DNA of 64,000 nucleotides from an uncultured Fidelibacterota bacterium (GTDB taxonomy: Bacteria; Fidelibacterota; Marinisomatia; Marinisomatales; TCS55). Location of the stretch: NCBI GenBank assembly GCA_902615915.1, contig CACMQQ010000008.1:1-64000 (forward strand), written 5' to 3'. The notes under the pieces were generated by a model, which was not told the origin of the DNA, made no database searches, and saw only the letters and a program-made list of their open reading frames with translations. Of the stretch, positions 1 through 64,000 are shown piece by piece (the first letter of the stretch is position 1; the number at the start of each line of letters is the position of its first letter). Both the position numbers and the translations under genes were made by a program.

Positions 1-1
1 G

Positions 2-424
2 AGTGATTCAAAATCAAAAGTGATGATTTTATTATCTGATGGAAGTAATAATGCAGGAGAATTAGACCCATTAACAGCAGCAGATTTGGCTTCGAAATTT
101 GATATTAAAATTTATACAATTGGTGCTGGGACCAATCAAGATGTTTCATTTATTCCTGGAAGGGGCTACATAAGAAATGAGATTGATGAAGAAACGTTAA
201 AATTAATAGCAGAAAAAACTAATGGTAAATATTTCCGTGCCACTGATATGGAGGGTCTTGAGCAAATTTACCAAACAATTGATCAGTTAGAAAAAACTGA
301 AGTTAAGATTAGTCAATTTACCTCCTATAAAGATCTTTTTGGTTTTTTATTAATATCAGCTGTATTGATTAGCATGGTTGCTCAATTTTTTGAAAAAATA
401 ATTATCAGGAGGAAATTTTGGTAG
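2..424 (+). CDS. batA: BatA-like VWA-domain membrane protein (5' partial)
   Basis: The reading frame is open to the left edge, so only the last ~140 residues are present. The visible part is the second half of a von Willebrand A fold, with the 'LLSDGSNNAGELDP' strand-loop that supplies the distal metal-binding Asp. One C-terminal transmembrane segment follows (about 'LFGFLLISAVLISMVAQFF'). This matches BatA of the Bacteroides aerotolerance operon, in which two VWA proteins sit in the inner membrane. The next gene starts inside its last codons, implying coupled translation. An internal GTG at 20 could be mistaken for a start, but coding sequence extends upstream of it. Confidence 0.85.
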   Translation, partial: SDSKSKVMILLSDGSNNAGELDPLTAADLASKFDIKIYTIGAGTNQDVSFIPGRGYIRNEIDEETLKLIAEKTNGKYFRATDMEGLEQIYQTIDQLEKTEVKISQFTSYKDLFGFLLISAVLISMVAQFFEKIIIRRKFW

Positions 425-1443
425 ATTTTAGCTATCCGTTAGTGCTTTTGTTTTATTTTTTAGTTTTAATAGCTACTATATATATCTTTTTAAAAAATCA
501 AAAAAGACTAATATTTTCTTCCACAAATACAAAAGTTAGAAAAAACCTCTTTAAAAGAATTGATATCAAAAGAATTATACTCAAGGATAGGCTTGTATTT
601 TTGTCTTTAGTTCTTATGATTTTTGCGGCTTCAGGGCCGAAAATTGGTACGAGGATAGCACCTATCGAAAGAACTGGCATAGACTTAGTTTTTGCAATTG
701 ATGTTTCTTCAAGTATGAAAGCTGAGGATGTAAAGCCAAGTAGAATTCAAAAAGCAAAATTTGAAATTTCTCAAATCATCAATCGGCTAAAAGGGGATAG
801 AGTGGCAATCATTGTTTTTGCAGGATCGAGTCATTTATATTTGCCTCTTACAACCGATTATGATGCAGCACTTTTGTTTTTGGACAAGATTGACACAAAT
901 ATGATACCTACTCAAGGGACATCGCTTAGCTCTGCATTAAATACAGGAATTAATTCATTTATTGATGATGAGGCAAAATATAAAGTTTTAACTTTAATAA
1001 CTGATGGCGAAGATCACGAAGGAATGGCTATTGATATTGCTCGCGAAGCTAATTCAAAAGGAATGACTATTCATACTGTATCTGTTGGCACTGTTGAGGG
1101 AGCATTGATACCGGAAGATCCACTGAAAGGAGTAAATGAATTTAAAAGAGATAACAATGGAAAATTGATAACTACTAGTATCAACGAATCAATTTTAAAG
1201 GAAATAGCTCAAGCTGGTGGTGGAAAATATATAAAATTTGAAAATAAGCCTTCTAATTATAGCGATCTTTTAAATGCAATAGATTCAATGGAAAAAAGGA
1301 AAATCGATGTTGAAATTTTTTCTGAATATCAAGATTATTATCAAATATTTACCATGTTGTCATTAATTTGTTTATTTCTAGGAACTATATTAGGCGATAA
1401 AAAGATACCTTCTCAAAATTGGAAAGGTCGTTATGTTAATTAA
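418..1443 (+). CDS. batB: BatB-like VWA-domain membrane protein
   Basis: This is a 341-residue inner-membrane VWA protein. It has two N-terminal TM segments (about residues 5-25 and 58-72), a VWA domain with a complete MIDAS motif (DVSSS at residues 95-99, then a TQGTS loop and ITDGEDHEG), and a C-terminal TM segment. The TTG start at 418 is supported by an AGGAGG ribosome-binding site at 407-412, and the start overlaps the end of batA by 7 nt. BatB is the partner of BatA in the aerotolerance operon; its biochemical role is not settled. The batA-B-C-D-E order here supports the assignment. Confidence 0.9.
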   Translation: MVDFSYPLVLLFYFLVLIATIYIFLKNQKRLIFSSTNTKVRKNLFKRIDIKRIILKDRLVFLSLVLMIFAASGPKIGTRIAPIERTGIDLVFAIDVSSSMKAEDVKPSRIQKAKFEISQIINRLKGDRVAIIVFAGSSHLYLPLTTDYDAALLFLDKIDTNMIPTQGTSLSSALNTGINSFIDDEAKYKVLTLITDGEDHEGMAIDIAREANSKGMTIHTVSVGTVEGALIPEDPLKGVNEFKRDNNGKLITTSINESILKEIAQAGGGKYIKFENKPSNYSDLLNAIDSMEKRKIDVEIFSEYQDYYQIFTMLSLICLFLGTILGDKKIPSQNWKGRYVN

Positions 1444-1996
1444 ATTTAAAATTATATTTCTTTTCTTTTTAAGTTTATTGTTTTCACAGGAAGATGGGTA
1501 CGATTTATATAAAAATAAAAATTATGATGCCGCGATTCAATATTACGATAATCTAATCAACTCAAATAAAAAAGTACCTGAAGCAAATTACGGCAAAGGA
1601 AGTACATCTTATATGCAAGGCGATTATGATTCAGCTTTAAAGTCTTTGGATAAAGCTTTATCTACAGATGAAAGTGACTTAAAAAATAAAATCTATTATA
1701 ATATTGGCAACACATACTACAAGAAAAAGGATTCAAAAAAAGCGCTAGAATTTTTTAAAAAGGCTTTAAAAGAAAACCCAAAAGATGATTTTTCTAGGTA
1801 TAATTATGAATTCTTAAAATATATGGACCAACAGGACCAACAGGACCAACAGGACCAACAGGAAATGTCAAATGAAGAACTTCAAGACTTAGAAAGAGCA
1901 GAAAATATTTTAAATGCAATGAAAGAAGATGAGCAAATAATGCAAAAGAAAAAATTGATGAAAATGAAATCTAAAAAATTTGCGAAGGATTGGTAA
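1433..1996 (+). CDS. batC: BatC-like TPR protein
   Basis: This 187-residue exported TPR protein has a signal peptide (MLIKFKIIFLFFLSLLFSQ, residues 1-19) and two to three TPR units between about residues 22 and 120. A glutamine/aspartate run (DQQ x4) and a charged C-terminus follow, ending in KDW, a typical ending of these Bat TPR proteins. The start overlaps the end of batB by 11 nt. TPR Bat proteins are thought to scaffold the VWA partners on the periplasmic side. The low-complexity run comes from a 9-nt tandem repeat (1826-1861) and may vary in length between strains. Confidence 0.8.
   Translation: MLIKFKIIFLFFLSLLFSQEDGYDLYKNKNYDAAIQYYDNLINSNKKVPEANYGKGSTSYMQGDYDSALKSLDKALSTDESDLKNKIYYNIGNTYYKKKDSKKALEFFKKALKENPKDDFSRYNYEFLKYMDQQDQQDQQDQQEMSNEELQDLERAENILNAMKEDEQIMQKKKLMKMKSKKFAKDW
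1826..1861 (+). repeat. Perfect 4x 9-bp in-frame tandem repeat
   Basis: Four exact copies of GACCAACAG encode Asp-Gln-Gln repeats inside the BatC-like gene. Being a multiple of three, copy-number change by slippage would lengthen or shorten the linker without breaking the frame. Confidence 0.9.
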
Positions 1997-2001
1997 TATA
2001 T

Positions 2002-3720
2002 ATGAAAGCATTTAAGATATTATCAATTTTAATTTTCAATGTATCATTCTCACAAATTGCAGTTAATGCTAGTGTTGATGCTTCAAATATCTCTAAAAAC
2101 GAAACTATAAATTTTAAAATAAATGTAGTTAATGCAAAAGGCACCCCAAGAGTTGAAATATCTCCAATTTTAGAGGATTTTAAATTGATTAGTGGACCTG
2201 CACAGCAGACAAATATTCAATGGATAAATGGTGCAATGACCAGCTCTAGAAGTCTCTCTTGGACAATTCTTGCAAAAAAAATAGGAAAGATCAATATACC
2301 TTCTCTAAGTGTTATCATCGATGGTAAAAAATATTCCACAAATCCAATTGGTATAAATGTAAAAAAAAGTCCAACAAAAAATAATTTAACAAATCTTTTT
2401 ATTGAGGTAAAACCCAATAAAAATACAGCTTATGTTGGCGAGCAAGTAACTGTTACATATAAATTGTATGCGAAGAATAATTTATCAATTGAAAATATTG
2501 AATATCCAAAAAATGAAGGTTTTTGGAGCGAGGATTTACAAACTACCCAAAATGCAAAATTTAGAAATACACAAATAAATGGTGTCAATTATAGGGTAGC
2601 CACACTTTACAAAGTCGCTTTGTTTCCAACAAAAATTGGAGAATCTACTTTGAATCCGATGACGGTAATATGTAATGTTGAAATACCATCAAAAAGAGGC
2701 AGAGGTGTATTTGATGATCCGTTTTTTAATTCAATGTTCACAGAAACGCAACGACAATTTTTACAATCTGAATCTTTGACAATTGATGTCATTCCATTTC
2801 CAAAAGAAGCGCCAGTTGACTTTACTGGAGCAGTTGGAGAGTTTTCTTTTTCAGCCGCTGTTGATACTCCTAAAGTTAGAATCAATGAAGCATTTACTTT
2901 TTATATTCGAGTTGCTGGATCGGGAAATCTAAATCAATTCAATTTGCCAAAAATAGATTTTCCTACAAGTATGGAGGTTTTTCCTCCATCATCCTCTTTC
3001 AAAAGAGATAAATTTAGAGATGATATTTTTGGAGAAGAAATCTATGAATATGTAATTGTTCCAAGAGTGGAGGGTAATTATCAAATTGGACCCTTCTCTA
3101 TGTCTTATTTTGATCCGAACAAAAAAGAATTTTTGACAATTAAAACAAAAGCTTTAAACCAAAACGTTTCTCCTAATAATGGATTTGTTGGAAATCCATC
3201 TAGACTAACAAATAGAGAAGAGGTTTCGATATTATCAAATGATATTAGACACATAAGAGAAAGACGATTTAATTGGATAAGACAAAATGATTACAGAATA
3301 CCGTTTTGGGCTTGGTCAACATATTTACTATCCGCAAATATTTTCTTGTTTCCGTTTATTTTTAGATTTACGAGATCAAAAAATGTTGCATTTCAAAACA
3401 ATAAAGAATTAAAAAATGCATCTAAAAACGCAAAGAAATCGATTCTAAAATCCAAAGATAATCATTTCAAAAATTATTCACATGCTCTTTTCAATTATTT
3501 AAAGATAAAATTTTCTTTGAATACTGACTTATTAGATAAATCTTATATAGGAAAGGAATTGAAGGGTATTGTTTCTGATGAATTATTAAAAGAAATTATA
3601 AATATTATTGATATTTTAGATTTTGGTAATTTTGGAAACTCAAAACAGAATAACGAAAATATTGATATTAAAACCAAAATTATCAATCTAATTGAAAAAA
3701 TCGAAAATTCCACAAAATGA
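2002..3720 (+). CDS. batD: BatD-like protein (oxygen tolerance family)
   Basis: This protein of about 572 residues is BatD-like. It has a signal peptide ending near VSFSQ, then repeated immunoglobulin-like beta domains starting 'VNASVDASNISKNETINFK', as in the BatD/oxygen-tolerance family. A single TM segment lies near residue 440 (about 'WAWSTYLLSANIFLFPFIF'), followed by a basic cytoplasmic tail. An in-frame TTG at 1990 would also open the frame. The ATG at 2002 is preferred because a signal peptide begins there and AAGGA lies upstream. The gene lies 5 nt after the BatC-like gene and overlaps batE by 4 nt. Confidence 0.85.
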   Translation: MKAFKILSILIFNVSFSQIAVNASVDASNISKNETINFKINVVNAKGTPRVEISPILEDFKLISGPAQQTNIQWINGAMTSSRSLSWTILAKKIGKINIPSLSVIIDGKKYSTNPIGINVKKSPTKNNLTNLFIEVKPNKNTAYVGEQVTVTYKLYAKNNLSIENIEYPKNEGFWSEDLQTTQNAKFRNTQINGVNYRVATLYKVALFPTKIGESTLNPMTVICNVEIPSKRGRGVFDDPFFNSMFTETQRQFLQSESLTIDVIPFPKEAPVDFTGAVGEFSFSAAVDTPKVRINEAFTFYIRVAGSGNLNQFNLPKIDFPTSMEVFPPSSSFKRDKFRDDIFGEEIYEYVIVPRVEGNYQIGPFSMSYFDPNKKEFLTIKTKALNQNVSPNNGFVGNPSRLTNREEVSILSNDIRHIRERRFNWIRQNDYRIPFWAWSTYLLSANIFLFPFIFRFTRSKNVAFQNNKELKNASKNAKKSILKSKDNHFKNYSHALFNYLKIKFSLNTDLLDKSYIGKELKGIVSDELLKEIINIIDILDFGNFGNSKQNNENIDIKTKIINLIEKIENSTK

Positions 3721-4463
3721 AAATTTTTATTTTATTTATAATTGCAACTCTTACGAAAACTTTCGGTAGCAATGTTGATTCAATATATGTTAAAGGAAAC
3801 GAATATTACCTTCAAGGTAAATTTAACGATTCAATAAAAAATTATGAAAAAATTTTATCTTTAAATAGAGAGCACCAGGATCTTTATTTTAATTTGGGAA
3901 ATGCTTATTTTAGAAATAAAGAAATTGGTAATGCTATTTGGTCATATGAGAAAGCAAAATTATTTTCACCAAGAGATAAAGATATAAATTTCAATCTAAA
4001 TTTTTTAAACGGCCAAATCCAAGATAAAATTCTAAAACCCAATCAATTATTTTTTATAAAATTTTATAATTCATTGTTAAATAAATATAATTTTGGCGAG
4101 TTATTTGGCATGCTGGGTGTAATAATTTTATTTCTAAGCTTTAAAAGAATAATTAATATCAAAAATGATTTTTTAAGAAAATCGTATAAACTTTCAATAG
4201 TAATATCTTCGTTTTTTATACTATTTTTTGTCTTTTCTTTAATGGACAAGGCATTTAAGATAACCAATACAAAAGAAGCAATTGTTATAAGTAATGAAAT
4301 AAATGTGAAATCCTCTCCCTTTTTAGCTTCGAAAAATACAATTTTTAAAATTCACGAGGGTACTAAAGTAATCATTGGCGAGAACCAACAAGAATGGTAT
4401 CAAATTGAATTATATGATGGCAAAAAAGGTTGGGTTCTAGGTAGCCAGATAAGACCGATATGA
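3717..4463 (+). CDS. batE: BatE-like TPR/SH3 membrane protein
   Basis: This 248-residue protein has a signal peptide, two TPR units (about residues 23-95, 'GNEYYLQGKFNDSIKNYEKI'), two TM segments (about 125-145 and 160-180), and a C-terminal bacterial SH3-like domain (about 190-248, 'INVKSSP...GWVLGSQIRPI'). This is the BatE arrangement. The start codon overlaps the batD stop (ATGA), and the stop overlaps the next start in the same way, so translation is probably coupled across the operon. Confidence 0.85.
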   Translation: MKIFILFIIATLTKTFGSNVDSIYVKGNEYYLQGKFNDSIKNYEKILSLNREHQDLYFNLGNAYFRNKEIGNAIWSYEKAKLFSPRDKDINFNLNFLNGQIQDKILKPNQLFFIKFYNSLLNKYNFGELFGMLGVIILFLSFKRIINIKNDFLRKSYKLSIVISSFFILFFVFSLMDKAFKITNTKEAIVISNEINVKSSPFLASKNTIFKIHEGTKVIIGENQQEWYQIELYDGKKGWVLGSQIRPI

Positions 4464-4894
4464 AGAAATTATTGTTCTTAGCAATGTTGGCATCTGTTTC
4501 TTTTTGTCAAAACAATAAGCCAAAATTTAACTTTAACAAATTAAAAGACCCAGAGCCCAAATGGCCAATTTTTTCTTCACCATTTACCTCGAGCTCATTT
4601 AACGACTCAGTGCTAGATTCAATTAAGACAATTCAGATCAACGATGAAGGTTTTCGTATTCAGGTTTTTGCTACAAGAGAAAGGGCAAATGCTGAAAGAT
4701 TAGTCAATGAACTGTCGGTATTATATAACGAAAAAATATATATTATTTTTGAAGCGCCTAATTATAAGGTAAGAATTGGTAATTATATAGATAGGGAAGA
4801 TGCCGAAGAGGTTAGAAGTTTTCTGACAAACAAAGGATTTCCTTCAGCGTGGATTGTTAGAACAAAAATTGACGTATCAGATGAATTAAATTAA
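4460..4894 (+). CDS. SPOR-domain secreted protein
   Basis: This 144-residue protein has an N-terminal signal sequence (residues 1-16) and a C-terminal SPOR domain (about 65-138: 'GFRIQVFATRERANAERLV', then 'YKVRIGNY' and 'ADEVRSFL'-like helices). SPOR domains bind denuded peptidoglycan glycan strands, so the protein probably acts in the cell wall or at the division site. It is the last gene of the Bat operon, overlapping batE by 4 nt and converging on the foldase gene 7 nt away. The exact role is unknown. Confidence 0.8.
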   Translation: MKKLLFLAMLASVSFCQNNKPKFNFNKLKDPEPKWPIFSSPFTSSSFNDSVLDSIKTIQINDEGFRIQVFATRERANAERLVNELSVLYNEKIYIIFEAPNYKVRIGNYIDREDAEEVRSFLTNKGFPSAWIVRTKIDVSDELN

Positions 4895-4901
4895 TAGTTT
4901 T

Positions 4902-6737
4902 TTAAAAAAAGTATTTACGATTATCAACTATCTTAGCAGTTTCTCTTAAATTATTCATCCATTCTTGATAAGTGCTTGCTTCCTTTTGTCTAATCAAATC
5001 AGCTTCAATAAGATTTCTTTGTGACGACCAGGAGCTTGAATCAAAGGCAGAAATATTTTCAACTTTTACTACGCCATAACCTCTAAAGGTTTTAATTGGG
5101 CCAAGAACATCGCCGATTTTAGAAGTCAGAAGATTGGTTGTTAATTGTTCTGATATACCGAAAGATATAAATGAATCTTTTAGTTTTTTCTTATCAGATG
5201 GTATCAATTCATAAAAATTATTCTCTTTTTTTATGGATTCAAATGAATTGCCGGATAATATTTTTTCTTTCACAGTCTTGGCAACAGATTGAGCAAGCTC
5301 TTCCTCATTGTTGTTAGAAATTGAGGCGAATATTTGAGTTTTAACATCCTCAAAATCCGCTATGCCTGCTTCATTTATTGAATCAAGTTTAAATACCGCA
5401 TAAAACTCATTTGTTTCCATAGGATCTGAAACGTCACCTATCTTTGCATCAAAAGCCCATCGTACTGCTTGCCTAAATGAACCCAAATTATATACAAAAA
5501 AGTCATTTTCTCTAATATCAATGGCAGTTTGCTTCACAACTCCTGCTGAATCCAAAGCAGCAAGAAAACCATAATCATACGAGTCATAGCTAAACAATGT
5601 TGCTTTTCTCCTAAGTTCTGTGCGAGTGTTTTGACCTAATTCAATATTTATAAGAATATGTCGAGCTTTAACTTGATGATTGCTACGATTTCTGTTTTTT
5701 ATACTATCAACTTTTATAACATGATAGCCATATTGGGTTAATACGGGCCCTACAACTGCTCCAGATCTTGCGCTAAATACAGCATCTTCAAATGGTTTTA
5801 ACATCTGACCCTTACCAAACCATCCCAAATCTCCACCTTTGCCAGAATCAGGAGTTACTTGATTTCCTGGGTCTTGGGAATGAATATTAGCAAGTTTTGA
5901 AAAATCTTCTCCTTGACCATAAGACATTAAAACGTCCAAGGCTTCTTGTTTCGCGTTCAATGTGTCTTGAGTGGATGGATTTTTGGGCCAACTAACAAAG
6001 GATAAATGTCTTTTTTCGTCCTGTAGGAATTCATCTTTTCTCTTTTTATAGTCATTTAACAATTGTTCATCAGATGGATCCTGTAAATCTTTTTTTATGC
6101 TTTGTTTAGTAATATGAATGGCTGATATTGTATAATCTAAATTTCTTTTAATAAACTCTTCTCTTACATCATTTTCAGTAACAGCAACAGATGAGTTTAA
6201 TCTTTGTTGTAGTTTCAATCTGGGTATATAGAAATTTCTCATCCAATTTTCTATTGGGGTCCAGTCCATAGAACCAGGAGTATTAAGCGCATTATCATAG
6301 GTTGTCTTATCAAATTGACCATTGGGTGAGAATAATTGTTTAATTTCCAGTGGAGGATCATTTTGTAAATAAAATAATAAATCTTCATCTGAAACTTTAA
6401 TTTTTAAATCTTTTATTGCTTGCTCGGTCAACCTTTCATCTACAAAAGCATTCCATACATCTTTTCTAATTCCGTCAAGAAATTGATCATTGATATCAGT
6501 GCCATTGTTTCTCAATGCCTCAAGACGCATATTCACTGCTTGGTTGAATTGATCAGGGGTTATTTTATCACCGTTTATTGACCCAATTGCTTCTGATGGA
6601 TTAACTCGGCCAAGCAATTGATCTATAATATTTGCTCCACCAACAAGGCCGCCAATGCTCATACTGAGAACAAAAAGGATTAATAATGCCCATAAAACAA
6701 TTTGCATTCTTTCTCTAAGTTGTGTCATCAAAGCCAT
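4902..6737 (-). CDS. PpiD/SurA-like periplasmic peptidyl-prolyl isomerase
   Basis: This 611-residue protein carries one N-terminal TM anchor (about residues 10-32), a SurA_N-like chaperone region (about 45-215), and a parvulin (PpiC) domain at about 235-345. The parvulin domain shows 'FSKLANIHSQDPG', 'GGDLGWFGKGQM', 'PFEDAVF' and 'YGYHVIKVDS'. A second degenerate parvulin-like region follows. This layout is that of PpiD, an inner-membrane foldase that helps newly exported proteins fold in the periplasm. It is transcribed alone and divergently from the UDG gene, with a 146-bp shared upstream region. Confidence 0.85.
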   Translation of the reverse strand: MALMTQLRERMQIVLWALLILFVLSMSIGGLVGGANIIDQLLGRVNPSEAIGSINGDKITPDQFNQAVNMRLEALRNNGTDINDQFLDGIRKDVWNAFVDERLTEQAIKDLKIKVSDEDLLFYLQNDPPLEIKQLFSPNGQFDKTTYDNALNTPGSMDWTPIENWMRNFYIPRLKLQQRLNSSVAVTENDVREEFIKRNLDYTISAIHITKQSIKKDLQDPSDEQLLNDYKKRKDEFLQDEKRHLSFVSWPKNPSTQDTLNAKQEALDVLMSYGQGEDFSKLANIHSQDPGNQVTPDSGKGGDLGWFGKGQMLKPFEDAVFSARSGAVVGPVLTQYGYHVIKVDSIKNRNRSNHQVKARHILINIELGQNTRTELRRKATLFSYDSYDYGFLAALDSAGVVKQTAIDIRENDFFVYNLGSFRQAVRWAFDAKIGDVSDPMETNEFYAVFKLDSINEAGIADFEDVKTQIFASISNNNEEELAQSVAKTVKEKILSGNSFESIKKENNFYELIPSDKKKLKDSFISFGISEQLTTNLLTSKIGDVLGPIKTFRGYGVVKVENISAFDSSSWSSQRNLIEADLIRQKEASTYQEWMNNLRETAKIVDNRKYFF

Positions 6738-6883
6738 AAAAATGTCTCACTTCATATAATATTAAAATAATGGTGTTGAATTTAGGTTTTAACAGAATTT
6801 AAACGCAATGGACAAAGAAATAATTTTTTTTAATAAAATTTGTTATTTTTTTAATATTTACTTTAATAATAAATTTTATTTAT

Positions 6884-7603
6884 ATGTCTCATCTTAATCC
6901 AAAACCAAAAGATCACCCTTTGATCGTAAATGGCATTTTGTCTGGCCTTTATAATGAATTAATAGAATGTAAAAAATGTCCTAGAATAGTTGGTTTTAGA
7001 GAAAAGATCGCAAAAGAAAAAAGAAAACAATATTTGAATTGGAATTATTGGGGAAAGCCTATACCAGGATACGGCGACATTAATGCTAGAATTTTGCTAG
7101 TTGGATTGGCCCCAGCTGCTCATGGTGGAAATCGCACAGCTAGAGTTTTTACAGGAGATAAATCTGCAGATTTCTTAATTGACAGTCTGTATGCGGCAGG
7201 TCTTACAAATCAACCTCATTCTACAAGTTTGGATGACGGGTTGATTATGAATGATATATTTATGACCCCAATATTAAAATGTGTTCCACCCCAAGATAAA
7301 CCTAAAGCTGAAGAATTGAATAATTGTTCAAACTATTTTCAAACTGAATTAAAATTTTTAAAGAATGTAAAAATTATTCTGGCTTTGGGAAAAATAGGCT
7401 TTGATGGATGTTTAAAGTACTTTCAAACTAAATATGATATAAAAAAAAAGGATTTCCCTTTTGGCCATAATGTAAATTATCACATGCCTGATAAAAAAAT
7501 TTTATGGGGATGTTATCATCCTAGCCCAAGGAATGTAAATACTGGCAGGATGAACAAAGATATGATGCTAAACGTGTTAAATAGGATAAAAAAGAAACTA
7601 TGA
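6884..7603 (+). CDS. Family 5 uracil-DNA glycosylase (UDGb), Fe-S type
   Basis: This 239-residue enzyme excises uracil, and probably other deaminated bases, from DNA. Motif 1 is GLAPAAHGGNRT (residues 75-85) and motif 2 is HPSPRNVNTGR (from residue 212), both characteristic of UDG family 5. Four cysteines (C29, C32, C133, C148) are spaced as the iron-sulfur cluster ligands of this class. Motif 1 lacks the polar catalytic residue of family 4 enzymes, as expected for family 5. It overlaps the downstream peptidase gene by 4 nt, although the functions seem unrelated. Confidence 0.9.
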   Translation: MSHLNPKPKDHPLIVNGILSGLYNELIECKKCPRIVGFREKIAKEKRKQYLNWNYWGKPIPGYGDINARILLVGLAPAAHGGNRTARVFTGDKSADFLIDSLYAAGLTNQPHSTSLDDGLIMNDIFMTPILKCVPPQDKPKAEELNNCSNYFQTELKFLKNVKIILALGKIGFDGCLKYFQTKYDIKKKDFPFGHNVNYHMPDKKILWGCYHPSPRNVNTGRMNKDMMLNVLNRIKKKL

Positions 7604-9771
7604 TTTTAAAAAAATTTTTAATGCTTATTTTAGTAGGGCTTTGCTCTTTATTTGCTGAAAATAAAACAAAAAGAATAACTTTTGAGCACACCCAAGGCAA
7701 ATCACCATTTAAATACGCATCCTTAGGAAAAATGGTTTGGTTTTCTGATAGTAATGACTATTTAGCAATTGGAAAAGGAAATTATTTAAACTCAATAGTT
7801 AAAATTTCCTTTTTAGATAATGACACATCCATCTTGATTGACAGTAGCTTGCTAGTTCATGAAAATAAAAAAATTTCTATTGATGATATGAAGCTAGACA
7901 GCAAAGGAAAAAAAATACTCATCTCTACCAATGAAGAAAAAATATGGCGACATTCCTTTTATGCCACCTATTTTGTTGTTGAGATTGAGTCTAAACAGGT
8001 TTTACCTGTTTCTAGCAATAATAAACGACTTCGAAATGTTAAATTTTCACCTGATGGTAAGTTTGTAGCTTATGTTAGAGAAGATAATAATCTATATACG
8101 TTTGATTTAACGAGAAAAAAACAAAGAAGAATAAGCTCCTCTGGTTCAAAGACAATCTCTAACGGTCATTTTGAATGGGTTTATGAAGAGGAATTTGGTT
8201 CTTATGATGCATATTTATGGTCACCCGATAGCAAAAATATTGCTTATTGGGAAGAAGATCAATCCAATGTGCCCATCTTCAAACTGTTTAGCGAGGTTTC
8301 TCTTTATCCGGAAGTAAAAGAACTTCATTATCCTAAAGCTGGACAGCAAAACCCATCCATGTCAATTTTCGTATCTAAGACAAAAGGGGGAGGTTCTAAA
8401 AGATTATTTTCCGGACATCAAAAGGATATTTATTTACCATGGATGAAGTGGATTAATAATCAAGAAATTGTTTTTATGGAAATGGATAGATTGCAAAAAA
8501 AATGGCAATTCATTCATACGAATATTAAAAAAATAAAATTATCAAGAGGCCTATCCGAAAGCGATATGTCAGGTTGGGTAGATCTACATAGAAATTATTT
8601 CTTTTTAAAAAATGAAGATGTTTTGTGGCTATCTGAACAGGACGGATGGCGTCATATTTATTTACATTCAAAAAACGGAAAAAAAATAAGACAAATCACA
8701 CAGGGTAATTGGGAAGTTAAAAATATTATTCATTTTGATGAGATCTCAAAGAAAATATATTTTATAAGCAACAAGGAATCAGTTTTTGAAAATAGATTTT
8801 ATTCAATTGATTTTGATGGAAATAATTTAAAATTGTTAACTAGCGAAGAAGGATCTCACTCTATAAAGGTTTTACCTGAGAAGAATATGTTTATTGATTC
8901 GTTTTCAAGCTTAAGAGAGCCTACAAAGCATTTACTTAAAAAGATGAATGGAGAATTAATTAAGGTTTTGTCTGAAACTGACAAGTCTCAATTCAATGCT
9001 TATGATTGGTCTTTTCCTGAATTAATACAATTTGAATCGGAAGATAAATCAGTAAAACTTGATGGGATTATTACTTATCCTCCCGATTTTAGCAAGAACA
9101 AACGTTATCCATTAATTGTTTATGGCTATGGAATGCCCGGAACTCAAATAGTTTACAATAGGTGGGGTAGCTTATGGAACCAGTATCTTGCACAACAAGG
9201 ATATATTGTATTCTCAATGGATGCTAGAGGTATGAGCGGTAGAGGTGAAAAATTTAAGAATTTAAGCTATGGTAACATGTCGAAATATCTCTCCATTGAT
9301 ACAGCAGCAGGTGTTAAGCACTTAATTAATAAGGGTTTTGTGCATGAAGATAAGATAGGAGCTTGGGGTTGGTCCGGAGGTGGATACTTTACAGGTTTGA
9401 TGTTAACTAAAAACGCAGAATTATTTGATGTAGGAGTTTCGGTTGCCCCAGTTATGGACTTTAGATTATATGATTCTATCTATACTGAAAGATCAATGGG
9501 GCTTCCTCAAAATAATGAAGCTGGTTATGATTCAACTTCTGTTTTAAGCTATGTTGATAGATTTAAGGGAAAACTACTTGTAATTCATGGTACCGGAGAT
9601 GACAATGTGCATTCCCAAAATTTGACTTGGCTTATTGAGGAATTTGTCAAAAATGATAAACAGTTAGATGTATTTTATTACCCTGACAGACCTCACAGTA
9701 TGCGAGGAGGGAATGCTAGAAAGAACTTGTATAAGAAAATGGTGAATTATTTTAATGATCATTTAAAATAA
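7600..9771 (+). CDS. Secreted dipeptidyl-peptidase IV-like S9 peptidase
   Basis: This 723-residue secreted serine peptidase has a signal peptide (residues 1-19), an N-terminal beta-propeller similar to DPP IV (about 45-470), and a C-terminal alpha/beta-hydrolase domain (about 490-723). The catalytic residues can be read directly: Ser592 in GWSGGGYF, Asp667 in HGTGDDNVH and His699 in DRPHSMRGG. The double-Glu element EEEFG near residue 198 fits the S9B exopeptidase subfamily, where it binds the substrate N-terminus. It probably releases dipeptides from peptides taken into the periplasm. It converges on the OYE gene with a 3-nt gap. Confidence 0.9.
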   Translation: MILKKFLMLILVGLCSLFAENKTKRITFEHTQGKSPFKYASLGKMVWFSDSNDYLAIGKGNYLNSIVKISFLDNDTSILIDSSLLVHENKKISIDDMKLDSKGKKILISTNEEKIWRHSFYATYFVVEIESKQVLPVSSNNKRLRNVKFSPDGKFVAYVREDNNLYTFDLTRKKQRRISSSGSKTISNGHFEWVYEEEFGSYDAYLWSPDSKNIAYWEEDQSNVPIFKLFSEVSLYPEVKELHYPKAGQQNPSMSIFVSKTKGGGSKRLFSGHQKDIYLPWMKWINNQEIVFMEMDRLQKKWQFIHTNIKKIKLSRGLSESDMSGWVDLHRNYFFLKNEDVLWLSEQDGWRHIYLHSKNGKKIRQITQGNWEVKNIIHFDEISKKIYFISNKESVFENRFYSIDFDGNNLKLLTSEEGSHSIKVLPEKNMFIDSFSSLREPTKHLLKKMNGELIKVLSETDKSQFNAYDWSFPELIQFESEDKSVKLDGIITYPPDFSKNKRYPLIVYGYGMPGTQIVYNRWGSLWNQYLAQQGYIVFSMDARGMSGRGEKFKNLSYGNMSKYLSIDTAAGVKHLINKGFVHEDKIGAWGWSGGGYFTGLMLTKNAELFDVGVSVAPVMDFRLYDSIYTERSMGLPQNNEAGYDSTSVLSYVDRFKGKLLVIHGTGDDNVHSQNLTWLIEEFVKNDKQLDVFYYPDRPHSMRGGNARKNLYKKMVNYFNDHLK

Positions 9772-9774
9772 ATT

Positions 9775-11100
9775 CTAAAAATTTTGTCTATAAACTAAGC
9801 CTCTAGATTTTATTTCTCTTAAGGATGAAGCTTTTTTCCATTCGTAGATGTACATTTTGATGATAATGTTGATTAAGTTGATTTTCTCACCCTTTGTGTC
9901 AAAGGGCTTGTTTTTTGATATGTTTATTATGTTATCATAGCACCACAATAATATTGCCGCTTTATAGATGACTTTTCCAAAACGAAAAATCTTTAACCAC
10001 CTTAAAAAAAATGGATAGTTTATTTTATCCTCATATTTAGGTAGTTCATAAATTTCTTTTTTTATGAGTTTTTTAGGCCCATCAATCAAGCCACATAGAG
10101 GTCTGGCTAGACCTATCATGTCAATATTGTGATTTGAAATTAAATCATTCATTGTAGATAGTTTTCGTATGCCACCTGTGAGCATGATCGGTGTATTTTT
10201 AATTGTATTTAAAATTTCTTTAGAGCTATCAAGAAAGTACGCTTCGTTGATATTTTTGTCATTTAATGCATCTTTCCCTCTAAAAATTGCTAAGTTTTCA
10301 TAGTTACCACCGCTAATTTCTATTAAATCTATTCCTTTACTATCTAGCGCTTTACATATAGTTGCTGATTCTTGATCAGTTAGCCCACCTTTTAAAAAAT
10401 CTGAGCTATTAATTTTAACAGAAATAGGAAAGTTGGGCCCTACACTACGTCTTGTGGCAATAATGATCTCCAATAGCAATCTGTATCTATTCTCAAGCTT
10501 TCCTCCATAGCTATCTGTTCTTACGTTAGCTAAAGGATTTAAAAATGAGGAAAGCAGGTAGCCATGCGCACTATGTATTTGAATTCCTGAAAAACCAACT
10601 TCTTTGCATACTTTAGCAGCGTAAGAAAATTTATCAATAATAGAACCTATTTCACTTATAGAAATTTCTTTAGGGGCATAGCTGGGCATTAAAATTTGCC
10701 CTGCAACGTTACGACTTCTAATAGGAGATGGACCTAATCCTACTTTATTAACTCTTGCATCTGTTTGTCTACCCGCATGCCCAAGCTGAACCCAGCAATG
10801 GTTGCCATTGATTTTGGCCGCAGATGCCCATTTTTTCAATTTTTCAATTTGCAGATTGCTTTGTTTGCCGTCAATGGCTACGTTTCCTGCTCTCTCCATA
10901 TATCTTCTATCGATTTGTACATTTCCTGTAATGAGTAAGCTCGCGCCACTCTTGCTCCATTTTTCATAAAGAGTGCAAAGTTCATCAGTAGATCTATTGA
11001 GTTCGTCGGAAAGACCTTCCGTCATGGCAGTTTTACATAAACGATTGGACAGCATGGATCCGCAAGGAAGTTCAAGTTGCTCTTCTATATTGTTTTTCAT
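9775..11100 (-). CDS. NADH:flavin oxidoreductase (Old Yellow Enzyme family)
   Basis: This 441-residue FMN-dependent TIM-barrel protein is an OYE-type oxidoreductase. Landmarks are 'VQLGHAGRQ', 'GVGFSGIQIHSAHGYLLSSF'-type active-site His, 'RTDSYGGKLENR' and 'LTGGIR'. These enzymes reduce activated C=C bonds using NAD(P)H. The barrel ends near residue 350. The remaining 90 or so residues form an extension rich in aromatic and basic residues that is longer than in typical family members. The physiological substrate cannot be told from sequence. Confidence 0.85.
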   Translation of the reverse strand: MKNNIEEQLELPCGSMLSNRLCKTAMTEGLSDELNRSTDELCTLYEKWSKSGASLLITGNVQIDRRYMERAGNVAIDGKQSNLQIEKLKKWASAAKINGNHCWVQLGHAGRQTDARVNKVGLGPSPIRSRNVAGQILMPSYAPKEISISEIGSIIDKFSYAAKVCKEVGFSGIQIHSAHGYLLSSFLNPLANVRTDSYGGKLENRYRLLLEIIIATRRSVGPNFPISVKINSSDFLKGGLTDQESATICKALDSKGIDLIEISGGNYENLAIFRGKDALNDKNINEAYFLDSSKEILNTIKNTPIMLTGGIRKLSTMNDLISNHNIDMIGLARPLCGLIDGPKKLIKKEIYELPKYEDKINYPFFLRWLKIFRFGKVIYKAAILLWCYDNIINISKNKPFDTKGEKINLINIIIKMYIYEWKKASSLREIKSRGLVYRQNF

Positions 11101-11180
11101 TTATATTCAAAAATAAAAAAAAATAAATAAAAAATGATGTGTAAATTTTGTCTTTATTAATTGAAATTAATTTCAGTAAA

Positions 11181-11951
11181 ATGTTTCAAAGATTTATAAC
11201 AAAATTATTTCTAGCTCTGCAATTCACAATAGCTATAGCACAAGTTAACACCGAATCGATGCGTAATAGCTTTTCAGATGATTCATTAAAACACGCTTTG
11301 AGATTAGATTTGAGTCTTGAAAAATCCTCCGAGGAAGTGTTCGATGCTTCAGTTAACTACCGGTTCGATATAAATATTGGAGAAAATCTCACCTCTTTTT
11401 TAGTGATTAGCTACGAAAATGGATATGAACAATTACCTGAAAATGAGAAAAACATTATAAAAAATAAAGGTTTTGGCCATTTTAGATTAACCAAAAATTT
11501 TTCTAACAATTTTTATATGGAAGGTTTTGTGCAGGCCGGGTTTAATGATTTTTTATTAATGGAAAGAAGAAGTCTCTACGGACTTGGTGTAAGAAATAAA
11601 CTAATTGATAAAAAAAGGGCTATCCTCTTTAGCGGAGTAGGCTTTATGAGTGAGAGCGAAACATACAATACTAAATTAGAAGATAATAAAAATTTATTAA
11701 GATCAACTAATTACTTAAACGCTAATTTTTCAATTAGCGAAAGCATTCAACTTATCAATACGTTATACTTTCAGCTTTCAACTGTTGAGGAAAAAGACTA
11801 TCGCTTATTATTTGAATCAATCTTTGAGTATAAATTGAATAATAATTTGGAATTTTCATTTGAATTAAATTACAGATTTGATAATCAGCCTCATGGAGAC
11901 TTAGGAAAAAATTATTATGATGTCAAAAACGGAATAACTTATAGATTTTAA
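11181..11951 (+). CDS. Putative outer-membrane beta-barrel (DUF481-like)
   Basis: This protein of about 256 residues has a signal peptide (FLALQFTIAIAQ) followed by alternating amphipathic beta strands with aromatic girdles, ending in a terminal strand 'YDVKNGITYRF' with C-terminal Phe. Both are hallmarks of an outer-membrane beta-barrel. The pattern of a ~220-residue barrel with 'SLYGLGVRNKLI'-type strands resembles DUF481 proteins. A TTG at 11148 would add 11 residues; the ATG at 11181 gives a normal signal peptide and is preferred. The function is unknown. Confidence 0.6.
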   Translation: MFQRFITKLFLALQFTIAIAQVNTESMRNSFSDDSLKHALRLDLSLEKSSEEVFDASVNYRFDINIGENLTSFLVISYENGYEQLPENEKNIIKNKGFGHFRLTKNFSNNFYMEGFVQAGFNDFLLMERRSLYGLGVRNKLIDKKRAILFSGVGFMSESETYNTKLEDNKNLLRSTNYLNANFSISESIQLINTLYFQLSTVEEKDYRLLFESIFEYKLNNNLEFSFELNYRFDNQPHGDLGKNYYDVKNGITYRF

Positions 11952-11953
11952 TT

Positions 11954-12130
11954 GTGTTATCAAGAGTATTTCTTATCAATCAAAACAAATGTTGCGCTAG
12001 AAAGTGTTTAATGTGCCCCTATGAACAAAAACATTCTGGTAAAAGCAGCGTGGTGCGAAAAGAAATAATTGAAGATTTGGATGAATTGGAACTGAAGCAA
12101 ATAAAAAATGTTAGAAAATTAAATATTTAA
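11954..12130 (+). CDS. Small cysteine-rich protein (DUF5522-like)
   Basis: This 58-residue ORF opens with GTG directly behind the barrel gene. Its first half carries a tight cysteine motif 'NKCCARKCLMCPYEQKHSG' (CC-x3-C-x2-C-P-Y), and its second half is a charged helix. The CC...C..CPY pattern resembles the small DUF5522 proteins, a probable metal-binding family. No strong ribosome-binding site is visible, so the start is uncertain; an internal ATG would remove part of the motif. It is too short for most gene callers. Confidence 0.55.
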   Translation: MLSRVFLINQNKCCARKCLMCPYEQKHSGKSSVVRKEIIEDLDELELKQIKNVRKLNI

Positions 12131-12207
12131 TTTTTAACACTCGTTTTGTTATAGATGTTGCATCTAATCGTATTTAATTTTAAAACAAGAAATAGGAAAT
12201 TGTACAA

Positions 12208-12633
12208 ATGTTTAATAAAGAAAAAGTCATAGACAAATTAACAGAAATATTCGATCTTGAATTATCGGGTGTGATTAGGTATACCCACTATGCGCTAATG
12301 ATATTTGGCCCAAATAGACTGCCGTTAATAGATTTTTTTAAAGCGCAAGCCACAGAATCGCTTGACCATGCTAATATGGCCGGTGAGCATATCACAGGCC
12401 TTGGGGGTCACCCCCCCTTAAATCTGAATGAAATAAAAGAAACCTTTAAGCATGACATATCTGAAATACTTCAAGAGTCTTTAGAGCATGAAAGAAAAGC
12501 CGTTGATCATTATTACTCTCTTTTAAGTCTTGTTGATGGAAAATCTGTTTACCTCGAAGAGTACGCTAGGGGAATGATCGGTCAGGAAGAATTGCATTTA
12601 CTTGAAGTTGAAAAAATGTTAAAGTCTAATTGA
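12208..12633 (+). CDS. Bacterioferritin-like diiron protein
   Basis: This 141-residue four-helix ferritin-like protein shows candidate diiron ligands on all helices: Glu in 'DLELSGVIRY', Glu/His in 'ATESLDHANMAGEH', Glu/His in 'ESLEHERKAVDHY' and Glu/His in 'GQEELHLLE'. The helix-2 spacing is E-x3-H rather than the E-x2-H of classical Bfr. The Met that ligates haem in classical Bfr is not evident, so it may be a haem-free bacterioferritin-like protein. A likely role is iron storage or peroxide detoxification. Its stop overlaps the start of a tiny membrane ORF. Confidence 0.75.
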   Translation: MFNKEKVIDKLTEIFDLELSGVIRYTHYALMIFGPNRLPLIDFFKAQATESLDHANMAGEHITGLGGHPPLNLNEIKETFKHDISEILQESLEHERKAVDHYYSLLSLVDGKSVYLEEYARGMIGQEELHLLEVEKMLKSN

Positions 12634-12737
12634 GTAAGACCGCAAAAGACAAGTTAAGGCTTATAATTTTAGTATTTATACCTCCTATAATTGTATCAAT
12701 TTTGATTGTATATTTTTTATTTAAATATAGATTTTAA
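12630..12737 (+). CDS. 35-residue single-TM micro-protein
   Basis: A TTG start overlaps the stop of the ferritin-like gene (TTGA), suggesting coupled translation. The peptide has a short basic N-terminus (SKTAKDKLR), one hydrophobic helix (LIILVFIPPIIVSILIVYFL) and the tail KYRF. No family is recognised. Similar one-TM micro-ORFs occur elsewhere in the window (15198, 59422, 59529). Confidence 0.45.
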   Translation: MSKTAKDKLRLIILVFIPPIIVSILIVYFLFKYRF

Positions 12738-12749
12738 AATTCTAATTCT

Positions 12750-13331
12750 ATGAAAAATTTAGCTTTATTTATATCTACACTACTCTTTTTAGCATGTGAT
12801 GAAAGCCCTAATAGGCTAGAAAACTTTGACGTTATTGAGCTTAATAAAAATAAATGGAACAGCAGAAATATTTCTACCTATCAGTTCGAGCTCTCTGTTT
12901 CATGTTACTGTTTATCAGCAGGAGACACTGTCAAGATATTCGTTGAAAATGATTCGATAAAATTTATAAATGAAAAAAATTATAATTTTCAAAACGACAC
13001 TCATTGGTTTATTAAAACCATTGACGAATTATTTTATTTTATTGATGATAAAATGTCAAAAAATCCATCCAACAATTCGATATTATTCAATGGGGTGTTT
13101 GGTTATCCTGAAAAGATATTTTTTGATATGAGTGATAAAATTGCTGATGATGAAATTGGATACTCTATACACTCTTTTAAAGCTGACTGCATCGACGAAT
13201 CAAGAATAAGAGATGATGCATGCACTAAAGAGTATCAACCCGTTTGTGGTTGCGATGGTAAAACTTACCCTAACTCTTGTATAGCTGATATTTCAGGTGT
13301 TTTAGATTGGACCGATGGAGAGTGCAAGTAG
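12750..13331 (+). CDS. Lipoprotein with DUF6174-like and Kazal-type domains
   Basis: This 193-residue protein starts with a lipoprotein signal (lipobox LFLAC, Cys16). Its middle region resembles DUF6174 ('YQFELSVSCYC'), and its C-terminus is a Kazal-type protease-inhibitor domain (about residues 155-193: 'CTKEYQPVCGCDGKTYPNSC'). Kazal domains block serine proteases through a disulfide-braced loop. A lipid anchor would place the inhibitor on the outer membrane or cell surface. Two further Kazal lipoproteins lie at 15987 and 38986. Confidence 0.75.
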   Translation: MKNLALFISTLLFLACDESPNRLENFDVIELNKNKWNSRNISTYQFELSVSCYCLSAGDTVKIFVENDSIKFINEKNYNFQNDTHWFIKTIDELFYFIDDKMSKNPSNNSILFNGVFGYPEKIFFDMSDKIADDEIGYSIHSFKADCIDESRIRDDACTKEYQPVCGCDGKTYPNSCIADISGVLDWTDGECK

Positions 13332-13361
13332 CTTCCTAAAACTTTTTCTTAAAAATAAATT

Positions 13362-13865
13362 ATGACTAATTTTAATCTACCTATGATTGCGATTAAGTTC
13401 TTATTATTTCTTGTCACATTTTTTTTTCAAGAATTAAATTCTCAACCAAATGAAGAGCTGGAAATAGATAGAGTTTGGTCCGAGCTAGTTCTATCTGTAA
13501 AAAAAGGAGATTTTTCTAAGTATAAAAGTTTTTATCATGAGGACGCAGTGTTGATAAGTCAAGCCAATCAAACCACTGCTACTATCAAAGATACTTTTGT
13601 CAGATGGGAAGAAGGTTTTAGACAAACTCGATCAGGGAAAATTAAAACCAATCTAGAAGTCAGATTTAAAAAACGTTTGGCTGATAAAAAAACGTTCTTC
13701 GAAGAGGGTATGTTGAAATACTGGACTACAGATAGTGAAGGCAATGATAACATTAGCTATTTAGAATTTGAAGCAGTTTGGATTAAAAAAGGCAAAGAAT
13801 GGCTCATGATTATGGAAAATCAAAAATCTTTTTTAGATGAGAACGAATGGAATAAATTAGAATAA
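13362..13865 (+). CDS. Exported NTF2/SnoaL-like (DUF4440-type) protein
   Basis: This 167-residue protein has a signal peptide (about residues 1-27) and a cone-shaped NTF2-like fold predicted from 'ELEIDRVWSELVLSVKKGDF', 'YHEDAVLIS' and 'EFEAVWIKKGKEWLMIMENQ'. DUF4440-type proteins of this size are common in secreted stress or transport contexts; no catalytic set can be assigned. A second ATG at 13383 would shorten the signal peptide. It lies 30 bp downstream of the Kazal lipoprotein and is probably co-transcribed with it. Confidence 0.6.
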   Translation: MTNFNLPMIAIKFLLFLVTFFFQELNSQPNEELEIDRVWSELVLSVKKGDFSKYKSFYHEDAVLISQANQTTATIKDTFVRWEEGFRQTRSGKIKTNLEVRFKKRLADKKTFFEEGMLKYWTTDSEGNDNISYLEFEAVWIKKGKEWLMIMENQKSFLDENEWNKLE

Positions 13866-13897
13866 AGATCTTTATTGAAGTGTTAATAATTTAAAAA

Positions 13898-14578
13898 ATG
13901 AACTCGCCAACATTTAAAGCCATAATGATAGGCGCAACCGGTGCTACTGGCAGTCATCTATTATTACAATTATTATCTAATGATAAATGTGTCAAAATAA
14001 CCTCTATTAGCAGAAGGCCGCTTAAAATTGATAAAAAAAATAACAAAAAATTAAATGAAATATTGATTGATAACATGAATGATCTTTCAAGTACTGAAAC
14101 AGCTTGGAAAGGTAATGATGTTTTTTTCAATTGTATAGGGACCACAAGAACTAAAGCGGGAAGTGCAAATAAATTTTTAAATATAGAATTTGGCATTTCA
14201 CTTGAAGCTGCAAAAATGGCATTTAACGCAAACATTCCTCATGCTTGTTTAATTTCAGCCAAAGGCGTTAATCACAAAATTTGGGGTCCAGCATTTATTC
14301 ATCCTCTTTTTTACATGAAAATAATGGGCAAAAAAGAACAGACAATCTTAAATAATTATAAATTTAAGTATGCAACAATTTTTCAACCTGGAATGTTAAG
14401 TCGTTTACAATCCAAAGATTCTTTGATCGAAAAATTCATGCAAAGAAAAAATATTAAATTAAGAGTTGATTTGCTCGCTGGAGCAATGATTAAAGAAGCT
14501 GAAGGGGTAATTATAAAACGTTCTATTGATGGTATAAAATACATCACTGGTAATAATCAGATATTATCAATTTTATAA
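13898..14578 (+). CDS. NAD(P)-binding epimerase/TIP30-like protein
   Basis: This 226-residue Rossmann protein has the dinucleotide loop 'MIGATGATGSHLLLQLL' (residues 11-27), 'SISRRPL', 'FFNCIGTTRTKAG' and a YxxxK-like 'FYMKIMGKKEQ' near residue 145. It fits atypical short-chain dehydrogenases of the HTATIP2/TIP30 type. No substrate can be inferred. It stands 32 bp after the NTF2-like gene, in the same orientation. Confidence 0.7.
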   Translation: MNSPTFKAIMIGATGATGSHLLLQLLSNDKCVKITSISRRPLKIDKKNNKKLNEILIDNMNDLSSTETAWKGNDVFFNCIGTTRTKAGSANKFLNIEFGISLEAAKMAFNANIPHACLISAKGVNHKIWGPAFIHPLFYMKIMGKKEQTILNNYKFKYATIFQPGMLSRLQSKDSLIEKFMQRKNIKLRVDLLAGAMIKEAEGVIIKRSIDGIKYITGNNQILSIL

Positions 14579-14630
14579 TAAAAATCAATTTTACATACTC
14601 ATTCCTAATTATTTAGCATATATTTTGTAC

Positions 14631-14801
14631 ATGAAAAATATTGTGGCATTTACAATAATAGGAGCTAGTGCGGGTTTTTTATATTACTATTTAATAGGCT
14701 GTAACAACACATGTTCAATCACATCCTCTCCATACAATAGTATTTTATATGGAGCATTTTGTGGTATCATCATTGGAATGCCTTCAAAAAAAAGGAAGTG
14801 A
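14631..14801 (+). CDS. DUF6132-like small membrane protein
   Basis: This 56-residue ORF begins with ATG and shows two TM segments flanking the conserved segment 'GCNNTCSITSSPYNSILYG'. That pattern (YY...GC..TC.ITS.PY.S.LYGA) is diagnostic of DUF6132, found in many Bacteroidetes. The two Cys suggest a redox or metal role, but none has been shown. It is short and easily missed. Confidence 0.75.
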   Translation: MKNIVAFTIIGASAGFLYYYLIGCNNTCSITSSPYNSILYGAFCGIIIGMPSKKRK

Positions 14802-14855
14802 CAACTTCGCGACATTATATTTTTTTAACTTATTTAAATGTAATAGGGGATAATT

Positions 14856-15179
14856 ATGTCAATTTTAGAAAAATGGTCAAAAGCCATTGATGAACGTGAT
14901 ATTGATGGGATGAGTAAATTAATTCATGATAATTATGAATTCACTTTGCACTCTGCTGGAAAGATCCTAAGCAAGCAAGATGTATTGGATTGGGTAGCGA
15001 GCGATGATATAAATGCTAGCAAAGTCAGGATACTATATGAAAATGACGAAGTAGGTGTAAACCACTCAGTTGTTGAATTCAAGGATGGAAACGTTCAAGG
15101 AGTCTTGGCATTTTTTAGATTTAAAGATGGTAAGGTATTTAGACAAGAAACAGGTGCATCGAATCTTCCAAAAGATTAA
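14856..15179 (+). CDS. SnoaL/NTF2-like protein
   Basis: This 107-residue cytosolic NTF2-like protein ('LEKWSKAIDERDIDGMSKLI' then 'FFRFKDGKVFRQETGAS') has no signal peptide. The ribosome-binding region is AGGGGAT just before the ATG. Members bind small ligands or act as isomerases or dehydratases, but catalytic residues cannot be assigned here. Confidence 0.65.
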   Translation: MSILEKWSKAIDERDIDGMSKLIHDNYEFTLHSAGKILSKQDVLDWVASDDINASKVRILYENDEVGVNHSVVEFKDGNVQGVLAFFRFKDGKVFRQETGASNLPKD

Positions 15180-15197
15180 AAAGGTAATTTTAGAATA

Positions 15198-15287
15198 ATG
15201 GATTTTTTTAAAAAAAACTGGCCTCCGATTGTAGCATATATTGTTGCGGCAACATTAATTATATATCATATCTTAACTACTGCCTAA
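15198..15287 (+). CDS. 29-residue single-TM micro-protein
   Basis: ATG-initiated and placed 18 bp after the SnoaL-like gene. It consists of a short basic N-terminus (MDFFKKNWPP), a TM helix (IVAYIVAATLIIYHIL) and a three-residue tail. No homologous family is recognised. It lies in a tight same-strand series, and the DUF6090-like gene follows after 6 bp, which supports it being real. Confidence 0.4.
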   Translation: MDFFKKNWPPIVAYIVAATLIIYHILTTA

Positions 15288-15293
15288 TATTCA

Positions 15294-15965
15294 ATGAAAA
15301 ATATTCTGGCTAGAGGCGGAATAGAATTTCTTGCAGTTTTATTTGGTATAACAATTTCACTATGGGTTGAAGATTCTAGACAAAATAGTGATATGCAAAA
15401 AAAGATTATTGATGATTACAAAAATATCCAAGAAGAGATTGCGCTTGATATTGAAAACATAGATCGGATCTCAGATCTTGTCAAAAAACAGATAAATATT
15501 CTTGAAGAGCTAATAGATTTTAACCGTGGTGACAGAGAATTCAATGGTGACAGTATTATAGCACGTATCAACAAAGTGACTTCACCAACTTTTTTTGGAA
15601 CACAAACCGCTTACAATGCTTCTGTATCCAGCGGAAGGTTAAATTTTTCTTCAGATTTAAAAATTAGTAAAGAAATTGCTTTGTTATACGAGCATTTTTA
15701 CAAAAGACTCGATGTCAATAGTCTCATCTATGATAAAAGAATGCACGATTTTAGAAGTGATCATTTTTTTCAATTTTTACGTTTTGCCAATGAAGAGGAA
15801 GTGTTTGATTTAAATACAAAATCTATTTTTTTGTCTTTAAACACCAGAAATGCGCTATACTGGATTCTAAATTTTGCTGACTATAATTACATAAGCAGAC
15901 TAAATGAGACAAAAGAGCAAATGTTAAAAGCAAATAACATAATTATTAACTATTTAAGTGATTAG
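15294..15965 (+). CDS. DUF6090-like membrane-anchored protein
   Basis: This 223-residue protein has one N-terminal TM helix ('FLAVLFGITISLWVEDSRQN') followed by a long, mainly helical soluble part. The pattern 'G..I.LWVED.R......I.DYKNIQEEIALDI' matches DUF6090, an uncharacterised family frequent in marine Bacteroidetes-like genomes. No enzymatic motif is visible. It follows the 29-residue ORF by 6 bp. Confidence 0.6.
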   Translation: MKNILARGGIEFLAVLFGITISLWVEDSRQNSDMQKKIIDDYKNIQEEIALDIENIDRISDLVKKQINILEELIDFNRGDREFNGDSIIARINKVTSPTFFGTQTAYNASVSSGRLNFSSDLKISKEIALLYEHFYKRLDVNSLIYDKRMHDFRSDHFFQFLRFANEEEVFDLNTKSIFLSLNTRNALYWILNFADYNYISRLNETKEQMLKANNIIINYLSD

Positions 15966-15986
15966 CATATTTCAATAATAATTGAA

Positions 15987-16217
15987 ATGAAAATAAAATC
16001 AGATTCTTTAAATATTAAAATGATAATTTATTTATTACCCTTTTTTTCATGCATTGATAAAGATATCGCTAATTGCATGGATGTTGAGAAAGCAAGAGCT
16101 GTTCTTTGTCCAGAAATCTATGATCCAGTATGTGGATGCAATAGCAAAACTTACGCTAATGATTGCCATGCAAAAAATGATGGGGTTTTATTATGGACTG
16201 TTGGAGCTTGTCAATAG
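15987..16217 (+). CDS. Kazal-type lipoprotein
   Basis: This 76-residue lipoprotein has a basic N-region, hydrophobic core and lipobox FFSC (Cys22), then one Kazal-like domain ('EIYDPVCGCNSKTYANDC' to a terminal GAC). The domain repeats the C-x-C-x-T-Y-x-N-x-C signature of the other two copies. An internal ATG at 16020 would remove the basic N-region, so 15987 is preferred. Its stop is immediately followed by the ATG of the next gene, implying an operon. It is likely a surface protease inhibitor. Confidence 0.75.
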   Translation: MKIKSDSLNIKMIIYLLPFFSCIDKDIANCMDVEKARAVLCPEIYDPVCGCNSKTYANDCHAKNDGVLLWTVGACQ

Positions 16218-16664
16218 ATGTCTAGAAAATACATGGAAATTATTGGTTTTGTTAGTGTTGTTGCATCATTGATCTTTGTTGGAGTTGAGATAAATCAAAA
16301 TACAAATGCTTTAAGAGGAGAAACTCAACAAAATGTATCCATGCAGGTTAATGATATGTATAAGATGGTAGCAGAGAATGAGAGGATTGCCAGATTAATA
16401 AGTTTATGTTTTGAAGGAATAAGCAAAGAAGACTTGAGCGAAAGTGATTATATAAGTCTTTGGAATTTTCAAATGATGGGATTCAGAAGAATTGAAAATA
16501 TATATCTTCAATATAAAAATGGAATATTAAAAGAAGATGCTTTTCAAAGAATTGGAATGGGCATCTATCAAACAAAAATTGTTAGGCAGATTTGGAAAGA
16601 GAGAAAAGGAGATTTTGAACCAGAATTTGTTAATTTTTTTGAAGATTTAAGAGATAAAGATTAA
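16218..16664 (+). CDS. One-TM 'RQNT' family protein, copy 1
   Basis: This 148-residue protein has an N-terminal TM helix ('EIIGFVSVVASLIFVGVEI'), then 'NQNTNALRGETQQ', and a helical cytosolic part with 'GFRRIENIYLQYKNG' and 'REIWKERKxxFxPEFVxFFE'-like elements. It is clearly paralogous to the genes at 17505 and 19902 and more distantly to 18301. The family is common in marine bacteria and uncharacterised. The start codon abuts the stop of the Kazal gene, and its last 4 nt overlap the convergent gene at 16661-16981. Confidence 0.65.
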   Translation: MSRKYMEIIGFVSVVASLIFVGVEINQNTNALRGETQQNVSMQVNDMYKMVAENERIARLISLCFEGISKEDLSESDYISLWNFQMMGFRRIENIYLQYKNGILKEDAFQRIGMGIYQTKIVRQIWKERKGDFEPEFVNFFEDLRDKD

Positions 16665-16981
16665 TCAAATCTTTTAGATCCTCTCGTAATCTGGCTTTGG
16701 AGCTTTTTAATATCGGAATGATTCAACTCAGCAAATCGATTAAGCTTTTCAATGGATTTAAAATTTATATCAGATTTGTTTTTTAAATTATTATAGATTT
16801 CTTCAATTTCGCTTTTCAATACGTTGTCATTGATTTCAATACTATTATAGCTTTCTTTAATAAAGCTATTCATGTCCTTTATCAGTATTAAACAGTACAT
16901 ACTTATAAAAAAAGTAATCAGGTTTAAAAATGAAAACTTATCTATTTCTTTCCTAATTTTTTTTCTCAATTCAGACTCCAT
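16661..16981 (-). CDS. Membrane-anchored coiled-coil protein
   Basis: This 106-residue protein has a basic N-terminus, one TM segment ('FLNLITFFISMYCLILI') and a long predicted helical or coiled-coil part ('VLKSEIEEIYNNLKNKSDIN'). No family is recognised. It is the last of four tiny genes read leftward from 17413, separated from the 33-residue ORF by 3 nt. Confidence 0.5.
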   Translation of the reverse strand: MESELRKKIRKEIDKFSFLNLITFFISMYCLILIKDMNSFIKESYNSIEINDNVLKSEIEEIYNNLKNKSDINFKSIEKLNRFAELNHSDIKKLQSQITRGSKRFD

Positions 16982-16984
16982 TTC

Positions 16985-17086
16985 TTATTTTTTTCTATAA
17001 TTTTTCAAAACTATTAATTTTAAAATGAATATAGATGAAATACCAATTATAGCTCCAATAATTATACTAAAAATTATCTCTATCAT
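16985..17086 (-). CDS. 33-residue single-TM micro-protein
   Basis: ATG start at 17086, overlapping the end of the upstream 62-residue gene by 20 nt. It has one TM segment ('IIFSIIIGAIIGISSIFILK') and a basic tail (NYRKK). It is believable mainly because of its tight spacing within a four-gene leftward set. Confidence 0.35.
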   Translation of the reverse strand: MIEIIFSIIIGAIIGISSIFILKLIVLKNYRKK

Positions 17087-17255
17087 TTTCCTTAAGAATC
17101 TTTTTTACTTCAAAAATCAATACACTAGCAAAGAAAAATACTGGCAATAATAGCCATTCATCTTTTGTTAAGTAATAAATATAGAGAAAGACAGCGATTG
17201 ACAAAATATTGATTCCTACAGATGCAATATTTACAGATGCTTTATATTTTATCAT
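17067..17255 (-). CDS. 62-residue two-TM small membrane protein
   Basis: A short protein with two predicted TM helices ('GINILSIAVFLYIYYL' and 'WLLLPVFFFASVLIFEVKKI') and a charged tail. The start overlaps the stop of the 52-residue ORF upstream (TAATG), a sign of translational coupling. No family is recognised. Confidence 0.45.
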   Translation of the reverse strand: MIKYKASVNIASVGINILSIAVFLYIYYLTKDEWLLLPVFFFASVLIFEVKKILKENDRDNF

Positions 17256-17413
17256 TAAGAAATATTTTTAGTATATCTAATGTAGCCCAAAATTGCAGCT
17301 GTACTTAATAACAGTGGAGGGGTCATTGTCATAAAACCTTGAAAGTATAAGAGCCAAAAATACAAAGCTAGCGGTGTTGATATTGCAAACATATATTTTT
17401 TCAGAAAATACAT
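17255..17413 (-). CDS. 52-residue two-TM micro-protein
   Basis: ATG at 17413 opens a 52-residue ORF with two hydrophobic helices ('ISTPLALYFWLLYFQGF' and 'PPLLLSTAAILGYI') joined by a Met/Thr-rich turn, ending in a basic tail. It is the first gene of the four-gene leftward cluster and shares its stop with the next start. Its function is unknown. Confidence 0.4.
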   Translation of the reverse strand: MYFLKKYMFAISTPLALYFWLLYFQGFMTMTPPLLLSTAAILGYIRYTKNIS

Positions 17414-17504
17414 AACTACTAGATTAAATAAATTTTTTTTTATAAACTAAAAATATCATATTTTTGTTTTAGGAGATTAAAATCAATAAAAAAAGAAGAT
17501 TATT

Positions 17505-17945
17505 TTGAAAAGACAATATATAGAGATTTTGGGACTGCTAAGCGTTATAGCATCATTGTTATTTGTGGGAGTAGAGATTCGCCAAAATACTACTGCAATT
17601 AGAGGCGCCACACAGCAAGATATATCATATCAAATCTCAGAGATTTACAAAATAGCAGTTGAGAATGAAAAAATAGCATTAATTACCAGCAAGGCATATC
17701 AAGGTATCACTAAAAAAGACCTTAGTGAAATTGATTTTTCTAGATTTTGGCTTTTTGCCATGATGGGCCTAAGAAGAGTTGAAAACATATATCTTCAATA
17801 TAACAATGGGTTTGTCGGCTCAGAAGCATTTGACAGAATTGACATGGCATTTTATCGCACCCCCTTAGTTAGAGAAATATGGGAGGAGAGAAAAAATTCT
17901 TTTGACCCTGAGTTTGTAGTTTTCTATGAGAATTTGAGAAATTAA
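17505..17945 (+). CDS. One-TM 'RQNT' family protein, copy 2
   Basis: This 146-residue paralog of the 16218 gene has a TM helix 'GLLSVIASLLFVGVEIRQNT', then 'TTAIRGATQQ' and 'GLRRVENIYLQYNNGFVG'. It starts with TTG. The start is supported by copy 4 at 19902, which opens with ATG and encodes the same N-terminus (MKRQYIEI). It is preceded by the tiny-protein operon on the opposite strand, so both transcripts start from the 17414-17504 gap. Confidence 0.65.
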   Translation: MKRQYIEILGLLSVIASLLFVGVEIRQNTTAIRGATQQDISYQISEIYKIAVENEKIALITSKAYQGITKKDLSEIDFSRFWLFAMMGLRRVENIYLQYNNGFVGSEAFDRIDMAFYRTPLVREIWEERKNSFDPEFVVFYENLRN

Positions 17946-18009
17946 TCTTTTTTAACATTTCTAAAAACGAATAAATAAAGAACTTATTAAGAATTTTTAA
18001 AACAGTTTA

Positions 18010-18067
18010 AGCGGGGCAAAAAATTACAGCCCCTCCGAAGTCCTAAAGAAATAACCTAATGCCCGCT
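18010..18067. other. Structured intergenic element with alternative pairings
   Basis: Within a 355-bp gap without a gene, AGCGGG plus CA (18010-18018) can pair with TG plus CCCGCT (18060-18067), giving 8 bp with one bulged G. The same GGGGC (18013-18017) can instead pair with GCCCC (18029-18033) as a local hairpin. Two exclusive pairings in an otherwise AT-rich gap suggest an RNA fold. There is no T-tract, so it is not an ordinary terminator. The rest of the gap shows nothing recognisable except an RBS before 18301. Confidence 0.4.
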
Positions 18068-18300
18068 CAAACATAAATTTATAGAAATACAATTATCATT
18101 TGTTCCTAAAAACAAATTAATAATTTCTTAACAATAGAATATTTTATAAACGAAATACAATATTACTAAAATTGAACAAACAACTAAACCTATCCACCTT
18201 CTAAATAAAATTGAATTTTTTGACACTCAAAAATTTATAATTTTATTTACAATCTTTTATCGCTTTTTTAAAACCTAGATATACATAAGGGAGGAATATT

Positions 18301-18798
18301 ATGAATATACAAGACCTAGGGAGCATTGGAGAATTAATAGCTGCGATAGCCACTTTATTAACATTAGGCTACTTGGCAATTCAATTAAAGCAAAATACGT
18401 CAGCTCTAAAATCACAAACTTTTCAACAAAGCAGCATGGATATGAGCTTAACAGCAAATTCCGTATCTAGCGATGGAGAATTGGCCAAGATTATTATAAA
18501 GGCTGAAAATGGAATAGATTCATTAAGCTCTGATGAAAAATTACGATTTCATTTTTGGATGTTGGTAGCAGTTAGAAGATTTGAAGCTATATATATACAA
18601 GCACTTTATGGATCAATAGAAAAAGATAGAATCGAAGGATTTGAAACCTCTATCTTGTCATTATTATCAAATGTTGGAAACGAGTGGTGGAATTTAACTA
18701 AGTCAGCTTTTAGTAATGATTTTATTGGATATGCTGATGACAAAATAAACTCTGGAAAATATAAGATCTCAGTTCACCCAGGCGCTAGTGTTGAATAA
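18301..18798 (+). CDS. One-TM 'RQNT'-type family protein, divergent copy 3
   Basis: This 165-residue protein has the same plan as the 16218 and 17505 genes: an N-terminal TM helix ('LIAAIATLLTLGYLAIQLKQ'), an 'NTSALKSQT' turn, then helices with 'VRRFEAIYIQALYGSIE'. Its sequence is more distant than the other copies. It resembles the version of this family widespread in proteobacteria. The start is backed by a strong GGGAGG ribosome-binding site. The function is unknown. Confidence 0.65.
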   Translation: MNIQDLGSIGELIAAIATLLTLGYLAIQLKQNTSALKSQTFQQSSMDMSLTANSVSSDGELAKIIIKAENGIDSLSSDEKLRFHFWMLVAVRRFEAIYIQALYGSIEKDRIEGFETSILSLLSNVGNEWWNLTKSAFSNDFIGYADDKINSGKYKISVHPGASVE

Positions 18799-18836
18799 TT
18801 TTGATATTTTTACTTATATTTCTATAATTGTATTTA

Positions 18837-18902
18837 GGGCAGGTTTTATCCTAAGGAGAGAAGCTAAGCTAAGGTAGGTATGAAATACCTATTATCCTGC
18901 CC
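18837..18902. ncRNA. Candidate structured RNA, ~66 nt
   Basis: A 7-bp closing helix GGGCAGG (18837-18843)/CCTGCCC (18896-18902) encloses a second perfect hairpin, TAGGTA-TGAAA-TACCTA (18875-18891), plus a purine-rich arm containing AGCTAAGCTAAGG. No poly-T follows, so it is unlikely to be a terminator. The strand is unknown. It lies 38 bp after the copy 3 gene. No known RNA family is recognised. Confidence 0.4.
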
Positions 18903-19048
18903 ATAAATACACTTCTAATATAATAATTATAAAGCTATATATTAAACGCAATTTTACTATTTTTAAAAAAAAATTAGTTTATTTTAGATTAATATTTACA
19001 ATTCTTATCTTGATTTTATATTTTGTTTATAAATGAAAAATAAACTCT

Positions 19049-19216
19049 TTATTGATAGCCTTTCCACGTACCACCATAAATATAGAATTTGTTATTATCC
19101 TTCTCGATGTTTGTGCAATCTTTGCATAAAAAAAACCAATTTTTTGTAGCATCTATCTTAACTCTGTACATCACATTTCCTGATTTAGGACACTTTGCGC
19201 ATTCTTTTACTTTCAT
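19049..19216 (-). CDS. Small zinc-ribbon protein ('YGGTWK' type)
   Basis: This 55-residue protein starts with ATG at 19216. It has two CxxC knuckles ('ECAKCPKSG' and 'FLCKDCTN') and a C-terminal 'FYIYGGTWKGYQ'. The four cysteines and the YGGTWK ending recall a widespread uncharacterised small zinc-ribbon family in marine bacteria and cyanobacteria. It lies alone, read leftward, in a 560-bp gap between plus-strand genes. Confidence 0.65.
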   Translation of the reverse strand: MKVKECAKCPKSGNVMYRVKIDATKNWFFLCKDCTNIEKDNNKFYIYGGTWKGYQ

Positions 19217-19358
19217 AATTAAAACTTTTAAATATTTTTTTATTTTTATATAACAACAATATTGTCAGATCAATGTATAACTTTTTATTTACAATTTCAG
19301 AATAAAGTCTTTAATCTTAAATATTATTTTTAGTTTTTAAATTAAATTGCGTTCTTAA

Positions 19359-19838
19359 ATGAAAAAAATAACAATCATCATATTAACTTTTTTTTCCATT
19401 GCTGTCAGTCAAGGCAAGGTGATTTTAAAAACTGGAGAAGAATTTAATGTAACAAATGGTAATAATATTAAAACAATGAACCAGACATGGTACTTTGAGA
19501 ACAATTCAAAGCGATATAACAAAAAAAATATCGCTTTACTTACTTTGAATAACGGTGAAATAATATTTAGAAGCGGAATACCAATTTCTCAATATCGGAT
19601 GTTAAGTTTAACTGGAAAAGCTATTGCTGATGCAAAGACAAGTACCGAACTCTATAAAAACATTAACTATGACTTACTAAAAAGTTTAGATGAGAATGAC
19701 AATAAAATTTACATGTCAAAATTCAATGATTATATGCTTGGAAGAAAAGTTGTTAGATATACTGGAATCACCGTTTGCACCCTCATTGCAATACCATCAA
19801 CACTTTTAATTTGGTTTTTTATTGGGATTACTAATTAG
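19359..19838 (+). CDS. Exported protein, tandem family A copy 1
   Basis: This 159-residue protein has a signal peptide (residues 1-17) and a small beta domain starting 'GKVILKTGEEFNVTNGNN', then 'IALLTLNNGEIIFRSGIPIS'. A C-terminal TM helix follows. It is clearly paralogous to 20978-21457: same length, with shared 'KTMN', 'NNG.IIF.SG.PIS.Y', 'GKA.ADAKTS' and 'KNIN..LL..L'. No known domain is recognised. Confidence 0.55.
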   Translation: MKKITIIILTFFSIAVSQGKVILKTGEEFNVTNGNNIKTMNQTWYFENNSKRYNKKNIALLTLNNGEIIFRSGIPISQYRMLSLTGKAIADAKTSTELYKNINYDLLKSLDENDNKIYMSKFNDYMLGRKVVRYTGITVCTLIAIPSTLLIWFFIGITN

Positions 19839-19901
19839 TTTTGTGTCTTATAATTTAACAGAACTAAGCTTATCAGCTAAAAATAGTTAACATATAAATT
19901 A

Positions 19902-20357
19902 ATGAAAAGACAATATATAGAAATTGCAGGTCTTGTAAGTATAATTGCGTCACTTATTTTTGTAGGTGCAGAAATAAGGCAAAATACCATTGCCATTTGA
20001 GGTGCAACTCAACAAGAGATTTCTTTACAATTATCAGAAATGCTAACCTTAGTTGTAGAGAACGAAAGACTTGCGTACTTGATGGATGAAGCTTTTAATG
20101 GAATTACTAAAGCTGAATTAAGCAAAGTGGATTTTTCAACATTTAGGGCATTTGCTAATATAGGATTTCGAAGAATTGAAAATATTTACTTGCAACATCA
20201 GAATGGATTTATCAGCGATGATGCGTTTCAAAGAATCGGATGGGATTATTATCAGAGTCCGCTTTTAAGAGAAATATGCGAAGATAGAAAGAAAGGTTTT
20301 AATCCTGATTTCGTTACTTTCTATGAAAAAATGAGAGATAAAGATTTGTCAAAATGA
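19902..20357 (+). pseudogene. One-TM 'RQNT' family, copy 4, interrupted by in-frame TGA
   Basis: From ATG 19902 the frame reads MKRQYIEIAGLVSIIASLIF and on through 'RQNTIAI', then hits TGA at 19998-20000 (codon 33). It continues in frame with 'GATQQEISLQLSE' and 'GFRRIENIYLQHQNGF' to a stop at 20355-20357. The paralog at 17505 has Arg at the TGA position, so a single CGA or AGA to TGA change explains it. Everything after the stop is well conserved, so the mutation is recent, or the copy is still expressed as a C-terminal fragment from the internal ATG at 20040. Confidence 0.7.
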
Positions 20358-20941
20358 AAAAACTCATAATTTTAATAACATTTTTTTCTTTTGCGACAAG
20401 CAATATCTACTCCCAGTTAAATAAACCAGCAATCAGCAAAGATACTTTAGAAAAACAAGGCAAGAGTATCATTGTCCTTCAAAAGAATATTTTTAATCAA
20501 TATAAAAAATTCAAGTCAGGCAATAAGATTTATAAAATTAAGGAGCTGGAAAACTTTTTAGAGTTAAATACTGAATCGTATAAATTGTATCAAAAACACA
20601 TTAATCTTGATAAAAAATCAAAGATATTATTCTCGACATATTGCCTATTGACTCCAATTATAACTATTTCTGGTACCTTTTCTACTATGATGCTTGCAAG
20701 TACAGATTCAGATGATGAGGTTAGATTATATGGAGGCTTAATATTCTTTTCCACAATTTTTGTGACTGGATATTTGACTAGTAAAGGTGCAAAGCTAGAA
20801 AAGGAATCAATTCATACCCTTGAAAAAGCAGTTCTAAGTTATAATATTGCTATTGATAAAAATTATCGACTGCCAATAGAAAACGATAATCAAATAGACT
20901 TATACAGAAAATTAATTTCTTTATTTTTTATATTTTTATAA
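20354..20941 (+). CDS. Exported two-TM protein of unknown function
   Basis: This 195-residue protein overlaps the end of the interrupted copy 4 by 4 nt (ATGA). It has a signal peptide (to about residue 20), a helical region, then two TM segments ('LFSTYCLLTPIITISGTF' and 'LYGGLIFFSTIFVTGYL') and a helical tail. No family is recognised. The translational coupling suggests copy 4 and this gene once formed a functional pair. Confidence 0.5.
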   Translation: MKKLIILITFFSFATSNIYSQLNKPAISKDTLEKQGKSIIVLQKNIFNQYKKFKSGNKIYKIKELENFLELNTESYKLYQKHINLDKKSKILFSTYCLLTPIITISGTFSTMMLASTDSDDEVRLYGGLIFFSTIFVTGYLTSKGAKLEKESIHTLEKAVLSYNIAIDKNYRLPIENDNQIDLYRKLISLFFIFL

Positions 20942-20977
20942 TCAATCCAATTATGTAAATGAAAAAGGGGTTCTTTA

Positions 20978-21457
20978 ATGTATAAAATTGTTTTAATAAT
21001 TGCACTTAAATCCATCCTCTTTAGCCAAGACAAGATGATTTTAAAAAGTGGAAAAGAAATTGTCTTATCTGCAAATAACAATCTTAAAACAATGAATCGA
21101 GTTGGGTTTTTAGAAAATCATTCAAGGCGTTATAGCAAAGAAAGCATCGCTCTTATTACTCTGAATAATGGTGACATAATTTTTAAAAGCGGTATGCCAA
21201 TTTCAGAATATGCGAAATTAGATATTGTAGGAAAAGCAACAGCTGACGCAAAGACAAGCTCAAAGAAGTTTAAAAATATTAATCAAAAATTATTAGATGG
21301 CTTAAATGAAGAAGAAAGGCAAATTTATTTAACAACTTTCGGTAATCCAAATTCCTCACCAATTAGGACTTTTGGTATTTTTGCATGTGTTTTTACTTTA
21401 TTAATAACTTCTCTATTGCTTCAGAGCCCTTCATTTATGGCTGCAGGTCTGGGTTAA
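20978..21457 (+). CDS. Exported protein, tandem family A copy 2
   Basis: This 159-residue paralog of 19359-19838 has the same signal peptide, beta core ('DKMILKSGKEIVLSANNN', 'NNGDIIFKSGMPIS') and C-terminal hydrophobic segment. The two copies flank the broken RQNT copy and the two-TM gene, so the block 19359-21457 looks like a duplicated unit. It is preceded by AAAAGGGG 12 nt before the ATG. Confidence 0.55.
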   Translation: MYKIVLIIALKSILFSQDKMILKSGKEIVLSANNNLKTMNRVGFLENHSRRYSKESIALITLNNGDIIFKSGMPISEYAKLDIVGKATADAKTSSKKFKNINQKLLDGLNEEERQIYLTTFGNPNSSPIRTFGIFACVFTLLITSLLLQSPSFMAAGLG

Positions 21458-21569
21458 ATTATATATCTTAAATGTGGGTAAGTAGTGGCATTTTAACTAC
21501 CAAATCGCTACCAAATCACTATTTTTTCACCAAAATCCTTTTTAACTTAGTTGGTCTAGCGACGGAAAA

Positions 21570-21642
<73 letters not shown>

Positions 21643-21663
21643 CAAAAAATAATTCACAAATGA

Positions 21664-22068
21664 ATGTTTAGTATATATACTCCGATTGAAATTGCTCAAA
21701 TTTTGATTGCTCTTTTTTTGAGTAGCTGTATGATCCAATCTGGATTGGACAAAGTCTTTGATTGGAAAGGAAATAATGATTTTTTAAAAAGTCATTTTTC
21801 CAAAACATTCTTGTCAGGTATGGTGCCTATGATGCTATTCATTGTGACACTTTTAGAGCTAATAGGAGGGTTTTTATGCTTAGTTGGCGCCATAATGGGA
21901 ATTATCACATTTGATACAAGTTTAATTGGTATTGGCTTTTTTGTAATTGCTGTAGATTTAATTGCACTTTTTTTTGGCCAAAGAATTGCCAAGGATTACC
22001 AAGGAGCAGCAACATTGGTTGGTTATTTTATGCTTTCTATCCTAGGTATAATTACTTTTGGACTGTAA
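21664..22068 (+). CDS. DoxX-like membrane protein
   Basis: This 134-residue four-TM protein has a DoxX-family profile ('LSSCMIQSGLDKVFDWKGN', 'TLLELIGGFLCLVGAI'). DoxX proteins are linked to membrane redox reactions, but this one has no distinguishing neighbours. It follows tRNA-Ala by 21 bp. Confidence 0.75.
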   Translation: MFSIYTPIEIAQILIALFLSSCMIQSGLDKVFDWKGNNDFLKSHFSKTFLSGMVPMMLFIVTLLELIGGFLCLVGAIMGIITFDTSLIGIGFFVIAVDLIALFFGQRIAKDYQGAATLVGYFMLSILGIITFGL

Positions 22069-22219
22069 ACGAAATATAAAACTTCTGTTTGTTAGATAAT
22101 TAAAGAACAATAAATTAGAATAATGATTTGTTTAGAAAATACCAGATTATATTTAAATCAATATGCTTGTATCATCTTCTCAAATAAGTAATTAAAAATA
22201 AACAAAGGATTAGCTTGTA

Positions 22220-22465
22220 ATGAATATTTATGTTGGAAATCTTAATTATGACCTCTCTGAGGATGATTTAAAAAACGCATTTGAAGAATACGGCGCAGTT
22301 GAGTCAGTTAAAATTATTATTGATAGATATAGCGGTAGATCTAAAGGTTTTGGATTTATTGAAATGAATAACAATGATGAAGCAAAAGCCGCAATGGAAG
22401 CACTATCAGGTAAAGAGCTATCAGGGCGCACTCTAGTTATCAATGAGGCAAGAGCAAAACAATAA
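22220..22465 (+). CDS. RRM-type RNA-binding protein
   Basis: This 81-residue single RNA-recognition-motif protein has RNP2 'IYVGNL' (residues 3-8) and RNP1 'KGFGFIEM' (about 42-49). Such glycine-poor, single-RRM proteins in bacteria are usually cold-induced RNA chaperones. A 150-nt AT-rich untranslated region precedes it, and an AAAGGA ribosome-binding site is present. Confidence 0.9.
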   Translation: MNIYVGNLNYDLSEDDLKNAFEEYGAVESVKIIIDRYSGRSKGFGFIEMNNNDEAKAAMEALSGKELSGRTLVINEARAKQ

Positions 22466-22523
22466 AATATTGATCAATTATTCTATTCAAAATAGGCAGT
22501 TATTTAAATTTTATGAGAATTAA

Positions 22524-23141
22524 ATGACAGATAAAGTACCACCTTCCCCTGACGTTTCTTCAAAGACGATGGAAGACCATGAGTTTTCTTCGAGGCATGT
22601 TCGAAGTAATATTGCCCCGCTTTTCTTTATTATTCAAAACGAACAACTTATTCTCCAAAGAACCGATCAAAAAGCATTCACCTTAATGTCGATATTGGGC
22701 GTTTTTATGGTATTTTTTATCGTTCACTTTCCAAAAGTAATTGCAGCTAACAGTTTTAATATTTTGAGTGGTATAATGGTATTTATTTATTTCATAACCG
22801 CTACTTTGGGTTTAATAAATCTTATGTTAGTTATCGTTCCCAGGATAAGAAATGACCTTGGGCATGAAGAGTTGCCAGATTACAACGTTACTTTTTTTGG
22901 AGGCATTGTTCAATTTAAAAATGTAATTGAGTTTGGTAATTATTTTGTTGAAACCCTTGAAGACAATGAAAATACATTCAAGATGTTTGCTGCTCAATTA
23001 TTTGGTCTAGCTCATATAAATTCATATAAAAATAAACATATGAAAAATGCTGTAATTTTGTTTGCCACAGCAATCATTTGTGAGCTCATAATTATTATGC
23101 TAATGACATGGGGTTTAACCTACAACGAACTTTTTAATTAG
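22524..23141 (+). CDS. PycTM/DUF5706-like membrane protein
   Basis: This 205-residue protein has two TM helices at about residues 55-72 and 77-103, a cytosolic insert with 'DYNVTFFGGIVQF' and 'YFVETLEDNENTFKMFAAQL', and a third helix near the C-terminus after 'NSYKNKHMKNA'. That layout and the FFG.I motif match the DUF5706/PycTM effector domain of Pycsar anti-phage systems. No pyrimidine cyclase gene is adjacent; the neighbours are RRM and SUI1-like genes. A stand-alone or housekeeping role is therefore as likely as defence. Confidence 0.6.
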   Translation: MTDKVPPSPDVSSKTMEDHEFSSRHVRSNIAPLFFIIQNEQLILQRTDQKAFTLMSILGVFMVFFIVHFPKVIAANSFNILSGIMVFIYFITATLGLINLMLVIVPRIRNDLGHEELPDYNVTFFGGIVQFKNVIEFGNYFVETLEDNENTFKMFAAQLFGLAHINSYKNKHMKNAVILFATAIICELIIIMLMTWGLTYNELFN

Positions 23142-23156
23142 GTTTCTTAAATAACA

Positions 23157-23480
23157 ATGAACCAAGAAAACATTGTCTACTCTACTGATCCCAATTTTTC
23201 TCTAACTTCAGATATTGTTGAATCAGAATCAATTCTTAACGATAAACAAAATCTTCGAGTTCATTTAGATAGACGAAAGGGAGGTAAGATTGTTACGATT
23301 ATAAGAGGCTATCAGGGACCTATATCTGAATTGAAGACCTTAGCCAACTCTTTAAAGAAAAAATTGTCTGTTGGCGGATCTGTAAAAAATGACGAAATCC
23401 TCTTACAGGGTAATTTGAGAGAGAAGGTTTTAAAATTCTTATTAAACAACAATTTTAATGCTAAACCTAGTGGTGGTTAA
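23157..23480 (+). CDS. SUI1/YciH-family translation factor-like protein
   Basis: This 107-residue protein has the SUI1 core: 'DRRKGGKIVTIIRGYQG' (about residues 38-54), 'LKKKLSVGGSVKNDEILLQG' and 'LREKVLKFL'. Bacterial YciH-like proteins are relatives of eIF1 that influence start-site fidelity. It lies just upstream of the putative selenoprotein gene, separated by 2 nt, and is probably co-transcribed with it. Confidence 0.85.
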   Translation: MNQENIVYSTDPNFSLTSDIVESESILNDKQNLRVHLDRRKGGKIVTIIRGYQGPISELKTLANSLKKKLSVGGSVKNDEILLQGNLREKVLKFLLNNNFNAKPSGG

Positions 23481-23482
23481 AA

Positions 23483-24640
23483 ATGTTAAAGAATATAAAA
23501 AAAATACAACATATCTTTTTGTGGATCTTTTTATCATTGATTGTAGAATCATGTGGTAAATCAAATGCTGCCTCCACCATGGATGCTGTATTATTAGTCA
23601 CAACTAATGTTCAGGGTCAATTAGACCCTTGTGGATGAAAAAATAATCCACTTGGCGGTCTGCCGAGAAGATATAGTTATATAAATCAAGTAAAGCAAAG
23701 CGGTATAGATCCAATTCTTTTAGATGCAGGTGATGCACTTTTTGACAATCAATACCTTGTCCCTAACAAAGAAGAGTCGTCTAAGTTAAAGGCAAATACG
23801 ATTTTAAGCACCACTCAAAAGATGGGTGAATATCTATATAACGTGGGAAACCATGATTTTGCAGCAGGGTATGAATTTTTGGTTGAAATGCAATCAAAAT
23901 ATGATGTTGGCTTTATTTCATCGAACATAGTAAAAGCTGGAACAGATGAGCTCGCTTTTTTAGATCATAAGATTTTTGATAGGAATGGTATCAAAATTGG
24001 TGTTTTTGGTTTAATGCAAAAAATCCCTTCCTTTGTTAAAGAGGTTGAGGTTAATGATTTATCTGAGGTTGCAAGAAATAAAATAGAGGAGTTAAGACCA
24101 CAAGTTGATATATTGGTGTTATTATTAAATGCTGATAAAAAATCACATAATGAACTTTCATCGGATCTCAAAACTGTTGATTACGTATTTTTAAGCAGAG
24201 AGACAACTCGCACACGTCCTGAGTCAAAACAGCCTGAGAATGGACCTTTAAAATACTGTTTTGGTATACAAGGAAAATATGTAGGAAGATTTGATATAAA
24301 GATTGCTGATAAATCTAAACCCATTGAGGATATTACTGCCCCTATGATGACCATAAAGACTTTTGAAACAAGATTGAACAATCTTCAAAAGAAAGATCCT
24401 AGCAAGCCGCTTGAAGAAATATATAGAAGCAATCTTAATGCGTTAAATTTAATTGCGAGGCTTAAACAGGGGATTAAAGACTCTAAAGAAAAAACAAGCA
24501 ATCTTACGAACTCTTCTTACTTCAATCTTATTTATCTTAATTCTAAAGTACCAAGCGAAAAAGCTACTTTAAATCTTGTAAATGAAACATTGAAAACTTG
24601 TGATGAGCTTGATAAAGAAGGCAAAAAAATATCGCCCTAA
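23483..24640 (+). CDS. Metallophosphatase lipoprotein with in-frame TGA, putative selenoprotein
   Basis: ATG 23483 opens a 385-residue frame with a lipoprotein signal (lipobox ending VESC, Cys24), broken only by TGA at 23636-23638 (codon 52). Read through, it gives 'TNVQGQLDPCG-U-KNNPLGG' followed by LPRR. Related metallophosphatase/5'-nucleotidase proteins show PCGC..NP.GGL.RR here, so TGA sits at a conserved Cys. Downstream are the family's metal motifs GDALFD (from residue 83) and GNHD (122-125). A SECIS-like hairpin follows the TGA. No other stop interrupts the frame. A caller would start wrongly at 23822. It overlaps the rhodanese start (TAATG). An inactivating mutation or sequence error is the alternative. 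Confidence 0.75.
23651..23667 (+). promoter_or_regulatory. Putative bacterial SECIS element
   Basis: CTTGGC (23651-23656) pairs with GCCGAG (23662-23667) over 6 bp including one T-G pair. The 5-nt loop GGTCT begins with GG. The loop starts 18 nt after the TGA (23636-23638), inside the 16-37 nt window known for bacterial SECIS hairpins recognised by SelB. Confidence 0.7.
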
Positions 24641-25128
24641 TGCAATATTTAGATAAACCTTTTAATCAGGTTGTATTTTTTGTAGTTATTTCAATTTTTT
24701 TATCTTTCAGTTCAAATCTAGTTAGAAAAGATTCCATTCCACTTTTAGCAAAAAAACTAGAAATAACTGAAGATATTGATCTTGACAGTGATGAATCTAC
24801 CCTAACAGCAATCTCGTTAGACAAAGCAAAAGAGTTTTTTGAAAATGGTGTGCTTTTTATCGATGCCCGCGATGAAGTGTATTATAACGAAGGGCACATT
24901 AGAAATGCTATGAAAAATGTTTTTTTAATGGAGTTGATATTTAATATTGAAGATAAACAAACAAAAGAAGATCCTATAGTAGTCTATTGTGGTGATCCTG
25001 GATGTGGAGATAGTGAGGACTTAGCTTACGATTTACAGAATGAGGGTTTTAAAAAATTATTTGTTTTTAAAGGAGGCTGGTTAGAGTGGTCAGCGGCTAA
25101 TTATCCAGCAGACAGGTCCAATGAATAA
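24640..25128 (+). CDS. Membrane-anchored rhodanese, CxGxxC type
   Basis: This 162-residue protein has an N-terminal TM helix (about residues 8-25) and one rhodanese domain (about 57-155: 'FIDARDEVYYNEGHI', 'GGWLEWSAANYP'). The catalytic loop reads YCGDPGCGDS with C117 and C122, the two-cysteine variant often encoded next to MauE-like proteins, rather than the usual single-Cys loop. It probably moves sulfane sulfur or exchanges thiols on the periplasmic face. It overlaps the metallophosphatase stop and the MauE start. Confidence 0.85.
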   Translation: MQYLDKPFNQVVFFVVISIFLSFSSNLVRKDSIPLLAKKLEITEDIDLDSDESTLTAISLDKAKEFFENGVLFIDARDEVYYNEGHIRNAMKNVFLMELIFNIEDKQTKEDPIVVYCGDPGCGDSEDLAYDLQNEGFKKLFVFKGGWLEWSAANYPADRSNE

Positions 25129-25573
25129 AGAGATTGAAAAATATTTAGTCATAATCTGTCGCCTTATTTTAGGGGGCGTTTTTATTTATGCTAGCCTAGA
25201 CAAGATCGCAAATCCAGCCGAATTTGCCAAAGCAGTAGGAAATTACCATGTTTTGCCTTTTGGAATGGAAAATCTCGTCGCCCTAATTTTACCGTGGGTA
25301 GAGCTAATTGTTGGAGTTTGCATCATTGCTGGAATTCTAGTGGATGGATCAAGTATACTTATTATTATAATGAATGTAATTTTTATCTTTGCGATTTCTC
25401 AGGCTTTAGCAAGAGGAATTAGTATTGAATGTGGTTGTTTCTCTACCTCTTCAGATTCTGGCAGCGCTATTGGAATTAATACCATTATAAGAGATATAGG
25501 GTATTTGATAATGGGCTTTATTGTTTTGAAAAGAAAATCAAAATGGATGGAATTTTTCCCAAAATCCATTTGA
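25121..25573 (+). CDS. MauE/DoxX-family redox membrane protein
   Basis: This 150-residue four-TM protein has the MauE-type segment 'ISIECGCFSTSSDSGSA' (two cysteines in C-G-C) after helix 3 and 'YASLDKIANPAEFAKAV' near the N-terminus. MauE-like proteins supply or relay electrons for periplasmic disulfide chemistry. It is the third gene of the redox operon 23483-25573, overlapping the rhodanese by 8 nt. Confidence 0.85.
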   Translation: MNKEIEKYLVIICRLILGGVFIYASLDKIANPAEFAKAVGNYHVLPFGMENLVALILPWVELIVGVCIIAGILVDGSSILIIIMNVIFIFAISQALARGISIECGCFSTSSDSGSAIGINTIIRDIGYLIMGFIVLKRKSKWMEFFPKSI

Positions 25574-25630
25574 TTCAATTTTAATTTCATTTAATTTTTT
25601 ATAATTATTGTTTTAAATAATTAAAATTAT

Positions 25631-25706
<76 letters not shown>

Positions 25707-25712
25707 TCTCAG

Positions 25713-25747
25713 AGCCCTTGATTTGTCGTCAAGGGCTTTGTTGTTTA
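25713..25747 (+). terminator. Rho-independent terminator after tRNA-Gly
   Basis: A 9-bp stem AGCCCTTGA/TCAAGGGCT (25713-25721 and 25729-25737) with a 7-nt loop is followed by TTGTTGTTT. It begins 7 nt after the tRNA CCA. Confidence 0.85.
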
Positions 25748-25948
25748 TAGAACCTATCAGATTTAATCACACTTATACCTTTCATATCAAAAAGAGGACA
25801 CAGAATTGGAGGACACAACCCCTCAATCATTAATAGCTTGTCCAAAACTAAACATGAAGCAGTTCATAAAAATTTATTATTTATTAAAATAATTCTTTAT
25901 GCTAATTTTAGTAATATTTTAATAACCTTTGAATGAAATAGATATTTT

Positions 25949-28900
25949 TTGAAAATTTTACACAAAACATTAGCTTTTTTAGTCATCTTAAATCTTGCTA
26001 AATCTCAAACCCAAATCGGATCAGATATAGACGGAGAAGCAGCTGGTGATGAGGCCAGCGTTGTATCTTTGAGCGCAAATGGAAAAAATATTGCAGTAGG
26101 CGGCTATTATAACAATGGAAATGGAACTAGATCTGGACATGTCAGAGTGTTTTCATACAACGGTAGTGCCTGGGTTCAGACTGGCTCAGATATTGATGGA
26201 GAAGCCGCTCAGGACAGGTCTGGTAATTCAGTGTCAATGAATGCTAATGGCGATATAGTTGCAATAGGTGGTTATTTAAATGATGGCACAGGTTCAAATG
26301 CTGGACATGTCAGAGTGTTTTCATACAACGGGAGTGCCTGGGTTCAGTTGGGGTCGGACATAGACGGAGAAGCCGCCGATGATTATTTTGGTCACGCAAT
26401 TTCTCTGAATGTTGATGGTGATAGGATAGCAATTGGAGCAAATACAAATGATGGCACAGGTTCAAATGCTGGACATGTCAGAGTGTTTTCATACAACGGG
26501 AGTGCCTGGGTTCAGTTGGGGTCGGACATAGACGGAGAAGCCGCCGATGATAATTTTGGAGGAAAAATTTCTCTCAGTAGCAGTGGAAATAGAATAGCAA
26601 TTGGCGGAAGATTTAACGATGGTAATGGATCAAACTCAGGGCATGTTAGGGTATTTAAATGGGATGATAGTAGTTGGTCACAGATTCAAAACGACATAAA
26701 TGGAGAGGATAGTGATAATTCTTTTGGATCATCCATTTCATTAAATGCTACTGGCGACATACTCTCAGTTGGAGCCTCTGATAATGATGGAAATGGTACC
26801 TATTCTGGCCACGTTCGAGTATTTGAATTGCAATCATCAACAGATTTACCGTATATAAATAGCACCACTCTATCTGCTGATAACAGCCTTGTCACCATAG
26901 AGTTTAGTGAGGAGGTTTTTAATTCTAATTCAGGCATAGGAGATATTGAGGCTTCAGATTTTGGATTATCAATAACAGGCGGAATTGCTAATATAGCATC
27001 CTCAACACCAGCTAGTATTTCTAAAAGTGGAAATGTTTATACGCTTGGTGTTACTTATTCAGGAAATCCTAACGGTAGCGAAACTTTAAGCGTAGTACCA
27101 ATTTCAAATAGTATTTTTGATGCGGTTGGTAAATCGGTATCAACATCCCAATCAAACAATACGGTTTCACTCAATGATAAAGCTGGCCCCACCATCGCTA
27201 TCACCGCTACCGATGGCTCTAACGCGGTCGCGGATGGGGCAATCACCAACGATAATACCTTAACGGTCACGTTTACCGCTAGCGAAGCAACATCTAACTT
27301 TGCCGCAAGCGATATCACTGTCTCTGGGGGTGCGATAAGTAGTTTCTCTGCCACTAGCTCTACCGTCTATACCGCTACCTTCACCCCAAGTGCATCAGGC
27401 GCAACCACCATTGATGTGGCTGCTAACACCTTCACCGATGCTGCGGGCAATAGCAACACCGCTGCTAGCCAGTTCAACTGGACCTATGATAATGTAGTGC
27501 CCACTATGTCCATCACAGCCACCAATGGTTCCAGTATTGTTAGTGATGGGGCAATTACCAATGATGACTCGCTTGTGGTTACGTTTACCGCTAGCGAAGC
27601 AACATCTAACTTTGCCGCAAGCGATATCACTATCTCAGGAGGTACGATCTCAAATTTTTTTGCCACCAATATTACCATCAGTCAAAAAGAATCTAATAAA
27701 GGGGGTGGTGGTGACATGCACTATCAAACTTTTACTCCTGAAGAAAATATGTTGCTTGATTCTATTGCAGTAAAACACGGGTTTCCTCATGATACAGAAG
27801 AGAGATCAATAAAACTAAAACTATATAAAGGCTCTGGTGTCGCTGGCACTTTGCTTGCAGAAGCTAATAATTCCCACAAGGGTGACACAGATGATGAAAA
27901 TGATTACTATGCTTATTCCTTTAGCGGACAAAATATTTCCTTGACCGCTGATTCAGTTTACACATGGCAAATATACTTTGAAGGAAGCCAAACAACTGGA
28001 TGGATAGATTTTTCAGATGCCAATCCATATCCTGGTGGCTATGGCTATTATTGTTGTGATAATTATACAGATGATGATTTTTTATTTGTGATTAGTGGAT
28101 CGAACTCTTCCGTTTACACCGCCACCTTTACCCCTAGCGCTACAGGCGCAACCACCATCGACGTGGCTACTAACAAGTTCACTGATGCTGCGGGTAACAA
28201 TAACACCGCTGCTACCCAGTTCAACTGGAATTATGATGGTACTTCCCCTACAGTTTCATTGGTATCCTCTACTTCGCCTGATGGTACTTATGGTGTGGGA
28301 GATACTATTGTAATTACAATCATTTTCAGTGAAACTGTGACAGTGACTGGTATACCTCAGCTTGAGCTCAATCTTGACAGCTTAGCTAGTAATGCTACTA
28401 ATCTGCAAAGAATTAATTATGAATCAGGTACAGGCGGTACAACTCTTATATTTGATTATACTGTCGCAAAAGGAGAGTTTAGCAATGATCTTTCTTACTC
28501 AAAAACAACTGCGTTATCACTTAACGGGGGAACAATAAAGGACGCTGTTGGAAATAATGCAGACTTAACCCTTGCTAGTCCTGGATCTATTGGTTCTTTA
28601 AGCGCTAATAAAGCAATTGTTATAGATGGAAATACAAAGCCAATATTATTAGATATAGCAGAAATATCAATGAGCGAAGACTCAAGACAAACTTTGATTT
28701 TAAGTGCGACTGATGAGCAAGGAGATGACATAGTTTACTCAGCAACGTCCGATACAAATGCAGTGATCTTAAATATAGAAAAAGATACATTATCATTTAT
28801 GCCAATTACCGATTGGTTTGGCAAAACCGCAATAACAGTTATTGCATCAGATGGAAAACTAAATGATAGCAAAGATTTTGAATTAAGTGTTTTTAACGTT

Positions 28901-29563
28901 CAAGATCCACCTGCATCCTTCAGCTGGATAAGCAGCGCTACCGATACCATCAACATCACCAAGACCAATTTTCAAGACAGCTATAACTTGCAGTGGTCAG
29001 AAAGCATCGATGTGGATAAAGAAACTGTGAATTATATTCTTTTCGCAGGAACAGGATCCTCTGCAAAAGAGATTGTTTATGATACTACTAGCGCATCAGT
29101 GTTAATTCCATATATGGCATTTTTAGAAAACACTTTTGAGCAAATCCCAATGCTGCCTGCAGCCACCGTTCGCTTCAGTGTCAAAGCCACAGACGGAATA
29201 GACACGGTCAATATAACGGGAGAAGATAGGGTGGTGTATGTTAATCGTTATGATTACCTATCTACCGATGATATTGCAGCTCCGACTGATTATGCTTTGC
29301 ACGATAACTATCCCAATCCTTTTAATCCAACTACTCAGATCCGCTTTGATATGCCGATCATGGGAGATGTCCGTTTGACTATCTACAACATGCTTGGACA
29401 AAAAGTAAAAGAGTATCAAATGAATGGATTACCTGTAGGTTATCACACCCTTACTTGGAATGCCACCAATAACTTGGGCGACCCTGTTAGTGCAGGCATA
29501 TACTTCTATCAACTACAAACAAAAACGTTTACCAAGACCAAGCGGATGGTACTTTTAAAATAG
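25949..29563 (+). CDS. Large repeat-rich surface protein with sorting tail
   Basis: This 1204-residue secreted protein has a signal peptide (about 1-20), then about five ~56-residue repeats resembling integrin-type beta-propeller blades (residues 25-300, '[14 protein letters not shown]' and '[15 protein letters not shown]'). Ig-like domains follow at about 410-510 and, split by an insert, about 515-755. Next come another Ig/SwmB-like domain, a cadherin-like domain (about 890-990), and a C-terminal sorting tail (from about 1120) '[16 protein letters not shown] ... [10 protein letters not shown]'. That tail is the export signal type of T9SS-like systems. It starts with TTG. Part of the Ig region is visibly richer in GC than the rest, suggesting mosaic origin. 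Confidence 0.85.
26278..26551 (+). repeat. Exact 106-bp direct repeat within the surface gene
   Basis: Positions 26278-26383 and 26446-26551 are identical over 106 bp, offset by 168 bp (56 codons, one repeat unit). The identity at synonymous sites indicates a very recent duplication or gene conversion of a blade unit. Confidence 0.95.
27269..27631 (+). repeat. Exact 51-bp repeat in two Ig-like domains
   Basis: Positions 27269-27319 and 27581-27631 are identical over 51 bp, offset by 312 bp (104 codons, one Ig-like domain). The flanking sequence is similar but diverged, as in gene conversion between tandem domains. Confidence 0.9.
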
Positions 29564-29633
29564 AAGAAACTAATTAACTATTAAATGTTAAAAGTTTATT
29601 GCTCTAAAAGTTGAAAAGGATGTTCTCACAAAT

Positions 29634-30023
29634 ATGCTAGACACTAGCAGAGATTTTCTTTTGCTTGATGGAGATTGTGGCCTCTGCCACCGTTTAGCAT
29701 CATTTATGGATTCAAGATTAGCATCTGATGCTAGCATTGCATATAGACCTATTAAATCGAATGATGCTCAGAAGCTTATTGAAACTTTTCCTAAATGGCA
29801 GCAAAAACTTGATACAGTTTACCTAATTAGGAATGGACGTTCATATGTTAGATCTGCGGCAGCGATACGGTGCTTACTCTATCTTAAATGGCACTGGAAG
29901 ATATCTTTTTTTATTTTTTGGATCATTCCATTGCCAATTCGTGATATAATCTATCGATTTATAGCGAGGTTCAGGCATTATGTTTTCACAAAACCAGAAA
30001 TTTGTACATTTAGAATTGATTAA
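29634..30023 (+). CDS. DCC-family thiol-disulfide oxidoreductase-like protein (DUF393)
   Basis: This 129-residue protein carries the family signature DGDCGLC (Asp12 to Cys18) at the N-terminus, with C15 and C18 forming the CxxC-type pair. Two hydrophobic segments follow and a C-terminal 'RFRHYVFTKPEIC'. DCC proteins are thioredoxin-like; substrates are unknown. It stands alone. Confidence 0.85.
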   Translation: MLDTSRDFLLLDGDCGLCHRLASFMDSRLASDASIAYRPIKSNDAQKLIETFPKWQQKLDTVYLIRNGRSYVRSAAAIRCLLYLKWHWKISFFIFWIIPLPIRDIIYRFIARFRHYVFTKPEICTFRID

Positions 30024-30240
30024 ATTTCATATTCATAATTTTTGTATTTTTTTGATTGCACGCACTAATTAGGGGTGACTCATATTAACAAAAATAAATC
30101 AAAAAATTATTTGAAGGAGATTATTACGAATTTGTTGCAATTTTTTCTTTCAATTTTTGTTCTGATTCCTTTAAGATAGATCATCTAAAATTTTCCCAAA
30201 CTAAGCTTATATTTATAATTAATTAGAAAGAACAAGTTTA

Positions 30241-31926
30241 ATGAGAAATAAGATTTTCGCATTTAACCTTTTGTTATCTTATTCGAGCCTTTTTGCAGCT
30301 GATAAATCATACAAAATTTTATCTACAGAAATACAAACTACTATTAATAAGGATGGTACTATTGATTTTACTGAATCAAGAGAATTTAGTTTTAATGGAG
30401 ACTTCTCCTATGTTTTTCAAGATATTCCAAAAAGGGGATATGATAAAATATTTGATATTCAAGTATTTGAAAACCAAGTCATGTATTTAAATACTGAAAC
30501 GGAAGAAACAGGAACATTTTTAATTGATGAGAGAGAAAACTTTTATAGAATTTACCTTTATCACAAATCCTCAGATGAAACTAAAAAATTTACTGTAAAG
30601 TATTCTTTAGAGAATCCATTTAAAATTGGAGAAAACGAAAGTCAATTTTATTGGATCTATTTATCCGATGAATGGGATAAAAGCCCAGGTGCACTTTCAA
30701 TTTCCCAAAAATTTTCTGGAGGAATCAATCAAAATGATATTGTGTATGATATAGAAAAGCCCTCTAATTCGAACAAGTATGAACTTCAAATTGATGATTT
30801 CTCATTTGATCTCTATTCATCTAGCTTTACGAAAAATACCCAAATGAAGCTAAGAACAATTTTCCCTACATCTTTTTTCACAAATCCTGAAATAGATGAT
30901 TCCAATTTCTCCTTAGCTGCTTTTGAAAGAGGAATAAAAAATAAAAAATTAGCACAATATTTTATTGTACTTCTTACTGCTATTTCACTATTTAGTTTTG
31001 TTGGATTTGCGAGACGAAATCTAACAACTTTCAAAATTGACATAGATAAAAATCATATCTTTACTTCATATCCATCGGAGGACCACCCAGCAGTCATCAA
31101 TGGTCTTATTTACAGGGCGCTATCACTAGGGCCTTCTGGGGGCGGAGTGCTATCAACATTATTCGAACTAGCATCCTTAAAAAAGATTTACATTGAAGCT
31201 ATTGGAGAAAACAAATGGTACAAATCAAAACAGCTCAAAGTTACCATTCATAGCACAGAAGATCATGACGTTGAAAGCAGTTTTGCTAAATTATTGCTAA
31301 AAAGACTTAAAAAGTTTGGTTCAGAAACGTTTTTTAAGGATATATATAGCGATATTAGCTCCTACGCATCAGAATGGACATCATTAAAAAAAGATGCGAT
31401 TAATAGTAATGGTTGGGTTGATACCTCTTACCGTGATGAAAAAAAACGATCAGCAATTATGCATTTTTTGATTTTGTTTTTCATTATTTTTTGCGCTTTT
31501 TGGTTTAAGATTATGATTGGATTATTAGCCATAGCACCGCTTTTTTTCTTTATCGTAACCATCGCTGGCAGTAGGCTTACAAAAGAAGGACAGTTATTAT
31601 ACAATCAATGGGGCCTATTTATTCATCAATTATCTGAAAATAAAATAAAGGTTGAGCATTTTGAGCCTGATCGGCTATTACAATATTGTTTAGCACTTGG
31701 AGTTCAACCTGAAAGTTTAAAATCAATTATTAAAAATATAGAATCGAAGCATGATGACTCATTCGTTTGGTTGTATGCTGGTGGGTATACAAACACTTCT
31801 TCAATGGCTACTATTGTAAGCGATATCGCTGCTACTGGAACTACGGTCTCTGCGGCATATGGTGGAGATGGAGGTGGAGGCGGCGGAGGTGGAGCAGGCG
31901 GCGGAGGTGGAGGTGGTGCTGGATAA
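30241..31926 (+). CDS. DUF2207 membrane protein with Gly-rich tail
   Basis: This 561-residue protein has a signal peptide, an N-terminal beta-rich DUF2207 ectodomain (about 20-225: 'IDFTESREFSFNGDFSYVF'), one TM helix near 240, a cytosolic middle part, two adjacent TM helices near 405-445, and a C-terminus of nearly pure glycine (about 542-561). All are typical of DUF2207 proteins. The family function is unknown. Confidence 0.85.
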   Translation: MRNKIFAFNLLLSYSSLFAADKSYKILSTEIQTTINKDGTIDFTESREFSFNGDFSYVFQDIPKRGYDKIFDIQVFENQVMYLNTETEETGTFLIDERENFYRIYLYHKSSDETKKFTVKYSLENPFKIGENESQFYWIYLSDEWDKSPGALSISQKFSGGINQNDIVYDIEKPSNSNKYELQIDDFSFDLYSSSFTKNTQMKLRTIFPTSFFTNPEIDDSNFSLAAFERGIKNKKLAQYFIVLLTAISLFSFVGFARRNLTTFKIDIDKNHIFTSYPSEDHPAVINGLIYRALSLGPSGGGVLSTLFELASLKKIYIEAIGENKWYKSKQLKVTIHSTEDHDVESSFAKLLLKRLKKFGSETFFKDIYSDISSYASEWTSLKKDAINSNGWVDTSYRDEKKRSAIMHFLILFFIIFCAFWFKIMIGLLAIAPLFFFIVTIAGSRLTKEGQLLYNQWGLFIHQLSENKIKVEHFEPDRLLQYCLALGVQPESLKSIIKNIESKHDDSFVWLYAGGYTNTSSMATIVSDIAATGTTVSAAYGGDGGGGGGGGAGGGGGGGAG

Positions 31927-31954
31927 TTCTGAAAATAAATTGACTATAGAATGA

Positions 31955-32167
31955 TTATGGTAATTGAAAAACATCTTCAACTTTACAATTGAGTGTTTTT
32001 GCAATTTTTAAGGCTAAAACTGTGGAAGGGACATAGACACCATTTTCAATCGCGTTGATACTTACTCTTGATACATTAGCGCTTTCAGATAGCTCCTGTT
32101 GTGTTATGCCTGCAGCCATTCTGAGTTTTTCTAGATTATTAATCAGTTTTTTATGGTTTTTACCCAC
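31955..32167 (-). CDS. XRE-family HTH regulator
   Basis: This 70-residue single-domain Cro/C1-type protein has a helix-turn-helix 'ITQQELSESANVSRVSINAI' (about residues 21-40) and the typical tail 'ALKIAKTLNCKVEDVF'. It is the last gene of a leftward operon with the two membrane genes and is likely the regulator of the palindromic operators at 32832-32876. Confidence 0.85.
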   Translation of the reverse strand: MGKNHKKLINNLEKLRMAAGITQQELSESANVSRVSINAIENGVYVPSTVLALKIAKTLNCKVEDVFQLP

Positions 32168-32170
32168 CTT

Positions 32171-32413
32171 TTAGCTTTCTTCAAAATTTTCAACTGCTTT
32201 AGTTATTTCTTCGCTTGTATTTGGATAAACGTAGTCAGCTGTTATGGTTCCTATACCAAGCGCCATTATCAACAATCCTAAGCCTTCAAATAAATCACCA
32301 ATTGAAGCAAAACCAAAAAGATTAATTCCAAGACCAAAATACATTACCATTAGACCAGCTCTAAGTCGCTTATTTGGCTTTTGAGTTTTATTTTCACTAT
32401 TAGAGTTACTCAT
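32171..32413 (-). CDS. Small two-TM protein, DUF6249-like partner
   Basis: This 80-residue membrane protein has two TM helices and the C-terminal motif 'YVYPNTSEEITKAVENFEE', almost identical to the end of the adjacent larger protein ('YLYPNTSEELTTAVEKFEE'). The two are paralogs; this one lacks the N-terminal half. It sits 3 nt before the XRE gene. Confidence 0.7.
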   Translation of the reverse strand: MSNSNSENKTQKPNKRLRAGLMVMYFGLGINLFGFASIGDLFEGLGLLIMALGIGTITADYVYPNTSEEITKAVENFEES

Positions 32414-32424
32414 TTTTTACATCC

Positions 32425-32814
32425 TTATTTTTCTTCAAACTTTTCAACTGCGGTGGTTAGTTCCTCGCTTGTATTTGGGTAAAGATATCCTGCTAGCATA
32501 CTGCCTATACCAATAGTGGCAACCAATAGTCCAATACCTTCAAAAAAGTTTCCCATTGATACATAACCTAGAATGTAAATACCAATCCCAACAAAAGCAG
32601 TGATCACACCTCCTCTACGGTAATCAATCGGCTCTTTTTTTCTTTCATCTAGGATATGGAGAAATTCATCTACCTTGGATGGATCGTTTAAGTGCTTAGC
32701 TATTTCAACAATAGTTTTATTTTTATCTTTGCCTTCAAAATAAAGCCAAATAAATACCGATACTGGAATGATTATTCCAGCTAGAACACCTAAGACTGGT
32801 ACTATTTGATACAT
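32425..32814 (-). CDS. DUF6249-like membrane protein
   Basis: This 129-residue protein has a TM helix ('VLGVLAGIIIPVSVFIWLYF'), a cytosolic segment and two more helices, ending in the YPNTSEE motif. The N-terminal part resembles DUF6249. It is the first gene of the operon 32814-31955 and starts 18 nt after two palindromic operators. Confidence 0.65.
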   Translation of the reverse strand: MYQIVPVLGVLAGIIIPVSVFIWLYFEGKDKNKTIVEIAKHLNDPSKVDEFLHILDERKKEPIDYRRGGVITAFVGIGIYILGYVSMGNFFEGIGLLVATIGIGSMLAGYLYPNTSEELTTAVEKFEEK

Positions 32815-32831
32815 AAATTATCCTTTCATAG

Positions 32832-32876
32832 TGTAAAGTAAACCTTACATATTAAAGATGTAAAGTAAACTTTACA
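32832..32876 (-). promoter_or_regulatory. Tandem palindromic operators
   Basis: TGTAAAGT-AA-ACTTTACA (32859-32876) is a perfect 18-bp palindrome. A near copy with one mismatch lies at 32832-32849, 27 bp away. Both sit just upstream of the first gene of the XRE operon (start 32814), as expected for autoregulation by the XRE protein at 31955-32167. Confidence 0.75.
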
Positions 32877-32917
32877 ATATAAAAATTTTAATGATATAAA
32901 TTATGTTTTATAATAAT

Positions 32918-32942
32918 GTAAAGTAGGATTAAAATACTTTAC
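32918..32942. promoter_or_regulatory. Third operator-like inverted repeat
   Basis: GTAAAGTA (32918-32925) and TACTTTAC (32935-32942) form an 8-bp inverted repeat with the same half-site as the two operators but a 9-bp spacer. The right half overlaps the stop codon of the Fur-family gene. It might be an auxiliary binding site. Confidence 0.45.
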
Positions 32943-33325
32943 TAGGCTTGGCAATCATGGCACTGCCCAGTGTACAAATGTTCAGAATTATTTATTTTAA
33001 AATTAGGGATAGATGGAATGTTAACTTCCAAAGGAAGGCAGGTAGAAATACCGCAATCATCGCATACAAAGTGAGGATGATCAGTATTTTTTTGAGATGT
33101 ATTAATGATTGAACTTTCTTTAGCATATCTTTTTAAACCATCTTTATCTAGGAAAGAATGAAGCAAGCCAGAATCTTCCAATCTATCTAAGATTCGATAA
33201 ACAGTGGTCTTATTCATTTTTTTGCTAAAAATTGAAACTAGCTCAACAACAGAATAGGCATTGTCTCGCTTATCAAATAAGTCCAATACGATTTTGAGTG
33301 TTTTTGTTTTTCTAGATATTTTCAT
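32942..33325 (-). CDS. Fur-family metalloregulator (Zur-like)
   Basis: This protein of about 127 residues has a winged-helix DNA-binding domain ('KMNKTTVYRILDRLEDSGLL') and zinc motifs: HPHFVCDDCG and C-terminal CHDC, two CxxC pairs. It is divergent from a COG0523 GTPase, which favours a Zur (zinc) role. The ATG at 33325 is preferred to the upstream TTG at 33355, because an operator-like inverted repeat lies at 33337-33351 and the family alignment begins with the shorter form. Confidence 0.8.
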   Translation of the reverse strand: MKISRKTKTLKIVLDLFDKRDNAYSVVELVSIFSKKMNKTTVYRILDRLEDSGLLHSFLDKDGLKRYAKESSIINTSQKNTDHPHFVCDDCGISTCLPLEVNIPSIPNFKINNSEHLYTGQCHDCQA

Positions 33326-33336
33326 TGTATTCTTAA

Positions 33337-33351
33337 TGCAATTGAGTTGCA
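33337..33351. promoter_or_regulatory. Inverted repeat at the zinc-regulator promoter
   Basis: TGCAA-TTGAG-TTGCA (33337-33351) is a perfect 5-bp inverted repeat with a 5-bp spacer, 12 bp upstream of the Fur-family ATG and 84 bp before the COG0523 gene. A second palindrome, AATAATTATT, lies near 33412-33421. Either might be a Fur/Zur binding site. Confidence 0.4.
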
Positions 33352-33434
33352 ACAATTATTATAAGTACTTAAATTTGTTGTCATAATTTGAAAAAATATT
33401 TAAATAAATACAAATAATTATTAGGACTTAAAAA

Positions 33435-34634
33435 ATGCAAAGATTGCCAGTGACAGTACTTTCAGGCTTCTTAGGAGCAGGGAAAACCACTGTTTTAACA
33501 AATGTTCTTAACAATCGTGAAGGTAAAAAGGTTGCCGTCATTGTTAATGATATGAGTGAAATAAACATTGATAAATCAATGGTTCAAAACGAGGTAAGCT
33601 TAAATCATCAAGAGGAAAAATTAGTAGAAATGAGTAATGGTTGTATATGCTGTACACTTCGAGAGGATTTGCTGATTGAAGTAACAAAGCTTGCCAAACA
33701 AAAAAGCTTTGATTATCTCCTTATAGAATCAACTGGAATTTCTGAACCCTTACCGGTGGCAGAGACGTTCACTTTTGAAGATGAGAATGGAGTATCATTA
33801 TCTAATGTAGCAGAATTAGATACTATGGTAACAGTTGTTGATGCCGTTAATTTTTTAAAAGATTATGATGAGGCTAAATATCTTCAGGAGGTCGGAGAAT
33901 CTTTGGGAGAAGAAGATGAAAGAAGTGTAGCTGATCTGCTTGTAGATCAGGTTGAGTTTGCAGATATTTTGCTGATCAGTAAAACTGACTTAGTAAGTCA
34001 GGCAGACATAGATAAGCTCACTGCTATTCTTAAAACATTAAATACGCATGCTCAAATAATACCAATTTCAAATGGTAACGTCAAAACCGATGATATTTTA
34101 AGCACAAAGCTATTTGATTTTGATAGAGCTCAGCAGGCGCCTGGATGGCTAAAAGAATTACGCGGTGAACATATACCTGAAACAGAAGAATATGGAATAA
34201 GCAGTTTCGTTTATCAAGCTCGAAAGCCTTTTTATCCCCAAAAATTTCATGACTTTTTGCACAGTGATAAACTTTCGGGAAAACTCATTCGATCTAAAGG
34301 CTTTTTCTGGTTAGCAACTCGTCCTCAGTTTGCTGGTAATTGGAGTCAAGCAGGCGGAATCGCTCACCATGGGTATGCAGGAATGTTCTGGAAAGCATTA
34401 CCCAAGAGCCAATGGCCCGAAGACCAGGAAGCTATAGATTTTATCAAAGAAATATGGGTAGAGCCATTTGGTGATATGCGTCAAGAACTAGTGTTTATTG
34501 GGCAAGGGTTAGATCAAAAAGAAATAACACGTCTTTTGGATGATTGTTTACTTTCTGACGAGGACATGTTGATGGGCAAAGACTATTGGGCGCAATTTCC
34601 CGATCCATTTCCAGTATGGGGAGAAAACGCATGA
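33435..34634 (+). CDS. COG0523 metal-chaperone GTPase (ZigA-like)
   Basis: This 399-residue G3E GTPase has a Walker A motif [10 protein letters not shown] (residues 10-19), the metal motif CICC (C70-C73), an ESTGISEP switch, an SKTD specificity motif and a C-terminal CobW_C domain ending '[11 protein letters not shown]'. Its size and C-terminus fit ZigA/YciC-like members that deliver zinc under limitation. It is divergent from a Zur-like regulator and overlaps the DUF1826 gene by 4 nt, both consistent with a zinc-starvation operon. Confidence 0.9.
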
Positions 34635-35350
34635 GCTCATCCATAGTAGCTAATAAAACTAAAATTGAATCACAAACACGAATCACCAGCCATACTGCAT
34701 CATTTCAAAAAGGGCTTTCAAATATCCATAAGAATGAAGTAAATATTTCAATATGGGAACGAAATCTCAGCAATGCTTTACAAAATGCAGCAGCTGAAAT
34801 ACTAAACAATAATCCTGATTTTAAGTTAACTATTGTTCCTAAAGTGGATGAAATAAGAGATATTCTCTTTGATGAATTGGGTTCAGAAAAAAATTCTCTT
34901 AATCTCATTGATGATATTTCAGAGCTGGCTTCTATGTTTTGTAATTTATTTAAAATCGATCGTGCTTGGATCAGACTGGACTCGATTGATACTCCAATGT
35001 GCCCTCGATTTCATGCGGACAAAGTAAAATGCAGATTGGTCACAACTTATGTTGGGCCTGCCACTGAGTGGCTTCCACATCATTTAGTAGATCGTTCAAA
35101 ACTAGGTCATGGCAACAATGGCTTGCCGGATCATGAGTCAGGACTTTTTTCAGATGTTAACAGTATTGAGCAACTTGAAACAGGCCATGTCGCACTACTT
35201 AAAGGAGAAGGTTGGGATGGAAATCAGGGAGCTGGTTTAGTGCATCGCTCCCCACATGCTAAATATAGATACAAACGCTTATATATGACGATCGATTATG
35301 ATGATTTGTTTTTCAGCATATATAAAAAAAATAAACGTTTTCTTTCTTAA
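34631..35350 (+). CDS. DUF1826 protein
   Basis: This 239-residue protein starts at ATG 34631, overlapping the COG0523 stop (ATGA). An upstream in-frame start exists at 34586 but lies inside COG0523. Family landmarks are '[20 protein letters not shown]', '[13 protein letters not shown]' and '[16 protein letters not shown]'. His/Cys/Asp residues in CPRFHAD and LVHRSP could bind metal. DUF1826 genes are repeatedly found beside COG0523 genes, suggesting a role under zinc limitation. Confidence 0.85.
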
Positions 35351-35407
35351 AATGCCCTCTGAGAGATTCCTTAGATAATTGCCTCATCTAATAATTGATC
35401 TCTCGTT

Positions 35408-35442
35408 AGAAGCTATTCCTAATTAGCCTAGGAATAGCTTCT
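35408..35442 (+). terminator. Long perfect hairpin after DUF1826
   Basis: A 14-bp perfect stem AGAAGCTATTCCTA/TAGGAATAGCTTCT (35408-35421, 35429-35442) with loop ATTAGCC lies 58 bp after DUF1826. The sequence after it (AAATAATTTTAT) is T-poor, so it may be a terminator, a processing hairpin or part of the ABC operon leader. Confidence 0.55.
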
Positions 35443-35505
35443 AAATAATTTTATAATGTAAATAATCAAAATTAAAAATCAAAAAATGAAACACTTTTAA
35501 GTAGT

Positions 35506-36207
35506 ATGATAAAAATAAATAATGCTAGTATAAGTTTTAAAGAAAAGCCTGCCTTATCAAACCTTTCTTTGGAGGTTAAACCCGGAGAAATTTTGGGTTT
35601 ATTGGGAGCAAATGGTGCTGGCAAATCAACAACCATTAATATGCTTTTGGGTTTTTTAAAATCAGGAGAAGGAGATGTGTCTATAAATCAATTGGATTGC
35701 TATGATGAGCGGGCACAGGTAAGACGATTGGTAGGATACATTCCAGAAAATGTTAACCTTTATCCATATCTATCTGGGGAGGAGAATTTGGATTACTTTT
35801 GTAAAATATCTGGGATAGAGTATGCAAGTTCAGAGCTAAAGAACTTTTTAGAAAAATGTGGCTTACCATTAAAAGATCACAGCAAAAAAATCTCTGAATA
35901 TTCTAAAGGCATGCGTCAGAAAGTAGGTATAGCTATAGCATATGCCAAGAAAGCGAAAGTATACTTACTTGATGAACCCTCTAGCGGCTTAGATCCCATG
36001 GCAAGCAATGAATTGACAATATTATTAAAAGAGTTGGCAAAAGAAGGCGCTTCGATTCTGATGGCATCACATGATATTTTTAGAGTAAGGGAAGTCTGTG
36101 ATCGCATCGGTATCTTAAAACAAGGCAAATTAATGAAAGAATTAAAAAGCAAAGCTATCACGGCTAATCAGCTTGAAAAATTATATTTAAACTTTATGAA
36201 AGATTGA
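35506..36207 (+). CDS. ABC transporter ATP-binding protein
   Basis: This 233-residue ABC ATPase has Walker A GANGAGKSTT (about residues 34-43), Q-loop region 'GYIPENVNLYPYL', signature 'YSKGMRQKVG' and Walker B 'VYLLDEPSSGLDP'. It pairs with the two membrane proteins downstream as an ABC-2 type exporter. The pattern is NosF/CcmA-like. Confidence 0.9.
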   Translation: MIKINNASISFKEKPALSNLSLEVKPGEILGLLGANGAGKSTTINMLLGFLKSGEGDVSINQLDCYDERAQVRRLVGYIPENVNLYPYLSGEENLDYFCKISGIEYASSELKNFLEKCGLPLKDHSKKISEYSKGMRQKVGIAIAYAKKAKVYLLDEPSSGLDPMASNELTILLKELAKEGASILMASHDIFRVREVCDRIGILKQGKLMKELKSKAITANQLEKLYLNFMKD

Positions 36208-36213
36208 TTAGCA

Positions 36214-37623
36214 ATGTGGCAGATTATCAAAAATGAATGGTCTTCTTTTTATAGAGATCGTGTCCTTTTGGGAGTTTTTAGTTCTTTTCTAATTCTTTTA
36301 TCGATAACAGTATCTCTGGGTTCGATACATGTCGAACATCAAAATACACATCACGCTTCATCAAGTGAACATATAAGAGATAAATGGGAAAATATTCAAG
36401 AGATGAACCCACACAGTGCTGCTCATTATGGAACATATGTTTTTAAACCCACTACATTATTAAGCGGTCTTGATGACGGAGTAAGCAACATTACTGGAAA
36501 TGTACTTAAGGTTGAGGGGCACGTTCAAAATGAAATAGTTCACTCAGAAGCCTCTCAAAGCCAAGCGGTTTCAAAGTTTGGTAAACTCAAGAGTGCTCTT
36601 TTGTTGCAGTACATAGTTCCTATTTTCTTAATATTTCTATCTTTTCAAACCATAAATGGTGAAAAGTTATCAGGCAGGCTAAAGTTGTTAATTGCGCAAG
36701 GAGCTAGCAGTTCTAAGATAATATTCAGCAAAGCTCTTTCTGTTTGGGTGATTGGTTTAATGTTATTATTGGTGACCGTTTTTATGTATCTATTACTTAA
36801 TCTTGGTGCAATTAATTATGATACAATTCTTCGGTTGTCTTTTTTTATAATATCTTACTCCCTATATTATTTCATAATCGCCTTTTTGACAACTCTCTTA
36901 TCAATCTCATTTAATAATACTAGCACAGCGCTCACCTCAATGCTTGCTGTTTGGGTCGTTTGGACCATATTCTTACCAAACATATTGATGAGTACTGTGG
37001 AGAGTCAGCACGAGTTACCTAGTCGTGACATTTTTAAATCAAACATGAAAGAGGATCGCTCTAAGGGCATTGATGGTCATAGTCCATCTAGCGATAGACT
37101 GGTTGCTTTGAGAGAAAAGGTTTTAAAGGATTATGGAGTTGATAGTCTTTCTCAGCTATCAATTAATTTCCGAGGAATTGTTATGCAAGAAGATGAAGAG
37201 TATGGTAATAAGGTTTGGGATAAACACTTTGGTAATTTGCGCACTGTATTAAAAAATCAAAAGAAAAGCTATCAGCTAGGAGGAATAATTAATCCTTTCA
37301 TAGCACTACAAAATACCAGCAAAGGTTTTGCTGCAAGCGATAATTTGCATCACCAGGATTTTTTAGTTCAGGTTGAAAACTATAGAAGGGTATTTGTTAG
37401 AACGCTTAATAACAAAGATGCATATGGCGGCTCTAAAACCGGGGAAAGAGGCTGGAAAGCAGATAATGCATTTTTTAAGTCAGTTCCAGATTTTGTTTTC
37501 AAGCCTCTTAAAATTATGAAAGTTTTTAAAGATTATGTATTTGATCTAGCAATATTAATTATTTGGGTTCTTGTAATCACTTTGTTATTGATAAATAAAA
37601 GTAAAAGAATCCCAATAGTATGA
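36214..37623 (+). CDS. ABC-2 type permease with DUF3526-like ectodomain (1)
   Basis: This 469-residue membrane protein has a TM helix at about 20-38, a large extracytoplasmic segment with several His/Ser-rich stretches ('EHQNTHHASSSEH'), a cluster of helices at about 130-260, and a second large ectodomain before the final helix. It is the ABC-2/DUF3526 plan. It overlaps the second permease by 4 nt. Confidence 0.8.
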   Translation: MWQIIKNEWSSFYRDRVLLGVFSSFLILLSITVSLGSIHVEHQNTHHASSSEHIRDKWENIQEMNPHSAAHYGTYVFKPTTLLSGLDDGVSNITGNVLKVEGHVQNEIVHSEASQSQAVSKFGKLKSALLLQYIVPIFLIFLSFQTINGEKLSGRLKLLIAQGASSSKIIFSKALSVWVIGLMLLLVTVFMYLLLNLGAINYDTILRLSFFIISYSLYYFIIAFLTTLLSISFNNTSTALTSMLAVWVVWTIFLPNILMSTVESQHELPSRDIFKSNMKEDRSKGIDGHSPSSDRLVALREKVLKDYGVDSLSQLSINFRGIVMQEDEEYGNKVWDKHFGNLRTVLKNQKKSYQLGGIINPFIALQNTSKGFAASDNLHHQDFLVQVENYRRVFVRTLNNKDAYGGSKTGERGWKADNAFFKSVPDFVFKPLKIMKVFKDYVFDLAILIIWVLVITLLLINKSKRIPIV

Positions 37624-38876
37624 CTTTTGTAAATATTTTCTTGTTAGAGTGGAAGCATTTTATCCGTAGCCCATATAAAGTTATTGCAATATTTCTTTTC
37701 ATTTTAGCTTCAGTCTATGGAATTCACAACAGTGTCTCTTTATACCAAACCCAAATTAATGAAATCACTAAAATTGAGGAAAGAGTAAGCCAGGAGCGTC
37801 AAGAATTTGTTAATAAACACTTAGCGGAGAATCAAAGCACCATTCAAAATAATAATTCAAGAGACTATACCTCACCTTATTGGGCATTACGTCAATTTCC
37901 CCTATATCACTTTAAGAAACCATCACCATCTATGGTTTTTAGCATTGGGCAGAGCGAACAGTATGGGTTCTATAAAAGAATTACCTTTAATAGTAGCCCC
38001 TATGATAATGATTTGTCTGAGGAAATTGCTAATCCAGAACGTTTACAAATAGGTACATTTGATTTTTCTTTTGCTTTGCTTTTTTTGTTACCGCTTGTTT
38101 TAGTGATTCTTTTATTTAATGTCAAAAGCAATGAGATAGAGCAAGGATTTATGTCCCTTATTGAAGTGCAGGTAACGTCTAGGAATAGTTGGATAATAGC
38201 AAGAGTTGGTTTTTATTCTTTTTTAGCATTACTTGTGAGCTATGGATTGATTTTATATGGATCCTTTTTAATGACAAGCTTTCAGCCAATTAAAACTGCA
38301 ATAGCTTCCATGATGCTATATACTTTTTTCTACGTATTTTTTTGGTCAACACTTTTCTTATTAATTATCATTAAAAATAAAAATTTACTGTCAATCATTT
38401 TGCAAATGTCTTTTTCGTTTATTTTGTTTGCTTTTATTACCCCTGGGATTGTCCATCAACTTTTAAGCATTAATTACCCTGTAAATCTGATGACCGATCT
38501 CATTGATGTCAGAGATCAGCGCCAAGAACTTTATGGAAAGTCTCATGATGCCATTAAATCACAATTGAAAATTATTTATCCTCAAATCGAAAATGGGTCA
38601 ATTATGAATGACAGTTTGAAGGTTAAATCAGCCCTAAGTCATTCAATACCAGCACTTATGAATAGTATAAAAAAGAATAACATTGGCATCGTTGAAAAGG
38701 AAATTCGGTCTAAAATTGATTTTGTAAATAAATTCAACATATTAAATCCTGTAGTCTTTTTTCAAAACAAAATCAATGCTTTGTCGAAATCACATTACGA
38801 CAACTATCAAGCATACCGAAATGAAATTCAATTTTTGATCGATAAGCAAATTAATGTATTAATTGAAGATATTTGA
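37620..38876 (+). CDS. ABC-2 type permease with DUF3526-like ectodomain (2)
   Basis: This 418-residue protein begins with a TM helix ('VIAIFLFILASVYGIHN') and has a periplasmic domain, five helices (about 145-285) and a C-terminal soluble part. It forms the second membrane half of the exporter with 35506 and 36214. The substrate is unknown. There is no accessory outer-membrane gene nearby. Confidence 0.8.
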   Translation: MTFVNIFLLEWKHFIRSPYKVIAIFLFILASVYGIHNSVSLYQTQINEITKIEERVSQERQEFVNKHLAENQSTIQNNNSRDYTSPYWALRQFPLYHFKKPSPSMVFSIGQSEQYGFYKRITFNSSPYDNDLSEEIANPERLQIGTFDFSFALLFLLPLVLVILLFNVKSNEIEQGFMSLIEVQVTSRNSWIIARVGFYSFLALLVSYGLILYGSFLMTSFQPIKTAIASMMLYTFFYVFFWSTLFLLIIIKNKNLLSIILQMSFSFILFAFITPGIVHQLLSINYPVNLMTDLIDVRDQRQELYGKSHDAIKSQLKIIYPQIENGSIMNDSLKVKSALSHSIPALMNSIKKNNIGIVEKEIRSKIDFVNKFNILNPVVFFQNKINALSKSHYDNYQAYRNEIQFLIDKQINVLIEDI

Positions 38877-38985
38877 TCAGGAAGAAAAGTTGATGAGAGC
38901 AGATATAAAGAGTATTCAAAAATTTTTACTATTAAAAATTGAAGTTAAATAAGCTTAATTTTTCAGTATTCAATCTTAATGTGAC

Positions 38986-39234
38986 ATGAAAATTAAAAAT
39001 TACATATTTTTAACACCTCTTATTTTTATTACTTTATCTTGCAAAGGACTTTATTTTTTTAAAAGCAATGATGATACTTCTAAAGATTGTATCGATGAAT
39101 CTAAAATAAATGATCAAATCGCTTGTATCGAAATTTATGATCCAGTATGTGGATGCAATGACATAACCTATTCTAACTCTTGCTATGCAGAGCGGGAAGG
39201 TGTTACTGATTGGTCAAAAGGTGCTTGTAAATAA
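38986..39234 (+). CDS. Kazal-type lipoprotein
   Basis: This 82-residue protein has a lipobox (FITLSC, Cys19) and one Kazal-like domain with 'EIYDPVCGCNDITYSNSC' then 'GVTDWSKGAC'. It is the third Kazal lipoprotein of the window, and its domain is closest to the one at 15987 (shared EIYDPVCGCN). It follows the ABC exporter genes by 109 bp. Confidence 0.75.
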   Translation: MKIKNYIFLTPLIFITLSCKGLYFFKSNDDTSKDCIDESKINDQIACIEIYDPVCGCNDITYSNSCYAEREGVTDWSKGACK

Positions 39235-39263
39235 AGCTAGAGAATTAATTTTTAATTAATCTA

Positions 39264-39824
39264 CTATTTCTTACAAAAACAGTAAGACAGATGATCATCA
39301 ACCATTCCAATGGATTGCATGAAAGCATACGTAATTGTTGGTCCAACAAAAGTAAATCCTTTTTTTTTTAAATCTTTGCTTATTTTATTTGAAAGAATAG
39401 TCTCAGCTGGTACCTCATTTAATTTGTTAAAATTATTGATGATAGTTTTTTTATTTGTAAATGACCAAATATAATTATCAAAAGAATGAAATTCTTTTTG
39501 AACTTCTATAAACGCATTGGCATTTGATATTGTGGATTTGATTTTCAATTGATTTCTAATGATGCTTTTATTTTTCATAAGCCGCTCAATATCTTCATTG
39601 GTAAACTTTGAAATTAAATTCACATTGAAATCTTTAAACGCCTTACGATAACTCTCCCGACGGGATAAAATCGTTGCCCAAGACAGCCCAGCTTGGGCAC
39701 CCTCTAAAGTTAACATCTCAAAAAGTTTTTGATCATTATGTTGTGGGATACCCCATTCATCATCGTGATATTGTAGCATTCTTTGATCGCTATTCGCCCA
39801 ATTACATCGTATGACACTATTCAT
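39264..39824 (-). CDS. tag: DNA-3-methyladenine glycosylase I
   Basis: This 186-residue Tag enzyme removes 3-methyladenine from DNA in base-excision repair. Zinc ligands are Cys7, His20, His178 and Cys182, and the catalytic-site Glu41 lies in 'LTLEGAQAGLSWATIL'. Its length is that of the E. coli protein. It is transcribed alone. Confidence 0.95.
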   Translation of the reverse strand: MNSVIRCNWANSDQRMLQYHDDEWGIPQHNDQKLFEMLTLEGAQAGLSWATILSRRESYRKAFKDFNVNLISKFTNEDIERLMKNKSIIRNQLKIKSTISNANAFIEVQKEFHSFDNYIWSFTNKKTIINNFNKLNEVPAETILSNKISKDLKKKGFTFVGPTITYAFMQSIGMVDDHLSYCFCKK

Positions 39825-39865
39825 ATGTTTAGCCCAATGTAACTAAAGTAGGAGATATTAATAAT

Positions 39866-40357
39866 TTGGTAGTAACATTTACTATTGTGCGTATAATCAT
39901 ATTATCTATATTAACTGCATTTACTTTTAGCAACAAGCTAACAGCGCTTCCAGGTGGTTATTTTGGACTTTCTTTTCTGTTCGACTTCAAAAGCAAAGAA
40001 AAAGGATTGCAATTCAGCACTGGCTTAGCTTTGCCTTTTGTAGGTGAACCTTCTATGGGTCCTTATGTATTTCCGGGTGTTAAGTTGGGTTTAAGACATA
40101 CTAATAACAAAGGTTTTTACAATTACATAGACATTCAAATTGTTGTATTTAATGCAGTTTGGGCTGGAGCTGGTCTTGGCCTAGCATTTAAAGAGGGCAA
40201 TCGATATATAAGAAAAAAGTATTTTATGGGTTTCTTACCAATTGGTTATGTAAAAGAAAGTACACGTAATAAAGACTCAAGTCCTGTGATGATCGATTTT
40301 AGTGCTATTTATTTTGGTGGCGCAATTCCTCTCATAGGAAGCCATTTCAAACCTTAA
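39866..40357 (+). CDS. Exported beta-rich protein of unknown function
   Basis: This 163-residue protein starts with TTG, backed by AGGAGA 9 nt upstream. It has a signal peptide (about residues 1-28) and glycine-rich amphipathic strands such as 'GGYFGLSFLFDFKS', 'GLQFSTGLALPF' and 'AGAGLGLAFKEG', ending in 'FGGAIPLIGSHFKP'. It could be a small outer-membrane or periplasmic beta protein; no family is recognised. Confidence 0.45.
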   Translation: MVVTFTIVRIIILSILTAFTFSNKLTALPGGYFGLSFLFDFKSKEKGLQFSTGLALPFVGEPSMGPYVFPGVKLGLRHTNNKGFYNYIDIQIVVFNAVWAGAGLGLAFKEGNRYIRKKYFMGFLPIGYVKESTRNKDSSPVMIDFSAIYFGGAIPLIGSHFKP

Positions 40358-40382
40358 AAAAATAAAGATTTTTTATTAATCA

Positions 40383-40616
40383 TCAACTGCTTGAAAATAA
40401 CAGCTTGATTATGCCCGCTAAAATGATTGGTATTTGAAGAGAGAAGTTCGCTAAAAGCGGCTTATCCTTAGTGATAATTCCTGCTGCTGTCCAGCATAAA
40501 ATGCCAAGACTATGAGGAATCATACTGTATGGATAAAAATCCAAATAAAATGTAAGTATGCCTGTCAAGGTGAGAGCGGTAGCAGTCCACTTTAAAAATT
40601 TAATATTTTCTTTCAT
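40383..40616 (-). CDS. Small multi-TM membrane protein
   Basis: This 77-residue protein has two to three TM helices ('TATALTLTGILTFYLDF', 'SLGILCWTAAGIIT', 'IPIILAGIIKLL'). An AAGGAA ribosome-binding site precedes the ATG. It starts 19 nt after lysK in the same direction, so it may be the last gene of the lys operon. No family is assigned. Confidence 0.55.
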   Translation of the reverse strand: MKENIKFLKWTATALTLTGILTFYLDFYPYSMIPHSLGILCWTAAGIITKDKPLLANFSLQIPIILAGIIKLLFSSS

Positions 40617-40635
40617 TATTTCCTTTCATGAAACT

Positions 40636-41670
40636 TTAAAAAAAACTTAGGATACATTCGCTGATTTTCCTGAGGGCAGTTTTTAAAATTGAAATTGATT
40701 TATTGTATTCATCAATTGATATATGTTCCTCTGAGGTATGATCTAAAGAAGAGTCGCCAGGACCATAAGCTACAACAGGGCAATTCCATTGCGCTAAAAT
40801 ATTCATATCCGCAGAACCTGTTTTTTTCTTGAATTTTGGTTTACCGTTATGCGATCTTATTCCTCCAAGCAATGATGAAACAAGATTGTTTCTCTTATTT
40901 GTTAAAACCGCTGGAATAGGTTGGTCGTGATTTAATGTTGCACCATTTAAATTTGCATGACAGTAATCTAAAAAATTATTAAAATCAAAATTAATCGGCG
41001 TTCTCAGGTCTATTTTCATATTTAATCCAACATTTCCCTTATTTTGGTATGTATTCATGTTAACCAATCGGAGCGATGGCTTATCAAAACTGGGATATTC
41101 TTCAGCAAATTCGTTTAAAATTTTGTTATAAAATTTAACACCAACTTCTGCTGGAGTAGGCTCAGGTGCTCCATGGTGATGTCTTGAACTTTCATAATTA
41201 TATGTTAGCCACATCACACCTCGATATCCAATAGTAATTCCTTCCCAGCCACTAGGTTCACCTATCACTAAAAAGTCAGGAGGTGAGAAATCTTTGAGTA
41301 TTTGATAGGCGCCAGCTGAATCTGATTCCTCTCTAACACAACCAATAACAGTAATTGATAAATCTTTTGATTCTTTAAATTCTGCTGCTGCCTCGGTAAA
41401 TGCGCATAAACAACCTTTAGCATCTACGGAACCTCTTCCGAATAGTTTGCCATTTTCTAGAATAACAGGAAGATTGCCAGGAACTGTATCGATGTGTCCA
41501 ATTAAATAAACATTTAAATTACCATTTCCAATTTTTCCAATTGCATTTCCTATCTCATCGATATTTGCATTGAATCCCAAATTTTCTAACTCTTTAATAA
41601 AAAAATTCACTGCTTTAGCTTCATTGTGCGATGGGCTGTATGTTTCTACAAGTTGCTTTAAAAGTTTCAC
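40636..41670 (-). CDS. lysK: LysW-carrier hydrolase LysK
   Basis: This 344-residue M20 metallopeptidase releases lysine (or ornithine) from the LysW carrier. It shows the metal-site motifs GHIDTVPG and DAKG, and the catalytic/metal Glu pair in 'VREESDSAG'. It is the last enzyme of the carrier pathway, overlapping lysJ by 4 nt. Confidence 0.9.
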   Translation of the reverse strand: MKLLKQLVETYSPSHNEAKAVNFFIKELENLGFNANIDEIGNAIGKIGNGNLNVYLIGHIDTVPGNLPVILENGKLFGRGSVDAKGCLCAFTEAAAEFKESKDLSITVIGCVREESDSAGAYQILKDFSPPDFLVIGEPSGWEGITIGYRGVMWLTYNYESSRHHHGAPEPTPAEVGVKFYNKILNEFAEEYPSFDKPSLRLVNMNTYQNKGNVGLNMKIDLRTPINFDFNNFLDYCHANLNGATLNHDQPIPAVLTNKRNNLVSSLLGGIRSHNGKPKFKKKTGSADMNILAQWNCPVVAYGPGDSSLDHTSEEHISIDEYNKSISILKTALRKISECILSFF

Positions 41671-42830
41671 TTTAGTACCTTAATAATTTTATTCAAACCA
41701 TCCATTAAATCATTTTCAGATGTGACAAGAGGAGGGAGCAGTCTAATTATTTTTTTTCCTGCGCTTAAGGTTAATATATTTTCTTTGAAAATAGCTTTTA
41801 GATAAGGAACAGCTGGCTCAAAAAGTTCAATTCCTATCATAAATCCTCGCCCTCTGACTGCTTTTACTTTGGGAATATTCTGTGTTTCAGTTTTTAAGTA
41901 ATCAATTGCTTTGTTACCGACATTTTTCACATGATTTAAAATATCATTTGCAACCATAAAATCTATTACTGCACTAGCTGCTTGACATCCAATTAAATTA
42001 CCTCCAAATGTGCTGCCATGTTTACCTCTCTGAAATGAAATATTTTTGTGTGCAATCATTGCACCAATGGGCACTCCTCCTCCGAGCATTTTAGAGGAAC
42101 AAATAATATCTGGTGTAACATCTTCATAATCACATCCAAACCAAAAACCTGTTCTTCCTATTCCTGTTTGAATTTCATCCATAATCATGAGCACGTTATT
42201 TTTGTTACAAACTTCTCTTACTGCTCTCAAATATCCATCTGGAGGAACAATTACCCCTCCTTCTCCTTGAATTGGTTCTAATATAACAGCAGCATAATCA
42301 CTTGATATGGCTTCTTCAAGTTTTTCAATTTTACCATATGGAATGTGTATAATATCTGGGACAAGTGGTTCATACATAGCTTTGTTTTCTTTTTTCCAAG
42401 AAACCGATAAAGAGCCCATCGATCTGCCGTGATAGCCTCTTATCATGCTTATTATTTTGGATTTACCTGTGTGAGATCTAGCTATTTTGAGAGCAGCCTC
42501 AACAGCTTCTGTTCCAGAATTGGTCAAAAAAACTTTCTCTAAATCGCCTGGAGTTATGCTGGTTAATTTTTTTAAGAAATTTGCTCTAACGGGGCTCGCA
42601 TAATATCCGTTAACAGCATGTGTAAGTTTATGAGATTGATTGCTGATTGCATCTGCTATGGAGCTATTGCCATGCCCTATACCTATAACACCTAGACCCG
42701 ACCCTAGGTCTAAATATTTTTTACCTTCAGTGTCCCAGACAAATGACCCTTTTCCTTTTTCTAAAGCTAGGGGCCAATTTCCGTATACACCTGTACCATG
42801 TTTTTCTTCCAAGGCTAACCAATTATTCAT
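41667..42830 (-). CDS. lysJ: LysW-aminotransferase LysJ
   Basis: This 387-residue class III PLP aminotransferase has 'NSGTEAVEAALKIAR', 'ILEPIQGEGGV', 'MDEIQTGIGRTG' and PLP lysine in 'SSKMLGGGVPIGAM'. It transaminates the semialdehyde held on LysW. It overlaps both neighbours by 4 nt. Confidence 0.92.
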   Translation of the reverse strand: MNNWLALEEKHGTGVYGNWPLALEKGKGSFVWDTEGKKYLDLGSGLGVIGIGHGNSSIADAISNQSHKLTHAVNGYYASPVRANFLKKLTSITPGDLEKVFLTNSGTEAVEAALKIARSHTGKSKIISMIRGYHGRSMGSLSVSWKKENKAMYEPLVPDIIHIPYGKIEKLEEAISSDYAAVILEPIQGEGGVIVPPDGYLRAVREVCNKNNVLMIMDEIQTGIGRTGFWFGCDYEDVTPDIICSSKMLGGGVPIGAMIAHKNISFQRGKHGSTFGGNLIGCQAASAVIDFMVANDILNHVKNVGNKAIDYLKTETQNIPKVKAVRGRGFMIGIELFEPAVPYLKAIFKENILTLSAGKKIIRLLPPLVTSENDLMDGLNKIIKVLK

Positions 42831-43633
42831 TCTATTAAAGTTCCTTCTCCACTAATGGCGTTTGATATTGGCTTTTCTTGCAAAGCTCCTGCCAAAATCA
42901 CTTTTTTAACTCCAGCATTAATAGCTTCTTTAGCACCAATTAATTTCTTTTTCATTCTACCTCTTGCGAATTTTTCAATGTAATAATCTATTTCCTTCAA
43001 TCTAATTAGCTTTATAACGCTTGTGCTGTCACTAGGGTCTCTTAATAGCCCAGGTACGTTGGATAGTATAATTAAAGTTTGACATTTTAGTTTTGAAGCT
43101 ATTTTACTTGCAAACTTATCTCCATCAACATTAATGGCCTCATTTTCACTTGAAATAGCAGGAGGACATAGAACTGGGGTAAACCCATTTTCTATCAATA
43201 ATTTTAGTAAAGAGACATTTACATTTGTTATTTTTCCAGACATGTCACCTCTAATTACTTTCTTTTGACCGTTTTGTGTGACACGATAGGGTTTGTTTTT
43301 TTCTCCTTCGACAAGCTTGCCATCTATGCCAGAAAGACCGACGGCATTTACAGATAGTTTTTGCAGCTTTTCAACTATCATTTTATTCATTTTTCCCGCA
43401 TAAACCATATTGAAAATATTCATAGTTTTTCTATCCGTAAACCGTGTTGACATGCCGTTGTCGGATTCGATAAAGTTTGGAGGATAATCTAGTTTAGAAG
43501 AAATATTATTCAGTTCACTAGATCCACCGTGAACTAGAATAGTTTTTTTAAATTTTGAAAAATCCTCGACAAAAAGATCATAATCAATGCCCTTGCTTCC
43601 GCCTACTTTGACAAGTATTTTTTCATCATTCAT
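42827..43633 (-). CDS. lysZ: LysW-aminoadipate/glutamate kinase LysZ
   Basis: This 268-residue amino-acid kinase of the ArgB/LysZ type has an N-terminal phosphate loop 'VKVGGSKG', 'VLCPPAISSENEAINVDGD' and 'LIILSNVPGLLRDP'. It phosphorylates the side-chain carboxylate of carrier-bound aminoadipate or glutamate. It overlaps lysY and lysJ by 4 nt. Confidence 0.9.
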   Translation of the reverse strand: MNDEKILVKVGGSKGIDYDLFVEDFSKFKKTILVHGGSSELNNISSKLDYPPNFIESDNGMSTRFTDRKTMNIFNMVYAGKMNKMIVEKLQKLSVNAVGLSGIDGKLVEGEKNKPYRVTQNGQKKVIRGDMSGKITNVNVSLLKLLIENGFTPVLCPPAISSENEAINVDGDKFASKIASKLKCQTLIILSNVPGLLRDPSDSTSVIKLIRLKEIDYYIEKFARGRMKKKLIGAKEAINAGVKKVILAGALQEKPISNAISGEGTLIE

Positions 43634-44664
43634 GGGTGAAATCCAAGTTGTGTTAAGCCTAACGGTTCTTCAATCCCAATAGCAATATTCATGCACTGAA
43701 CAGCCTGGCCAGAAGCTCCTTTAACAAGATTGTCAATTGCCGATATTAAAATCAATCTTTCAGTTGAGGGGTCTTTTTCAAAACCTATGTCACACATATT
43801 TGTACCCATTACAATTTTTGGTTCAGGAAATCTATATCCTCCACTTTTTTCTCTTACGAAGCGTATAAATGGTTCATCCCTATACTTTTGAATCATCGTT
43901 CTCCAAATATCTTTTTCATTATACTTTTGATCAAAGAAAACATGTATGGTGCTTTGAATTCCTCTTACCATTTCAACGGCATGAGGGGAAAAATTAATTT
44001 TGCCATCCATATTTTTCAGCTCTTGGTACATTTCTGCTAAATGCCGATGATTGCTTGGCTTGAAACATCTCACGACACCATGCCTTTCAGGGTGATGGGA
44101 GCCATCTGTGGGACTAGCTCCTGATGCAGATGACCCCACTTTAGCATCAATAATGATTTTATTAATTTTAAAATTTTCAACGATTGGCGCTAGTGGAAGA
44201 ATAGCTCCTGTTGCCGTGCAGCCCGGTACTGCTATCTTGCTTGATTCCTTAAGCATATTACGATGCAATTCAGGCATTCCATAAATAAATTCATTTAACA
44301 ATTCATGATGAGGATGTTCATAATTATAATACGAATTGTAGTCTTCTTTGGATTTTAATCTAAAGTCGGAGCTCAAATCAATTACAATATTAGATAAGGA
44401 GGAAAATTCTTTAATTTTGGATGCCGTTACCCCGTGTGGTAAACATAAAAATATAACATCCACTTTAGAGATGTCGTCAGGTGAAATGAACTTTAAATCA
44501 GTAAAGCCACGCAGATTGGGATGCCTTTTAAAGATTGATTTTCCAACAAACTTTCTCGAGGTAACATAAGATATTTTTACCTTTTCATGCTGAATAAGAA
44601 GTCTTACTAGCTCTCCACCAGTGTAGCCTGCACCTCCTACAATGCCTATTTCAATTTTCTTCAA
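43630..44664 (-). CDS. lysY: LysW-phosphate reductase LysY
   Basis: This 344-residue ArgC/LysY-type NADPH reductase has nucleotide loop 'GIVGGAGYTGGELVRLL', catalytic Cys in VPGCTATG and 'SSASGASPTDGSHHPER'. It converts the acyl phosphate to the semialdehyde. It lies 1 nt after lysX. Confidence 0.9.
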   Translation of the reverse strand: MKKIEIGIVGGAGYTGGELVRLLIQHEKVKISYVTSRKFVGKSIFKRHPNLRGFTDLKFISPDDISKVDVIFLCLPHGVTASKIKEFSSLSNIVIDLSSDFRLKSKEDYNSYYNYEHPHHELLNEFIYGMPELHRNMLKESSKIAVPGCTATGAILPLAPIVENFKINKIIIDAKVGSSASGASPTDGSHHPERHGVVRCFKPSNHRHLAEMYQELKNMDGKINFSPHAVEMVRGIQSTIHVFFDQKYNEKDIWRTMIQKYRDEPFIRFVREKSGGYRFPEPKIVMGTNMCDIGFEKDPSTERLILISAIDNLVKGASGQAVQCMNIAIGIEEPLGLTQLGFHP

Positions 44665-44665
44665 T

Positions 44666-45541
44666 TTATGATTGTCCTAATGCGTATTCTAAGGTTAATC
44701 GAGGTATATTTACTCCAGTAATATCAATGCTGTTCCTAAACTCCATTTTGTGGTTTAATTCAACAATTTTGAGACCATCATCTGTTTCAATCAAATCTAT
44801 TGCTAACAATCCTTTTCCTATGGCATTTGATGCTTTTGAACATAAATCTTGTATTTCTCCAGTTACTTGGCAATTAGTTGCATTACCTCCCCTAGAGGTG
44901 TTTGTTATCCAATGATCTGAGTTTCTGTAAATGGCGCAAATGGTCGTTTCTTCAATGGCAAAAGCTCTGATATCACGGCCTGGTTTTTCAACATATTCTT
45001 GAATGTAGAAGATAGAATGGTTGTTACCAGGAATAAATGATTTATGTTCTAAAATAGCCTCTGCAGCATCCATGTCATTTATTTTGGCGATCATCCTACC
45101 CCAGGATCCGACAGGTGGTTTAATTACGCAAGGGAATCCTATTTCAGTAATTGCATCACGAGCTGATTGGGCTGAAAAAGCTATGAGAGTCTTGAGGTTG
45201 GCTATATTGTTTTTTTTAAGTAGGAGGGATGTATAGATTTTGTCCCCACATATACTAGCTATTTTATAGTTATTTATTGTTTTCTTGTTAATTGATTCAA
45301 AATACTTTAAGGCATATAAAGAGAGTGTATGAGAAACCTCTCTATCTAATATAATGTCAATATCTGAATATTCTTTTTTGCCAGATATAATTTTTCTGGT
45401 ATCCACATGAACAATTTTTGCTTCATTATCAAAATCACAATCCAATAGCATTTTTTCTTCTTTTCTCATTTTAGAAAAGAGAATACCTATAGTTTTAATT
45501 TTATTCGCCCCAATCCTCTTGTTCTTCTGGCGCCTCTTCAA
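44666..45541 (-). CDS. lysX: LysW ligase LysX (RimK-family)
   Basis: This 291-residue ATP-grasp ligase attaches aminoadipate or glutamate to the C-terminal Glu of LysW. Landmarks are 'GFPCVIKPPVGSWGRMIAKI', 'PGRDIRAFAIEE', and the C-terminal 'GLKIVELNHKMEFRNSIDIT'. The start is unsure: TTG at 45541 lies inside lysW. Family members begin near 'IKTIGILFSKMRKEEK', about 16 residues in, where no normal start codon is visible. The residues that decide Lys versus Arg cannot be judged safely here. Confidence 0.88.
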   Translation of the reverse strand: MKRRQKNKRIGANKIKTIGILFSKMRKEEKMLLDCDFDNEAKIVHVDTRKIISGKKEYSDIDIILDREVSHTLSLYALKYFESINKKTINNYKIASICGDKIYTSLLLKKNNIANLKTLIAFSAQSARDAITEIGFPCVIKPPVGSWGRMIAKINDMDAAEAILEHKSFIPGNNHSIFYIQEYVEKPGRDIRAFAIEETTICAIYRNSDHWITNTSRGGNATNCQVTGEIQDLCSKASNAIGKGLLAIDLIETDDGLKIVELNHKMEFRNSIDITGVNIPRLTLEYALGQS

Positions 45542-45665
45542 ATGTTAAAGGATTAAGAGTTATCACTTCAAGCTCTGCTCCGCATGTTTCGCAATCAATT
45601 ATCTCATTTTCTCGAACTCCATCTTCAAGTTCTATTTCACTTCCGCAAACAGGACATTCACCCAT
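45501..45665 (-). CDS. lysW: Amino-group carrier protein LysW
   Basis: This 54-residue carrier protein is too short for many callers. It has zinc-ribbon cysteines C4, C7 (MGECPVCG) and C25, C28 (IIDCETCGAE), a very acidic body, and the diagnostic C-terminus EDWGE whose terminal Glu is the attachment point. It opens the operon, overlaps lysX by 41 nt, and has a GAGG ribosome-binding site. A terminator hairpin lies 22 nt upstream. Confidence 0.95.
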   Translation of the reverse strand: MGECPVCGSEIELEDGVRENEIIDCETCGAELEVITLNPLTFEEAPEEQEDWGE

Positions 45666-45686
45666 ATTAATTACCTCGGTTTAAAA

Positions 45687-45714
45687 AAAAACCCCTACAT
45701 CAGCAGGGGTTTTT
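45687..45714 (-). terminator. Intrinsic terminator in the lysW leader
   Basis: Read leftward, AAAAACCCCT and AGGGGTTTTT form a 10-bp stem with an 8-nt loop, followed by nine consecutive T residues (the last five of the stem included). It sits between the leader peptide and lysW, which is unusual for a terminator that merely ends an upstream gene. Confidence 0.9.
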
Positions 45715-45736
45715 AAAAATTTTTAAATATTAAAGG

Positions 45737-45742
45737 ACCCCT
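45737..45742 (-). promoter_or_regulatory. Antiterminator strand of the lysW leader
   Basis: Read leftward this is AGGGGT, beginning 5 nt after the leader-peptide stop. It can pair with ACCCCT (45705-45710), the 5' arm of the terminator, and so compete with it. A ribosome parked at the stop would cover it and let the terminator form. Confidence 0.55.
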
Positions 45743-45747
45743 TATGA

Positions 45748-45828
45748 TTACAGATACCATTTCTTATTAAATGTCTTGCGACGTTTAATGTTTTTAATCA
45801 AAGTACTTTTATCAGTTTTGTAATTCAT
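45748..45828 (-). CDS. Putative Lys/Arg-rich leader peptide
   Basis: ATG at 45828 opens a 26-residue ORF with seven Lys and two Arg, including 'IKNIKRRKTFNKKWYL' at its end. It lies in the leader of the lysW operon, ahead of an antiterminator strand and terminator. Control codons for Lys or Arg near its end would suit ribosome stalling when the charged tRNA is scarce. No strong ribosome-binding site is seen, so translation is not proven. It could alternatively be a free-standing small protein. Confidence 0.5.
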   Translation of the reverse strand: MNYKTDKSTLIKNIKRRKTFNKKWYL

Positions 45829-46015
45829 ATTGTGAATCTAAAAATTTTTGACACTTATTCAAATAGGTTATAATTATAAACAATAATTGATAATACATCA
45901 CAAAATCTAAAATTTTTTCAGTTTAATAATTTTTAATAAATAAAAAACAGAACCATTCATTTTTTATTATTATTTTAATATATTATTTATTAATACTTAA
46001 AAATAGTAGGGCATT

Positions 46016-46936
46016 GTGAAAATTATAAAATATGAATTTAATAAAAATGATCATTTGGGCATTATTAATGGAAATGATATAATACCCATTAGCATTGAAA
46101 ACAAATCAACAAAAAATTATAATGATCTTAAATCTTTAATTCTTGATTGGCCTTTAGCTGAACAGAGATTGAAACAAATTCAAAAAGCAAACAAATCAAA
46201 AATTCCTCAAGAAAAAGTAGAAATCCAAGCACCGATATCTAATCCTGAAAAATTTTTAGCAATTGGATTGAATTATAAAAAACACAGGGCTGAGTCCATT
46301 GATGCTGGAATAACACCTCCCAGGAACCAAATGTGGTTTACCAAACAAATAAGTTGTATCAATAAACCCTATGGTGATGTACTAAAACCCGAAACCACCA
46401 TGATGCTTGATTATGAGGTAGAGTTGGCTTTAATTATTGGAAAGCAATGCAACCAAATTAAAGCTTCAGATGCTCATCAATTTATCTTTGGATATATGAT
46501 TTGTAATGATTTTAGCATGAGGGATTGGCAGCTTCACAATATGCCTGAAAGATTAGAAACTATGATTGGTAAATCTTACGATACACATGGACCGATAGGC
46601 CCTGGTGTTGTTACAAAGGAAGAAATTGATGACCCCCACAATTTAAAAATCAGTTGTTACGTAAATGGCGATTTAAGACAATCAAGCAACACCAATGACA
46701 TGATTTGGAATTGCTATGAACAAATTGAATACTTGTCAAATGCGATGACATTAAAACCTGGTGATATTATTTCTACCGGTACACCGCCTGGCTCTGGGTT
46801 TAGCCCTAGGGGATCTTCTGGTAAAGCAGACAAAGACAGAAAGGGTAATGTATTTCTTGAACCTGGAGATGTTGTAAGATGTGAAATTGAGGGAATAGGC
46901 TTTCTACAAAATAAAATAATTGCGGATGAATTGTAG
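46016..46936 (+). CDS. Fumarylacetoacetate hydrolase-family protein
   Basis: This 306-residue protein has the FAH fold with metal-binding residues in 'LAIGLNYKKHRAES', 'DYEVELALIIGK' (E-x-E pair), 'GYMICNDFSMRDWQ' and 'STGTPPGSG'. Family enzymes hydrate or decarboxylate 2-oxo-acids at the end of meta-cleavage pathways. It starts with GTG. It is the first gene of a three-gene plus-strand operon, with the CoA-ligase ATG directly after its stop. Confidence 0.88.
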   Translation: MKIIKYEFNKNDHLGIINGNDIIPISIENKSTKNYNDLKSLILDWPLAEQRLKQIQKANKSKIPQEKVEIQAPISNPEKFLAIGLNYKKHRAESIDAGITPPRNQMWFTKQISCINKPYGDVLKPETTMMLDYEVELALIIGKQCNQIKASDAHQFIFGYMICNDFSMRDWQLHNMPERLETMIGKSYDTHGPIGPGVVTKEEIDDPHNLKISCYVNGDLRQSSNTNDMIWNCYEQIEYLSNAMTLKPGDIISTGTPPGSGFSPRGSSGKADKDRKGNVFLEPGDVVRCEIEGIGFLQNKIIADEL

Positions 46937-48559
46937 ATGAATTTTGCAATAAAAGGAAATATGAGCTCGCAACAATTGACTACCAATATGCTCATAACTC
47001 ATGCTGAAAATTATCATAAAAATACAGAGATAATTTCTTATAATGTCAGAGGAGAAGAAAAAATATCAAATTGGAGCGCATTTGGTAAAAGGTCAAAAAA
47101 AATTGCATACTCCTTACTGCAAAATGGCTATAAAGAAGGTGATATTATAGGAACAATATGTCCTAACACAATTGCACATATGGAATTAATCTATGCAATT
47201 TCAGGTTTTGGTGGAATTGCACACACTATAAATCCAAGATTATTTCCTGAAGAAATTGTATATATTGTTAATCACGCTGAAAATAAAGCCATTTTCGTCG
47301 ATTCGTCTTATTTGGCTATCCTAGTTAGCCATAAGCATCTTTTTACATCTGTTGAAAATATTTATATCGTCGGACCCAAGCATAACGAAATGGCTGCTAA
47401 AATGAATGGATTTAAATTTGTTGAGGATCTTTTAGATGAAGATGAGAAAGATTTTACCTGGCCAGAAATAGATGAAAAATCTGCCGCGGTGCTATGTTAC
47501 ACATCTGGAACTACAGGCAATCCCAAGGGTGTGCTATATTCACATAAATCTATTGTTTTGCATGCAAATATGATTTGTTTGCCTGATTATTTTTCACTTA
47601 GCTCAAGGGATTGTATATTGCCTATTACCCCGATGTTCCACGTAAATGCATGGGGGGTCACGTATGCTTCATCTATGATAGGTGCAAAGTTAGTTTTACC
47701 TGGCTCAAATGTTAGCGCTAAAAATCTAATAGAGTTAATAAACAAGCATGATGTAAGTGTTTCAATTGCAATTCCAACCATTTGGGAAGAAGTTTTAGAG
47801 TATCTTAGAGTTCACGATATTAAAATACCTTCACTAAAAAGAGTATATTCTGGAGGATCTCAAGTTCCCCAATGGATGATTCAAGAATTCAAAGATAAAC
47901 ATGGCATTGACTGTGTACAAGTTTGGGGCATGACAGAGACTAGCCCATTAGGATTAGTGAATTACCCTTCAAATAATCAAAAAAATAAAGAAAATAATTT
48001 AATGAGTAAAACAGGTAGGCCCGTTTGGGCTATGGAATTTAAAATCACTGATCCAGAAGGGAAGACTATAAAAAAAGATCATACCCAGGTTGGCAATATT
48101 TGGGTCAAAGGACCTACGGTCATAAATAAATACTATAAGGAAAGGGACTTTTGTGTGGATAGCGAAGGATGGTTTGATACTGGAGATATTGGCAATCTAG
48201 ATGAGGATGGTTACATTTCACTGACTGATAGATCGAAAGATTTAATCAAGTCAGGAGGGGAGTGGATAAGCTCTATTCAACTTGAGCAAATAATTAGAAG
48301 ACATCCAAAAGTTTATGATGCTTCAGTTATCGGAATTAAAGATAAAAAATGGGGAGAAAGACCGCTGGTTGTTGCAGAAATAGAGAAAAATGTGAATGCA
48401 TCTGAAAGTGAGATATTGGATTATTTCAAAGATAAAATAGCAAAATGGCAAATTCCGGATAAAGTCATTTTTGTTGATGAATTACCCCTCTCATCAACCG
48501 GAAAGCCATTGAAAAACAAGCTGAGAGATAAGTATTTCGACCAATTTGTAAAGGAATAA
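46937..48559 (+). CDS. Acyl-CoA synthetase (AMP-binding, fatty-acid type)
   Basis: This 540-residue adenylate-forming ligase has P-loop 'YTSGTTGNPKGVLYSHKS' (about residues 191-208), 'VWGMTETSPLG', 'GWFDTGDIG' and the C-terminal catalytic Lys in 'LPLSSTGKPLKNKLR'. It is similar to long/medium-chain acyl-CoA ligases used to activate aromatic or side-chain acids. An internal ATG at 46961 preceded by AAAGGA is a possible alternative start. Confidence 0.88.
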   Translation: MNFAIKGNMSSQQLTTNMLITHAENYHKNTEIISYNVRGEEKISNWSAFGKRSKKIAYSLLQNGYKEGDIIGTICPNTIAHMELIYAISGFGGIAHTINPRLFPEEIVYIVNHAENKAIFVDSSYLAILVSHKHLFTSVENIYIVGPKHNEMAAKMNGFKFVEDLLDEDEKDFTWPEIDEKSAAVLCYTSGTTGNPKGVLYSHKSIVLHANMICLPDYFSLSSRDCILPITPMFHVNAWGVTYASSMIGAKLVLPGSNVSAKNLIELINKHDVSVSIAIPTIWEEVLEYLRVHDIKIPSLKRVYSGGSQVPQWMIQEFKDKHGIDCVQVWGMTETSPLGLVNYPSNNQKNKENNLMSKTGRPVWAMEFKITDPEGKTIKKDHTQVGNIWVKGPTVINKYYKERDFCVDSEGWFDTGDIGNLDEDGYISLTDRSKDLIKSGGEWISSIQLEQIIRRHPKVYDASVIGIKDKKWGERPLVVAEIEKNVNASESEILDYFKDKIAKWQIPDKVIFVDELPLSSTGKPLKNKLRDKYFDQFVKE

Positions 48560-48563
48560 TAAA

Positions 48564-50201
48564 ATGTTAAAAAATTATGATATTGTCATTGTAGGTGGTG
48601 GCCCAACAGGATCTATAGCATCATTACTTTTGGCAGAAAAAGGATTAAAAATTGCTTTGATTGAAAGAAATTCTCAACCTTATCCGCATCCGAGAGCCAT
48701 TGCCTTAAATGGATATTCGTTGAGCATTATAAAGCATTTACTGGATGATCAGTGGGAAAATTTTGAATTTACAACAGCAGTTGAGGTTGGATATGTTTTA
48801 AGCAAAGATAAAATGGATGAACCATTTGGGAAAATGCAACCTCCGGTAATTGATGGAAAAGTTTTAGATTTAGATAATTATGGTTTTTTAAATTGGTTCA
48901 ACCAACCTCAGCTTGAAGGTCTTTTAAGGCTGAAAATGGAAAGTAATAGCAATATTGATTGTTATTATAATCACAGTGCAATTGTGATGTATGAAGATGA
49001 TAAAAATTATCTAAAAATTCAAAACCATGACAATAATACTATAGCAGAAATATCATCAAAGTATTTAATAGGCGCTGATGGTGGAGGAAGCTTCATTAGA
49101 AAACAAATGGGGGCTAAATTGACCACATTAGGAAAAGCAATATCATTTCTAGTGGTTGATATTGAATCATCTCGTGATGCCTTAAGGCCAGGCAAATCTT
49201 TTGATTCAGGAGGTCATCAAATAATAGATCCAATTGGAAAAAGGCCTACTACATTTATTCACACGCCAGGCAAAAAACATGGTACTTACAAAAAGCACTT
49301 TAGATTTGAATTTGCATTAAAAGAAAATGAAAATTTTGCACAACTTCAATCACCGTCATCAATCGAAGAACTTGTTACTCCTTATTTAGACCCAAAAAAA
49401 ATTACTATTAATCGCTCTACAGTCTACAAGTTTAATTCCCTTATATCCGAAAAATGGCGTTCCAATAATATTTTTACAATTGGTGATGCTTCCCATCAAA
49501 CATCTCCATTTATTGGTCAAGGTCTAAATCTTGGAATTAGAAATACATGCAATCTTGTGCATAAGATCAATCTAGTTGAAAAAGGCATATCAAAACCTAA
49601 TTTGCTGGATAATTATCAAGTAGAATGCTATCCTGATTCAAGATTTATAATTAAACAATCACTGTTTATGGGGGGTATGCTTTTTAACATAAAGCCTCAT
49701 ATTAATTTGATAAGATCAATTGTTCATATGTTTAATGGTAAAAGAGGAAAACCATTGGATTTGTTTCCTGCATTTGTTCCAGAAACCATAACCGTCCCCA
49801 ATGGATTTAATCCAACTAAATCAAGCCAAAAAGGCTATCCAATGTTTAATTACATAACTGAAAAAGGCTTTCCGAGATCACTCAGAACTTACAATCCGAC
49901 TCATTACAGGATTTTGTGCAATAATTGCTCAGAAAACGTTCAAAGTTTTGTGGATGACTTACCTCAAGAAATAAAACCTTTTGTAGTAAATTTATGTGAT
50001 GGACAAAAGGGAGAAAAATCTACTGAAAAACTTCTAGTGTCTTCACAAAGAGTTGAAGATTTGAAGACTTATAAGAGATTATTCAAGGGAGCAGATTATG
50101 TTTTGATGGCACCTGGATATACAATGCTCGGTACTTACAAGCTAGGTTCTGAATCAAAATTAGTAGCTGATTATAAGTCTCTTTTTTGCTTAATTGGTTA
50201 G
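48564..50201 (+). CDS. FAD-dependent aromatic monooxygenase (MhpA-like)
   Basis: This 545-residue group A flavoprotein hydroxylase has GxGxxG loop 'IVIVGGGPTGSIASLLLAEK' (about residues 7-26), the middle motif 'GADGGGSFIRKQMG' and 'TIGDASHQTSPFIGQGLNLG' in the FAD O3 region. It resembles 3-(3-hydroxyphenyl)propionate hydroxylases, which add the second hydroxyl to make a catechol. It overlaps the convergent hydrolase gene by 4 nt. Confidence 0.85.
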   Translation: MLKNYDIVIVGGGPTGSIASLLLAEKGLKIALIERNSQPYPHPRAIALNGYSLSIIKHLLDDQWENFEFTTAVEVGYVLSKDKMDEPFGKMQPPVIDGKVLDLDNYGFLNWFNQPQLEGLLRLKMESNSNIDCYYNHSAIVMYEDDKNYLKIQNHDNNTIAEISSKYLIGADGGGSFIRKQMGAKLTTLGKAISFLVVDIESSRDALRPGKSFDSGGHQIIDPIGKRPTTFIHTPGKKHGTYKKHFRFEFALKENENFAQLQSPSSIEELVTPYLDPKKITINRSTVYKFNSLISEKWRSNNIFTIGDASHQTSPFIGQGLNLGIRNTCNLVHKINLVEKGISKPNLLDNYQVECYPDSRFIIKQSLFMGGMLFNIKPHINLIRSIVHMFNGKRGKPLDLFPAFVPETITVPNGFNPTKSSQKGYPMFNYITEKGFPRSLRTYNPTHYRILCNNCSENVQSFVDDLPQEIKPFVVNLCDGQKGEKSTEKLLVSSQRVEDLKTYKRLFKGADYVLMAPGYTMLGTYKLGSESKLVADYKSLFCLIG

Positions 50202-51553
50202 TTGTTGTTATCCTTTATGAAGTCCATACAAGCATAAGCAACGTTCTCAGGCCTTTCAATGTGCGTCCAGTGTAGAGCGTCAGAAATAATTGCAAATCTT
50301 GAAAATCTGCTACCTTTCTTTAATTTCAATACGGAATACCTACCACTCTCTTTAATTGTAACATATTTTTTGTAATTTTTTTTCCATGTTGGGTTTTTTC
50401 TGTCCTGATATGTTGCGCCTGGCAATAAATCCATTACCTCATCAACCCAAAAATTGTATTTACCAAAATATGGCTGATCTCCCAAATGGTTTGATATAAT
50501 ACCATAATCGTCGGGAAGATCTGCAAAAACATATGTTGGAAATCTCAATCTAAAAAATTTAAAAATTCCTCTTACCTTGGCAAAACCTAAAACTCCAAGA
50601 ATCCTTTTAATTATACTTATTTTCTTAGCATTCGGCAAATCTTTAGCAAGCAGCATTTCATCAGAGCCCTGAAATTGCATCATTGGGAAATTTGTATCTA
50701 GTATACAAAATCCTCGCGATCTATCTGATCTACGCTTTCCCTCGTCAACAAAATCTGTCTGTCTAAAAATTTGTCTAGTTAATTTAAAAAAGTGCGATGA
50801 CTGATTTGGCATTTGTTGGATTGCGTTCCATCTGTCATTTAGTTCATCATCATTAGAGTTAGTAAATCTATCCATACTAAATGAAGGAGCTATAAAACCA
50901 AATGGTGCACCGCCCATTATAGCACTTTTAAGTAAACTCGGAAAAGCTCTTGTAGCCATTATCCTATGTGGGGGACCAAGAAAAATACCTTTATCTACCA
51001 GATTTAACCACTCTTCATCAAAGTTCGTCCAACCTTGTGATCCTCTCGAGTACGATATAGCCATTTCAGGAAATTCTGCTAACAGGTTATCCATAATAAT
51101 ACATCCCCTGTCGTGGCCAACAAAATGTGCCTTTTTGATTTTCATCCGTTTTAATATTTTTCTTAGGGTATGAGCGCAGTTTTCAAGATCAAATCTTTTG
51201 TCTACTGACAAACTGTTTTTCATCTTAATCTTGTTGTTTGGTGGAATTAGTCCGTCATATTTTGCTTTATCCGAATCAACTAATTTTATTTCTGTATATT
51301 CTTCTAGAAATGGGACAGTAATGGTGATAAATCGAAACGATTTTCCTTGAGGATGATTTACCATATTTGCAACCAACCATCTCGAATCATTCAAACTGTC
51401 TTCAAAAACACCCATCATAATAATCACTGGAATTCCATTCTCATTACCAGCATATGATACTCTATGGAAATGACCTTCAATTTCAATATAATCTATTTCG
51501 AAATTTACTCCTCGTGTTTGATTAATTTTATAATCAGAATCAGGTCTTCTCAA
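50198..51553 (-). CDS. Alpha/beta hydrolase, Asp-nucleophile type
   Basis: This 451-residue protein has the alpha/beta-hydrolase nucleophile elbow VGHDRG with Asp148, as in epoxide hydrolases and dehalogenases rather than the Ser of meta-cleavage product hydrolases. A candidate His is in 'DALHWTHIERP' near the C-terminus. It is about 150 residues longer than usual, with an extended lid. It overlaps the dioxygenase gene by 4 nt and so probably works on a product of that ring cleavage. Confidence 0.7.
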   Translation of the reverse strand: MRRPDSDYKINQTRGVNFEIDYIEIEGHFHRVSYAGNENGIPVIIMMGVFEDSLNDSRWLVANMVNHPQGKSFRFITITVPFLEEYTEIKLVDSDKAKYDGLIPPNNKIKMKNSLSVDKRFDLENCAHTLRKILKRMKIKKAHFVGHDRGCIIMDNLLAEFPEMAISYSRGSQGWTNFDEEWLNLVDKGIFLGPPHRIMATRAFPSLLKSAIMGGAPFGFIAPSFSMDRFTNSNDDELNDRWNAIQQMPNQSSHFFKLTRQIFRQTDFVDEGKRRSDRSRGFCILDTNFPMMQFQGSDEMLLAKDLPNAKKISIIKRILGVLGFAKVRGIFKFFRLRFPTYVFADLPDDYGIISNHLGDQPYFGKYNFWVDEVMDLLPGATYQDRKNPTWKKNYKKYVTIKESGRYSVLKLKKGSRFSRFAIISDALHWTHIERPENVAYACMDFIKDNNN

Positions 51554-52932
51554 ACCGTACTCCTGATTGTGCTAATCAATTCTTTTACGTTGGAAAGATC
51601 TCTATTTACTAATGACTGCTGAGTTTCATGATCGAAATTTTTATAAAAGGAAGCAGCAGCAGGACCATCTAGATTGCGAATGCCCGATTCCTTGACGGTC
51701 GGTCCCCATTGATTATGTCCGTTTGGACCCAGTCCACTAATAGAATGGATTCTTTGCCCAAAAGATCTGGTAATTTTATCTCCATCAGACATGTGTTCAT
51801 GAACGTGACCGTAAGGGTCATGCCAGTAATCATATATATGTGAACCGAGGACATGCCTTCCAACTCCCCATGCTATTTCATATCTTTTATTCTTATGTTC
51901 GGCCATGGTTTTAAGTTGCATGTGCCCCCTCCAAACATCATCAAGATTAGATACTTCAAAGGAAGCGTGACTTAGTTGAGTCTGAATCCCAGCTCCCTTG
52001 GGTCCCATTCTCTTATCCATGTTTGAAATAATAAAAAAAGAATGATGATCAGTTGGCTGTTCACCTAGATCGCACCGAAAGAAAGCTGCATAAGTAGCTG
52101 AATCTTTTGACTTAGTATTAGAATATAGAGGGGATGGTCCTGCCGCTTTAAGCGCTTCAAAAATTTGAGGATTTACAGCATGGCCAGCTGCCGATTTAGG
52201 TGACTCAAAAATCACACTATCAGTTGGCAAAAATCCAAAAGTTTCCATCATGAATGACATCATCTTATGATGTATACCTATTGGCGCAGCCAATACAACA
52301 TGTCCTAATTTAATTACGTCTGGAGGCCCAGGATGTATACTGTTATTTCCATCAGCGGAACGATTTCCAGAAGTATCTTGCAATTGATTTGCAGGCCTTC
52401 GGTGTAAATCCTTGTCACCATAGTTATATTCTAATCTAGACCTGGATGGAAGTAGAGGCTCTATTGATCTTTCACAAACTGCTTCAATCAGAAATCCACA
52501 CACAGGATCTATAAATGAAACTCTCTTACCACCACAAAGCTCTCCTTCTATTCCTGGTATAATATGTGGTTCAGTGCAACCGGATATGTTTTTATACAAT
52601 ATATTTAAATCATTTTCATTTTTTAATTGAAGAGCAAATCCTAAAAATTTTGCAGGTCCTCTATGCACAACATGGCAAAATCCGTCACCGCCTAATCCAC
52701 GAGAATAAATAACATTTTTGTCTTTGTAAATTATTTTTAAGCCAAAATCATGAATCCAGTCTTCGTACAAATTAAGATCTGGAACTGAAAACCTAACATA
52801 TGCTACATCTTTAGCTTTCGTTAGTGGATTTATCGATGGTAGTGACTCTGAACCCTTAAGATGTTCTTCATGGCCTTGGTTTATAGATTCAAACAAATCA
52901 AGATCTCTTTTCAACATTTCTTTATCATTCAT
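51550..52932 (-). CDS. Extradiol ring-cleavage dioxygenase (VOC superfamily)
   Basis: This 460-residue protein has two vicinal-oxygen-chelate domains (about 40-170 and 205-415). The C-terminal one carries the likely iron ligands His ('KLGHVVLAAPIG'), His ('LSHASFEV') and Glu ('YGHVHEHMSDG'). This is the type I extradiol dioxygenase plan, but longer than the ~300 residues of common catechol 2,3-dioxygenases. It is preceded by a Rieske ferredoxin gene. Confidence 0.8.
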   Translation of the reverse strand: MNDKEMLKRDLDLFESINQGHEEHLKGSESLPSINPLTKAKDVAYVRFSVPDLNLYEDWIHDFGLKIIYKDKNVIYSRGLGGDGFCHVVHRGPAKFLGFALQLKNENDLNILYKNISGCTEPHIIPGIEGELCGGKRVSFIDPVCGFLIEAVCERSIEPLLPSRSRLEYNYGDKDLHRRPANQLQDTSGNRSADGNNSIHPGPPDVIKLGHVVLAAPIGIHHKMMSFMMETFGFLPTDSVIFESPKSAAGHAVNPQIFEALKAAGPSPLYSNTKSKDSATYAAFFRCDLGEQPTDHHSFFIISNMDKRMGPKGAGIQTQLSHASFEVSNLDDVWRGHMQLKTMAEHKNKRYEIAWGVGRHVLGSHIYDYWHDPYGHVHEHMSDGDKITRSFGQRIHSISGLGPNGHNQWGPTVKESGIRNLDGPAAASFYKNFDHETQQSLVNRDLSNVKELISTIRSTV

Positions 52933-52933
52933 A

Positions 52934-53278
52934 CTAAAACCCTTCTTTATAAAAAATTAACTCACCATTTTTTTGAATTGTATTTATCTTTAGCAGGTAA
53001 TCACCCTCACATGGTCCTTTGATGCATCGACCATCTTGCGGATTAAATAAAGCTTGATGGTGCATACATTGTAATTGTTTTTTTTTAGACCATAGATACT
53101 CAGGGTCCTTGCAAAGAGGTCTGGTATCATGAGGGCAAGAGTTAAGATAAGCATAAATTTTCTTTTTATAATTAGTTACAATTATTTGTAAATCATCTTC
53201 ATTATTTTTTATTGGTACTAAAAGCGTATCAAGGTTTACAATCTTTGATATTGGAACTTTTGCTAAAACATTTTTCAT
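52934..53278 (-). CDS. Rieske-type [2Fe-2S] ferredoxin
   Basis: This 114-residue protein has the Rieske cluster ligands CPH (C48, H50) and CMHH (C71, H74). It fits the soluble Rieske ferredoxins that pass electrons to ring-hydroxylating oxygenases. No terminal oxygenase lies in the window, so it may serve the VOC dioxygenase (keeping its iron reduced) or an oxygenase encoded elsewhere. It lies 1 nt from the dioxygenase gene. Confidence 0.85.
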   Translation of the reverse strand: MKNVLAKVPISKIVNLDTLLVPIKNNEDDLQIIVTNYKKKIYAYLNSCPHDTRPLCKDPEYLWSKKKQLQCMHHQALFNPQDGRCIKGPCEGDYLLKINTIQKNGELIFYKEGF

Positions 53279-53923
53279 TTAAATTTTGTTTTTGTTTGTA
53301 AAAATTTGTTTGGGGCCCGGGTTAGGGATGCGCATTATGTTTAATTGTGCTGCAAGACCTATATAATGGCTGATTACTAAAACAAATTCAACCATTCCTT
53401 TTTCACTTCCAATTGTACTCAACATTTTATCGTATGATTCATCTTTAATTGAGAATAGACTTAAGTATTCTTTGACGAATTCGTATGTTATAGATAGAGT
53501 ACTCTCAAACTCATTATCTTTAAAAATTGGTCGCTGATCATTTTTTAAGTTATCTAATATTTTTACCGACACACCATGCTTTGTTGCCCCTTTACTATGT
53601 GCCCAAAACTCTACATTACTTCTAAAATGTGCTGCAATGATGCAAATAGCAAACTCTTTGATAACTTCGGATACATTTTTTGTATTTTTTCTAACCGCTA
53701 TCCCGATTTTATCTAAGCATTTTGCCATTTCAGCGTCCGCATAAAGCCATGTATTAAAGGGGCCCGGAAGAGACCCGTTTGACATTGTTCCAACCCCTCT
53801 TTCTGAGCTTACAATAGAGTCAAAAACCTCTTTCATCTCACTATCCTTTAAAGAATTTCGATCTTTGTAAGCTAAGCGAGGTTGATCATACTTGTTTAGA
53901 TTCTCAGAATCCCATTTATTCAT
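53279..53923 (-). CDS. Carboxymuconolactone decarboxylase-family protein
   Basis: This ~214-residue all-helical protein of the CMD/AhpD-like superfamily has core 'IKEFAICIIAAHFRSNVEFWAHSKGATKHG' split by short turns. It has no CxxC, so a peroxidase role is unlikely. The start is set at ATG 53923, because GAGGAA lies just upstream of it; a second ATG at 53935 overlaps that site. It is the first gene of the minus-strand aromatic cluster. Confidence 0.75.
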   Translation of the reverse strand: MNKWDSENLNKYDQPRLAYKDRNSLKDSEMKEVFDSIVSSERGVGTMSNGSLPGPFNTWLYADAEMAKCLDKIGIAVRKNTKNVSEVIKEFAICIIAAHFRSNVEFWAHSKGATKHGVSVKILDNLKNDQRPIFKDNEFESTLSITYEFVKEYLSLFSIKDESYDKMLSTIGSEKGMVEFVLVISHYIGLAAQLNIMRIPNPGPKQIFTNKNKI

Positions 53924-54076
53924 TGAATTCCTCATATTTGTTGATAAAGATTATAAAATATTAATAGAATAATTTATGATAAATATTTAATTCTTTTTAA
54001 ATGAACATTCAATTTTAACTTTTTAACAATTATTGAGTCTTATATAGCAACAATCATTAAAAACAGGAGATTAATT

Positions 54077-54583
54077 ATGAGATTTAAATACCTTCTTTTA
54101 ATAATTTTTATCATTCCGTTTTTTTCTGAAGTAAATGCGAGAGGAAAAGGGAGAAAGCAAAACCCTAAATTTCGATCTTCGCAAAAAATTGGAATAAGAT
54201 ATATTGCGTACCCGGGTTTTGGATATAATTCTCGGTTTCATAATGATTGGAGATATCACAATTTTACTTATAATCCATTTTGGGATTCATCATTTAGGTC
54301 ATCAATCGAAAGAAACTTTGAATTAGCAGACGTTGATCAAATATTCAAACAAGTTGTTAAATTGAAAGAGATGAAAGAGAAGGGAATTATAACGGCAAAA
54401 GAATATGACAAGGTCAAAAAAAGATTAATTGATCGAGTGGGAAAATTGATCCCATCAAATAAATTAAAAAATTCATCCGATGCTATTATTCAATTAGAAA
54501 AAATGTATGGAATGAAAGAAAGTGAAATCTTAACAAGTGACGAATTTGAAAAAAAGAAGAAGAGGATGTTATTGCTGATTTGA
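54077..54583 (+). CDS. Exported SHOCT-domain protein
   Basis: This 168-residue protein has a signal peptide (residues 1-21), a Tyr/Phe/Arg-rich middle part, and two SHOCT-like helical motifs ('LKEMKEKGIITAKEYDKVKK' and 'MYGMKESEILTSDEFEKKK'). SHOCT modules mediate oligomerisation. The strong AGGAG ribosome-binding site supports the start. A terminator follows. Confidence 0.65.
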   Translation: MRFKYLLLIIFIIPFFSEVNARGKGRKQNPKFRSSQKIGIRYIAYPGFGYNSRFHNDWRYHNFTYNPFWDSSFRSSIERNFELADVDQIFKQVVKLKEMKEKGIITAKEYDKVKKRLIDRVGKLIPSNKLKNSSDAIIQLEKMYGMKESEILTSDEFEKKKKRMLLLI

Positions 54584-54610
54584 TGATATCTATAAAATAA
54601 TTCAATATAA

Positions 54611-54638
54611 AAAACCCTCCATGAAAAGAGGGTTTTTT
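54611..54638 (+). terminator. Terminator after SHOCT gene
   Basis: AAAACCCTC (54611-54619) and GAGGGTTTT (54628-54636) form a 9-bp stem with an 8-nt loop, followed by T residues. It is a good intrinsic terminator in both directions. Confidence 0.9.
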
Positions 54639-54776
54639 ATTTTAATGACATCAGCTACGTGCAGGTATCACAAATTAAATTTTTGATGTAAAAGTGAATT
54701 AGGACTTAAGTTACCAATTTTATTTTTTTAATTTATAATTGTTGTATATATATTTGAATAACTAAGGAGAGTGGTT

Positions 54777-56366
54777 ATGAAAATTATGCAATTCTTCAAT
54801 TATTTATTGGCATTGTTACTTATTGCACAATGCATAAAAGCCAAAAATAGAGATGGTCCATTTGGCGAACTTGTTATTATTAACGCTATGATTATTCCTG
54901 GGCACGGCGGTCCTGCTTATGGTCCAGCTGATATAATAATTAAAAATGATTTGATTGACCAAATCATCTCTTACAATGGTAAAACTGGCAGAGATAAAAA
55001 TGTTTCTTATCCCAAAGCTGATAAAATAATCGATGCTACAGGAATGTACGTTATGCCAGGACTAATTGATTTACATGCACATATTAGGGGACCAGATCTT
55101 CCATTAAGTTATGTTTATAACTTAAAGTTAGCTCATGGCGTCACAACTATGGTTAATGGAGCAGATAGGGGTTGGAAAAATGCTCTTGAACAAAAAAAAT
55201 TATCTGATCAGAATAAAATTACCGCTCCCAGAATGTTTCCAATAAAAGATTGGGGGCCTTCAAGGTCACGCGACCCAGGTCATTTGCCCAAAGCTTCAGA
55301 AATAAAAAAATGGCACGACACCAACACCCAAAACATTGCTAAGCTAGCCAATCAAATTGTAAAAGAAGGTGCACATGTAATTAGAATTGGATCTTTAGCA
55401 TGGAATGAAGAGTTATTTGGCAAAGTTGCAAAAGAAATTTATAAGGCAGGTGGAATAACAACAGTTCATTTACCACCATCCGATATATCTGTTGTTAATG
55501 CAGTCAAAGCTGCTGAATTAGGAGTTACAATGCTGGAGCATCATTATGGCTATCCTGAATCTGCAATGGGTGGTAAGGTGCATCCATTTCCTTCAGATTA
55601 CAATTACATGGATGAAGCAGATCGTTTTAGGCATGCAGGATCCATTTGGCAAATTGCCTCTGAAGACATCCTTTATGGTGAAGTTGTTGATCGTTTAATA
55701 AAATCTGGCGTTGCAATGCTACCTACCATGAGTACCTATGAAGCAAATAGAGATATAAATCGCGCCATGAGCTCTCCTTGGCACGAGCGTTATACTCATG
55801 CCAAGTTAATTGACTGGTATTTTCCAAACCCAGAATATCACGGCTCATATCACTGGAATTGGACCTCTAATGATGAACAAGCTTGGTCTGATATGTTTAA
55901 AAAATGGCAAAAACTCATTTATGAATTTCATAAGCGTGGAGGGCATTTAGCCTATGCAGTGGACGACCCTTATATTTGGAATACCACTGGTATTGGCAAT
56001 GTGAGAGAGTTACAGCTTATGAAAGAATCTGGACTGCATGCTCTTGAAGTTATTAGATCAGCTACAAGGAATAGCGCTATTACGCTAAGACAACCTCAAC
56101 TTGGGTTAGTACAAACAGGATTTATTGCAGACTTAGCAATAATTGACGGCAATCCATTGGATAATTTTCATTTTCTATATGCTTTTGGCGGGATTGACTT
56201 TTCTGAGGGAGCAATAAAAAATAAAGGTGGTGTTAGGTGGACTATTAAATCAGGGATTTTGTTTGATAACAAACAATTAGTGCAAGAGGTTTTGGAAGAA
56301 GTTAAAAAATCTAAAAAAAATTGGGTTAACCCAATAAAAAAACTATTCGAACCTGCATCAAAATAA
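54777..56366 (+). CDS. Exported amidohydrolase
   Basis: This protein of about 529 residues has a signal peptide (to about residue 21) and an amidohydrolase beta/alpha-barrel with metal ligands in 'GLIDLHAHIRG' (HxH), 'TTVHLPPSD' (His), 'LEHHYG' (His) and 'YAVDDP' (Asp). This is the imidazolonepropionase/prolidase-like branch; members hydrolyse cyclic amides or dipeptides in the periplasm. The start is set at ATG 54777, because AAGGAGA at 54763-54769 is well spaced from it; the GTG at 54771 is too close. Confidence 0.85.
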   Translation: MKIMQFFNYLLALLLIAQCIKAKNRDGPFGELVIINAMIIPGHGGPAYGPADIIIKNDLIDQIISYNGKTGRDKNVSYPKADKIIDATGMYVMPGLIDLHAHIRGPDLPLSYVYNLKLAHGVTTMVNGADRGWKNALEQKKLSDQNKITAPRMFPIKDWGPSRSRDPGHLPKASEIKKWHDTNTQNIAKLANQIVKEGAHVIRIGSLAWNEELFGKVAKEIYKAGGITTVHLPPSDISVVNAVKAAELGVTMLEHHYGYPESAMGGKVHPFPSDYNYMDEADRFRHAGSIWQIASEDILYGEVVDRLIKSGVAMLPTMSTYEANRDINRAMSSPWHERYTHAKLIDWYFPNPEYHGSYHWNWTSNDEQAWSDMFKKWQKLIYEFHKRGGHLAYAVDDPYIWNTTGIGNVRELQLMKESGLHALEVIRSATRNSAITLRQPQLGLVQTGFIADLAIIDGNPLDNFHFLYAFGGIDFSEGAIKNKGGVRWTIKSGILFDNKQLVQEVLEEVKKSKKNWVNPIKKLFEPASK

Positions 56367-56367
56367 A

Positions 56368-56592
56368 TTAAGCACTTTTTCCAAGCGAAAAACGTTTCCA
56401 GGCCGAATGTAAAATAAAAAACCAAACCCCATTAATTATGGGTTCAATAAAAGCATCTGCCATGGCTAGCTCTAAGGTTGCTCCAGTAATAGCCATTACA
56501 CAAATTATAGCTATAATCATGTGACCAAGCGTATAAATTGCTGTAAGAAGTAAAGAATCAATTGTTACGTAGTATTGAATTCTGCTCAGCAT
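56368..56592 (-). CDS. DUF2061 membrane protein
   Basis: This 74-residue protein has two TM helices and the conserved pattern 'FIEPIINGVWFFILHSAW'. It is a typical DUF2061 member. It converges on the amidohydrolase gene. The function is unknown. Confidence 0.85.
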   Translation of the reverse strand: MLSRIQYYVTIDSLLLTAIYTLGHMIIAIICVMAITGATLELAMADAFIEPIINGVWFFILHSAWKRFSLGKSA

Positions 56593-56770
56593 ATTTAACC
56601 TTTTTATTTTTTTATATTCTATTCTAAAGTTAATAAAAGAGTATACACTTTGTTCCCTTTAGCATACTTTTACGTAATAATATATTTTTTTAAAGTTAAA
56701 ATTAATAGTTGTTTTATGAGCGTTATGAGCGTTATATTCACTAATCAATATTAAAAGCTAAGGAAAAATT

Positions 56771-57340
56771 ATGTCATTAATAGGAAAAAAAATTAAATCT
56801 TTTAGTCTAAATGCATTCCGTGCAGGTGAAGATGATTTTCTACAAATTACTGATGAGCACCTAAAAGGGAGATGGTCAGTGCTTTTTTTCTACCCCGCAG
56901 ATTTCACATTTGTCTGTCCTACAGAACTTGAAGATTTAGCAGATAATTATGAAGAATTTTTGAAATTAGGTGTGGAAGTTTTCTCGGTATCAACTGATAG
57001 CCATTGGACTCATAAAGCATGGCATGAAAAATCAGATGCGGTCAGTAAAGTCAAATTTACTATGGTCAGCGATGATCAATTCAAACTTTCAAAACAATTT
57101 AAGGTTTTGAGAAAAAATGAAGGAAGATCTGACAGGGCAACGTTTGTGATCGATCCCAACGGACAAGTACAAGCATATGAAATTACATCAGAGGGTCTAG
57201 GTAGAGATGCTAGTGAGCTACTAAGAAAAGTTAAAGCTGCCATCTATGTATACGAAAATCCCGATGAAAGGTGTCCTGCCAAGTGGAAAGAAGGCGAAGA
57301 AACATTAATACCAACATTAGATCTATCAGGAAAAATTTAA
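56771..57340 (+). CDS. ahpC: Peroxiredoxin AhpC
   Basis: This 189-residue 2-Cys peroxiredoxin has the peroxidatic Cys49 in 'PADFTFVCPTELE' and the resolving Cys168 in 'NPDERCPAKW'. It reduces hydrogen peroxide and alkyl hydroperoxides and is recycled by AhpF, encoded downstream. The whole set forms the main peroxide defence of this region. Confidence 0.97.
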   Translation: MSLIGKKIKSFSLNAFRAGEDDFLQITDEHLKGRWSVLFFYPADFTFVCPTELEDLADNYEEFLKLGVEVFSVSTDSHWTHKAWHEKSDAVSKVKFTMVSDDQFKLSKQFKVLRKNEGRSDRATFVIDPNGQVQAYEITSEGLGRDASELLRKVKAAIYVYENPDERCPAKWKEGEETLIPTLDLSGKI

Positions 57341-57341
57341 A

Positions 57342-57527
57342 ATGAAATTAAGAAACGAAATACTCAACTCGCTTAAAGAATATTCACAAATCAACGACAA
57401 TGACATTATTGTCAATTATTTTAGTCACAATCTTAAAAAAGAAAGTCATTTAACAAGATATGGCAATTTTGGATTAGACAATTCCGGTTTGAAAAATTCT
57501 AAACTTAAAATTAAAAATACTAAATAA
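57342..57527 (+). CDS. Short AhpF-like N-terminal remnant
   Basis: This 61-residue ORF lies directly between ahpC and ahpF. Its first 25 residues ('MKLRNEILNSLKEYSQI') resemble the start of AhpF ('[18 protein letters not shown]'). The rest has no clear match. It looks like a partial duplication of the ahpF 5' end, now perhaps non-functional or a small regulator. Confidence 0.45.
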   Translation: MKLRNEILNSLKEYSQINDNDIIVNYFSHNLKKESHLTRYGNFGLDNSGLKNSKLKIKNTK

Positions 57528-57544
57528 AACATCCATTAACTAAA

Positions 57545-59152
57545 ATGAAATTAAGTGATCAGATTCTAAACACATTAAATGGCTACACATCTAAAATTGT
57601 AGATAATGTACTTATTGAGTATCAAGATGGATCACATGATAAGAAAAATGAGTTGATACAGTTTCTGAATGATGTCGCAAGTGTTTCAGACAAAATTAGT
57701 GTTGTTTTGAAATCTGACTCCAAAGGTTCAGATCCGCTAAAATTTGAGATTAAAAAAAATGATCTATCCCATGGGATTTATTTTGATGGCATACCATCCG
57801 GCCATGAATTCAATTCGTTTATTTTAGCCATTTTACAGGTGGGTGGTGCACCTCTTTCGATTGATAATGATGTTCAGAAAATTATTGCTGAATTGAATGA
57901 AGAATTAAATTTTGAGACCATTGTTAGTTTAAGCTGCGAAAATTGTCCAGACGTTGTTCAGGCTTTAAACCAATTTGCTATTTTAAATCCCAAAATCACT
58001 AATACGACTATTGATGGTGGTTTGCATCCGGACATGATCAATGCTAGAAAAGTACAAAGCGTTCCTACTATCTTTCTTAATGGTGAAGAGTTTGCCTCCG
58101 GTAGAGTTAGCATAGCCAAGATTCTAGATAAATTAATGAAGGTTGATAAAGTAAAAGTTTCAATTAAATCCTCTAACATGTCTTTGCAAGACGTTACTAT
58201 CATTGGAGGTGGGCCAGCTGGAATAAGTTCTGCTATTTATGCTGCTAGAAAAGGACTCGATGTAACAATCATTGCGGAAAAATTTGGTGGCCAATTGACT
58301 GAAACTATTGGAATTGAGAATTTTATATCCACACCATACACAACTGGCAAAGAATTAACTGATGACCTAAAAAAACACACTAGACAATACAATATCAAAA
58401 CCAAAGAGCATGTTTCAGTAACAAATATTAATAGCGGGGAAATAAAAACTGTAACATTGTCAACTGGCGAGATTTTTCAAACCAAGACTGTAATTATCGC
58501 GACAGGTGCAAAATGGAGAACTCTGAATGTTCCAGGTGAAAAAGAATTGATTGGAAAGGGAGTGGCGTATTGTCCTCATTGCGATGGCCCATTTTACCAG
58601 GGTAAAGATGTTGTAGTAGTCGGTGGGGGAAACTCCGGTATTGAAGCAGCTATAGATCTTTCTAACATTGCGAAGAACGTTAAGTTAATTGAATTTTTAC
58701 CATTTTTAAAAGCTGACAAAATACTTAGAGATAAAGCCAGAAGTCTCAATAATATATCTTTTATTTTGAACTCTGAAGTACAAACTATAAACGATGAAAA
58801 TGGAAAAGTAGCTGGTATCACTTACATAGATAAGTCCTCCAATGAAATTTATTATCTAAAGACATCAGCCGTTTTTGTCCAAATTGGTCTTATTCCGAAT
58901 AGCAGTTTTGTTAAGAATGTAGTTGAGCTAAATAATTACAATGAAATCATTATTAATGATAAATGTGAAACCTCACAATCTGGTATCTTCGCTTGCGGCG
59001 ATGTTTCATCTATTCCCCACAAACAAATAATTGTTTCAATGGGTAACGGCGCCTCTGCAGCTTTATCAGCGTCAGACTATTTGATTAAAAATGAGAGTTC
59101 AGTTGTCTCTATCAAAGAAAAAACTACTGCCAAAAAGAGTAGAAAGAAGTAG
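57545..59152 (+). CDS. ahpF: Alkyl hydroperoxide reductase subunit F
   Basis: This 535-residue flavoprotein has an N-terminal thioredoxin-like pair with CxxC at C131/C134 ([11 protein letters not shown]) and a thioredoxin-reductase domain with FAD loop '[18 protein letters not shown]' and redox CxxC at C343/C346 (YCPHCDGP). It uses NADH to recycle AhpC. Confidence 0.97.
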
Positions 59153-59216
59153 TCATGCTAAATGAGGTTTCTTCTTAATCAGATACCATGCTTTTAACAC
59201 TTAAAAGGATATAATT

Positions 59217-59435
59217 ATGTTTAATAATATAGAAAAAAATTTATATGAAAGAATTGGCACAGGCCTTTTTGTAGCACTTTTTGTTGCTTTCTTATTTACC
59301 GTTCTTTTTCAATCTTATGTCTATCAATATAAATCTGCTTTTTTCGGTTTTGCTGTAGCAACCATTCTTGTCACCTTTGGCTTTTTTGTGATGCTCAAAA
59401 TCAAAGAAGAATTAGAAGCAGATGAAAAAAGATAG
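59217..59435 (+). CDS. 72-residue two-TM membrane protein
   Basis: It has two hydrophobic helices ('IGTGLFVALFVAFLFTVLF' and 'AFFGFAVATILVTFGFFVML') and an acidic C-terminus. An AAAAGG ribosome-binding site precedes the ATG. It heads a run of six tiny membrane genes to 60226. No family is recognised. Confidence 0.5.
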   Translation: MFNNIEKNLYERIGTGLFVALFVAFLFTVLFQSYVYQYKSAFFGFAVATILVTFGFFVMLKIKEELEADEKR

Positions 59436-59529
59436 CCTGAGCGATAAAATTGTTAGCCTTGTCCTTGATTCGAAATTGATCATCTTTGTCCTCGCTTTTT
59501 TCTTAATAATTAAACTTTTTATGATCTAA
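59422..59529 (+). CDS. 35-residue single-TM micro-protein A
   Basis: It starts within the last 14 nt of the 72-residue gene. A polar N-terminus (MKKDSLSDKIVSLVLDSK) precedes a TM helix (LIIFVLAFFLIIKLFMI). Its stop overlaps the start of the next micro-ORF (TAATG). It has the same plan as that next ORF. Confidence 0.45.
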   Translation: MKKDSLSDKIVSLVLDSKLIIFVLAFFLIIKLFMI

Positions 59530-59636
59530 TGTTCGATCGCTTCTCAGATAACTTAATTTCGATTTTGGACAAGCCATTAGGTGCAGCCATTGTGCTTGTT
59601 TTCTCAATTTTGGTCCTATTAAAAATTTTAATGTAA
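59529..59636 (+). CDS. 35-residue single-TM micro-protein B
   Basis: The start overlaps the stop of micro-protein A. It shares A's plan: 'MFDRFSDNLISILDKP' followed by the TM helix 'AAIVLVFSILVLLKILM'. The pair share DxxSDxLxSxLD-like spacing, suggesting paralogy. Confidence 0.45.
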   Translation: MFDRFSDNLISILDKPLGAAIVLVFSILVLLKILM

Positions 59637-59647
59637 AGGAATATATT

Positions 59648-59851
59648 ATGTCATCAAGTAACTGGTATTTATTAATGATCGGTGCAATTTTTATTGCAGT
59701 GATTGCATTTGTTTTTGGAACTATTGTTTTTGGCTATGAAAGTGAACAGCAGGCAAGAGAAGTTGGCATTTTCATCGGCTTGTGGGCACCAACTTTTGGA
59801 ATGCTTGGAGCTAGAGCATTAATTCTAGAGAACAATAGTACTGTAAAATAA
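59648..59851 (+). CDS. 67-residue two-TM membrane protein
   Basis: It has two TM helices ('WYLLMIGAIFIAVIAFVFGT' and 'GIFIGLWAPTFGMLGARALI') separated by 'FGYESEQQAREV'. A good AAAGGA ribosome-binding site is present. No family is recognised. Confidence 0.5.
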   Translation: MSSSNWYLLMIGAIFIAVIAFVFGTIVFGYESEQQAREVGIFIGLWAPTFGMLGARALILENNSTVK

Positions 59852-59873
59852 TCAATAATTCACTCTTATTTTA

Positions 59874-60047
59874 GTGGTTATACTAATAATTATTATTACA
59901 GCAATATTATTTGTGTCTGCTCTTTTCATAATTTCTAAAAACTTTAAATCAAATAGCTCTGATAAATCGAATGAAGAGAAACTTTTCAGGCTCAGTATCT
60001 CTATTTTATCTTTGCTAGTCATCCTAAGATTGGTAAGTATAATATGA
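59874..60047 (+). CDS. 57-residue twin-TM protein (DUF2909-like?)
   Basis: A GTG-started ORF with a TM helix at each end (LIIIITAILFVSALFIIS and 'FRLSISILSLLVILRLV') and a polar middle part. Its layout is like DUF2909 twin-TM proteins, but the match is not certain. Its stop overlaps the next gene start (ATGA), which supports both. Confidence 0.45.
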   Translation: MVILIIIITAILFVSALFIISKNFKSNSSDKSNEEKLFRLSISILSLLVILRLVSII

Positions 60048-60226
60048 TCAAGATTCCAGATTCCATATGGGTTGTTTATTTCACATGCGCCTTAATTTCG
60101 TGGTATTTTATTTTAGTTCTCAAGGTAGATCTAATTGTCACTCCTGCATTGTTAATGTCAGCGCTGTCTCTGCAAGCAATGTCAAGATATTTAAAAAATA
60201 ATAGAAATAGTAGAGAGCAAAGCTAA
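60044..60226 (+). CDS. 60-residue two-TM membrane protein
   Basis: It has two TM helices ('SIWVVYFTCALISWYFILVL' and 'VTPALLMSALSLQAMSRYL') and a basic tail. It overlaps the 57-residue gene by 4 nt. No family is recognised. Confidence 0.5.
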   Translation: MIKIPDSIWVVYFTCALISWYFILVLKVDLIVTPALLMSALSLQAMSRYLKNNRNSREQS

Positions 60227-60297
60227 TCTTTCTAAAGTAACGCTTCTGAAATTTCTCTTTTTCAATTTTAAAGTCTAATAAGGTTACTGGCCAAAAA

Positions 60298-61086
60298 TTA
60301 ATCTTTTAAATAATTTAAAATTTCACTTGTGGTATTCTTTGAGTCCAGGATTTTAAAATGCCCAATGTTAGGGATCACCTTAAGACGACTGCCTTGCCAA
60401 TTATTGTTAACATTAATTGCTCTTTCTAAAGGTGTTATTTTATCTTTCTCTCCGTGAACTATTAAACCTTCAATATTATTAACATTCTTAATCCACCTAC
60501 TAACACTCATTTCGTAAGGGTTCATATCGTAGTCTTTTTTAAATTTTTCTAATGTTATATTAATTATTTTTTGATTAATGCCAATGAGCCTAGCAACGTC
60601 ATTTATCCAATCTGTAAAATGATCTGGCGGAGCTATAAATATAATCTTTTTCAGATCAATATCATTCTCAGATAGCGTGAAAGAGCAAGGTACTGCGCCA
60701 AAAGAATGGGTAATAACATAATCAATATCTGTTGATTTCAGTAAATGCTGAGCAAATTCACCAAAATCTTTCATGGTTGTATCGGATTTTGCGCTAGATC
60801 CATGCGATGGTGCATCAAAGATTGTAACATCAAATCTTTGATTTACTAATTCTTTAATTATGCTTTCAAAGTTAGTTGCTCTTCCTTCCCATCCATGAAT
60901 AATTAGAACTTTTCTATTTTTCCCTGGCCAGCGGTAGGTCACAATATCAAGACCATTGAATCTTACGATTTTTTTCGTAGCTCGAAGAAAGATATTGCTT
61001 TTTGATAGAGCTGCTTTTTTTATCCTTGGGTTATTTAATTGATGATAAAAATGGTTTGCCATTTGATGTGGAAAAAATAAGTTCAA
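60298..61086 (-). CDS. Alpha/beta hydrolase (serine type)
   Basis: This 262-residue hydrolase has oxyanion motif HGWEG (about residues 73-77), 'FDAPSHGSS', a nucleophile elbow THSFGA, an Asp in HGEKD and a terminal His in 'NIGHFKIL'. It is a lipase/esterase-like enzyme without signal peptide. The substrate is unknown. Confidence 0.8.
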   Translation of the reverse strand: MNLFFPHQMANHFYHQLNNPRIKKAALSKSNIFLRATKKIVRFNGLDIVTYRWPGKNRKVLIIHGWEGRATNFESIIKELVNQRFDVTIFDAPSHGSSAKSDTTMKDFGEFAQHLLKSTDIDYVITHSFGAVPCSFTLSENDIDLKKIIFIAPPDHFTDWINDVARLIGINQKIINITLEKFKKDYDMNPYEMSVSRWIKNVNNIEGLIVHGEKDKITPLERAINVNNNWQGSRLKVIPNIGHFKILDSKNTTSEILNYLKD

Positions 61087-61152
61087 TAACTTTTGGATTA
61101 TTCTTTTGATCTTTGGTTCCCCCGAACAGAAAAAATCATTATTGTGATAATT

Positions 61153-62463
61153 TTATCTTCTTAGCTTTTTCCAATTGCCATCAATGGCTAATGTCATTCC
61201 ATTGTACTGAAGATTGACATACATGGTATTATCTAAAGGGCTAAAGCATACACCAGCAAACTCTGATCCTGTATAGCTATTTTCCGCTATTAGATAACTT
61301 CCCCCTGTTTGATTGAAGCCCCACAATCTGTTAATCTTTGAATTGTCCTCACATACTATTAAATCCCCCCACGGGGCTATCGTAACGTTGTCAGGCATGT
61401 TTATTTGATCATCTTTTTCAGATTCAAGCCACAGCTCTATGGTTGTGTTTTGTTGGGATAGGAAATTTAGTTTGAAAATCTGACCTTTGTTTAATTTACC
61501 TCCTGATGTGCAAGTAACATAAATTGAGGCTTGATTGCTCGTGATTCCTTCTGGCCTAGCAAAGGGAGTAGCACCTTTTGCTGCAAGATCAAATCTCATT
61601 GTATCATCTTCCGGGTCGACATCATCAACTTTGATCCAACTAGCTTGGTATATGTTTTTTGTTTTCATGAGATCTTGATTCCAATTTCTAGAATCCTCAA
61701 CGTTTTCAACTTTTAAAGCAAAAAGTTCTCCTTCTATTAAAGAGCCTTTCTTTTTAGGAATAAACTTGTAAATCAAACCTTCGCTTCTATCCTCTGTTAG
61801 GTAAGCATTGCCATATTTATCGAAAGCAACTGCCTCATGCATAAATCGTCCTAAAGCTTTTAATGGGACAGGAGTTGAAAGATCGGGTTTAGCTGGGTCA
61901 ACTTCAAAAACATAGCCATGAGATTTTCTCCAACTATTTTTCTTATCTATATCTTCCTCACACGAGAGCCATGTATTCCAAGGTGTTAAACCACCAGCAC
62001 AATTATTTCGTGTACCACTTAAACTTAAAAATTCTTTTTTGACTCTCTTTGTCTTTTTATCTAAGACTATTGTTGTTGTGCCTCCAATTGCAATAGGGTC
62101 GTAATGCCTAGATCCAAGATCTTTAATTTGAGAAGATGGATCATCAAAAGCGCCATTTAGCATTCCATCACGAGGAATAAGCTCATGGTTTCTTACCAGC
62201 ACAACGTCACCATTTACGTTAAAAGCTCCCATACCATCCGCTAAATGAGGGACTTTAAAACCGTCGGTCATGGGAGACCCTTTTGTAGAAATCAACTTAT
62301 ATTTTAGCGATCGATGAAGATCAATAATTTTGTTTGGATCTTTTCTTAGCGATATATTTTTAGATTTATCTAATGATGTAAAGCTAGAGAGTTCATTTAT
62401 AAAATTCTCAAATCCTAGAAATGGCATGGTGCCTGTTAATGCTAAAAAAGATCTTCTGTCCAT
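61153..62463 (-). CDS. PhoX-like phosphatase (DUF839), Tat-exported
   Basis: This 436-residue protein begins with a Tat-like signal 'MDRRSFLALTGTMPFLGF' and has a PhoX-family beta-propeller: 'VVLVRNHELIPRD', 'NCAGGLTPWNTWLSCEED', 'GRFMHEAVAFDKYGNAYLTE', 'ARPEGI' and 'MPDNVTIAPWGDLIVCEDN'. PhoX enzymes use Ca and Fe to cleave phosphate esters and are common in marine bacteria. Confidence 0.88.
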   Translation of the reverse strand: MDRRSFLALTGTMPFLGFENFINELSSFTSLDKSKNISLRKDPNKIIDLHRSLKYKLISTKGSPMTDGFKVPHLADGMGAFNVNGDVVLVRNHELIPRDGMLNGAFDDPSSQIKDLGSRHYDPIAIGGTTTIVLDKKTKRVKKEFLSLSGTRNNCAGGLTPWNTWLSCEEDIDKKNSWRKSHGYVFEVDPAKPDLSTPVPLKALGRFMHEAVAFDKYGNAYLTEDRSEGLIYKFIPKKKGSLIEGELFALKVENVEDSRNWNQDLMKTKNIYQASWIKVDDVDPEDDTMRFDLAAKGATPFARPEGITSNQASIYVTCTSGGKLNKGQIFKLNFLSQQNTTIELWLESEKDDQINMPDNVTIAPWGDLIVCEDNSKINRLWGFNQTGGSYLIAENSYTGSEFAGVCFSPLDNTMYVNLQYNGMTLAIDGNWKKLRR

Positions 62464-62582
62464 ATAGCAATTTATTAATACATTATGATATCAAGCAATT
62501 ATACTTAATATGAAAAAATCTTTATTAATAGGCTTGATTGATTATCTAAATTTTAAACAAAATAAATGAAAAGAATTGATAA

Positions 62583-62747
62583 ATGAGAAAAATGATAGAT
62601 AAGTATGCTTGGCTTTTTTTTCTGGTTGCTGCTATAATAGAGCTAATTTTGTATTTAATGGGGATAGAGGACAATTATTTTTTTATTTTAATTTTTGCAA
62701 TATCATTAATTACATATCTTTTTAAAGGCAAAAGCATCTTAAGTTAG
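62583..62747 (+). CDS. 54-residue two-TM membrane protein
   Basis: It has two hydrophobic helices ('YAWLFFLVAAIIELILYLMG' and 'YFFILIFAISLITYLF') and a basic C-terminus. It is ATG-started, with an internal ATG at 62592 as an alternative. It lies just before the DUF2892 gene. No family is recognised. Confidence 0.45.
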   Translation: MRKMIDKYAWLFFLVAAIIELILYLMGIEDNYFFILIFAISLITYLFKGKSILS

Positions 62748-62782
62748 TTTTTATTTTTTACTAAAATTAAAGGGGGAATAAT

Positions 62783-62983
62783 ATGTTTGAAACAAATCAA
62801 AATATGTCAGAGCGAATTCAGAGATTGATTGTATCGTTATTTATGATTCCTGGCGTTTTTTTGCTGGATTATTCATTTTATGGAATACTTTTGAGTTTCG
62901 TGGGATTCATATTGTTATTTAATGCGGTAGTAGGAACATGCATGATTTATAAAGTCCTAGGAATAAATACCTGCGATATATGA
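62783..62983 (+). CDS. DUF2892/YgaP-like membrane protein
   Basis: This 66-residue protein has the YgaP transmembrane-domain pattern ('QNMSERIQRLIVSLFMIPG' then 'VGFILLFNAVVGTCMIYKVL' and GINTC). The GTC and NTC cysteines near the C-terminus are typical. A strong AGGGGG ribosome-binding site is present. Confidence 0.85.
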   Translation: MFETNQNMSERIQRLIVSLFMIPGVFLLDYSFYGILLSFVGFILLFNAVVGTCMIYKVLGINTCDI

Positions 62984-63050
62984 AAATTGCATACATTATA
63001 AATTATTCTAATAATGTTGGGTATTAGTTTAACATTCATTAAATTTTAAC

Positions 63051-63113
63051 ATGAATATTATTTACAAAGACGATTGTAACTGTTCTTGCAGTGATTCTGA
63101 CAATTGCTGTTAG
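63051..63113 (+). CDS. 20-residue Cys-rich micro-ORF
   Basis: ATG 63051 opens a 20-residue ORF ending DCNCSCSDSDNCC, with five Cys of 20. No ribosome-binding site is clear. It is either chance, a metal-binding micro-peptide or a leader. It lies between the DUF2892 and EEP-family genes. Confidence 0.25.
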   Translation: MNIIYKDDCNCSCSDSDNCC

Positions 63114-63174
63114 TCTCCATAACGTTTTACAATAATTAGTTACATCCAAATATCTTACTTTTAGATCAGGCTAT

Positions 63175-64000
63175 ATGTCTGGCAAAATTCTGCACCTCAA
63201 ACTTTTTACTTCCTTTTATTTACTTGCCTCCCTGCTTTTTTGTCAACAATCACTGTCTATTGGCTTCTGGAATGCTGAAAACCTGTTTGATTTAGAGGAT
63301 GATCCTTTAAAAAATGATGATGAATTTTCAATCGGTGGTAGAAAAAAGGTAGATCAAAAGATTTATGATCTAAAAATCCAACATTCAGCTGAAGTGTTGT
63401 CAGATCTCAATGTGGATATCTTAGGTTTGTGCGAGGTAGAAAACAAAAAAGTTTTGCAAGATTTAAATAAGTCTTATACAGCTAGAAAATACTCTATAGT
63501 TCACTATGATTCGCCTGATGAGCGCGGTATTGACAATGCGTTACTGTATGACAAAAATAAGTTTACTTTGATTTCTAGTAAACCTATTAGGAATACTTTA
63601 AAGGGGGGTGACAAAACAAGAGATATTTTATATGTTGAAGGAAAGTACAATAACAACAAGCTGCATATTTTCGTAAATCACTGGCCTTCTAATTATGGAG
63701 GCAGAGAAAAAGCTATTCCCAAGAGGTTTGAAACAGCTAATCTCGTAATGGGTGTCATAAAAAAGATTCAAAAAAAAGATAAGTTTGCTGACATCATTTT
63801 AATTGGAGATTTCAACGAAGACCCGGATGAGCAAAACATCAATCTTTTGACGAAAATTGGTATTGAAAGCCTTATGATATCTATGCTTGGACAGCCCAAA
63901 GTTGGAACTTATGTTTACAGAGGCAAAGACTATTTTTACGATCAAATTTTAATTAATAAAGGCCTCAAAGATCAAAAATATTTAAGTGTAGACCTTGAAT
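63175..64000 (+). CDS. Endonuclease/exonuclease/phosphatase family protein (3' partial)
   Basis: The frame is open to the right edge, so it is absent from simple ORF tables; 275 residues are visible. It has a signal-like N-terminus ('LKLFTSFYLLASLLFC'), 'SIGFWNAENLFDLEDDP', 'LGLCEVENKKVL' (metal Glu), 'FVNHWPSNYGGR' and 'ILIGDFNEDPDE' (catalytic Asn/Asp). This is the EEP metallohydrolase fold, probably a secreted nuclease or phosphodiesterase. Confidence 0.85.
   Translation, partial: MSGKILHLKLFTSFYLLASLLFCQQSLSIGFWNAENLFDLEDDPLKNDDEFSIGGRKKVDQKIYDLKIQHSAEVLSDLNVDILGLCEVENKKVLQDLNKSYTARKYSIVHYDSPDERGIDNALLYDKNKFTLISSKPIRNTLKGGDKTRDILYVEGKYNNNKLHIFVNHWPSNYGGREKAIPKRFETANLVMGVIKKIQKKDKFADIILIGDFNEDPDEQNINLLTKIGIESLMISMLGQPKVGTYVYRGKDYFYDQILINKGLKDQKYLSVDLE

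What the first reader, a model, noticed from the sequence alone, without database searches (positions are those of the whole stretch)
23483..24640. Candidate selenoprotein: metallophosphatase with a Cys-Gly-Sec motif
The frame 23483-24640 is interrupted only by TGA 23636-23638. Read through it yields 'QLDPCG-U-KNNPLGG', exactly where homologous metallophosphatase/5'-nucleotidase proteins carry CGC. A 6-bp hairpin with a GG-starting loop sits 18 nt downstream, as required for a bacterial SECIS. TGA is a normal stop elsewhere in the window, and both flanks of the TGA belong to one family. I know of no well-described selenoprotein of this family.
Basis: partly seen in the sequence, partly recalled or inferred. 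Interest (0 to 1): 0.93.

Follow-up and report, generated by a model that had tools for sequence, protein, structure and literature searches.

The report
Selenoprotein on a nucleotidase-like fold
An uncultured marine bacterium very probably reads one UGA "stop" as the selenium amino acid selenocysteine in a protein built like a nucleotide-cutting enzyme; the wider selenoprotein family was already listed, but in this branch most of the enzyme's usual metal-binding residues are gone while the selenium motif is kept, which points to an electron- or sulfur-handling protein.

Summary
In detail: frame 23483-24640 is broken only by TGA 23636-23638 and reads PCG-U-KNNPLGG. Selenocysteine is strongly supported. 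TGA stands at this codon in 35 distinct loci inspected (the window included); 17 others have TGT/TGC. A hairpin with loop GGUCU starts 18 nt after the TGA; the octamer GGCGGTCT is in 82/82 distinct TGA sequences and 2/17 Cys sequences. Where the best homologue has TGA, tRNA-Sec is found in 81/92 genomes; where not, in 2/20. The genome has selA, selD (itself with an in-frame TGA) and a frameshifted selB; tRNA-Sec was not found in this 86.7%-complete assembly but is in a same-genus genome.
"No known family" is wrong: UshA-like CxU selenoproteins were listed in 2008 and NCBIfam has NF041198. This is a divergent short variant (193 bits, cut-off 275). Of seven di-metal ligands of 5'-nucleotidases, six are mostly lost in 65 sequences of the Marinimicrobia group while CG[U/C] is kept; two deltaproteobacterial-type members are fused to a tetraheme cytochrome; here the gene sits before a rhodanese and a MauE-like gene. 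I infer a selenothiol redox lipoprotein.

The parts
23483..24640 (+). Selenoprotein gene, 385 aa read through (stop codon included in the coordinates); UshA/5'-nucleotidase-like fold, N-terminal signal with lipobox-like Cys24
   Evidence: AF2 mean pLDDT 94.7; Foldseek to 5'-nucleotidases, best E 3.4e-18, TMq 0.54-0.66 in the 50 listed. Lipobox is a reading by eye, not tested with a predictor.
23636..23638 (+). UGA codon read as selenocysteine (Sec52) in the Cys50-Gly-Sec52 motif
   Evidence: TGA at this codon in 35 distinct loci (window included); Cys (TGT 9, TGC 8) in the 17 other distinct loci with the motif.
23651..23667 (+). bSECIS hairpin: 6-bp stem, apical loop GGUCU (23657-23661); conserved octamer GGCGGTCT at 23654-23661
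23157..23480 (+). SUI1/YciH-like translation factor gene directly upstream
   Evidence: directly upstream in 37 of 73 named related loci with >=400 nt upstream.
24640..25128 (+). Rhodanese-domain protein with motif YCxxxxCG (no Sec); its start codon overlaps the stop of the selenoprotein gene by one base
25121..25573 (+). MauE/DoxX-like membrane protein with a CGC motif; overlaps the rhodanese gene

Best explanation
The gene encodes a selenoprotein. SelB with Sec-tRNA decodes UGA 23636-23638 with the help of the hairpin just behind it, giving Cys50-Gly-Sec52. The product is a probable lipoprotein on the UshA/5'-nucleotidase fold in which most of the two-metal site has decayed and the CGU loop, which follows the first beta strand where nucleotidases bind metal, is the conserved working part. 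I infer that it works as a selenothiol/disulfide (selenylsulfide) redox protein in the periplasm that exchanges electrons or sulfane sulfur with the rhodanese and the MauE-like membrane protein encoded directly behind it; in two deltaproteobacterial-type relatives a fused tetraheme cytochrome c554 domain takes that electron-transfer place. Shown by computation: conserved Sec codon, hairpin, co-occurrence with Sec machinery, fold, loss of ligands, fusion, gene linkage. Inferred: incorporation of Sec itself, export, redox chemistry, partners, substrate (a sulfur compound is the best guess).
For: Sec: the 30 best matches (the window one of them) each have exactly one TGA; a quick tree of 128 sequences puts the window protein in an all-Sec clade of 19, and the Cys label needs at least 4 changes on it. 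Hairpin: GGCGGTCT in 82 of 82 distinct TGA sequences with the CGU motif against 2 of 17 Cys sequences, although both encode Gly-Gly-[Leu/Ile/Phe]; mean folding z against synonymous-codon shuffles -1.08 (TGA) and +0.25 (Cys), Mann-Whitney p 2.5e-5; stem of >=5 contiguous pairs in 53 of 59 distinct TGA 24-mers and 0 of 16 Cys ones (longest 3); one stem position shows GC, AT, TA, GT, CG and TG pairs. Machinery: selA 507.6 and selD 390.4 bits, over cut-off, in this genome; SelD has its own in-frame TGA in GGGUACK. tRNA-Sec in 81 of 92 genomes whose best homologue has a TGA and 2 of 20 without (p 1.8e-11; 2 of 18, p 2.3e-10, without two genomes not inspected). SelB over cut-off in 7 of 7 TGA relatives and 0 of 6 Cys genomes searched. 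Redox reading: Cys50 65/65 and the Sec/Cys column 65/65 (64 TGA, one real Cys, L178) against ligands kept: D41 0/65, H43 25/65, N116 1/65, H217 4/65, H252 4/65, Q254 0/65; only D84 65/65. Tetraheme domain in L197 and L199. Rhodanese then MauE directly downstream in 39 of 63 named loci with >=1080 nt downstream, and the same pair upstream in 3 others, L175-L177.
Against: tRNA-Sec was not found in this assembly: 16 sub-threshold hits, of which the 8 best were looked at and are other tRNAs; none; a same-genus tRNA-Sec used as DNA query matched 14 bases only. selB is split by a frameshift in a run of T. The same-genus genome G149 has tRNA-Sec, but only a weak (27%) match to this protein and no SelB over cut-off were found there. 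11 of 92 TGA genomes show no tRNA-Sec (incomplete assemblies, or misses under the stricter filter the tool reports above 40 genomes). Sec/Cys states cluster by clade, so the Fisher p values overstate independence, and the loci contain near-duplicates (named and unnamed copies of the same genomes). For single sequences the synonymous-shuffle test is weak (window z -1.4; 41 of 82 below -1). For the redox part: rhodanese/MauE linkage was not found in 21 of 63 named loci (one of them, L191, has both further away) nor in any of the 16 Cys loci looked at; the cytochrome fusion is in 2 of 148 locus frames, both outside this phylum; six deltaproteobacterial-type sequences still keep three or four ligands; the CGU site relative to any partner was not modelled; the ligand columns rest on one sequence alignment and on E. 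coli UshA numbers that are recalled.
Confidence: 0.8

Rival explanations
1. Nonsense mutation, pseudogene or sequencing error: the gene is broken or the base is wrong.
For: The assembly has a frameshift in selB, possibly a homopolymer error.
Against: TGA is at the same codon in 34 other distinct loci; in a named collection that partly overlaps the first, 77 of 78 loci have a TGA in the motif; the six nearest relatives are 54-58% identical across the whole frame on both sides of it.
Confidence: 0.01
2. TGA is reassigned (for example to Trp) genome-wide.
For: None found.
Against: 13 of 47 ORFs >=150 aa in the window end at TGA, 12 of them followed by another stop within 21 codons; the tRNA-Trp seen has anticodon CCA; homologues without TGA carry Cys in 17 of 17 distinct loci with the motif.
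Confidence: 0.005
3. A selenium-containing phosphoesterase: the fold still hydrolyses nucleotides or a SoxB-like sulfur ester, with Sec as metal ligand or nucleophile.
For: Fold and profile similarity to 5'-nucleotidases and SoxB; the D84 equivalent is invariant; deltaproteobacterial-type relatives keep His at the H217 and H252 positions (6 of 6 each), so metal could still bind there.
Against: In 65 sequences of the Marinimicrobia group 61 keep one or two of seven ligands and 4 keep three; the Asn of the GNHD in the window protein is peculiar to it (1 of 65).
Confidence: 0.15
4. Selenium carrier or sensor rather than a redox enzyme: the CGU site binds metal, selenium or a thiol for signalling.
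For: A SUI1-like translation factor lies directly upstream in 37 of 73 loci; no substrate known.
Against: Fusion to a tetraheme cytochrome and linkage to rhodanese/MauE point to electron or sulfur transfer.
Confidence: 0.1

Closest known systems
NCBIfam NF041198, UshA_like_PCGU, 'UshA-like (seleno)protein'
   Same: Same PCG[U/C]...LGGL motif and fold; it is the best hit of the window protein, and 71 of 71 aligned members match it at E <= 0.001.
   Different: Window protein scores 193.1 bits, under the cut-off 275, matches profile 3-384 of 519 and lacks the C-terminal part, which in L197/L199 (439 and 538.9 bits, over cut-off) holds a tetraheme cytochrome; six of seven metal ligands mostly lost in its group.
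COG0737/UshA-like CxU selenoprotein of the GOS survey (Zhang & Gladyshev 2008, PMC2398784; passages read)
   Same: COG0737 selenoprotein with CxU motif, 76 Sec and 92 Cys sequences in marine samples.
   Different: The passages read give no SECIS, operon, metal-site or cytochrome analysis of it; I did not see the sequences, so overlap with this clade is likely but untested.
E. coli UshA / CD73 5'-nucleotidases
   Same: Fold of the catalytic domain.
   Different: Metal ligands mostly missing; about 385 aa instead of 500-550; CGU motif.
SoxB thiosulfohydrolase
   Same: Profile similarity 36.6 bits.
   Different: Far under the SoxB cut-off of 550; no Sox family was named among the three neighbours scanned.
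NF049981 UshA-like (seleno)protein family 2 (CxxU)
   Same: Weak similarity, 25.7 bits against a cut-off of 140.
   Different: Listed as CxxU (PMC13188914), not CxU.

Membership tests
Bacterial selenoprotein | In-frame UGA aligned with Cys/Sec in homologues | tested here: met
Bacterial selenoprotein | bSECIS meeting the published constraints | tested here: met
   constraints read in PMC13188914. The energy limit depends on how much flank is folded (-10.0, -8.4 or, core only, -7.3).
Bacterial selenoprotein | selA, selB, selD and tRNA-Sec in the genome | tested here: inconclusive
   selA, selD met; selB present but frameshifted; tRNA-Sec not found in an 86.7%-complete assembly, found in the same-genus genome.
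Bacterial selenoprotein | Selenium in the protein | not testable with these tools
   Needs 75Se or mass spectrometry.
NF041198 UshA_like_PCGU | Score over the curated cut-off (275 bits) | tested here: not met
   193.1 bits; of 10 homologues scanned, 8 are under it and L197 and L199 pass.
NF041198 UshA_like_PCGU | PCG[U/C] motif in an UshA-like domain | tested here: met
Active 5'-nucleotidase / metallophosphatase | Di-metal ligand set (D41, H43, D84, N116, H217, H252, Q254 in E. coli UshA; numbers recalled) | tested here: not met
   Window protein has only the D84 and N116 equivalents; group counts.
5'-nucleotidase fold | Structural similarity | tested here: met

The most novel reading that the evidence does not exclude
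A nucleotidase fold has been turned into a selenium redox protein: the two-metal hydrolase site was given up step by step (six deltaproteobacterial-type sequences keep three or four of seven ligands, the Marinimicrobia group mostly one or two) while a Cys-Gly-Sec loop took over, wired either to a fused tetraheme cytochrome or to a rhodanese plus MauE-like membrane protein, for periplasmic sulfur or electron transfer.
Probability: 0.55. Interest if true: 0.68.

Novelty: new variant of a known kind. Interest (0 to 1): 0.5.

Why it matters
It gives a marine selenoprotein that the catalogues list without a function a testable one: a hydrolase fold whose metal site decayed while a selenothiol was kept, with candidate electron partners. 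It also offers a natural comparison of Sec and Cys forms: Cys lineages mostly lack tRNA-Sec and have lost the SECIS octamer, and in one case (L072/L178) a Cys codon stands before an octamer that is still there, in a genome that has tRNA-Sec.

Tried and rejected
Rejected: pseudogene/error and code reassignment (see rivals). Rfam: the whole window at gathering scores gave two tRNAs only; 23500-23800 at permissive E gave three chance hits, E >= 1.6, none a SECIS. Neighbour scans: 60 ORFs around 16 more distant loci gave no shared partner beyond small counts, nor did 34 ORFs around 8 Cys loci, apart from a few thioredoxin-like hits; one neighbour (L174) is ResA-like. So the rhodanese/MauE linkage is a feature of part of the phylum only. 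No U lies in the rhodanese matches; two MauE fragments (L173, L141) had a U away from the CGC motif, which I did not follow. A sulfur role through SoxB kinship alone was not accepted: similarity is weak.

Papers. Searches (3 papers; 13; 2; 3; 106, 10 listed; 0; 7). Searches for Marinimicrobia, SAR406 or Neomarinimicrobiota with selenoprotein/selenocysteine (55, 56, 83) and selenoprotein with metallophosphoesterase (84) showed, by listing, no paper on this clade's protein; only open PMC papers are held. Passages were read in PMC2398784, PMC13188914, PMC9312934, PMC8318568 and PMC5029168 (the last lists SAR406 single cells in a table whose heading I did not see); PMC12013277 held none of the terms sought. 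No paper was read whole.

Rows dropped before counts. tRNA-Sec table: of the 123 matching genomes, 11 were left out: the own genome, and G104, G119, G132, G022, G027, G059, G062, G071, G078, G086 (partial or weak matches). Of the 92 TGA genomes the codon was inspected in 35; for the rest only the tool's stop count was used. Of the 20 without TGA, 18 were inspected and carry CGC (G036 among them has one TAG in its match); G031 (match starts at residue 120) and G004 were not. SECIS counts: loci without a CG[U/C] motif (L080, L081, L195, L196, L198, L200), with N or too short, or identical to another were left out. In the first stem register only 30 of 59 sequences pair at all six positions; allowing a loop of 5 or 6 gives stems >=5 bp in 53 of 59, and one sequence has none. 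Alignment A3: of 78 loci, L127, L132, L152, L155, L188, L191 were left out by choice and L151, L180 by a filter for N. The '65 Marinimicrobia group' rows are the window, 58 records so titled and six titled only 'bacterium' or 'FCB group' (L138, L142, L169, L172, L173, L183).

Full report
Check of the observation. The frame 23483-24640 is interrupted only by TGA 23636-23638 and reads QLDPCG-U-KNNPLGG. It meets the bSECIS constraints quoted in PMC13188914 (passages read), with the remark that the 17-nt core alone gave -7.3 kcal/mol and that two other in-frame TGAs, both antisense to ORFs, had bSECIS-like hairpins too. TGA is a normal stop in the window (13 of 47 ORFs).

Origin. The window is contig C8 of a 1.8-Mb, 40-contig assembly, 86.7% complete.

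Is it selenocysteine? Of 149 genomes of the phylum 123 have a match, and the 30 best, the window among them, hold exactly one TGA each. In 35 distinct loci the TGA is at the CGU codon; in the 17 other distinct loci with the motif the codon is TGT or TGC. In a named collection, which overlaps the first set in part (identical proteins), 77 of 78 loci have a TGA in the motif and one, L178, has TGC; four of the 77 have the motif in another form (L195 PSGU; L196, L198, L200 CPxU). The octamer GGCGGTCT follows in 82 of 82 distinct TGA sequences with CGU and 2 of 17 Cys sequences (L072, L073), though both groups encode Gly-Gly-[Leu/Ile/Phe]; with this window's codon usage GGC-GGT-CTN would be chosen about 2.7% of the time. 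Stems of five or more contiguous pairs are in 53 of 59 distinct TGA sequences and in 0 of 16 Cys ones, with six pair types at one stem position. The energy test against synonymous shuffles is modest for single sequences (z -1.4 for the window; 41 of 82 below -1) but differs between the groups (p 2.5e-5).

Machinery. selA and selD are over their cut-offs; SelD has an in-frame TGA in GGGUACK, where Sec or Cys is known in this family (recalled). selB lies next to selA and is split by a frameshift in a run of T; seven relatives with the TGA form have it intact, and six genomes with the Cys form have none over cut-off. tRNA-Sec was not found here, but is in the same-genus genome and in 47 of the 61 genomes, the own one being among those without. 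Among 112 genomes with a usable homologue, tRNA-Sec is present in 81 of 92 with TGA and 2 of 20 without (2 of 18 inspected). The Cys label needs at least 4 changes on the tree (quick search, 128 rows), so the counts are not independent, and the tree is not rooted. One change looks recent and in the direction Sec to Cys: L072/L178 (one genome fetched twice) has TGC, the octamer is still there, its genome G024 has tRNA-Sec, and L179 and L181 beside it have TGA.

What the protein is. Pfam gives nothing; NCBIfam gives NF041198 at 193.1 bits (cut-off 275) over profile positions 3-384 of 519. AlphaFold2 on 71 sequences gave mean pLDDT 94.7, pTM 0.92, and Foldseek matched 5'-nucleotidases (first hit E 3.4e-18, TMq 0.65). 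The profile matches UshA and CD73 chains and, weaker, SoxB. Mapping UshA ligands (recalled numbers) on the alignment: in 65 sequences of the Marinimicrobia group D84 is kept in 65, H43 in 25, H217 in 4, H252 in 4, N116 in 1, D41 and Q254 in 0. Six deltaproteobacterial-type sequences keep D84 6, H217 6, H252 6, D41 2, the other three 0. Cys50 and the Sec/Cys column are 65 of 65. So this branch has given up most of its metal site and kept CG[U/C].

Context. The rhodanese gene overlaps the stop of the selenoprotein gene and the MauE-like gene overlaps the rhodanese gene. This order is in 39 of 63 named loci with >=1080 nt downstream; in L175-L177 the same two genes lie upstream; 21 of 63 have neither within the limits set; no Cys locus (0 of 16) has either in its flank. 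The rhodanese and MauE-like partners carry Cys pairs, with no in-frame Sec at the motifs where the patterns were found. L197 and L199, which pass the NF041198 cut-off (439 and 538.9 bits), carry four CxxCH motifs each and a Cytochrome_C554 domain behind the CGU domain; the other 146 of 148 locus frames (duplicates included) have no CxxCH. A protein fused to a multiheme cytochrome in one branch and encoded with a rhodanese and a MauE-like protein in another is best read as an electron- or sulfur-transfer protein. This last step is inference.

Compared with what is known. UshA-like CxU selenoproteins were listed in 2008 (PMC2398784) and are in the 2022 and 2026 catalogues (PMC9312934, PMC13188914). 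The passages read there give no function for it, no metal-site comparison, no cytochrome fusion and no such gene order; the papers were not read whole. The short form of the Marinimicrobia group is therefore filed as a new variant of a known kind, not a new selenoprotein family.

Noticed in passing
L018:1501-2427 (own genome, contig C2:10963-11889): SelD of this genome has its own in-frame TGA (GGGUACK), so it is a second likely selenoprotein.
   Followed up: partly
L011 about 2570-2625 (own genome, contig C28): selB is split by a frameshift in a run of T next to an intact selA; seven relatives have it intact. Assembly error or real was not decided.
   Followed up: partly
L072 and L178 (Marinimicrobia MT.SAG.2): Cys codon but SECIS octamer kept and tRNA-Sec present; L179 beside it has TGA: looks like a recent Sec-to-Cys change.
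   Followed up: partly
L080 4001-5020, L081 4001-5026: Paralogues in G023 and G129 have lost the CGU motif altogether (YPKKM...), beside a TGA-bearing copy elsewhere in the same genomes.
   Followed up: no
L196, L198, L200: Homologues titled Deltaproteobacteria/Syntrophaceae with CPxU (CxxU) instead of CGU.
   Followed up: no
L197:3815-5254, L199:3818-5458: UshA-like PCGU domain fused to a tetraheme cytochrome c554-like domain.
   Followed up: partly
window 35506-36207 and 36214-37620: An ABC transporter ATPase ending in TGA and the next gene lie in the same frame; ordinary neighbours.
   Followed up: yes
window 25949-29563: Large ORF of 1204 aa that looks repetitive by eye.
   Followed up: no
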